From the NCBI GenBank assembly GCA_019428945.1, contig JAHYJM010000014.1:1-33570 (forward strand): DNA of 33,570 bases, in the 5' to 3' direction. Positions 1-33,570 of this stretch are shown piece after piece. The translations under genes were made by a program, and so were the position numbers. The notes beneath the pieces were generated by a model. That model was not told where the DNA came from. It did no database searches and worked only from the letters and a program-made list of their open reading frames with translations. Source of the stretch: Bacillota bacterium. Lineage in GTDB: Bacteria > Bacillota > Dethiobacteria > DTU022. Positions within the stretch are counted from its first letter, which is position 1. Each line of letters opens with the position of its first letter.

Positions 1-1
1 T

Positions 2-340
2 TTTGGTGGAAACCCTGTAGTCTGCGCTGCAGCCCTGGCTGTAATGGAGATTATTCACCGGGAAGGTTTTATGGAAGAGGTTGTTCTGAAAGGTCAGCAG
101 TTGAAAGAAGAGCTTGAAGCATCCTGTTCCTCAGGACAGTTCCGCGGGCTCGGTCTGATCTGCGCTCTTGAACTGAAACAGCCGGCAGCTAAAGCAGTAC
201 AGGAAAAATGTACAGAAAACGGTTTATTGATTAATGCCATCGGTGAAAATACCTTGCGTCTGCTCCCGCCGCTTAATATAAGTGATGAAGAGCTAAACGA
301 GGGTTTGGCAATTATTAAAAAATTGCTTCAGGAAATTTAA
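2..340 (+). CDS. argD: acetylornithine aminotransferase (3' part only)
   Basis: This is the C-terminal 112 residues of a PLP-dependent class III aminotransferase that runs in from beyond the left edge. The open frame is already coding at base 2, beginning with FGGNP, a motif of the acetylornithine/ornithine aminotransferase family, and ends with the usual small domain ([10 protein letters not shown], then [19 protein letters not shown]). The active-site lysine lies off the window. The family converts N-acetylglutamate semialdehyde to N-acetylornithine in the cytoplasm. The stop lies 20 bases before argG on the same strand, and argH follows, which makes argD much more likely than a related GABA or ornithine aminotransferase. 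The in-frame ATG at 44 is internal and not a start. Confidence 0.9.
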
Positions 341-360
341 ACATTCAGGAGGAGTTTGAT

Positions 361-1596
361 ATGGCTAAAGAAAAAGTTGTTCTCGCCTATTCGGGTGGTC
401 TGGATACTTCAGTTATCGTAAAATGGCTTCAGGAGAAATATGATTACGAGATTGTAGCGATGACTGCCAATGTAGGACAGGGAGAAACAGAGCTTGAGGG
501 GCTTGAGGAAAAGGCAATAAAGACCGGTGCTTCAGAGGTATACATAGAAGACATCAGGGAAGAACTTGTCAAAGATTATATATTCCCGATGGTTCAGTCC
601 GGCGCTGTTTATGAAGGTAAATATCTGCTTGGAACAGCAATCGCCCGCCCGGTTATTGGTAAAAAGCTGGTTGAAATTGCCAATAAAGTCGGTGCAACAG
701 CTATAGCGCACGGAGCGACGGGTAAAGGTAACGACCAGGTTCGTTTTGAGTTTGCAGTTAAGGCATTAAACCCCTATCTTAAAATTGTGGCGCCGTGGCG
801 GGAGTGGGAACTGCAGTCCCGTACCGATTGCATCAACTATGCCTGCGATCATAATATTCCGATTCCGGTAACGGCTGAAAAGCCTTACAGTATTGACCGT
901 AATATCTGGCACATCAGTTTTGAAGGCGGCATATTGGAAGATCCGAACCGCGAACCTGACAAGGATATGTTCAGGTTGACAGTTGATCCGTTAGATGCCC
1001 CTGATCAGCCTGAGATAGTCACTATCGGGTTTGAAAAAGGCATTCCTGTATCAGTGAACGGAATGGCCCTTTCACCGGTGCAGCTTGTAGACGAACTGAA
1101 TTTAATTGCCGGGAGGAATGGCGTCGGCAGGGTCGACCTGGTTGAAAACCGTCTGTTGGGCATGAAATCCCGCGGGATTTATGAAACTCCCGGAGGAACT
1201 TTGCTTACTTATGCTCATCGTGAACTTGAACACTATACCGTTGATCGCGAAACGCTTCACTACAAGGAGACCCTTTCCCTGAAATATGCAGAGATGATCT
1301 ATTACGGGCTCTGGTTTACCCCGCTTCGCGAAGCTCTCCACGGGTTTGTCGAAAAAACCCAGGATTGCGTAACCGGAACAATTTCGCTGAAACTTTATAA
1401 GGGCAATATTAGTGTAGCCGGCAGGGAATCAGAGTATACACTTTACCACCATGATATGGTAACCTTTGAAAAGGATGAACTTTTCGAACAAAAAGATGCC
1501 CAGGGATTTATTAATCTTTACGGTTTACCTCTGACCATAAAAGGGATGATGGAGCTGAAACAGAAAGAACTTTGCCGGGAGGTGTCTAAAAGCTGA
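361..1596 (+). CDS. argG: argininosuccinate synthase
   Basis: The enzyme joins citrulline and aspartate using ATP, the penultimate step of arginine synthesis. The 411-residue length is normal. The PP-loop ATP pyrophosphatase motif AYSGGLDTS is at residues 9-17, and family blocks such as [27 protein letters not shown] and the C-terminal [16 protein letters not shown] are all present. The ATG is preceded by an AGGAGG-type site about 7 bases upstream. It sits 20 bases after argD, and its stop codon overlaps the probable CTG start of argH by four bases, so the three genes form one operon with argG and argH probably translationally coupled. No ARG box or leader can be seen because the operon start lies outside the window. 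Confidence 0.97.
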
Positions 1597-2975
1597 AAAA
1601 GCCATGGCAGGGACGTTTTACAAAGGATACAAACGAAGCGGTATTACAGTTTACTGCTTCTCTGCCTTATGATCAGCGCCTGGCTCTCTGCGATATCAGG
1701 GGCAGTGTAGCCCATGCAGGGATGCTGGCAGAAAGAAATATTATTGATCAAAGCGAAGCAGTGCTGATCATTGAAGGCCTGAACGAAATCAGGGAAGAGA
1801 TGCTTGATGGTAGCTTTCCATTTGATTTAAGCTTTGAAGATATCCATATGAATATTGAAAAGCGGTTAATTGAGAAAGTTGGCGTTGTCGGGGGCAAGCT
1901 GCATACCGGCCGTAGTCGTAATGATCAGGTAGCCCTCGATATGCACCTGTATATGCTTGAAGAAGGCAAATCAATTATGAGCGGGCTTGAAGGTTTGCAA
2001 AGAACCATTTTAAATCTGGCAGAACGTTACAAGGGTTTTCTTATTCCCGGATATACGCATATGCAGAGGGCCCAGCCGCTGCTTTTTTCACATCACCTTC
2101 TTACCTACTTTTGGATGCTTCAGCGCGACAGGCAGCGGCTGCATGGCGCTTTAAAATGTGCCGATCTTATGCCCCTTGGTGCAGGAGCCCTGGCCGGAAC
2201 CGGTTTTCCACTTGATCGTGAAAAAGTGGCTGAAGAGTTAGGGTTTTCCGCCCTGTATGAAAACAGCATCGATGCAGTGAGCGATCGTGATTATATTTTA
2301 GAGTTCCTTTCCTTTGCATCGATTCTGATTATGCATCTCAGTCGTTTCAGTGAGGAACTTATTACCTGGTCAACTGCAGAATTTGGGTTTATTGAACTCG
2401 ATGACGCCTACACCACCGGCAGCAGTATGATGCCGCAGAAGAAAAATCCTGATGTTGCCGAACTGGTAAGGGGCAAAAGCGGCAGGATCTACGGCGCCCT
2501 TTTCGCGCTTTTAACTGTCATGAAGGGGCTGCCCCTGGCCTATAACAAGGATATGCAGGAAGATAAAGAAGGATTTTTTAATACTGTCGACACTCTTAAA
2601 ATTATGCTGCCTCTTTTTGCCGAGATGCTGGAAACTATGAGTGTCAACAGGGTTCGCATGGAGGCTGCAGTTGATGATGATTACCTCTGTGCAACTGATT
2701 TGGCCGACTATCTTGTTCGTAGGCAGGTTACATTCAGGGACGCTCACCACATTGTAGGCCAGATCATAGCTTACTGCCGCGAAAAGAACCTTCGCCTGCG
2801 TGAACTGGATGATAAAACCCGTTCACAGTTTCACCCCAGCCTGGCAGATAACATTGATGCCCTTCTTGATCCGATTAAAGTAATTGAAGCCCGTAAAAGC
2901 CGGGGCGGGACTGCTCCGGAGGCTGTAAATAGACAGTTTGAACTGGCCAGAGAGATTTTCAATAATAAGTTATAA
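1593..2975 (+). CDS. argH: argininosuccinate lyase, probable CTG start
   Basis: This is the last enzyme of arginine synthesis, splitting argininosuccinate into arginine and fumarate. The fumarase/aspartase signature [12 protein letters not shown] lies around residues 277-290, and [13 protein letters not shown] and THMQRAQP are present. The first ATG in frame (1722) would remove about 43 residues that match the conserved family N-terminus ([14 protein letters not shown], then the DQRL and [10 protein letters not shown] blocks). The frame is closed by TAA at 1587, leaving only AAG and then CTG at 1593 as possible starts; a GGGAGG sequence near 1577-1582 is suitably spaced. Starting there gives 460 residues, the normal size, and a CTGA overlap with the argG stop. 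The family call is certain; the CTG start is inference. Confidence 0.95.
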
Positions 2976-3020
2976 CAGCCCGGCAAGGCTCAGCAATAAT
3001 ACAATAAATTTTAAGTTTAA

Positions 3021-3839
3021 TTAAAAAATCAGGGGGTAGCCTTTCGTCAAATCAACCTCGGCAAATAGGCCGGCAAGGTGATGAAGCGAGGTTATCCCCT
3101 TTGCTTCAAGTTCGGGCAAAAGCTTCAGGAATAAGGTTGCTGCTATCTGCGCATCTCCAAGGGCATTATGCCTGCCCTCAAGAGAAAAATCAAAATAGCC
3201 GGAAAGGTTTTCAAGGGAATAATCACCTATTGAATAATGCAGGGCAGAGGTTAAAAGAACCGTATCAATAACGGGGTTAACAATACGCCGCCCTATTGTT
3301 TCACCAATTTTATTATTGATAAAGGCAAGATCAAAAGGTGCATTGTGGGCAATGAGAGTCCGTGGACCGCAAAATTCAAGAAATTCAATTAAAACAGGAA
3401 TTATCGGCGGTTTTTGCCTGACCATTTCATTAGTCAGGCCGGTTATTTTCTGTGCCTGCAGGGTAATCGGTCTGCCCGGATTGACCAGGCGGTAGAATGT
3501 TGGTTCTTGCTGTATAGCTTTATTTTCAATTATCACTGCGCCCAGCGATGTAATTTCGTCACCCCTGTAGGGGCGCAGGCCGGTTGTTTCAGTATCAAAA
3601 ACAACATAGGATGCATCTCTGAGATCTGTCTCCCAATCAATATTTTCTTTAATTAATGTTATTTTTTTTGATAGCAGCTTGAGGACTTCAGGCTCGTAGC
3701 TTATTGCATTCTGTTTTTCTCTTGTTAAAAGGCGGGATAGCAGTCTGTCAGCTTTCTGACCGCTATCGTTAATTTTACCTCTTTTGGCACTGCGGTTTAA
3801 CTTGTGATAATCCGGTTCGAAATAGTTTTTATCGCTCAT
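3021..3839 (-). CDS. DnaQ-like 3'-5' exonuclease (DEDDh family)
   Basis: A 272-residue protein with a DEDDh exonuclease domain. ExoI motif FDTETTGL supplies D82 and E84, ExoII IAHNAPFDLAF supplies D170, and ExoIII HNALGDA supplies H224 and D229, so all metal-binding and catalytic residues are present. About 70 N-terminal residues precede the domain and show no recognised motif. The domain resembles the epsilon proofreading subunit and the exonuclease part of PolC, but there is no polymerase here, so a nucleic acid trimming role is all that can be said. It is 17 bases downstream of the CBS/DUF294 gene on the same strand, so the two are co-transcribed. This exonuclease plus DUF294 pairing recurs in proteobacteria near acetate permease genes. 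Confidence 0.85.
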   Translation of the reverse strand: MSDKNYFEPDYHKLNRSAKRGKINDSGQKADRLLSRLLTREKQNAISYEPEVLKLLSKKITLIKENIDWETDLRDASYVVFDTETTGLRPYRGDEITSLGAVIIENKAIQQEPTFYRLVNPGRPITLQAQKITGLTNEMVRQKPPIIPVLIEFLEFCGPRTLIAHNAPFDLAFINNKIGETIGRRIVNPVIDTVLLTSALHYSIGDYSLENLSGYFDFSLEGRHNALGDAQIAATLFLKLLPELEAKGITSLHHLAGLFAEVDLTKGYPLIF

Positions 3840-3856
3840 TTAATCCTCCACGGCTG

Positions 3857-5782
3857 CTAAGCCTTATGTGCCCTGAATGTATGCGATGTTAATGATTGCA
3901 GACGGCTAACAATGAGCATAGATTCTTTTAAAAGGGATAAATCTTTTTTGCTCAGGGTTTTAAGATCGATCAGGTTGTCGGGTTCTAACCCATCTTTAAT
4001 CTTTGTAAAGGCGTCTTTAATCCTGAACAGTAACAGTGATTCGTAGGCTGCTTCAAAGTATTCGGCGTCGTCAGGTTTAAAAATATTTTTTTCTTTCAGC
4101 AGTCGGATGCGTTCAAAGGAATTTGTTTCCCTGATGCCTTCCCGCAGGGCAAAAAGACGTAAACAATCGACCATGTGAACCATAACGGCATTTTTTAAAT
4201 TAAGCTTGTTGTGAGTCTTTCCTTTTCTTTCTGTAATGATTTGCCTGAACAGGTTTAGTGGCACTTTCTGTTTCAGATCATCTTCAGCCATAAAAAGTAA
4301 AGCATGACGCGAAGTTTGAAATAGCCGGGATGTGTAGATGCTAAGATTATCAAACAGGCTTTCATCGCCGGCAAGATAACGGTAATCAAGAAAAATAGTC
4401 ATATTTCGAATATCTTTCGGATCGAGTTTGTCGACCCAATTCCGCACATTATTTTTCCATATTGAAAGGGGCAGGCACCAGTGGCGGTTATTGGCCATCA
4501 CACCTCCAGTGCAGCGCTTGAAGCCACATGCTTCGAGACCATTTACAATTCGCTTACCCAGGGCCAGGAAATAGTTGGCTGCATTTTCAGCGGATTGATT
4601 AAGCGAGTCTTCGAATATAATTCCATTATCCTGATCTGTGCGGGCGAACTGTTCCTTGCGCCCCGCGCTGCCCATGTTGAAAAAGCAGTATTTAAGCGGT
4701 GGCATCCCCCATCCGTCTGCAACCATCTGGGCTTCTGCAATATGAACAACTTTACGGTTGATTCTCTCATATAACTCGTTGATTAATGCACAAATTTCAG
4801 ACGCGTAAGCTCTTTCCGCCAGGAGCGCCTGCTGAACCTGGTCAATATCCCGTACGAGAGCGGCAAGCCCCTTTATTGTATCCTGGTATTCAATCTGCTT
4901 TACTATCGAAAGTGTGCCGCTATTACTGGTGCGAATCAGATCTTTAATCGTTACTATGCCTCTTAAAACATCGTTGTTGTCCGTCACAATTACATGTTGG
5001 ATATTATGCTTTGTCATCATCAGGAGGGCCTGGTAGCTAAAATCATTCGGGCGGACAGTGATCAGGTTAGTTGACATAATTTCATGAGCGTTTATCTCTA
5101 AATCCGGATTATTTTGTGCGAGCACTTTGTTAACTAAATCTTTCTCAGTGATTATGCCGACAGGCTTGCCGCTTAAAGATGCAACCACAACTGAACTGAC
5201 TTTATGCCCGGACATTTTGCTTGCAATTTCAGAAACCTTATCCATCGGCAAGCACGTGATGACTTGTTCAGTGGCAATATCAGCGATCCTTTGTCTTAAT
5301 GATTGCCCATGCAGTCGCTGTTCATCATGGTTATCGGTAATAGTCTGGTAAAGCTCTTTTAAGCGGGTTGCGAGAATACCGGTAATGTAATCGGCAAATT
5401 CTTCATTGGAAGCGAGAGCTTTTTTAAAAGATTGTCGGCTGATTAGCATGCAGGTCAGGTCTTTAGATGCCATCATTGAAAGCGGATATGGCTCATCGCT
5501 TGACAATACAGTTATCCCGAAAAAATCACCTTTGTTCCGCACTGCCGTAACTGTTTCTTCTTTGCCGATTTGAGTAAGTGCCCTGGCCTGGCCTTCCAAT
5601 ATGAAAAAAAGGACATGTTTCGAACGGTCGCCTTCCCGGAAGATATAACTTCCCTCAGAGAAAATTTCAGTTTTTGATGTTTTGATAATATTTGTCAGAA
5701 CTTCGTCATCCAAGTAATTAAAAGGCCCAGTAGCTTTTAGAAGTGAAAAAGCTTCGTATTTGAAAGCTGCTTTTTCAGGCAT
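3857..5782 (-). CDS. cNMP-binding / CBS pair / DUF294 nucleotidyltransferase-like signalling protein
   Basis: A 641-residue cytoplasmic multidomain protein. Residues about 15-145 form a cyclic-nucleotide-binding type domain (FREGD, ILEGQARA, GDFFGI). Residues about 175-290 hold two CBS domains (VVASLSGKPVGIITEKDL and VIVTDNNDVLRGIVTIKDL). Residues about 320-470 are DUF294 with a GlnD/GlnE-like nucleotidyltransferase core: GSAGRKEQ at 371-378 followed by TDQDNGIIFED. The remainder is the helical DUF294 C-terminal region. The family is thought to sense adenylates or cyclic nucleotides and perhaps nucleotidylate a partner, but no substrate is known. A two-gene unit with the exonuclease downstream is clear from the 17-base gap. 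Lying between the acyl-CoA synthetase and exonuclease, it may control the nearby uptake and activation genes; that is inference. Confidence 0.85.
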   Translation of the reverse strand: MPEKAAFKYEAFSLLKATGPFNYLDDEVLTNIIKTSKTEIFSEGSYIFREGDRSKHVLFFILEGQARALTQIGKEETVTAVRNKGDFFGITVLSSDEPYPLSMMASKDLTCMLISRQSFKKALASNEEFADYITGILATRLKELYQTITDNHDEQRLHGQSLRQRIADIATEQVITCLPMDKVSEIASKMSGHKVSSVVVASLSGKPVGIITEKDLVNKVLAQNNPDLEINAHEIMSTNLITVRPNDFSYQALLMMTKHNIQHVIVTDNNDVLRGIVTIKDLIRTSNSGTLSIVKQIEYQDTIKGLAALVRDIDQVQQALLAERAYASEICALINELYERINRKVVHIAEAQMVADGWGMPPLKYCFFNMGSAGRKEQFARTDQDNGIIFEDSLNQSAENAANYFLALGKRIVNGLEACGFKRCTGGVMANNRHWCLPLSIWKNNVRNWVDKLDPKDIRNMTIFLDYRYLAGDESLFDNLSIYTSRLFQTSRHALLFMAEDDLKQKVPLNLFRQIITERKGKTHNKLNLKNAVMVHMVDCLRLFALREGIRETNSFERIRLLKEKNIFKPDDAEYFEAAYESLLLFRIKDAFTKIKDGLEPDNLIDLKTLSKKDLSLLKESMLIVSRLQSLTSHTFRAHKA

Positions 5783-5854
5783 GATCCAATACCTCTTGAA
5801 AAATTAGAAATGATATAATATTCATTATAATCTTTCGTGTCGGTGGCGACAAGT

Positions 5855-5881
5855 AAAAAGCGGGTTCATCAAAGAACCCGC
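5855..5881 (-). terminator. intrinsic terminator after the acyl-CoA synthetase gene
   Basis: A perfect 8-bp stem GCGGGTTC/GAACCCGC with a six-base loop at 5860-5881 is followed on the minus strand by five T. It lies about 45 bases beyond the stop of the acyl-CoA synthetase gene and separates it from the DUF294/exonuclease pair, which therefore needs its own promoter. AT-rich sequence with TATAAT-like boxes lies at about 5810-5835. Confidence 0.85.
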
Positions 5882-5925
5882 TCAATCTTAAAATAAAAAT
5901 TCAATATCACCGGTAGATCTATTGT

Positions 5926-7605
5926 TTAGCTGCCTGCCTGATTTTTCTGGTCTTCCTCTTCACGAAGCATGCGGCGCAGCACTTTTCCGATCATGGTTTT
6001 TGGCAGTTCATCCTTAAACGCTACCAATTTTGGTACTTTGTATGCTGCGAGGTTCTTTTTGCAGTGTTCAAATACCTCTTCTTCAGTCATACTTTCGCCT
6101 TCTTTTAATACAATATACGCTTTCAGGGTTTCACCGCGGTAAGGATCGTTGATGCCTGCAACAGCGGCTTCAAGAATTTTAGGGTGAGTATACAGCACTT
6201 CCTCGATATCACGCGGGTAAATATTAAAACCACCGGCTATAACCATATCTTTTTTACGGTCCACGATATAGGCGTAGCCTTCCTCGTCAGCCTTGGCAAT
6301 GTCACCGGTGAAGAACCAGCCATCGCGAATGCTGTTTGCAGTTTCATCAGGCATGTTCAGGTATCCTTCCATAACCTGTGGGCCGCGCAGGCAAATTTCG
6401 CCTATTTCGCCGATTGGCATTTCTGTTTCACCGGTTTCAACATCAACAATTTTAAACTCTGTATCGGGCATTGGCAGACCGATGCTGCCGGGTTTGCGTT
6501 TGCCATAGACAGGGTTGGCGTGGGTAACAGGCGATGTTTCCGAGAGGCCGTAACCTTCAACCAGTTTACCGCCGGTATTTTTTTCGAACTGTTGCTGGAC
6601 TTCTACGGGAAGGGGCGCTGCACCGCTGATACAGACCCGGATCGATTTAATATCGTATTTTTCGAGATTTGGCGCATTGTTTATAGCTACATATATTGTG
6701 GGAACGCCGGGGAAGAGAGTCGGTTTCTGTTTGTCGATTGTTTTAAGGGCGTCTTCAAGAACAAAGCGGGGCAGCAGCACAAGTTTGCCACCATTTAACA
6801 GACCCAGGTTCAGTATGGTTGTTAAGCCATAGCTATGGAAGAAGGGTAGCACTCCAAGGATAACTTCTTTACCATCTTCATAATCAGTACACCATGCTTT
6901 AACCTGGTACATGTTGGCTACCAGATTGCGGTGCTGCAGAACAGCTCCTTTTGATACTCCCGTTGTTCCACCTGTGTAAAGGAATAAAGCGCGATCTTCC
7001 GGTTTAACTTCTATAAGAGGAGGTTTTTTGCCGGCATATTTCTTTGTCAAATCAGTAAAGGAGTGATCGCCAGCGGTAAGCTCCACCCGGTCGCCTTCTT
7101 TCTTTTCTTTCGCCACCGTGTAAAGGAAGCTGAGCATGCCGGGAAAATAATCCTTAATATTCGATACTATAATATTTTTAAGATCGGTCTTTGGTTGAAT
7201 CTCTTTGATCATCTTATAAAAACGGGTCAGAGTGATGATGGTTTCAGCTCCGGAATCTTTAAGCTGGTACTCCATTTCCCTGGCAACATAAAGAGGGTTA
7301 CAGGGCACTACAATTGCACCGATCGAAAGGGCTGCAAAATATGCAATAGGAAACTGTGTGCTGTTAGGCAGATGGATAGCAACACGATCACCCTTCTTTA
7401 CTCCCAAATCGGCCAGAGCGGCGGCAAGGCTTTCAGCCTCTGCAGCAAGGGCGCCATAAGATAATTCGCGGCCCATGAAATGAACTGCCTGATTCTCTTT
7501 ATATTTTTCTGCTGTTTTCTGGAAAATCTCGTAAAGTGAGAGGGCGGGGTAATCAATACTAGGGGGAACTCCTGGTTCGTAATGTTTTAGCCACACTTTC
7601 TCCAT
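5926..7605 (-). CDS. long-chain acyl-CoA synthetase (AMP-forming, FadD-like)
   Basis: A 559-residue ANL-superfamily enzyme that activates a fatty acid to acyl-AMP and then acyl-CoA. The ATP P-loop YTGGTTGVSKG is at 210-220, followed downstream by GYGLSET, the adenosine-binding GWFFTGD, the hinge DRKKDMVIAGGFNIYP and the C-terminal catalytic lysine region PKTMIGKVLRR, so the enzyme looks intact. The family order and length fit FadD/LcfB-type long-chain ligases; chain length is not determined by sequence. An AGGAGG site lies 13 bases before the ATG, longer than usual, but no better start is in frame. It is monocistronic, bounded by the terminator at 5855-5881 and a 124-base gap to the DUF456 gene. 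The neighbouring symporter and PaaK-like genes suggest carboxylate use. Confidence 0.92.
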   Translation of the reverse strand: MEKVWLKHYEPGVPPSIDYPALSLYEIFQKTAEKYKENQAVHFMGRELSYGALAAEAESLAAALADLGVKKGDRVAIHLPNSTQFPIAYFAALSIGAIVVPCNPLYVAREMEYQLKDSGAETIITLTRFYKMIKEIQPKTDLKNIIVSNIKDYFPGMLSFLYTVAKEKKEGDRVELTAGDHSFTDLTKKYAGKKPPLIEVKPEDRALFLYTGGTTGVSKGAVLQHRNLVANMYQVKAWCTDYEDGKEVILGVLPFFHSYGLTTILNLGLLNGGKLVLLPRFVLEDALKTIDKQKPTLFPGVPTIYVAINNAPNLEKYDIKSIRVCISGAAPLPVEVQQQFEKNTGGKLVEGYGLSETSPVTHANPVYGKRKPGSIGLPMPDTEFKIVDVETGETEMPIGEIGEICLRGPQVMEGYLNMPDETANSIRDGWFFTGDIAKADEEGYAYIVDRKKDMVIAGGFNIYPRDIEEVLYTHPKILEAAVAGINDPYRGETLKAYIVLKEGESMTEEEVFEHCKKNLAAYKVPKLVAFKDELPKTMIGKVLRRMLREEEDQKNQAGS

Positions 7606-7729
7606 CTGGATAGTTGAACCTCCTTGTGCGTTATCAGCGCTAAATAGTAATTATTGCTGATCTTGTATTCTATATAATATTTCAATTTCCTGCTTAGTTT
7701 AAAAAATTATAAACAAATACAAAAAAACA

Positions 7730-8209
7730 TTAAAAAATTCTGACAATAAACCAGATTATCATTACCGCTTCCAGGGTCAGTTTAATCGGCAGGGCGCTGA
7801 CAAAGCCGAGCGTTGCTCCAATACCTGATCTAACTGCCTGGTCTGTACGGCGTCTGAAGATTAAATCTGCAAGGGTTGCTCCGACAAAAGGTCCGATTAG
7901 CAGGCCGATCGGAAAGAAAAAAAGTCCGATAAGCAGGCCGATACCAGCTCCCCATAGTGCCGCTTTTGAGCCCCCGAAATAGTGGCTGCCCAATGCTGTA
8001 AAAAGATAGTCTACTGCCATTACAACCAGTGCGAGAAATGCCTGTCCCAGCATGAAATAAAAACCAAGATTCTCAAATCCGGCTATAAAGCCATAAATCA
8101 ACATACCAAGCCATATCACCGGAGCTCCGGGTAGTATAGGCAGCAGGGTTCCCAGCAGGCCGGTTAAGAAGAGAAGTGAAGCAACGACAAGCGCTATAAT
8201 TTCGAGCAT
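7730..8209 (-). CDS. DUF456 family membrane protein
   Basis: A 159-residue, very hydrophobic protein with about four membrane segments. The start ALVVASLLFLTGLLGTLLPILPGAP and the glycine-rich stretch around residues 85-120 with repeated LLIG and FFFPIGLLIG are typical of the DUF456 family, whose function is unknown. GGAGGG-type sequence precedes the ATG. It is transcribed away from the symporter cluster, with a 244-base divergent region between them, and is separated from the acyl-CoA synthetase by 124 bases. No catalytic motif can be seen. Confidence 0.75.
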   Translation of the reverse strand: MLEIIALVVASLLFLTGLLGTLLPILPGAPVIWLGMLIYGFIAGFENLGFYFMLGQAFLALVVMAVDYLFTALGSHYFGGSKAALWGAGIGLLIGLFFFPIGLLIGPFVGATLADLIFRRRTDQAVRSGIGATLGFVSALPIKLTLEAVMIIWFIVRIF

Positions 8210-8453
8210 TATTACCCTCCGTAAATTAGTATGATCATATTATATATCATAGCGTAGTGGCCAGTTGCCCCTGAATTGAGAGCTTTTTAAAAATATTTCT
8301 GTTTCAGAGCAGGAAGGATTCAATGATTAAATGTCGAACCAATATATTTAATTTACATTAATATGTATAAATTGGGAAGGAGGCGAATAATTAAAAAAAT
8401 AGATGAAATTAGAATTAACATGATTTAATATTCAAAAAAGGAGGTGATTCCGC
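8210..8453. other. divergent intergenic region between DUF456 gene and symporter operon
   Basis: This 244-base AT-rich stretch must contain both promoters. A palindrome-like TATGATCATATTATATATCATA lies near 8230-8250 on the DUF456 side (quoted region only approximates a box). An unused AAGGAGG sequence is present at 8377-8383. No gene was found in it. Confidence 0.4.
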
Positions 8454-8768
8454 ATGTCATCGGATAGCAAAAAAGGTTATAAGCTAGAGGTATGGGTTAC
8501 AGCAATCTGTTTTATTATTGTAGCAATAACAGGCGGATTTTTTAGCTCCATTGTAGTTATTATGAATGAAAGATTTTTTAACCAGGTGCCTACCCCGGAA
8601 CAACTGGTTCCATTTTATGGTGAATCAATGTTTGTCGCGAAGGAAGGTTTTTTAGGTTTTCCAATGCATTATTTCTGGCTGATTGTTTTAAGTTGGATCG
8701 GTGCAACTCTAATCGGTGCAATCTGGTGCGTGGTTATGGATAGATTGGAACAACAACAACGGCTCTAA
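8454..8768 (+). CDS. small two-helix membrane protein, probable partner of the downstream symporter
   Basis: A 104-residue protein with two predicted membrane helices (about residues 13-37 and 66-90) joined by a loop containing TPEQLVPFYG and GFLGFPMHYF, with a charged C-terminal tail. A strong GGAGGTGAT site precedes the ATG. It lies 29 bases before the symporter gene. Small membrane proteins of the DUF485 and DUF4212 type sit immediately before SSS-family carboxylate symporters in many bacteria and are treated as their small subunits; size, topology, the GFP-x-x-FW type motif and position match, but I cannot assign it to one of those families with certainty. Confidence 0.75.
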   Translation: MSSDSKKGYKLEVWVTAICFIIVAITGGFFSSIVVIMNERFFNQVPTPEQLVPFYGESMFVAKEGFLGFPMHYFWLIVLSWIGATLIGAIWCVVMDRLEQQQRL

Positions 8769-8797
8769 AGCCTTTATGAAAGGAGGGACTCATTTTA

Positions 8798-10456
8798 ATG
8801 GAACCAAGAGGAGAAGTATTTGTATTAGGTTTAATTCTCAGTATCATCGTTCTGCTTATATCTGTCTTAATCAGTGTATGGGCCCGCCGTTTTACCCGTA
8901 ACCTTGGCGACTACTATGTGGCAGGCCGCAGCATTGGCGCTATAAATAACGGTCTGGCTATGGTTTCGCTTGCTTTAAGCCTCACTACATTTATCGGTTT
9001 AACCGCCCTTATTATTGAGGGGCTTTATATCGCAGTTGCTGTATATGCTTCTTTTACAGCAGCTTTCATCGGTTTGCTGCTTTTAGCCGCTCCTTATCTG
9101 CGGCGGCACAAGTCGTTTACGACAATGGCTTTTATATCGGAAAGATACGGCAGCAATACTCTTCGCTATATTTCGGTTGTCGTTATGATGATTGTTTCTG
9201 TTCTCTACCTGGCCGGCAACCTGAAGGGAATCGGTATCGTTTTTTATTTTTTACTTGGCGTACCTGAAGTTGTCGGTATTGTTGTCGGCGGTTTGGTTGT
9301 AACGCTTTACGTTACCCTGGGTGGAATGTATGGGGTTACCTATAACCAGACCTTTCAAACTATAGTGTTGCTTTTCTGCCTTATGTTTCCCGTGGCGATT
9401 GTCTTAAGAACGCTCGGCGCCTCAGGCTGGGCTTTCCCGCCGCTCGGTTACGGTGATATGGTACCTCTGATGACTCAGACGGTGCCGCATTACTTCTGGG
9501 CAATGGTAGTCCACCCGGTTGTCTATATTGCAATATTCCTTGGCTCTTTCTTCGGGATTATCGGCCTGCCGCACTTCGTAATGCGTTTTTTTACAGTGCG
9601 TGACGCCAAGGAAGCCCGCTGGAGCACAGTGCTCTGTGTATTCCTGGTTGGTCTGGTAAACACCACAGTATATGCCACCGGTTTTGCTGCTGTATACTAC
9701 ATGCAGACCCAGGGGGTTGATATTCCCACAGCCGCATACGATTATGTTGTTTTCATCCTTGTTGAAGCTTTAGCCGGTGAAGGCTGGCTCGCCCTTGCCG
9801 TTGCCGGTTCTGTCGCCGCCGGTTTATCGACAGTCGCCGGTCTGTTAATGATTATGGGCGCCGGCTTAATTCACGATCTCTACGGGGCGATCAAACCGGA
9901 TGTAGATGATGAGAAGAAACTTAAATTATCTTATGGCGCGATGTTGGTTGTTGGTGTTTTAGTGATTCTCTTCTCGCTTAATCCACCTGAGTTTATCCTC
10001 GAGGCAATCATGTGGGCCTTCGGGATTGCTGCCGCCGGTCTTGGAGTGCCTATTGTAATGGGTATCTGGTGGAAGAGAACTAATAAATATGGTGTTGCTG
10101 CCGGGATGATCGTCGGCTCTCTGATTGCTTTTGTCAGCTGGATCATGATTGGCTATATGGGCATGGATCCCGTCGAAATCCCCTTCCCCATATTCGCCAA
10201 GTATTTCTACGGTCCACTTGGCTGGATCAAGGTCACAGCAATAGCTGTGCCTATATCATTTATCCTAACTGTAGTGGTCTCGTGGCTGACGCCGGCCCCG
10301 GGAGAAGAACTGCAGAGACAGGTAGATGAAATGCATGGTTGGTCTGATTATGATCCAAAACGTTACAATGGCAAAGGACTGCCCATTACTGTTATAGTTT
10401 TATCAGTCGTTGTAATGTGGTTCATGACGACCTTGTATGACATGTTCCCCAAGTAA
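8798..10456 (+). CDS. sodium:solute symporter (SSS family), probable monocarboxylate transporter
   Basis: A 552-residue membrane protein with about 13 membrane segments. The N-terminal block (GDYYVAGRSIGAINNGLAMVS), the TLGGMYGVTYNQTFQ block and the GLPHFVMRFFTVRDAKEAR sequence are hallmarks of SSS transporters related to ActP (acetate/glycolate permease) and PutP. It is expected to couple substrate uptake to sodium entry. It starts 29 bases after the small membrane protein, with a good GGAGG site, and is followed after a large hairpin by the two PaaK-like activating enzymes, so the substrate is probably an organic acid that these enzymes activate. The exact substrate cannot be told from sequence. 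Confidence 0.9.
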   Translation: MEPRGEVFVLGLILSIIVLLISVLISVWARRFTRNLGDYYVAGRSIGAINNGLAMVSLALSLTTFIGLTALIIEGLYIAVAVYASFTAAFIGLLLLAAPYLRRHKSFTTMAFISERYGSNTLRYISVVVMMIVSVLYLAGNLKGIGIVFYFLLGVPEVVGIVVGGLVVTLYVTLGGMYGVTYNQTFQTIVLLFCLMFPVAIVLRTLGASGWAFPPLGYGDMVPLMTQTVPHYFWAMVVHPVVYIAIFLGSFFGIIGLPHFVMRFFTVRDAKEARWSTVLCVFLVGLVNTTVYATGFAAVYYMQTQGVDIPTAAYDYVVFILVEALAGEGWLALAVAGSVAAGLSTVAGLLMIMGAGLIHDLYGAIKPDVDDEKKLKLSYGAMLVVGVLVILFSLNPPEFILEAIMWAFGIAAAGLGVPIVMGIWWKRTNKYGVAAGMIVGSLIAFVSWIMIGYMGMDPVEIPFPIFAKYFYGPLGWIKVTAIAVPISFILTVVVSWLTPAPGEELQRQVDEMHGWSDYDPKRYNGKGLPITVIVLSVVVMWFMTTLYDMFPK

Positions 10457-10462
10457 ACTCCA

Positions 10463-10502
10463 CAGGCAGGGGCAGTAATACCGGTTATTATGCCCCTGCC
10501 TG
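10463..10502 (+). repeat. long near-perfect inverted repeat between symporter and PaaK-like genes
   Basis: A 40-base hairpin fills most of the 73-base gap. A 12-bp perfect outer stem (CAGGCAGGGGCA with TGCCCCTGCCTG) is followed by one bulged G and a 5-bp inner stem, with a short CCGGT loop. There is no T-run after it (TGATATTTCC), so it is a poor intrinsic terminator. It may protect the symporter message from 3' decay or set the ratio of transporter to enzyme. Confidence 0.7.
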
Positions 10503-10529
10503 ATATTTCCTACAGGAGGTGATCGCTTT

Positions 10530-11987
10530 ATGGAGAATTGGGAGAAGCTGAGTAAGATGCCTTATAAAGAGATTAAAGAGATGCAGGACCGAAAACTGCG
10601 CGCCTTTATTGCAAACCAGATGTACCTCCATAGTCCATATTACAGCAAGCTGTTAAAAGAGCAGAACATCGATCCCTTTAAAATTAAGGGGGTAGACGAT
10701 TTACGCCACCTTCCCTTTACATATAAATGGGATATAGCTCCTACAGATGAAGAGCCGCAAAAAGCGAAAGATTTTGTTATACGCCCTGATGAAGAGCTTA
10801 CAGAAAAATACGGACACCTGGCCAAAATGTCGATGACAGGTGGAAAAGCTTTAGTGGAGGACAAGGTTTACGATTTTAAGCCGGTGCATATTCATTTTAC
10901 CACCGGGAGGACTGCTCTTCCCACTCCTTTTGTCTATTCAAAACGGGATCTGGAAAATCTTCGTGAATCAGGGTATCGTCTGTTAAATGTATTCGAAGTA
11001 ACCAGTGATGATGTTGTTGTCAATTGCTTTCCTTTTGCGCCGCACCTTGCATTCTGGCAGACATATTTCGCCGGCGAGAAAATGAATGTGGCCGGTTTCC
11101 ACAGTGGTGGCGGCAAAATTGTCGGTACCAAAAACCTGATGGATGCTTTTGAATATCTGCGACCGACTGTTGCCGTATTTATTCCGGGTTACTGTTACTA
11201 TTTTCTCCGCGAAGCTGTAAAGCAGGGCCGCGATTTTTCATCGGTTAAGAGAATATTTTTCGGTGGTGAAAGAGTGCCCCCCGGGCTCAAAGATAAAATC
11301 AAAGAACTTTTTACCCAGCTTGGGGCTGAAAATGTTATGGTTCTTGCAACTTATGGTATGACTGAAGCTAAAGTTGCCTGGCCTGAATGTCCTTCCCACG
11401 ATGAATATTTCGGGTATCATCTTTATCCCGATATGGAGATCTTTGAAACGGTTGACCCCGAAAGTGGTGAGCCGGTAGGTGAAGGTGAAGAAGGCGAGAT
11501 AGTATATACCGCTCTTGACTGGCGCGGGACGGCAGTATTGCGTTACAGAACCGGTGATATTGCTGTAGGTGGCCTTCTTTATGAGCCCTGCCCCAACTGT
11601 GGTCGTACTGTGCCAAGAATCAGCTCCAATATACAGCGTAAATCTGAACTGAGAGAATTTAACATGACTAAAGTTAAGGGTACTCTGGTAAACTTAAACA
11701 ATTTCTTCCCGCTGATGATGAGCCATCCGGATATTGAAGAGTGGCAGGTAGAAATGCGAAAAAGAAATAACGATCCCTTTGATCTTGATGAAATCGTGCT
11801 TTATGTAGCTACAAAAGGTGAAGTTGATCGTGATAAGTTTGTTGGAGACCTGCAGCAAAAAGTATTAAGAGACACTGAAGTATCGCTAACTGATGTTATT
11901 TTTAAATCTGTGCCTGAATTGGTTTCCCAACTCGGTATGGAAACAGAACTGAAAGAAAAACGTATTGTTGATAACAGGCCAAGTTAA
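10530..11987 (+). CDS. PaaK-like AMP-dependent ligase, divergent (first of tandem pair)
   Basis: A 485-residue protein of the phenylacetate-CoA ligase branch of the ANL superfamily. The N-terminus (KMPYKEIKEMQ, HSPYYSKLL) follows PaaK. The usual S/T-SGTTG-KPT phosphate loop is replaced by TTGRTALPTP at 124-133. YGMTEA (275-280), RYRTGD (338-343) and the CPNCGRTVPRI block (354-364) are kept, so adenylation may still work. The C-terminal catalytic region is unlike PaaK (REFNMTKVKGTLVN). AGGAGGTGAT precedes the ATG. It is followed 33 bases later by a paralogue, and preceded by a carboxylate-type symporter. A role in activating an imported aromatic or other carboxylic acid is inferred; the substrate is unknown. 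Confidence 0.8.
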   Translation: MENWEKLSKMPYKEIKEMQDRKLRAFIANQMYLHSPYYSKLLKEQNIDPFKIKGVDDLRHLPFTYKWDIAPTDEEPQKAKDFVIRPDEELTEKYGHLAKMSMTGGKALVEDKVYDFKPVHIHFTTGRTALPTPFVYSKRDLENLRESGYRLLNVFEVTSDDVVVNCFPFAPHLAFWQTYFAGEKMNVAGFHSGGGKIVGTKNLMDAFEYLRPTVAVFIPGYCYYFLREAVKQGRDFSSVKRIFFGGERVPPGLKDKIKELFTQLGAENVMVLATYGMTEAKVAWPECPSHDEYFGYHLYPDMEIFETVDPESGEPVGEGEEGEIVYTALDWRGTAVLRYRTGDIAVGGLLYEPCPNCGRTVPRISSNIQRKSELREFNMTKVKGTLVNLNNFFPLMMSHPDIEEWQVEMRKRNNDPFDLDEIVLYVATKGEVDRDKFVGDLQQKVLRDTEVSLTDVIFKSVPELVSQLGMETELKEKRIVDNRPS

Positions 11988-12020
11988 TGGTTGTTTCATG
12001 AGCCAGAAAGGAGGAAACAT

Positions 12021-13445
12021 ATGCAGGCGTGGAATAAAATAAGCCGGATGCCGGCGCCGGCGATAAAAAAACTACAGGAAGAACTGTTAGGTAAGATGTT
12101 AACTGAAGAGTTGATGGTTAGGCATCCGTACTACAAAGCCCTATTTAATGAAAAGGGAATTAATCCCGCTGAAATTAAAAGCATAGATGATTTAAATAAA
12201 ATACCTTTTACTGAAAAAGCCGATATCGTACCCAGGGAGGATGATTTGCTTCACACGAAGAAGTTTGTACTGGAGCCACCGGCAGAAGGTGAAGGAAAGG
12301 AAAAGAAAAAAGGGTTTTCTCTGTTCGGTAAGAAAGAAACCGGTCCAGATCCAGGTGATTATACTTTCCATACTTTATATTTTTCCGCAGGGCGAACAGC
12401 AAAACCGGTTCCGATCGAGTATACTCATTATGATCTTGATAATCTCAAGGAAGCGGGTATGCGAGCTTTTGAAATCATGGAGATTACCAGGGACGATACT
12501 TTAATCAACGCCTTTACCTATGCGCCAAATGCACACTTCTGGCAGACATTTTACAGCACAATCGGCATTGGCAGCACAGCCCTGCAAACCGGTGGAGGGA
12601 AAGTATTGGGTTTGGAGAAAATCCTCAAAGCGCTCGATAGCATGGAGGCGCCGGCCCTGGTAATATCTCCCGGGTATGGTCGCTTTGCTTTGCTAACACT
12701 GGATCATTTTGGATTCAGCGCAGGGAATCTCGAAAAGATAGTACTGGGTATTGATTTCACACCAATTGCCGTGGTTGATCGAATTAAGGCTTTGATGAAA
12801 GAACTTGGTGCGAAAGATGATCAGGTTAGGCGCATTTATTTTAACTCAGAAGCGAAATCGGGTTGGGCAGAGTGTGCTCCGGGGTTTGGCTATCATACAA
12901 ATCCTGACCATATCCTGGTTGAAATTGTCGATCCGGTGACAGGAGAGGTGCTCAGCGAGGGTGAACCTGGTGAAATTGTAATAACTCACCTTGACACCAG
13001 GGGGACTGTCTTGCTGCGCTTCAAAACCGGGGATATCGCTACCGGCGGAATGACCACTGAGCCATGTCCAAATTGTAAACGGACGGTACCGAGAATTCTT
13101 GGTGATATTGAGCGTAAAGAACATATTTACGAACTTAAGGGCAAAGAGGGCATTGTTTCTTTCAACGGCAACCATCTTCGCAGAGTAATGTTTGCCCGTG
13201 AAGACGTTTTGCTCTGGTACGCAGAATTAAACCGCACAGATTCCGAAGATACACTGAAAGTGATTGTTAAAGGTGTTTCCGGAACAGATGAGGAAGCGCT
13301 GCTGCCGGCCCTGAAAGATGCTTTGGTCGGGGAATTCAACCTCGCGTTAACCGTAGAGGGCAGTTCTTTAGATGCTGTAGCCAATAAAATCGGACTCGAA
13401 AAAAATATTACCGAGCAGAATTTTTTTGACAACAGAATGAACTGA
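12021..13445 (+). CDS. PaaK-like protein with degenerate ATP-binding motifs (second of tandem pair)
   Basis: A 474-residue paralogue of the preceding gene: the starts (NKISRMPAPAIKKLQ against EKLSKMPYKEIKEMQ), the FWQTFY and GGGK blocks and the EPCPNCKRTVPRI block align throughout. The phosphate loop is SAGRTAKP at 122-129, and the YG-x-TE motif has become YFNSEAKSG at 273-281, keeping only the glutamate; FKTGD is retained. A lysine-rich insert (residues about 89-112) precedes the loop. The ATG at 12021 is chosen over 11991 because an AAAGGAGG site ends six bases before it and the paralogous N-termini then line up. It may be a weakened enzyme or a partner subunit of the first protein. The operon ends at the terminator just after it. 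Confidence 0.75.
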   Translation: MQAWNKISRMPAPAIKKLQEELLGKMLTEELMVRHPYYKALFNEKGINPAEIKSIDDLNKIPFTEKADIVPREDDLLHTKKFVLEPPAEGEGKEKKKGFSLFGKKETGPDPGDYTFHTLYFSAGRTAKPVPIEYTHYDLDNLKEAGMRAFEIMEITRDDTLINAFTYAPNAHFWQTFYSTIGIGSTALQTGGGKVLGLEKILKALDSMEAPALVISPGYGRFALLTLDHFGFSAGNLEKIVLGIDFTPIAVVDRIKALMKELGAKDDQVRRIYFNSEAKSGWAECAPGFGYHTNPDHILVEIVDPVTGEVLSEGEPGEIVITHLDTRGTVLLRFKTGDIATGGMTTEPCPNCKRTVPRILGDIERKEHIYELKGKEGIVSFNGNHLRRVMFAREDVLLWYAELNRTDSEDTLKVIVKGVSGTDEEALLPALKDALVGEFNLALTVEGSSLDAVANKIGLEKNITEQNFFDNRMN

Positions 13446-13470
13446 GATACAGTCAAAATTATATCTAAAG

Positions 13471-13495
13471 CCCCTGCTACGGCGGGGGTTTTATT
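13471..13495 (+). terminator. intrinsic terminator closing the symporter/PaaK operon
   Basis: A 7-bp GC-rich stem (CCCCTGC with GCGGGGG, one G-U pair) and TACG loop is followed by TTTTATTT, 25 bases after the stop codon of the second PaaK-like gene. Confidence 0.88.
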
Positions 13496-13565
13496 TATGC
13501 TTTATTCTAATATAGCGTTAGAATGCTTTTCAATGGTTACCGATAATGGTATAATAAAAAAGCCT

Positions 13566-13594
13566 TTGACTGTTAAAATCCAATAAAATATAAA
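13566..13594 (+). promoter_or_regulatory. sigma-70-type promoter of the histidine kinase operon
   Basis: TTGACT (13566-13571) and TATAAA (13589-13594) are separated by exactly 17 bases, 27 bases before the TTG start of the kinase. A second -10-like TATAAT lies at about 13550 without a clear -35. Confidence 0.65.
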
Positions 13595-13621
13595 CATTTT
13601 TATAGAAAGGCAGGTGCGATA

Positions 13622-14719
13622 TTGAGCAAACTACCGGATCCCGTAAATATCGATACGATTGCTGATAATCTTGCTGACGCTGTATTCCTGGTAGATCTCG
13701 ATAAAAAAGTCGTTTGGCTTAATAAACAGGCCGGCGAATTTTTTCATACCAACCAGGAGAGGTCCGGCGGTAAACCTATAACAGAACTGACCTCTATAAA
13801 AAAAATGGATGATCTTCTTTCCGAAGTATTCGAGCAGCAGGCTGCGTTGAAATGTTCTTATGAAGAAGCTTCGGTAAAAGTTAAAAGGCTTGATCAACGT
13901 TACTTTTTTAAAATTGCCATTAACCCTATTTTCCATGAAGATAAACTCTGGGGCGCTCTTGTTCAGCTTACAGATGTAACCCGTTTTCATGAGATGGAAA
14001 AAATTAAGACAGATTTTGTTTCGATCGTTTCGCATGAATTCAGAACCCCGCTCACAACAATTATAGTTGGGGTTGAAATGCTTAAAGAAGGTATGCTGGG
14101 AGATTTAACTCCCAGGGGTAAGGAAGTCCTTGAGGCGATCGGTTCCGACTGCGAAAGGTTAAACAGGCTTATCGACAACCTCATGGAGCTTTCCAGGATT
14201 GAATCCGGAACAATTTATGTTGAAGCAGAGTCGACAGATGTAGCAGATTTAGTCCAGGAAGCTGTCAGACCGCTTAAAGTTCAGGCAGATAAACAGGGGA
14301 TTGAATTAATAACTGACCTTCCTCCGAAACTGCCTCCTGTCGCGGCAGATTTTAATAAATCAGTTTGGGTTCTCGCCAATTTGGTTGGGAACGCGATGCG
14401 CTACACAGATCCCGGAGGAACGATAACTGTCAGGGTAAGGCAACGGGGAAAACGCCACTTCTTCTCGGTTGAAGATACCGGTTGCGGCATTCCAAAAGAA
14501 CATCAGGAGAAGATTTTCCGTAAGTATGTACAGGTGAGTGGACCGGGACGTAAAGGCGCCGGCGGAGTAGGACTGGGCTTAGCCATTGCCAAGGATATCG
14601 TGATGGCGCACGGAGGCGAGATTTGGGTAGAGAGCGAAGTTGGGAAAGGCACTACCTTCACCTTTACTTTCCCTGTATACCAGGGTGGAGAAGCTGTCAC
14701 GCTGCCAAACGGAAACTAG
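13622..14719 (+). CDS. soluble PAS-domain sensor histidine kinase
   Basis: A 365-residue cytoplasmic kinase without membrane segments. Residues about 10-125 form a PAS domain (ADAVFLVDLDKKVVWLN); the HisKA box VSHEFRTPLTTI places the phosphorylated histidine at H138; and the ATPase has an N box (NLVGNAMRYTDPGG), G1 (DTGCGIP) and G2 (GGVGLGLAIAKDI). It starts at TTG with an AGGTG site and a near-consensus promoter upstream. The receiver-only regulator follows 18 bases later, so they form a two-component pair. The signal must be internal, such as a redox state or small ligand; no heme or flavin cysteine motif is evident. A link with the preceding carboxylate operon is possible but there is a terminator between. 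Confidence 0.92.
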   Translation: MSKLPDPVNIDTIADNLADAVFLVDLDKKVVWLNKQAGEFFHTNQERSGGKPITELTSIKKMDDLLSEVFEQQAALKCSYEEASVKVKRLDQRYFFKIAINPIFHEDKLWGALVQLTDVTRFHEMEKIKTDFVSIVSHEFRTPLTTIIVGVEMLKEGMLGDLTPRGKEVLEAIGSDCERLNRLIDNLMELSRIESGTIYVEAESTDVADLVQEAVRPLKVQADKQGIELITDLPPKLPPVAADFNKSVWVLANLVGNAMRYTDPGGTITVRVRQRGKRHFFSVEDTGCGIPKEHQEKIFRKYVQVSGPGRKGAGGVGLGLAIAKDIVMAHGGEIWVESEVGKGTTFTFTFPVYQGGEAVTLPNGN

Positions 14720-14737
14720 GACGGAGGAGGTTAATCA

Positions 14738-15106
14738 ATGAGCAAAAAAATCTTATTAGTGGAAGATGAAAAGAATGTAATATTGGGAGTGCGTACCTGT
14801 CTTGATGCAGTCGGTTACCAGGTAGATATTGTTGAAGACGGTGAAGAGGCTTTAAATTCCGTTCGCAGAGAACACCCCGATTTAATTTTACTTGATCTGT
14901 TGTTGCCAAAAATTGACGGCTTTGAAGTATTAAAAGTTTTAAAAGGTGATCAGTCTACCAGCAGCATTCCAATCATCGTATTGACTGCCAAAGCTGAGGA
15001 AGAGGATCGCCAAAGAGCTCTTGATTTAGGCGCGGATAATTATATGACCAAACCTTTTAAACCACAGGAGCTTTGGGATTTACTGAAAAACTATCTGGCT
15101 GATTGA
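14738..15106 (+). CDS. stand-alone receiver (CheY-like) response regulator
   Basis: A 122-residue single receiver domain: acidic pair E9/D10, phosphoacceptor D53 in LILLDLLLPKIDG, T83 and K105 in YMTKPF, so all phosphorylation residues are present. There is no DNA-binding or enzymatic output domain. An AGGAGG site precedes the ATG, 18 bases after the kinase gene. It could act by protein contact or as a relay or phosphate sink; the partner is not evident in the window. Confidence 0.92.
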   Translation: MSKKILLVEDEKNVILGVRTCLDAVGYQVDIVEDGEEALNSVRREHPDLILLDLLLPKIDGFEVLKVLKGDQSTSSIPIIVLTAKAEEEDRQRALDLGADNYMTKPFKPQELWDLLKNYLAD

Positions 15107-15181
15107 GGTCAGCATAATATTAATCATTTAATCTGCCGGGGGCACAGGAAACTGTGCTCTTTGTTGAATATGGAGGTTTTA

Positions 15182-16324
15182 ATGTCGTTACAGAAAGCAG
15201 GCTATGAGCAGGGCCCAATACGGCCTCCAAGCGAAGCAGGCAGTTTACTGGTAAGATTAACCCGTAACTGCCCCTGGAATCGCTGTCTCTTTTGTCCTGT
15301 GTATAAAGGTGAAAAATTCGGCAGGCGCAGTTTAGAAGATATTAGTAAAGATATAAAGAACATTGCTTTCGCAGCAGGCCAAATAAGAGCGTTATCTCTA
15401 TCTTCAGGGTATGATGGTAAAATCAACAGGCAAACTTTAGCCCTGATCCAATCAGAACACCCTGCACTTTTTCAGCTTGCCTTCTGGCTATTCAGAGGGG
15501 GTGAGAATGTCTTTCTTCAGGATGGAGACAGCTTGCTGCTTCCTGTTCCCCAGCTTAAGAAGATTTTAAATCTGCTGAAGACTGAGTTTCCATCTGTTAA
15601 GAGGATTACCAGCTATGCCCGCTCAAGGACCCTAACCCGCCGTAGCGTGGAAGAATTGGTCATCCTTAAAAATGCCGGTTTAACCCGCATTCATGTCGGT
15701 ATGGAAAGCGGTAATGATGAAGTTCTTGCATACATGAAGAAAGGCGCAACTTCTGCCCAGCACATTGAAGCAGGGGTAAAAGTTAAGGCTGCCGGACTTT
15801 CTTTAAGCGAATATGTTATCCCCGGTCTTGGGGGCAAAACACTCTGGCATGAGCATGCCGTTGACAGCGCCGTAGTTCTAAATAAAATTAACCCCGATTT
15901 TATCAGGCTCCGAACCCTCGCTGTACCGCCCGGATGCCCGTTGTACAGTAAAGTCGTGTCAGGAGAATTTATTCTCTTAGACGATGATGGCGTGGCGCGG
16001 GAACTTGCTCTTTTTATAGAGACCCTCGAAGGAATAGACAGTTATATTTACAGTGATCATATTCTGAACCTTTTTGAGGATTTGGCCGGCAAACTTCCAG
16101 ATGATAAAGCCGATATGCTTGGGATTATAAACAGCTATTTTTCAATGACACCAAAAGAGCGGGAGCTCTACCGGCTTGGTCGACGAGCAGGTTATTTCCG
16201 GACACTTGCTGATTTAAACAACAAAACTCTTTGTTCGCCAGTAGAACAACTGTATAGTAGTTTAAAAGAGAAAGGTATATCGGTTGACAGTTACATCCGC
16301 GAGAACATGCTCAGGTTTATTTGA
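15182..16324 (+). CDS. radical SAM protein with CX4CX2C cluster motif
   Basis: A 380-residue radical SAM protein. The cluster motif is C30-PWNR-C35-LF-C38, giving CX4CX2C rather than the common CX3CX2C, followed by PVYKG. Later blocks fit the TIM barrel (TRIHVGMESGNDEVLAYMKKGAT, YVIPGLGGKT, PDFIRLRTLAVPPGCPL), similar to the B12-independent Elp3/HemN-like radical SAM group. The ATG at 15182 is chosen because GGAGG lies five bases before it; the TTG at 15161 has no site. The function is unknown. It is first in a run of five same-strand genes, but the spacing to the next is 38 bases, so co-transcription is likely but not certain. Confidence 0.85.
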   Translation: MSLQKAGYEQGPIRPPSEAGSLLVRLTRNCPWNRCLFCPVYKGEKFGRRSLEDISKDIKNIAFAAGQIRALSLSSGYDGKINRQTLALIQSEHPALFQLAFWLFRGGENVFLQDGDSLLLPVPQLKKILNLLKTEFPSVKRITSYARSRTLTRRSVEELVILKNAGLTRIHVGMESGNDEVLAYMKKGATSAQHIEAGVKVKAAGLSLSEYVIPGLGGKTLWHEHAVDSAVVLNKINPDFIRLRTLAVPPGCPLYSKVVSGEFILLDDDGVARELALFIETLEGIDSYIYSDHILNLFEDLAGKLPDDKADMLGIINSYFSMTPKERELYRLGRRAGYFRTLADLNNKTLCSPVEQLYSSLKEKGISVDSYIRENMLRFI

Positions 16325-16362
16325 ATAATCGAGCGCAGAAATATTAAATAAAGGTGATAACC

Positions 16363-16644
16363 ATGCGAGTTGCCATCTGTTTACTTGAACTGCATATCCA
16401 TGAGTCAACCTCGCTAAAATCAAAGCGGAGGGTTATTAAGAGTATAATCCATAGACTGCGTAACCAATTTAACGTTTCTGTTTCAGAGGTTGGCAGTCAG
16501 GATCTATGGCAGCGTTCAGAACTGGGGCTTGCTGTAGTCTGCCATAATGGTGCCGGGGCAGATAAAATCATGGAAAGCATATTTAGCTTCATCGAAAAGG
16601 AAGACAGGGTTGAGATAATATCAACCCGTGTTGAAAACTATTAA
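16363..16644 (+). CDS. DUF503 family protein (YlxP-like)
   Basis: A 93-residue protein beginning MRVAICLLELHIHESTSLKSKRRV and containing VSVSEVGSQDLWQRSELGLAVV, the hallmark sequences of DUF503, a small Firmicutes family that includes B. subtilis YlxP, often encoded near ribosome-assembly genes. A biochemical role is not established. The ATG at 16363 is preferred over the in-frame GTG at 16354, which itself forms part of the AAAGGTG binding site. It lies 14 bases before the methyltransferase gene, so the two are an operon, consistent with RNA-related roles. Confidence 0.88.
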   Translation: MRVAICLLELHIHESTSLKSKRRVIKSIIHRLRNQFNVSVSEVGSQDLWQRSELGLAVVCHNGAGADKIMESIFSFIEKEDRVEIISTRVENY

Positions 16645-16658
16645 AAAAGGATAATGTC

Positions 16659-17246
16659 ATGTTTGTTTTAAGAAAAATAACCGATCTGGCTCAGCATTAC
16701 CTTGAACTTGTGATTAATCCGGGCAGCAGGGTTATTGATGCAACTGCCGGTAATGGTTATGATACAGAATTCCTGGCCAGACAGGTTGGCCCTCAAGGTC
16801 ATGTATATGCTTTTGATATCCAGGCGGAAGCGCTCAAACGAACTGCTGAAAGGCTCAGAAAGTCAAACTTGATTGACAGGGTGACCCTTTATGAAACCGG
16901 GCATGAGGAGATGAGCAGATTAATAGAAGAGCCTGTCAGCGCGGTTACTTATAATCTGGGTTACCTGCCCGGCGGAGATCACAACCTGGTTACCCGTAAT
17001 GAAACAACAATTGAAAGTTTAAATCAGGCGCTTGAACTTTTAATAACGGGTGGCTTAGTTGTGATTACCATGTACCCGGGGCATGCAGAGGGAAATCTGG
17101 AAAAGCAGAAGTTGCTCAGCTTCTGTTCGAAACTTCAGGCGATTGAATTTACAGTTGTTCATATGAATTTGCTTAACCTGTTGAGCAGCCCACCGGAACT
17201 GTTAATCGTGCAAAAAAATCATTTTAAACAGAAGATGAAAGCCTAA
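16659..17246 (+). CDS. mnmM: class I SAM methyltransferase, MnmM/YtqB-like (tRNA wobble uridine)
   Basis: A 195-residue Rossmann methyltransferase. The SAM-binding motif I DATAGNGYDTEFLA is at 27-40, and the acidic ribose-binding end AFDIQ at 51-55. NLGYLPGGDH at 99-108 and the C-terminal MYPGHAEG are characteristic of the YtqB family, shown in B. subtilis to make the final methylation of mnm5(s2)U34 in tRNA (MnmM). Length matches. A weak AAGGAT-like site precedes the ATG. It follows the DUF503 gene by 14 bases. The family call is good; the exact tRNA substrate is by homology. Confidence 0.8.
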   Translation: MFVLRKITDLAQHYLELVINPGSRVIDATAGNGYDTEFLARQVGPQGHVYAFDIQAEALKRTAERLRKSNLIDRVTLYETGHEEMSRLIEEPVSAVTYNLGYLPGGDHNLVTRNETTIESLNQALELLITGGLVVITMYPGHAEGNLEKQKLLSFCSKLQAIEFTVVHMNLLNLLSSPPELLIVQKNHFKQKMKA

Positions 17247-17319
17247 AAGGATATTGATTGTGCCATGTCGAACAAAAACCATAGTGTACCTATATTTATG
17301 AGACAGGAGCAGGGAGAAA

Positions 17320-18294
17320 CTGAAAGATAACTGGCGGTTGGTTGAAAATGAATTAATACTCGTAGATGAACGTTTGAGAGAGATTATAGAAACGGCAGGT
17401 TCTGAGCTTAGATTGGTGGGCAGGTATATTATTAATAATTCCGGTAAAAAAATACGCCCCGCTTTATTTTTGACTGCAGCTTATCGTTCTGGTAAAAATC
17501 TGAAAACCTTTATTGACATTGCCGTTGCACTCGAGCTCCTGCATACTGCATCCCTGCTTCATGATGATGTTATTGATCAGGCTTCAGTGCGCAGGGGTAA
17601 AGAAACGGTACATATCAAATGGAGTAATAAAATTGCAGTTCTTTGTGGTGATTATGTTTTAAGCCAGGTTTACAAGATCCTTGTGGAGCAGAGGGATTGG
17701 CCCTTGATGGACGTTATTGTAAATATTGTCCAGAATCTTGCCGAGGGTGAAGTTGAACAGGCATTTGCCGATTATTCATCTCCCGGCCTCGAAGAAAATT
17801 ATTTTGAGTGGATTGGTAAAAAAAGTGCTTCTTTTTTTGCCGGTTGCTGTGAAGCCGGTAGTTTAGTGGCCGGTGATGATCTTGAGGAACAAAAGCTCTG
17901 GTCACAATATGGTTATAACCTGGGGGTAGCTTTTCAGGTTATAGATGACCTTCTTGATTACTCGGGTGACAAAAAAATAACAGGTAAACCCCTGTATGGA
18001 GATCTGAGCAACAGGGTTATAACTTTGCCTTTGATCAGGACTATACAAACTGCAGATCAATTAACAGTGGAATTGCTTACCAATTTTTTAAAGCACGAAG
18101 ATGAAAACGGTGATCGCTTAAATGAAGCTGTAAAAGCTGTTCTTGCTGGTGACGGACTTGAATTTACATATAAAAAAGCAGAAGAATATGCACAAAAGTC
18201 AATTGAAATAATCTATAAGATGAAATCAGTTAGCCCTGAAAAAACAGAATCCCTAAAAAGCCTTACAAATAGTTTGTTGAGTCGAATCAAGTAA
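17320..18294 (+). CDS. hepT: polyprenyl diphosphate synthase (heptaprenyl synthase component II-like)
   Basis: A trans-isoprenyl diphosphate synthase that makes a quinone or cell-wall lipid side chain. It has the first aspartate-rich motif in LLHDDVIDQASVRRG, the second in FQVIDDLLDYSG, and KIRPALFL near the start. The conventional start would be TTG at 17338, which has no usable ribosome site; six codons upstream, CTG at 17320 has AGGAG at 17305-17309 and GGGAG at 17312-17316, and would add KDNWRL, so I place the start there with reservation. The frame is closed by TGA at 17299. Product length would be 324 residues (318 from the TTG). No component I (HepS) is beside it, and a quinone use is not shown in the window; gene symbol is tentative. 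Confidence 0.82.
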   Translation: MKDNWRLVENELILVDERLREIIETAGSELRLVGRYIINNSGKKIRPALFLTAAYRSGKNLKTFIDIAVALELLHTASLLHDDVIDQASVRRGKETVHIKWSNKIAVLCGDYVLSQVYKILVEQRDWPLMDVIVNIVQNLAEGEVEQAFADYSSPGLEENYFEWIGKKSASFFAGCCEAGSLVAGDDLEEQKLWSQYGYNLGVAFQVIDDLLDYSGDKKITGKPLYGDLSNRVITLPLIRTIQTADQLTVELLTNFLKHEDENGDRLNEAVKAVLAGDGLEFTYKKAEEYAQKSIEIIYKMKSVSPEKTESLKSLTNSLLSRIK

Positions 18295-18364
18295 TATAGC
18301 AGAATGCCAGTTGTTTTAAAGTGTCCTATAAAAGAATAATAATAGAATTTCGGAGGATAGATTG

Positions 18365-19060
18365 ATGCCTGATCGCGCTATTTCAAAGTCAGTGATTAAA
18401 CGATTACCCGTTTATCTCCGTATCCTGGATAATTTAATCGAGCGGAAAGTAGATATGATCTCATCAAAAGAACTCAGCAACGAATCGGGTTTCACCGCTG
18501 AACAGATCCGAAAAGATTTAGCCTATTTTGGCGCTTTTGGTACCCGTGGGGCCGGTTACAACACAGCTTACCTCAGAGAAAAGATTATTAAGATTATCGG
18601 ACTCGATAAAACAATCAAAACAGTTGTAATCGGGGCAGGCAATCTGGGTACAGCGCTGACCCGCTACAATGCTACAAAAAATCCTTACGTCGATGTTCTT
18701 GCTGTATTTGACCAGGATCCGCGCCTGATAGGAAAGCAGATAGATGACATTACCATTTATTCAATTGACGAAGCACCGGCATTTATTGAAAGCCATAATA
18801 TTAAAGTCGCTATTATCACAGTTCCCGCCATGTCTGCCCAGGAAACAGTGGATCTTGTTACCAAACATGGTGTTCGCGCACTCCTGAACTTTGCTCCCGT
18901 CAAGCTGAATGTGCCTGAAGGAGTACACGTCCATAATGCTGATCTTACTATCGAACTCCAGAGTCTGATCTATTACAGTTCTGCTGAAGATGAGCGGCTA
19001 AAACGTTTGCAGCATGAAGTAAAGGCCAAGAAATCGCCTAAAACCTTATCGCTCGAATAA
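18365..19060 (+). CDS. rex: redox-sensing transcriptional repressor Rex
   Basis: Rex represses fermentation and anaerobic respiration genes and leaves DNA when NADH rises. The 231-residue protein has the N-terminal winged helix (RLPVYLRILDNLIER, SSKELSNESGFTAEQIRKDL, FGAFGTRGAGYN) and the NAD-binding Rossmann motif GAGNLG at 90-95, with the C-terminal swapped helix. The ATG at 18365 is eight bases after GGAGG; the TTG at 18362 immediately before it is less likely. No good TTGTGA-N6-TCACAA operator was seen upstream of this gene or elsewhere that I could detect by eye. Confidence 0.96.
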   Translation: MPDRAISKSVIKRLPVYLRILDNLIERKVDMISSKELSNESGFTAEQIRKDLAYFGAFGTRGAGYNTAYLREKIIKIIGLDKTIKTVVIGAGNLGTALTRYNATKNPYVDVLAVFDQDPRLIGKQIDDITIYSIDEAPAFIESHNIKVAIITVPAMSAQETVDLVTKHGVRALLNFAPVKLNVPEGVHVHNADLTIELQSLIYYSSAEDERLKRLQHEVKAKKSPKTLSLE

Positions 19061-19085
19061 ATTTCCTGAATAGGACTTTATTGTG

Positions 19086-19114
19086 TTGACTTTTGATAAC
19101 GCCTTTTGTATACT
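19086..19114 (+). promoter_or_regulatory. promoter of the tRNA cluster
   Basis: TTGACT (19086-19091) and TATACT (19109-19114) with a 17-base spacer, ending 13 bases before the first mature tRNA base. Strong near-consensus spacing fits a stable-RNA promoter. Confidence 0.75.
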
Positions 19115-19127
19115 TATTTATGCACAT

Positions 19128-19204
19128 GGAGCTGTGGTGTAGTTGGTTAACATATCGGCCTGTCAAGCCGAAGACCGCGGGTTCGAGTCCCGTCAGCTCC
19201 GCCA
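19128..19204 (+). tRNA. tRNA-Asp (GTC)
   Basis: The acceptor stem GGAGCTG pairs with CAGCTCC, the T arm has GGGTTCGAGTCCC, and the anticodon loop reads CTGTCAA with anticodon GTC. CCA is encoded. First of five tRNAs in one transcript. Confidence 0.97.
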
Positions 19205-19208
19205 TATT

Positions 19209-19284
<76 letters not shown>

Positions 19285-19289
19285 AGTAT

Positions 19290-19364
19290 GCGGAAGTGGC
19301 TCAGTGGTAGAGCATCGCCTTGCCAAGGCGAAAGTCGCGGGTTCGAATCCCGTCTTCCGCTCCA
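19290..19364 (+). tRNA. tRNA-Gly (GCC)
   Basis: The acceptor stem GCGGAAG pairs with CTTCCGC, the anticodon loop TTGCCAA gives anticodon GCC, and CCA is encoded. It lies five bases after tRNA-Phe. Confidence 0.97.
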
Positions 19365-19371
19365 TTTTTTT

Positions 19372-19445
19372 GGCGACATAGCCAAGTGGTAAGGCAGAGG
19401 ACTGCAAATCCTTCATCCCCGGTTCGAATCCGGGTGTCGCCTCCA
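19372..19445 (+). tRNA. tRNA-Cys (GCA)
   Basis: The acceptor stem GGCGACA pairs with TGTCGCC, the anticodon loop CTGCAAA gives anticodon GCA, and CCA is encoded. Confidence 0.97.
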
Positions 19446-19451
19446 AATTTC

Positions 19452-19541
19452 GCCGGAGTGGCGGAACAGGCAGACGCAAGGGACTTAAAATCCCTCGACC
19501 ATAACATGGTCGTACCGGTTCGATTCCGGTCTCCGGCACCA
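19452..19541 (+). tRNA. tRNA-Leu (TAA)
   Basis: The acceptor stem GCCGGAG pairs with CTCCGGC. It is a class II tRNA of 90 bases with a long variable arm (TCGACCATAACATGGTCGT region). The anticodon loop ACTTAAAAT gives anticodon TAA. CCA is encoded; last of the cluster. Confidence 0.96.
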
Positions 19542-19576
19542 AACCAATATTAAAGTTTGATTTAATAATTTATAAA

Positions 19577-19597
19577 GCCACCTTGAAGGTGGCTTTT
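19577..19597 (+). terminator. intrinsic terminator after the tRNA cluster
   Basis: The stem GCCACC/GGTGGC with a TTGAA loop is followed by TTTT, 36 bases after tRNA-Leu. The preceding AAA also gives partial function on the opposite strand for the DUF5317 gene. Confidence 0.85.
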
Positions 19598-19664
19598 CCC
19601 TATGTATTATCGGTTTAAGATTTATCATCTTTTCGAGAGTCACAGGTTTAAGAATATTTGCATA

Positions 19665-20210
19665 TTAATGTTTCGGCATGTATTTCTTCTGCATATTATC
19701 AGGAATGTAGATGATAACTCCAAGCGCGAGTAATATATCACCAATGCTCAGCAGCCTGTTATCTTTATACCATACAGGTATCCAGTCACCCAGTAAGCTC
19801 AAATTGGTTTTTTCATCCGAGACAGTGTGAAATGGACTCATGGTTCCTGCAGCCAGTTCTGCAGCCACATTATCAGGCAGCCTTGAAGTATCTACAGGCA
19901 TCTTACCCTGATTGGCAGTTATAACTACCAGGTTTAATAAAATACCAATTCCGATTAATATAATTCCAGTTTGAAGTTTCTGCATGATTATAAATACAAG
20001 GAGCAATAAAAAAGAGAGCATGTAGAGATATGGAGAATAAGGCTCAAGATAACCTTGAAAAAAGTGGAAATCAGCCAAAATTATAGTTTGCAGAACAATG
20101 GCTGTTATGATTAGCGGCCAACCTGGCAGTTCGATATTGTTTAGATTCTTTACCCTGCCTTTGATCAGCCATCCAATAATAACCCCCAGCAGAATCGCTT
20201 CCCATAACAA
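19665..20210 (-). CDS. DUF5317 family membrane protein
   Basis: A 181-residue protein with about four membrane helices, beginning LWEAILLGVIIGWLIKGRVKNL and containing NQGKMPVD and LLGDWIPVWYKDNRLLSIGDILLALG, the conserved core of DUF5317, a Firmicutes membrane family of unknown function. It starts 24 bases after the HD-GYP gene on the same strand and is thus co-transcribed with it. The shared operon suggests a link to signalling or envelope functions, but nothing in the sequence shows what it does. Confidence 0.8.
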   Translation of the reverse strand: MLWEAILLGVIIGWLIKGRVKNLNNIELPGWPLIITAIVLQTIILADFHFFQGYLEPYSPYLYMLSFLLLLVFIIMQKLQTGIILIGIGILLNLVVITANQGKMPVDTSRLPDNVAAELAAGTMSPFHTVSDEKTNLSLLGDWIPVWYKDNRLLSIGDILLALGVIIYIPDNMQKKYMPKH

Positions 20211-20234
20211 AAAAGTGTCCTCCCTATAGCCAGG

Positions 20235-21545
20235 CTAATGATATAACTCTTGCCGGAATAATTCTCCGTCGCTAATCATATCATCTCTATTGGTTTCATC
20301 CTGAATATTAAAATCAAGCAGTGGGTAAATCCGGGTGAAAGCTTCAACTACTTTCGGGTCAAACTGGGTCCCGGCACCCTCTTCAAGCTCCTTAAGGGCA
20401 AGTTCAGGACTGAGCGCTTTCCGGTAAGGTCTGTCACTGGTCATAGCATCAAATGCATCTGCTACAGCCAGGATACGGGCGCTGATTGGTATTTCCTCGC
20501 CCTTAATGTGATCAGGATAGCCCAGGCCGTCCCAGCGTTCATGATGGTGCCTGATAACCTCTGAAGCTGGTGCGAAAAACTTGATACTCTGAAGTACTTC
20601 AGCTCCTGCTTCACAATGAGTTCGCATTATACCGAACTCTTCATCAGAGAGCAGCCGATCTTTTTTCAGAATGTCTTCAGGTATAGAAACTTTGCCCACA
20701 TCATGAATTAAAGCGATGTATTGCAACATTTCTACCTTGTCTTCCGGAATTCTCATTTCACGGGCGAGAGAAACCACATAGTTGGCGACACGGGATGAAT
20801 GGCCTTTTGTATAGGGGTCTTTGGCATCAATTGCTACGGAAAGGCTTTTTATGGTATCTAAAAAGGTTTGACGCATTTGCATATATGATTGAAAAGAGTG
20901 TCGGGCTAGAATCAGTGGTAGAAGAAACAGTACAAGACCCCAAAAACCGATGTTTATATAAATAACGGCAATGAGTGCTCCCAGTGGAGCCATGCTAATA
21001 AAAGTGGGGGTACACCATTTTAAGTTAATCAGCCAAATTGCGACAGGATTTTCATTTTGAGTTAAAGCCAGGATAAGCGTTACAAAAGTCGGGTTAAGAA
21101 TAAAAATTACCAACATCGATGCGATAAACGCAGGTAGATTATTAAATGAAAAATCTGTACCCGCAGGGGTTAGAAGTCTGTAGACTATGGCAGCTAAACC
21201 GGTAGAAACAGATACCTGTGAAATGTTAAATAAATTCTTTATACGATCTTTTCTATACAATAATAGGAATAAATCTCTGGCTATGGTGATCAAAATAACG
21301 ATAAAAGGTTGAAAAAGCAGTATAGAGGCAGCATTAGCTGCAAAACTTACTGTGACACTACCGCCGCGTGGAAGTGTCACCGGAAATGAGTCCGCTAAAA
21401 CAACAAGAATAAGAAATACAAGTATTGGGAATATGTTGACCTGTGACCAATCCATCATCATGATAGAATTGTATATAACTACAAGAGCTACACAGGTGAG
21501 AATAGCAATATAGACTAGTGCTTTTCTGGGGATGCTGCTTTTCAT
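20235..21545 (-). CDS. membrane-bound HD-GYP phosphodiesterase
   Basis: A 436-residue signalling protein. Residues about 8-215 hold six to eight membrane helices resembling an MASE-type sensor with an ARDLFLLLYRKDRIKNLFN cytoplasmic loop; no extracellular domain is evident. Residues about 228-420 are an HD-GYP domain with GHSSRVANYVVSLA, HDVGKVSIP (H281, D282), HHHERWDGLGYPD (H333-H335; GYP 342-344) and DAMTSDRPYR, so the metal site is intact and hydrolysis of cyclic di-GMP or a related dinucleotide is expected. A weak AGGGTG site precedes the ATG. It is followed by DUF5317 and preceded by a candidate 25-residue peptide on the same strand. Confidence 0.9.
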   Translation of the reverse strand: MKSSIPRKALVYIAILTCVALVVIYNSIMMMDWSQVNIFPILVFLILVVLADSFPVTLPRGGSVTVSFAANAASILLFQPFIVILITIARDLFLLLYRKDRIKNLFNISQVSVSTGLAAIVYRLLTPAGTDFSFNNLPAFIASMLVIFILNPTFVTLILALTQNENPVAIWLINLKWCTPTFISMAPLGALIAVIYINIGFWGLVLFLLPLILARHSFQSYMQMRQTFLDTIKSLSVAIDAKDPYTKGHSSRVANYVVSLAREMRIPEDKVEMLQYIALIHDVGKVSIPEDILKKDRLLSDEEFGIMRTHCEAGAEVLQSIKFFAPASEVIRHHHERWDGLGYPDHIKGEEIPISARILAVADAFDAMTSDRPYRKALSPELALKELEEGAGTQFDPKVVEAFTRIYPLLDFNIQDETNRDDMISDGELFRQELYH

Positions 21546-21594
21546 ATCTGTTCACCCTAATTTAATAAAGCCGGCAGCCAGTTTAATTATATCT

Positions 21595-21672
21595 TTACCA
21601 TCTAAACATTGCAGCACCGGCCAGAATGATACCGGCCAGTGTTACGAGCGCCTTTACCAGGGTCTGCTTCAT
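21595..21672 (-). CDS. candidate 25-residue single-helix membrane peptide
   Basis: A complete small reading frame: two charged or polar starting residues (MKQ), a hydrophobic stretch about 20 residues long with LAG repeats (LVTLAGIILAGAAMF) and a basic/aromatic end (RW). An AAGGGGGC ribosome-site-like sequence lies about six bases before the ATG. It sits 49 bases before the HD-GYP gene and on the same strand. I do not recognise a family. Single-helix peptides beside membrane enzymes may be regulatory subunits, but expression is unproven. Confidence 0.5.
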   Translation of the reverse strand: MKQTLVKALVTLAGIILAGAAMFRW

Positions 21673-21801
21673 GATTAAGCCCCCTTTACAGGTAGCTCAA
21701 CGGTTTTCCGCTATTGCCGCTGGCGACGCTCCGCTCATTATTCGCTCGTTTATGACAAAAAAATGTGTTTCCCTAAACTGCTGCCGGCTTCAAATATAAT
21801 C

Positions 21802-22440
21802 TTATTCAATTAATGAGATTCTTCTGTTGACGGCATCTAATGTCGCCCTGATGGTTGACTCGAAATCATCTCCTTTGATAAGAGCTGTTCCCAAAAGCAC
21901 CTCTTCATGGTTATTGGAGCGCAGGTTAACAGTAACTGCAATAGCTGATTTGTCACAGAGAACTATTTTTTGTACATTACCGGAAACTAGTGTACCGGAG
22001 GTGTTCATACATTGTTCTACTGCTGATAGAGTGGCTGTGGAAATTAACCTGAGACGGTTTTGTTCTATGTTGGGACCTGCGGCTTTAGCCGAATATGATT
22101 TCTCGCCATTATCAATTGTTACTATTATTTCGGTTTCACCATTTTCTGCTTTATAACTAATACTTCTGAATTTATAGCGGTCTGGTTTTTTCATCGGAGC
22201 CGCATTTTCAGGGGTAAGCTGAGCAACGCTTATTTTCTTGTGATCCATTTCTATGCCCATTTTAACCAGTATAGCAGATTCTATATCCCTGACTATTTGT
22301 TTGGGATTGCGTTTAGAGTTCGCCAATATATGTATCTCAACTATTTCACCATTCTCGTAAGCAAGTTTCCCTGATACAACTCCCTGGATTTTGGAAATAA
22401 TTGATTCTATCTCTTCTAATGCCTGTTTTTCAACTTTCAA
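21802..22440 (-). CDS. conserved-looking protein of unknown function, two-part
   Basis: A 212-residue soluble protein without signal or membrane segment. Residues 1-75 (EKQALEEIESIISKIQGVVSGKL, AYENGEIVEIHILANSKRNPKQIVRDIESA) look like a small alpha/beta ligand or dimer domain. After a short proline-containing linker, residues about 90-210 form a second alpha/beta part ending GTALIKGDDFESTIRATLDAVNRRI, faintly like the regulatory dimer domain of LeuA-type enzymes; that resemblance is weak. The TTG start at 22440 is chosen because GGGGGG lies about nine bases upstream; the longer frame to 22524 lacks a site. It follows nrdJ on the same strand with a 154-base gap. Function unknown. Confidence 0.7.
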   Translation of the reverse strand: MKVEKQALEEIESIISKIQGVVSGKLAYENGEIVEIHILANSKRNPKQIVRDIESAILVKMGIEMDHKKISVAQLTPENAAPMKKPDRYKFRSISYKAENGETEIIVTIDNGEKSYSAKAAGPNIEQNRLRLISTATLSAVEQCMNTSGTLVSGNVQKIVLCDKSAIAVTVNLRSNNHEEVLLGTALIKGDDFESTIRATLDAVNRRISLIE

Positions 22441-22477
22441 AGCAATAACCCCCCTGAACCTAAAAGAGACAAACATT

Positions 22478-22511
22478 AGCCGGTTTCTGTTAATAAGAAA
22501 TAGAGCCGGCT
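22478..22511 (-). terminator. possible weak terminator or leader hairpin after nrdJ
   Basis: AGCCGG and CCGGCT form a 6-bp outer stem, with TTTCT/AGAAA pairing inside it. On the minus strand it is followed only by AATGTTTG, so termination would be weak. It may instead be a structure in the leader of the unknown gene downstream. Confidence 0.35.
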
Positions 22512-22594
22512 TTATCCATATCACAGTTTATTCGCTACTAAATGGAAATATCCTGCTTATTTTAAAACAAATTGTAAAAAAGGTTGTTCAATTC

Positions 22595-25500
22595 TTAACA
22601 TTCGCTAAAACCGCAGGCTTCGCATTTCAAGCAGCCTTCAGCTCTGATCAAAGCACAAGTGCCGCAATCCGGACATAATTCGAGCTGATGATTGCCATTT
22701 TGTATCTCATTACCTGCTTCGAAAAGCGCTAATTTACGCAGAGCCTGACCGATGGCATCGGGTACGCTCATTATTCGGTTCGGGCCAAAGCCCACTGAAC
22801 GGGCGCCTCCTATTCCTTCAAGCTGGGTAACAATTTCATCCACACTTACACCGCACCTTAAGGCTAGCGAAATCAGTCTTGCTATAGCTTCAGTAAAGGC
22901 TACAACATCGCTGCCGGCTTTTCCGATCTGGGCGAATAACTCAAATGGCCTGCCATCTGCTGTGTTTACTGTGACAAAAAGGTTGCCGAGAGCAGTTCTG
23001 ATACTGGTTGTGTTGCCGCTTAAAGTTTTTGGCCTTTTTGTTGGTTTTAGCGTATCTTCTGTATTTCCGTCGCCGACATTTAAAACCTGCTTTGTTCTTG
23101 AGCTGTCCCTGTAAATTGTTATACCTTTGCACCCGGCCTCCCAGGCAGTAATGTATGCATTTTTAACATCATCGGCAGTAGCTTCCTGTTTCAGGTTAAT
23201 GGTTTTACTGACAGCATTATCGGTGTAACGCTGAAAAGCAGCCTGATGACGCACATGCCAGCTGAAATCAATTTCCATGGCAGTTTTAAATAAGTTTTTA
23301 TACTTATTGGGCACATCTGAGTCTTCCGGAATTTTACCGGTGCTGGCGATCTCCTGGATAAGTCCTTCACTATAAAAGCCTTCTTTTTGAGCAATCTCCA
23401 GGAAGACAGGATTGACCTCTGGTAGATCTATGCCACCTAAAATATTTTTCCGGATAAAGGCTATGCTGAAGTAAGGTTCAATGCCACTACTGGCTCCGGC
23501 CAGAATTGAAATTGTGCCGGTGGGGGCAATAGTTGTACGCGTGGCATTTCGTACCCGATCTTCATCTCTGCCGGTGTCATGAATACTGCCTTTAAAGTTG
23601 GGGTAAACATCTCTTTCAGCAGCCAGCGCATATGATTCTTTTTTTGCCTCATAATTAATAAATTTCATTATTTCTTCAGCAGTTTCAATTGCCTTTTCAC
23701 TGTCGTAAGTAATTCCCAACCTGACCAACATATCATGCCAGCCCATTATGCCCAGGCCGATTTTGCGGTTGCCTTCTTTGTGCATGGCGGCTATTTCAGG
23801 GATTACATAGTTACTGGCGTCTATCACATTGTCAAGAAAACGAACTGCAGTCTTAACCGTTTTTGCGAGTTTATCCCATTCAATATTTTGTTTTTCAGAT
23901 ACAAATTTACCGAGATTGATTGAGCCGAGGCAGCATGCTTCGTAAGGGAGCAGTGGTTGTTCGCCACAGTTATGAACTACGATTCCGTTTGCATCAAAGG
24001 AGTTAATGCCGGGAACCGGTACATCGTAAACTTCTTCAATTTGATCGGGGGTGATTGATTCTATTGTTATGGTGTAGCGCTCACGATTTAATTGTCTTTT
24101 ATATTGTTTTAAAGCGGCGGCAAGTCGGGAATTTTTAGCTGTATCGTTGAAGCCTACCTTATCTGAGAACCTGATTAAATTGTCTTTAGTTATAACCAGC
24201 TCGTGTTGAGCTTTAGTCTTGTATAACTTATAAGAGCCCTTGCCATCAGGTAGTTTTGCCCGGCCTTCTTTTCTTCTCTCTGCATAAATAGTACTTATAA
24301 CACCAAACCGGGCCAGCATACGCTGAATCGCTTCCAGTCTGGCAAGGTCACTTTGGGCCAGCCTCACTGATATCCCCTTTTTCTGGGAGCCCTGCACAGA
24401 ACCATCAGCATCAAAAATACCTTTAAGCATACCTTTGCTGAAGGCTGATGAAGTAGCAGTTTCGAGGAACGGAGTGATAGTTTTATCGCCAGGCCGCATC
24501 CCGAGGGTGAGAGCTACTTTTTTTAAAGATGCCAGGCTCATTCTATATTCACTGCGGTTGCTTACTTTCCACCAGCCTTTAAAATCTGCCCGACAGGGCA
24601 AGGTTTGGGCTGCCTCAAAAGCTTTGTTAACAATGCCCAGGTTGCCATGGTCCGGCCAGGCCGATAGAAGCGCTTTATCCTTCTTTAGAGTGCCGTCACC
24701 GATTAACAGGCCAATCAGGTAGCCTTCATCTTCACTGTAGAGCCCCGGCCATTCTTTAACTGGTTGATGGTTATGGAGAATTAGTTGATCTCCCGGTTTT
24801 AATGCGCCTGCTTCAATCCATTTAGTATCTATACTATAACGGGTTTTTTTATTAACCCTGAGGAGCCGATGATCGGCAGTCGCCCTTACCTTAAAGCCTT
24901 CCTTTGTTTTGATTGATAAAAGCTGCTTTTCACCGGTAGAGTAAAAGCCCTTATTGCCGGTCTGGTACGGTTCGCCGTTAATAATTAAAGTTGACTTAAC
25001 CCCGATTAGATTTTTAACTGTCTTTGGACCAGCGGTGGTCATGACGAAAGTATCCCCTGGAACACAAGGATTGGTCGTTTCATAAATACCGATATTAGGG
25101 GTGGGGTTGTACTGATTCATTCTGTCAATGAAAATTATACCCGGGTCGCCCTTTCCCCAGGCTTTTTGAACAATCAAATCGAATACTTCCCTGGCATCAA
25201 GCTGGACAGGGTTGCCGGTTTCAGGATCACAGTATATTTCTTTGTTCCGGGGATTGATCAGGTTGTAAAGGGGATCGGGATCATCGCCAATTGCTTTTCG
25301 CATAAAATCATCGGAAACGGTAACCGATAGGTTAAAATTATTTATATCATCTTCTTTTTCTTTGCAGACAATAAATTCCAATATGTTGGGATGGTTGTAA
25401 ATCAGTGAGCCCATATTGGCACCGCGCCTGGTTCCACCCTGCTTAACAGCTTCTGTTGCAGCATCAAATATTTTGAGGAATGAAATTGGCCCGCTGGCTA

Positions 25501-25912
25501 CACCATTAGTAGATCTTACAAGATCGTTGCTCGGGCGCAGGCGATCGAAGGCAAAACCTGTGCCGCCCCCGGTTTTTTGAACCAGGGCCATATTCTTAAG
25601 GGCGGTGAATATACCTTCCATGCTGTCTTCGAGTGGTAATACAAAACAGGCGCTTAACTGTTGTAGCTCTCGGCCTGCATTCATAAGTGTCGGCGAGTTG
25701 GGCATAAATTCTGCCTGAGCCATCATGTTGTAAAATGAATCCTCAATATTTATTATTTCTTTTTCATCTTTGCCATAATTTTTTTCGATCGAGGCAATAT
25801 TCGCTGAAACTCTGCGTAACAGGTCTTCGGGTTGTTCGGTGGGGTTGCCTTTTTCATCTTTGATCAGATAGCGTTTTTCATAAGTAATACGGGCGTTTTG
25901 GCTCAAATCCAT
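22595..25912 (-). CDS. nrdJ: adenosylcobalamin-dependent (class II) ribonucleotide reductase containing an intein
   Basis: The precursor has 1105 residues: 739 of enzyme plus a 366-residue intein. The enzyme reduces ribonucleotides to deoxyribonucleotides using a B12-generated thiyl radical. Visible residues: C89 in LSACFVLP (redox pair), GGGTGF and KQGGTRRGANM blocks, then N281-P282 interrupted by the intein and resumed by C649-G650-E651, so N-x-C-x-E of the active site is rebuilt only after splicing; C661 in EACCLGSINL is the likely second redox cysteine. PTGTISILAGASSGIEP and a TSCPD domain follow, and the C-terminus has paired cysteines (CPDCGTC, CLKCEACGFSEC) that probably bind zinc or re-reduce the active site. 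GGAGG precedes the ATG by about ten bases. No subunit for radical generation is needed by class II enzymes and none is present. Confidence 0.96.
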   Translation of the reverse strand: MDLSQNARITYEKRYLIKDEKGNPTEQPEDLLRRVSANIASIEKNYGKDEKEIINIEDSFYNMMAQAEFMPNSPTLMNAGRELQQLSACFVLPLEDSMEGIFTALKNMALVQKTGGGTGFAFDRLRPSNDLVRSTNGVASGPISFLKIFDAATEAVKQGGTRRGANMGSLIYNHPNILEFIVCKEKEDDINNFNLSVTVSDDFMRKAIGDDPDPLYNLINPRNKEIYCDPETGNPVQLDAREVFDLIVQKAWGKGDPGIIFIDRMNQYNPTPNIGIYETTNPCVPGDTFVMTTAGPKTVKNLIGVKSTLIINGEPYQTGNKGFYSTGEKQLLSIKTKEGFKVRATADHRLLRVNKKTRYSIDTKWIEAGALKPGDQLILHNHQPVKEWPGLYSEDEGYLIGLLIGDGTLKKDKALLSAWPDHGNLGIVNKAFEAAQTLPCRADFKGWWKVSNRSEYRMSLASLKKVALTLGMRPGDKTITPFLETATSSAFSKGMLKGIFDADGSVQGSQKKGISVRLAQSDLARLEAIQRMLARFGVISTIYAERRKEGRAKLPDGKGSYKLYKTKAQHELVITKDNLIRFSDKVGFNDTAKNSRLAAALKQYKRQLNRERYTITIESITPDQIEEVYDVPVPGINSFDANGIVVHNCGEQPLLPYEACCLGSINLGKFVSEKQNIEWDKLAKTVKTAVRFLDNVIDASNYVIPEIAAMHKEGNRKIGLGIMGWHDMLVRLGITYDSEKAIETAEEIMKFINYEAKKESYALAAERDVYPNFKGSIHDTGRDEDRVRNATRTTIAPTGTISILAGASSGIEPYFSIAFIRKNILGGIDLPEVNPVFLEIAQKEGFYSEGLIQEIASTGKIPEDSDVPNKYKNLFKTAMEIDFSWHVRHQAAFQRYTDNAVSKTINLKQEATADDVKNAYITAWEAGCKGITIYRDSSRTKQVLNVGDGNTEDTLKPTKRPKTLSGNTTSIRTALGNLFVTVNTADGRPFELFAQIGKAGSDVVAFTEAIARLISLALRCGVSVDEIVTQLEGIGGARSVGFGPNRIMSVPDAIGQALRKLALFEAGNEIQNGNHQLELCPDCGTCALIRAEGCLKCEACGFSEC
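23969..25066 (-). mobile_element. LAGLIDADG intein in nrdJ (366 residues)
   Basis: In-frame insertion at precursor residues 283-648. It starts with C1 (CVPGDTFVMTT, block A), has the block B motif ATADHRLL with T63 and H66, two LAGLIDADG helices (LIGLLIGDG at 117-125, acid D124; LKGIFDADG at 214-222, acids D219 and D221), block F EVYDVPVPGINSF, and ends H365-N366 before C649 of the enzyme. All residues for standard Cys1/Asn-Cys+1 splicing and both endonuclease acids are present, so it looks active for splicing and possibly homing. Removing it restores TTNP-CGEQPLLPYEA. The insertion point is the catalytic cysteine codon. Confidence 0.95.
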
Positions 25913-26118
25913 AAAAATATCCTCCCCGGGAAATTATTATTAATTATATTCTCTATCTATTGCTTTTTTCATTCCTATTATTTAAAATAAATTTTGTTTT
26001 GTTCACTTTTTTTCCTGGTACGAAAATTACTCTTTTTTCGTAAGTAAAGCAATGATATAATAACAGGTGAGTTTTTTTCGTTTTTGATGTTATGTAAAGG
26101 AGGGGAAATGCATAGGCT

Positions 26119-26211
26119 ATGGCAAAAGAAAAATCACGTAAAGCACTTAAAAGACAGCGTAAGAAAAGAAGACGGGCCAAAAAGAGGAAGAGGTTGAAAG
26201 GCCGGACCTAG
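26119..26211 (+). CDS. candidate 30-residue very basic peptide
   Basis: A short frame beginning MAKEKSRKALKRQRKK and consisting of about 60 percent lysine and arginine, ending LKGRT. Such composition suits RNA or ribosome binding. A strong AAAGGAGG sequence (26096-26103) lies 15 bases before this ATG but only four before an ATG at 26108 in another frame that encodes a 29-residue peptide (MHRLWQKKNHV). Composition favours the basic frame; the binding site favours the other. A TATAAT box lies at 26056-26061. It is upstream of the FmdB gene, same strand. No family recognised. Confidence 0.45.
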   Translation: MAKEKSRKALKRQRKKRRRAKKRKRLKGRT

Positions 26212-26257
26212 TAAGCCGCCTGGCGGCAAAAATATAAATGTGAGAGGAGGTGCAGTT

Positions 26258-26440
26258 TTGCCACTTTACGAATTTTACTGTTCAGATTGTGGGAAGAAAA
26301 CTGAAGAGCTGTGCAGTAGTACTGTTAATAAGATTAAATGCCCAACCTGTGGGAGAGAGGCCGGTAGGGTTATGTCAGCTTTCCGAACCGGCAAAAGTTC
26401 TACGGGCGGTGGAACCGCCTCCTCAAATTGCGGCGGGTGA
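26258..26440 (+). CDS. FmdB-type zinc-ribbon protein, tail interrupted by in-frame TGA
   Basis: A 60-residue protein with a small zinc ribbon: C8-x2-C11 and C28-x2-C31 (YEFYCSDCGK, KCPTCGRE), typical of the FmdB regulatory protein family. It starts at TTG 26258 with GAGGAGG seven bases upstream; the longer GTG frame from 26240 would start inside that site. After a glycine/serine stretch it ends SNCGG-TGA. Reading on through the TGA at 26438-26440 gives SKTSCSSC and a second TGA (26465-26467). Family members in clostridia commonly end in a serine/glycine/cysteine-rich tail, so the TGA stands where a cysteine would be expected. This could be a nonsense change, a sequence error or selenocysteine. 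Confidence 0.85.
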   Translation: MPLYEFYCSDCGKKTEELCSSTVNKIKCPTCGREAGRVMSAFRTGKSSTGGGTASSNCGG

Positions 26441-26503
26441 AGCAAAACCAGCTGCAGCAGTTGCTGACAGTATTCTATTCTTAATAGCAGCAAGGGGGCG
26501 CTT

Positions 26504-28117
26504 ATGACTAAGTATATCTTTATTACCGGCGGAGTAGTTTCATCTCTGGGCAAGGGAATAACAGCGGCTTCTCTCGGCTGCTTACTGAAAAACAGGGGTT
26601 TGAAATTAACCATTCAAAAATTTGATCCCTACATTAATTATGACCCCGGAACAATGAGCCCCTATCAGCACGGTGAGGTTTTTGTAACTGAAGACGGTGC
26701 TGAAACAGACCTTGATTTGGGGCACTACGAAAGATTCATAGACGAACATTTAACCAGGGACAATAATGTAACTGCAGGCAAAATTTACTGGTCGGTTATT
26801 GATGATGAGCGGGAAGGCCGGTACCAGGGTAACACTGTCCAGGTTATACCTCATATCACAGATCAGATAAAAAAATGTGTCACCCGGCTGGAGCGAAATG
26901 GCGATCTCGATATAGTAATTACAGAAATTGGCGGCACGGTTGGAGATATAGAGAGTTTGCCCTTTTTAGAAGCTATACGCCAGCTCAGGTATGAAATTGG
27001 CTGGGAAAATGTATTATTCATACATGTTACACTTGTACCCTACCTTCGCATGTCAGGCGAGCAGAAAACCAAACCGACACAACACAGCGTTAAAGAACTC
27101 AGGTCGATCGGTATACAACCCGATTTGATTGTCTGCCGTACAGAACAACCGCTTGGTGATGATTTAAGGCGTAAGATTGCTCTGTTCTGTAATGTTCAGC
27201 CGGAAGAAGTAGTCGAGAACATCGACACAGATGTTATTTATGAAGTGCCTCTGCTACTTCAGAAACAGAATCTTGATCAAATGGTTGTGGAGAAGCTTAA
27301 TATCGAATGTAGAAGCGCTGATATGAAAGTGTGGAGCGATATGGTGCAGCAGGCCAAAAAGTTGGAGGAAGAAGTTACTGTTGCCCTGGTAGGTAAATAT
27401 GTGGCTTTGCCTGATGCGTATATAAGCATTAATGCTGCCCTTGCTCATGCCGGACTTGCTCACAATGTCAAAGTCAGGGTTATTTTGGTTCCCGCTGAAG
27501 ATATAGAAAAGGGCAATGATGCCAGCATATTGGATCAGGTAGATGCTATTCTTGTGCCGGGTGGTTTTGGTGAACGCGGTATTGAAGGTAAAATAAGCGC
27601 CGTACGCAAAGCCCGCGAAGAAAAAATTCCCTTTCTTGGTTTATGTCTTGGCATGCAGTGCGCTGTGATTGAATTTGCCCGCAATGCAGCCGGAATTAAG
27701 GATGCTCACAGCACAGAGTTTGCACCACAAACATCGGGTCCTGTGATCAATTTTCTGCCTGGCCAGGAAGACAACACCCGTATTGGAGGAACCCTGCGGC
27801 TTGGCGCTTATCCCTGCACTATTAAGAAAGGCACCCTTGCCGAAAAGGCATACGGGGAAAAACTGATATGTGAAAGACATAGACACCGATATGAATTTAA
27901 TAATGACTATATGACGGTATTAGAAAGAGCAGGGATGGTATTCAGCGGTTACAACGAACAGGATGAATTGGTCGAAATGATCGAATTAAAAGATCATCCA
28001 TGGTTTGTGGCAGTGCAGTTTCATCCGGAGTTTAAGTCAAGGCCGACCCGTTCTCATCCTCTTTTCAGGGGTTTTATCGGCGCTGCAATAGAGATGAAAA
28101 AGAATCGGGAGAATTAA
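26504..28117 (+). CDS. pyrG: CTP synthase
   Basis: This enzyme aminates UTP to CTP using glutamine and ATP, in the last step of pyrimidine nucleotide synthesis. The 537-residue length is standard. The synthetase domain opens with the P-loop [12 protein letters not shown] and has [14 protein letters not shown]; the glutaminase domain has the nucleophile cysteine in GLCLGMQ and the catalytic His-Glu in FHPEFKSRP. An AAGGGGG site precedes the ATG. It lies 63 bases after the FmdB stop, and its 3' end overlaps the convergent ANTAR gene by 44 bases. No pyrimidine attenuator leader was evident upstream. Confidence 0.97.
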
Positions 28118-28655
28118 TAACAAGGTTGGCCATTTCTGACATAGAGATTCGGCGATCCATGCTTTTTGTCTGAAGAAAGCGAAATGCTTCTTCTTCAGTA
28201 AGGCTATAATTATTAATCAGCTTGTTCTTTGCTTTTTCTATGATTTTACGTTCATTAAGTTTTTGCTGAAGGGATGCAATTTTCTCATGCATCCTTTTTT
28301 TGCGCGCAAACTCACTGCATACAGCATCGGCTACCGCTACCAGCACGGCTTCATCTACCGGCCAGTTTAATTGCACAAAATTGTTCATTTTAGTTTCTGT
28401 GGTGTTAATGAGGAGCACTCCCGCCAAACCGTCACTCTCTATAATATCGGCCAGTTCAAGTATATTCCCGGGAGGCAGGTTCGTGTCTATCAGGGCCAGC
28501 CAGGGCTGAACAGTACGAATCAAACGCAAAAAAAGGGGAATGCTTTTTGCTTCACCGGAAGAATAGTAGCCGGCACGATTCAGTACTGTTGTTACTTCAC
28601 GCTTCAAAATAGCATCAGTTGTACCTATACAGTAATCAAAGTGGTTATTGCCCAT
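28074..28655 (-). CDS. ANTAR-domain response regulator (probable RNA-binding antiterminator of glnA)
   Basis: A 193-residue protein. Residues about 5-110 are a receiver-like domain with a possible phosphoacceptor D57 ([10 protein letters not shown]) but without the usual acidic pair at the start or a KP motif (NWPV instead), so phosphorylation may not be its switch. A coiled segment (about 115-135) leads to the ANTAR RNA-binding domain at about 127-182 ([45 protein letters not shown]). The ATG at 28655 is chosen over TTG 28658 for its spacing from GGAG. It lies downstream of glnA on the same strand beyond a terminator. In clostridia such a regulator (NitR type) is known next to glnA. Control of glnA here is inference from the leader. 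Confidence 0.85.
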
Positions 28656-28737
28656 CAAGTTCTCCTCAGTTTCCAGGGTCTTTATTTATATATACTATGG
28701 TTTTTGACTTCAAATGGCAAGAGAGGGCAAAAAGTAT

Positions 28738-28770
28738 AAAAAACCCTCCCCCTGAAGAGGGGAGGGTTTT
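28738..28770 (-). terminator. bidirectional terminator between glnA and the ANTAR gene
   Basis: The stem AAAACCCTCCCC/GGGGAGGGTTTT encloses a short CTGAAGA loop. On the minus strand it is followed by TTTTTTAT, 20 bases after the glnA stop. Read-through would be needed for glnA transcription to reach the ANTAR gene, which may also have its own promoter in the 80-base gap. Confidence 0.88.
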
Positions 28771-28789
28771 AGAAGCGATTCTGTTAATA

Positions 28790-30118
28790 TTAGAATCTTG
28801 TAAGGTAGTGTTTTACTTCCCAGTCGTGAACCTGTATACGATAGTCAAGCCATTCTTTCATGCGGCCTTCGCGGAACCGATCATAAATATGTTCTCCTAA
28901 AGCTTCCTGAACTACGGAGTCTTGATCAAGCGCTTTAATTGCTTCATACAATGTGCCGGGCAGACTTTCAATATTATGTAGAGCCTTTTCTTCATCTGTC
29001 ATAGTATATATGTTCAGGTTAACCGGAGCAGGTGGATCTATCTGGTTCTCAATACCATCCAGTCCGGCCCGCAGCATTACTGCAAATGCTAGATATGGGT
29101 TGCATGAAGGGTCAGGACTGCGTAGCTCAGCCCTGGTTCCCACTCCCCTGCGGGCAGGAACCCTGACCAACGGGCTGCGGTTGCGATGCGACCAGGCAAT
29201 ATAAACCGGGGCTTCGTAACCGGGCACCAGACGCTTGTATGAGTTTACCAGCGGGTTTGTAACCGCCGTATATCCTTTGGCGTGTTTAAGCAAACCACCG
29301 ATGAACCAGATCATCTCCTGGCTTAATTCATCGGGGGCATCAGGATCATGGAAAATATTTTTCCCTTCTTTGAAAAGGGAAAGATGGGTGTGCATTCCCG
29401 AACCGTTGATCATCGCAATCGGTTTTGGCATAAAGGTTGCGTAAAGACCATGCCTCTGCGCGATAGTTCTGACCACAAAGCGAAAAGTTGAAAGATCATC
29501 GGCAGTATGAAGAGCATCACCATATTTGAAATCAATTTCATGCTGTCCGGGAGCTACTTCATGATGAGACGCTTCAATTTCAAGGCCCATCTGTTCAAGG
29601 CTTAAGACCATATCTCTTCGGGCGTTTTCACCCAGGTCAGTCGGGGCAAGGTCAAAATATCCCCCATGGTCATGGGTTTCAAGTGTGGGTGCTCCGCTTT
29701 CATCTGTATGAAACATAAAGAATTCAGCCTCGGGACCGCAGTTCATCGAGTATCCTTTTTTAGCAGCGAGGGCAATCATTTTTTTTAGCTGACTGCGGGG
29801 GCACCCTTCAAATGGTTCACCTTCGGGGGTATAAACATCGCACATCATCCTGGCAGCACCGTTCTCACTGGGACCCCAGGGAAAAACTGTAAAAGTATCA
29901 AGATCAGGACGCAGATACATATCCGACTCTTCTATCCGCACAAAACCCTCAATTGAAGAACCGTCAAACATCAATTCATTGTCCAATGCTTTTGGTAGCT
30001 GGTCTTTGGTTATGGCCACATTTTTTAGTTGGCCTGATAAATCGGTAAACTGCAAACGGATAAACTTAACTCCTGATTCTTTTGCCATTGCCAGAACGTC
30101 TTCCTTGGTAATTCCCAT
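28790..30118 (-). CDS. glnA: glutamine synthetase type I
   Basis: This enzyme makes glutamine from glutamate, ammonia and ATP. The start at 30118 (MGITKEDVL) has AAGGAG nine bases upstream; the longer frame to 30235 would read through the promoter and is rejected. The product is 442 residues, standard for GSI-alpha. Visible blocks are MFDGSSIEGF with R61 (the feedback-control arginine in Firmicutes enzymes), NCGPEAEFF, HHEVAPGQHEID, NGSGMHTHLSL and NPYLAFAVMLRAG. The class used in Firmicutes is controlled by feedback and protein partners rather than adenylylation. Expression here is probably set by the attenuator in its leader. The ANTAR regulator is encoded downstream. Confidence 0.97.
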   Translation of the reverse strand: MGITKEDVLAMAKESGVKFIRLQFTDLSGQLKNVAITKDQLPKALDNELMFDGSSIEGFVRIEESDMYLRPDLDTFTVFPWGPSENGAARMMCDVYTPEGEPFEGCPRSQLKKMIALAAKKGYSMNCGPEAEFFMFHTDESGAPTLETHDHGGYFDLAPTDLGENARRDMVLSLEQMGLEIEASHHEVAPGQHEIDFKYGDALHTADDLSTFRFVVRTIAQRHGLYATFMPKPIAMINGSGMHTHLSLFKEGKNIFHDPDAPDELSQEMIWFIGGLLKHAKGYTAVTNPLVNSYKRLVPGYEAPVYIAWSHRNRSPLVRVPARRGVGTRAELRSPDPSCNPYLAFAVMLRAGLDGIENQIDPPAPVNLNIYTMTDEEKALHNIESLPGTLYEAIKALDQDSVVQEALGEHIYDRFREGRMKEWLDYRIQVHDWEVKHYLTRF

Positions 30119-30150
30119 CAGTGACAACTCCTTTAAATAAAATAAAAAAT

Positions 30151-30200
30151 AAAAACGCCCGCCGACAGTTATACAACTGCTTAAGCGGGCGCCTTTGCCC
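30151..30200 (-). promoter_or_regulatory. glnA leader: 5' hairpin with hexaloop overlapping an intrinsic terminator (candidate ANTAR attenuator)
   Basis: From the likely transcription start near 30200, minus-strand RNA begins with stem GGGC/GCCC closing a six-base loop AAAGGC (30200-30187), with A at loop position 1 and G at position 4, as in ANTAR target hairpins. Its 3' strand is shared with the terminator stem CGCCCGC/GCGGGCG (30191-30185 and 30162-30156), which is followed by TTTTTATTTTTT. Inside the terminator loop is a second small hairpin CAGTT-GTAT-AACTG. So the first hairpin and the terminator are mutually exclusive. The leader is about 80 bases, ahead of the glnA start. A clear second A1/G4 hexaloop was not found. 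Confidence 0.7.
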
Positions 30201-30206
30201 AAGAAA

Positions 30207-30235
30207 ATTATATGGGAACATTTTATAAATGTCAA
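30207..30235 (-). promoter_or_regulatory. perfect consensus sigma-70 promoter of glnA
   Basis: On the minus strand TTGACA (30235-30230) and TATAAT (30212-30207) are both exact consensus with an exact 17-base spacer. The expected start is at about 30200, immediately ahead of the attenuator hairpins. Confidence 0.88.
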
Positions 30236-30393
30236 TGCATTATTAATAATTTTTACCTGTTTTAAATATTAAGAGCAGAGAGGAAAAATAAATGATATCT
30301 TGAATTATACCTACTAGATATAATGCATTAGAGATTGAGTTTTACTGGATGGAACAGGCAAAAGCCAGGTAGAGAGCGGATTTTAGAATAATT

Positions 30394-31869
30394 ATGGATA
30401 ATATTGAATCCGGAACGGAAAATGGCAGAGTGCAAAATGAATTGAGGAAATCAAAACAGGGCCGGGAACAGCAAACCGGATCGACCAATTACATCAATAT
30501 AGAGAATGCTGATAAACCCCGGGAAAAGTGCGGGGTTTTCGCAGTATTTAATAACAGTGGGTCCGGCAATGCGGCAATTATCACTTATCTGGGTTTACTC
30601 GCCCTTCAGCACAGGGGTCAGGAAAGCGCAGGTATGGCATACAAAGGCCTCAGGGGAATCGAATCTACTAAAGGGATGGGATTGGTGGAACAGGTATTTA
30701 CCCGCAAAGCGCTTTCTGCTGTTGAATCAGAAACTGCAATCGGCCATGTTCGTTATTCTACTACAGGCCCAAGTAATGCTGCGAATGCGCAGCCGCTTGT
30801 TGCCCGATCCTTTGACGGCTCGGGTATTGCCCTGGCTCATAATGGCAATCTTACCAATACCCGACGGCTTTACAATGCAATGCTCGAAGAGGGACATATA
30901 TTTCATTCAACATCTGATACTGAAATTATTCTAACATATATTTTCAGGTATCGGCGGCATGGATTAATGCAGGCTGTGGAGAAAACAATGGAAAAGATCG
31001 AAGGCGCATATGCTGCAGTGGTATACGATGGTGATAAACTTGTTGCTTTTCGCGACCCTAACGGTTACCGTCCACTGGTTATCGGCTGCCTTGGCGAATC
31101 ATATTTTGTTGCATCTGAAACAGCTGCACTCGATACAGTAGGGGCTTCTCTACTGCGGGAAGTAGAGCCAGGAGAAATTCTTCAAATAAGTTCAAGTGGT
31201 ATTAATTCCAAAGTAACTTCAAAATCTGAATGTAATTCTCTCTGCATCTTTGAATATGTCTATTTCGCACGGCCCGACAGTGTAATAAACGGAGCCAATG
31301 TGCATCTGGTGCGTAAAGCTATTGGCGCCCTGCTGGCTAAAAGAATTACTTACAGTCTTGATATGGTTGTGCCGTCACCTGATTCCGGCGTTTCAGCAGC
31401 TATCGGAATGGCTGAAGCGCTAAATATCCCGCTTCAGTGGGCGGTATACCGAAATCCATACCTTGGCCGCACATTTATTGAACCTACTCAAAGCGGGCGT
31501 GAACTGGCTGTTCGTTTAAAATTTAACCCTATCGCAGAGGTTATAAAGGGGAAAAAGATTGCAGTAGTCGATGACTCCCTGGTGAGGGGAACTACGGCAA
31601 GAATTCTCACCGACATGCTTAAAAAAATGGGCGCCGCCGAAGTTCATCTCTGTATTGCTTCACCGCCTTACAGGAATCCGTGTTATTATGGAATAGATAT
31701 ACCTGTAGCCAGGGAACTTGCTGCCCTGGGGCCTGATTTTGACAAACTCGCTTCGTCGATAGGTGCTGACAGTCTCACTTTTGCAGAACCTGAAGATTTA
31801 TTTATAGCAGTTGGTAAAGATAGCTGCAATTACTGCACTGCCTGTTTTTCCGGCAGGTACCCCGGTTAA
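30394..31869 (+). CDS. purF: amidophosphoribosyltransferase (glutamine PRPP amidotransferase)
   Basis: The first committed purine enzyme. The nucleophile cysteine is C46 in KCGVFAVF; the 45 residues before it would be a propeptide removed on maturation, longer than the roughly 11 residues of B. subtilis. The Ntn glutaminase part has GLLALQHRGQESAGMA and GHVRYST, the PRPP-binding loop is IAVVDDSLVRGTT, and VPSPDSGVSAA follows family form. Cysteines in CIFEYVYFARPDS, NPCYYG and SCNYCTACFSG fit the four ligands of the iron-sulfur cluster of the B. subtilis type. The ATG at 30394 has no clear ribosome site; in-frame GTG 30430 and TTG 30442 are alternatives. It is followed by guaA 28 bases later. 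Confidence 0.95.
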   Translation: MDNIESGTENGRVQNELRKSKQGREQQTGSTNYINIENADKPREKCGVFAVFNNSGSGNAAIITYLGLLALQHRGQESAGMAYKGLRGIESTKGMGLVEQVFTRKALSAVESETAIGHVRYSTTGPSNAANAQPLVARSFDGSGIALAHNGNLTNTRRLYNAMLEEGHIFHSTSDTEIILTYIFRYRRHGLMQAVEKTMEKIEGAYAAVVYDGDKLVAFRDPNGYRPLVIGCLGESYFVASETAALDTVGASLLREVEPGEILQISSSGINSKVTSKSECNSLCIFEYVYFARPDSVINGANVHLVRKAIGALLAKRITYSLDMVVPSPDSGVSAAIGMAEALNIPLQWAVYRNPYLGRTFIEPTQSGRELAVRLKFNPIAEVIKGKKIAVVDDSLVRGTTARILTDMLKKMGAAEVHLCIASPPYRNPCYYGIDIPVARELAALGPDFDKLASSIGADSLTFAEPEDLFIAVGKDSCNYCTACFSGRYPG

Positions 31870-31897
31870 TGAGGGTGTAAGGAGGACATCATTTATC

Positions 31898-33478
31898 ATG
31901 AAACATTTTTTATCTGATCATTCCGGCAGCTTACGCGAAAAAGTGGTTATCCTTGATTTTGGAGGCCAGTACAGCATGCTGATCGCCCGCAGGATCAGGG
32001 AGTCCGGTGTCTACTGTGAGCTTGTTCCTTATGATACTTCCTGGGCTGACATAAAAGAACTGAATCCCGTTGGGATTATATTATCCGGCAGCCCGGCTTC
32101 TGTCTACAGTGAAAATGCTCCACGCTGTGATCCTGCACTTTACAGCGGTGGCGTGCCTATACTCGGTATATGCTATGGAATGCAGTTGCTTTCACTGGAA
32201 CTAGGCGGTGAAGTGAAAAGAGGCGCCCGTCCCGAGTTTGGCCGGACTTCATTCAGCATAGTTGAAAGAGAGCCGCTTTTCAGCGACGATCTTTTCCTGG
32301 ATGAAAAAAATAACTGTGGTTGGATGAGCCACCAGGATGAAGTTTTAAAACCCCCACCTGACTTTGCCATTCTGGCCAGAACAGAAAACAATACTATGGC
32401 AGCAATCGGTGATCATGACCGTAAAATATACGGATTGCAGTTTCATCCGGAGGTATTCCATACTCCCGGAGGAAACAATGTTGTAAAGAATTTTCTTTTC
32501 ACAGTCTGTGGGTGCAGTCAGACCTGGACCCCGCGCAGTTTCGTTGATGATGCCGTAGAGGTAATCAGAAAAACTCTGGGTGAGAAAGACAAAGTGGTAT
32601 GCGCATTAAGCGGTGGAGTCGATTCGTCTGTTGTTGCATTTTTGCTCGACAAGGCAATCGGCGAAAGAGCTGTTTATATCTTTGTCGATCATGGGTTATT
32701 AAGGCTGGGCGAAGCAGATCAGGTAACGAAGCTATACCGGGAAAAGCTGAAAGGCCGGTTTATACATATAAATGCCCGCGAGCAGTTTCTAGGTAAGCTG
32801 GAAGGTGTTGTTGATCCGGAAAAGAAGAGAATGATCATCGGTGCAGAGTTTATTAATGTATTTAAAGAAAAAGCGCTCTCGATGGGTGATATCACCTACC
32901 TTGCTCAGGGAACCATCTATCCGGATGTAATTGAAAGCGGCTCTGTTAATGGAGCAGCGGTAATTAAATCGCACCACAATGTTGGTGGGCTGCCTGAGGA
33001 GCTTGGTTTTGATTTAATTGAACCGCTGCGGGAACTATTTAAAGACGAAGTGCGCCTGGTCGGCGCTGAACTTGGTCTTCCAGACTCAATTCTGAAGAGA
33101 CAACCTTTCCCCGGCCCCGGGCTTGCGGTCAGAATTATCGGTGAAATAACTGAAGGAAAGCTGACCATCCTGAAAAAAGCAGATGCTATTTTCAGGGAAG
33201 AGATTATAAATTCAGGGTTATCATCTGACCTCTGGCAGTACTTTGCAGTCTATACAGGGATAGATGTTGTCGGAGTTAAAGGTGATGACAGGCATTACGG
33301 CCCTGTTATAGCTCTGCGGGCAGTGTATTCTGAAGACGCAATGACCGCTGACTGGGCCAGATTGCCGCACGATCTGCTCGAGAAAACTTCGGCAAGAATT
33401 ACCGGAGAAATAGTAGAAGCCGCCCGGGTAGTTTATGACATAACCTCAAAACCGCCGGGAACAATTGAATGGGAGTAA
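31898..33478 (+). CDS. guaA: GMP synthase (glutamine-hydrolysing)
   Basis: This enzyme converts XMP to GMP with ATP and glutamine. The product is 526 residues. The glutaminase domain has the nucleophile cysteine in GICYGMQ and the His-Glu in FHPEVF; the ATP pyrophosphatase domain has the loop ALSGGVDSS, and the dimerisation domain ends PPGTIEWE. The ATG at 31898 is chosen because GGAGG lies 12 bases before it, a little long, and the longer frame from 31811 lies within purF. It follows purF by 28 bases and so forms a purine operon with it. No purine riboswitch was seen ahead of either gene. Confidence 0.97.
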   Translation: MKHFLSDHSGSLREKVVILDFGGQYSMLIARRIRESGVYCELVPYDTSWADIKELNPVGIILSGSPASVYSENAPRCDPALYSGGVPILGICYGMQLLSLELGGEVKRGARPEFGRTSFSIVEREPLFSDDLFLDEKNNCGWMSHQDEVLKPPPDFAILARTENNTMAAIGDHDRKIYGLQFHPEVFHTPGGNNVVKNFLFTVCGCSQTWTPRSFVDDAVEVIRKTLGEKDKVVCALSGGVDSSVVAFLLDKAIGERAVYIFVDHGLLRLGEADQVTKLYREKLKGRFIHINAREQFLGKLEGVVDPEKKRMIIGAEFINVFKEKALSMGDITYLAQGTIYPDVIESGSVNGAAVIKSHHNVGGLPEELGFDLIEPLRELFKDEVRLVGAELGLPDSILKRQPFPGPGLAVRIIGEITEGKLTILKKADAIFREEIINSGLSSDLWQYFAVYTGIDVVGVKGDDRHYGPVIALRAVYSEDAMTADWARLPHDLLEKTSARITGEIVEAARVVYDITSKPPGTIEWE

Positions 33479-33534
33479 TCTGATTCTGCGAGATTAGCCA
33501 TATGTTTTCCTATATCCATACATGTCTGTACAAT

Positions 33535-33567
33535 AAACCTCCTCGTCCCGGGTGGGAGAGGAGGTTT
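33535..33567 (+). terminator. hairpin after guaA at window edge (probable terminator)
   Basis: A perfect 10-bp stem AAACCTCCTC/GAGGAGGTTT around a GC-rich loop lies 56 bases after guaA. Only three bases follow before the window ends, so a T-run cannot be checked beyond TTT. Confidence 0.55.
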
Positions 33568-33570
33568 GCC

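Follow-up and report, generated by a model that had tools for sequence, protein, structure and literature searches.

A genome-resolved candidate selenoprotein of the FmdB zinc-ribbon family in a Bacillota genome

A short gene of the FmdB zinc-ribbon family very probably encodes a bacterial selenoprotein, its in-frame TGA at 26438 serving as a selenocysteine (Sec) codon. It lies in the 33,570-nucleotide stretch of DNA analyzed here (the window; contig JAHYJM010000014.1 of assembly GCA_019428945.1). We infer Sec insertion at this UGA from the reading frame, the alternation of Cys and TGA among relatives, a conserved hairpin downstream and the presence of the machinery genes. FmdB was already named as a rare selenoprotein family in 2008, and sequence comparison makes this locus a well-supported, genome-resolved candidate member.

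The text of the 2008 study describes an FmdB family selenoprotein ("putative regulatory protein") from two marine reads of the Global Ocean Sampling and gives its motif as CxxU (Zhang and Gladyshev 2008, PMC2398784). Reviews of 2022 and 2026 list it without an accession, with the motifs U/CxxU or UxxU, the latter with two Sec (PMC9312934, PMC13188914). Compared by motif text, the marine protein and the window protein belong to one family (TIGR02605), and in both the predicted Sec falls within a Cx2C-type motif. The window gene differs in its single tail Sec, its genome-resolved and family-wide occurrence, its Cys-containing sisters and its SECIS at a fixed position. For this selenoprotein family, so far represented by two marine reads, there is now a genome, together with dozens of relatives and a conserved SECIS.

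Gene and predicted product

The frame from TTG 26258 reads LPLYEFYCSDCGKKTEELCSSTVNKIKCPTCGREAGRVMSAFRTGKSSTGGGTASSNCGG-TGA-SKTSCSSC-TGA (Table 1). A first-pass annotation, made from the window sequence, had noticed an in-frame TGA at a cysteine position of an FmdB-type tail, with C-x2-TGA spacing. Both observations are borne out: the DNA encodes CGG-TGA-SKTSCSSC-TGA, and under the Sec reading the Ser/Gly-rich tail ends C58-G-G-U61-x4-C66-S-S-C69. The protein scored above the cut-offs for TIGR02605 (FmdB family zinc ribbon; 42.2 bits, cut-off 31.3) and PF09723 (38.8 bits, cut-off 34.4), and the zinc ribbon cysteines are Cys8, 11, 28 and 31. Like Cys-containing FmdB proteins (PF09723/TIGR02605), it joins a zinc ribbon to a Ser/Gly/Cys tail of the form CxxC-x4-CxxC, but Sec would replace the second Cys of the first tail CxxC. 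AlphaFold2 predicted the zinc ribbon confidently (pLDDT about 85) and the tail as disordered (pLDDT 43–50), which says nothing on tail structure. The AGGAGG upstream of the start is kept in most relatives, and pyrG (CTP synthase) lies 3' of the gene, from 26504.

Table 1. Features of the fmdB locus, in window coordinates
Feature	Position	Strand	Details and basis
fmdB-family selenoprotein gene (predicted)	26258..26467	+	TTG start, 69 residues, Sec at position 61, terminal TGA stop
Shine-Dalgarno region gagaggaggtgcagtt	26240..26257	+	directly 5' of TTG start; strong; from sequence
zinc ribbon (CxxC...CxxC), residues about 1-41	26258..26380	+	PF09723/TIGR02605 matches; AlphaFold2 four-strand fold
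tail motif C-G-G-U-S-K-T-S-C-S-S-C (CxxU-x4-CxxC)	26429..26464	+	sequence, alignment of relatives
in-frame TGA, predicted to be read as selenocysteine	26438..26440	+	shared by 34 genomes; sister genus g7 has a Cys codon
predicted SECIS hairpin GCUG-CAGC-[AGUU]-GCUG-a-CAGU	26451..26471	+	loop 26459-26462, 18 nt after UGA; fold -10.3 kcal/mol
terminal TGA stop, also within predicted hairpin 3' arm	26465..26467	+	TGA in 34/34 Sec relatives

Conservation of the in-frame TGA

FmdB matches were detected in 61 of the 71 genomes of the taxonomic order. Within the window's own family, a TGA occupies the site equivalent to 26438 in 34 of the 37 genomes with a detected orthologue (52–88% protein identity). 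These 34 assemblies are spread over many genera; the named close relatives are uncultured Bacillota, several of them labelled Syntrophomonadaceae. The three exceptions all belong to genus g7 and carry TGC at the site (C-S-G-C-S-G-K-x-C-x-x-C); at 71 columns, the tree is too short to tell gain from loss in this genus. In other families of this order and class, both positions of the first tail CxxC are usually Cys. The comparison of homologues that the first-pass annotation had proposed therefore yielded TGA or a Cys codon at the site, and TAA or TAG stood at either tail CxxC/Sec site in no orthologue. Selenocysteine, the first option named in the annotation, is supported by these results. The annotation's other options, a recent nonsense mutation truncating fmdB or a sequencing error, would be permitted by a single sequence by itself but are refuted by the same TGA in 34 independent assemblies, and their probability is negligible.

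A TGA also occurs at the other, first tail Cys, giving UxxC on read-through, in two genera of another family (f5): g27 (L065 and L067, genomes G053 and G054; tail GGG-U-GSC-SSSSC) and g32 (L068 and L114, genomes G062 and G063; tail GG-U-GGC). The two groups are separate on the tree, and the hairpins of all four tails are unlike that of the window. Apparent replacement of one or the other tail cysteine by Sec in different lineages suggests that the CxxC pair has a chemical activity, either redox or metal-binding; the tail of this widespread family would then be chemically active.

In a phylum-level sample of 299 genomes, among the matches listed, TGA was confined to the window's own family. Searches of plasmid and phage collections returned no match. 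Distant FmdB-like proteins (delta-proteobacterial, Nitrospirota and others) had a TGA within the FmdB tail in no case, and most carry an unrelated long C-terminal part. One relative (L051, genome G029) retains both the TGA and the nucleotides of the hairpin, with Ser replacing two tail cysteines and, leaving the Sec without a CxxU partner.

A conserved hairpin downstream of the TGA

A CAGC-AGUU-GCUG core lies 18 nt behind each conserved TGA (34/34 TGA rows), and in the relatives the core corresponding to 26453–26467 is invariant. Codons +5 to +9 read TGC AGC AGT TGC TGA in all TGA members of the family, except that one has TCC at +5. Across codons +5 to +8, 2211 of 2211 same-residue pairs are identical, i.e. 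there is zero synonymous change, compared with 50% identical pairs for Ser/Cys codons in the gene body (40% for Ser alone). Although the codon-pair and conservation counts treat related genomes as separate, synonymous change is free elsewhere in the same genes, so common descent by itself does not account for its absence from the core.

The core was present in none of the 26 tails that lack a TGA at the 26438 site, the nearest Cys sisters (g7) included; among these 26 are L114, which is UxxC on read-through, and a divergent paralogue (L117). Hairpin and TGA thus occur together. The nearest Cys sisters spell the residues of the hairpin region AGC AGC TGT TAG or AGC ACC TGC TAA. The pattern TGA-N12-TGCAGCAGTTGCTGA was found exactly once per genome in 33 genomes, all of the window's family, with no occurrence in the remaining 65 class members searched and 0 for a reversed-pattern control. 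This once-per-genome pattern and the sharing of the same TGA by 34 genomes indicate that the in-frame TGA is not a chance occurrence. We also considered the 12-mer CAGCAGTTGCTG as a hairpin of other genes; its 2 further sites in the genome lie inside other genes, without a selenoprotein-like frame, and were rejected.

The first-pass annotation had noted short complementary runs behind the TGA without seeing a convincing bacterial SECIS. The CAGC/GCTG run is real and forms the apical hairpin; its doubt about a SECIS was misplaced, as a hairpin matching the bacterial SECIS (bSECIS) model is present. We used the constraints quoted in PMC13188914: a loop of 3–9 nt with G in the first two loop places, a stem of 4–16 bp, a spacing of 16–37 nt and MFE ≤ -7.5. 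The window hairpin agrees in its 4-nt apical loop (AGUU, G second and then U), a helix above the 4-bp minimum (8 bp, one bulge), the 18-nt spacing and the folding energy of -10.3 kcal/mol. It differs from the model in covering the gene's own stop codon, beyond which it partly extends. Several relatives miss the energy limit alone, because their hairpins have little beyond the 4-bp core; the lower stem is variable, and in some relatives either a different fold competes or the stem is limited to 4 bp (-4.8 to -6 kcal/mol).

In a single sequence, the hairpin is weak evidence. Of the TGA triplets in the window, 11.9% pass our version of the bSECIS model, and 26 of 200 shuffled versions of the 43-nt stretch folded equally well. 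The invariance of the core makes a covariation test impossible. An Rfam scan of 26100–26700 gave chance matches only.

Selenocysteine machinery

The source genome (2.36 Mb, 170 contigs, 98% complete) encodes SelA (599 bits), SelB (404 bits, cut-off 242) and SelD, whose genes form one cluster on contig C35, and a tRNA-Sec (selC; 71.1 bits) with anticodon TCA (UCA). The search for selA, selB, selC and selD advised in the first-pass annotation thus recovered all four. Among the 34 TGA genomes, a full selB is missing in four (G002, where it is partial, G006, G025 and G031), all draft assemblies; tRNA-Sec is present in G031.

The selD gene (L003 3563–4615) itself contains an in-frame TGA, in ...SMTASAG-TGA-AAKIGPEAL..., the known Sec/Cys site of the enzyme. 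As a second Sec gene, it shows use of the pathway in the source genome. SelD is a protein unrelated to FmdB, although both UGAs would be decoded by common machinery within one genome; the selD hairpin has a GUU loop, 33 nt downstream of its TGA. With this internal TGA, ORF callers place the start of selD too late.

Alternative readings

The best-surviving rival, itself very unlikely, holds that the first UGA is a real stop and that the conserved stretch is another RNA element, for example one controlling pyrG. The core is indeed conserved at the RNA level, and pyrG is directly next in 24 of the 34 TGA loci. However, the translation of the stretch after the TGA is conserved too (S/T-x-x-x-C-S-S-C) and can be aligned with the tails of Cys orthologues whose frame is uninterrupted. 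The distance between element and TGA is constant at 18 nt. The g7 Cys sisters lack the element, and it persists at loci with no pyrG detected beside it (L035, L037-L040, L050, L052 and L061).

UGA is recoded as Trp or Gly in other bacteria, and a Trp code or near-cognate read-through without Sec could in principle insert another amino acid here. We consider this highly improbable: the non-TGA orthologues have Cys at the site, never Trp or Gly, and the full Sec machinery is present. Moreover, selB, selD and the fmdB gene itself end in TGA, which is therefore an ordinary stop elsewhere in the genome.

Recoding of both UGAs, which would yield a longer product or, in the window, a fusion into pyrG, is more remote still. 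All 34 Sec genes use TGA as their second stop, whereas the other tails end variously in TAA, TGA or TAG, and in the window this codon shares its frame with the pyrG ATG 13 codons on. Yet relatives show neither sequence conservation nor a consistent frame after the second TGA, and in the window no hairpin of model strength lies behind it (-4.5 kcal/mol). The terminal TGA falls within or adjoins the hairpin 3' arm, and its place there explains why it is never TAA or TAG. We take the second TGA to be the true stop.

Proposed mechanism and significance

Under the selenoprotein reading, a ribosome arriving at the in-frame UGA at 26438 would meet SelB with Sec-tRNA-Sec, recruited by the hairpin through its AGUU loop 18 nt downstream, and Sec would be inserted. 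Eight further codons would then be translated before the second UGA, with no conserved hairpin behind it, acts as the stop, giving a 69-residue product composed of a zinc ribbon and a disordered Ser/Gly tail. The locus would be a compact case: within one frame, two UGA codons separated by 24 nt carry different meanings, and the hairpin includes the true stop.

The CxxU pair may be redox-active, as a selenol/thiol pair, or may bind metal. Our literature search found no established biochemical role or functional study of FmdB proteins. We also considered whether the UGA is a selenium-dependent switch that yields full-length FmdB with selenium and a 60-residue zinc ribbon lacking the tail without it, reporting selenium or redox state, possibly to pyrG; this appears unlikely. 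Standard annotation stops such genes at the first TGA, and database entries are thus likely to be truncated.

Neighbouring genes

Just upstream of fmdB, a Lys/Arg-rich mini-ORF of 30 residues (MAKEKSRKALKRQRKKRRRAKKRKRLKGRT; window 26120–26212, + strand) is near identical in about 20 relatives. It had no Pfam match and looks like a real small gene. Further upstream, at 22595–25912 on the - strand, the large chain of a ribonucleotide reductase is split by an intein that carries a LAGLIDADG endonuclease domain (Pfam matches Ribonuc_red_lgC, Intein_splicing and LAGLIDADG_3).
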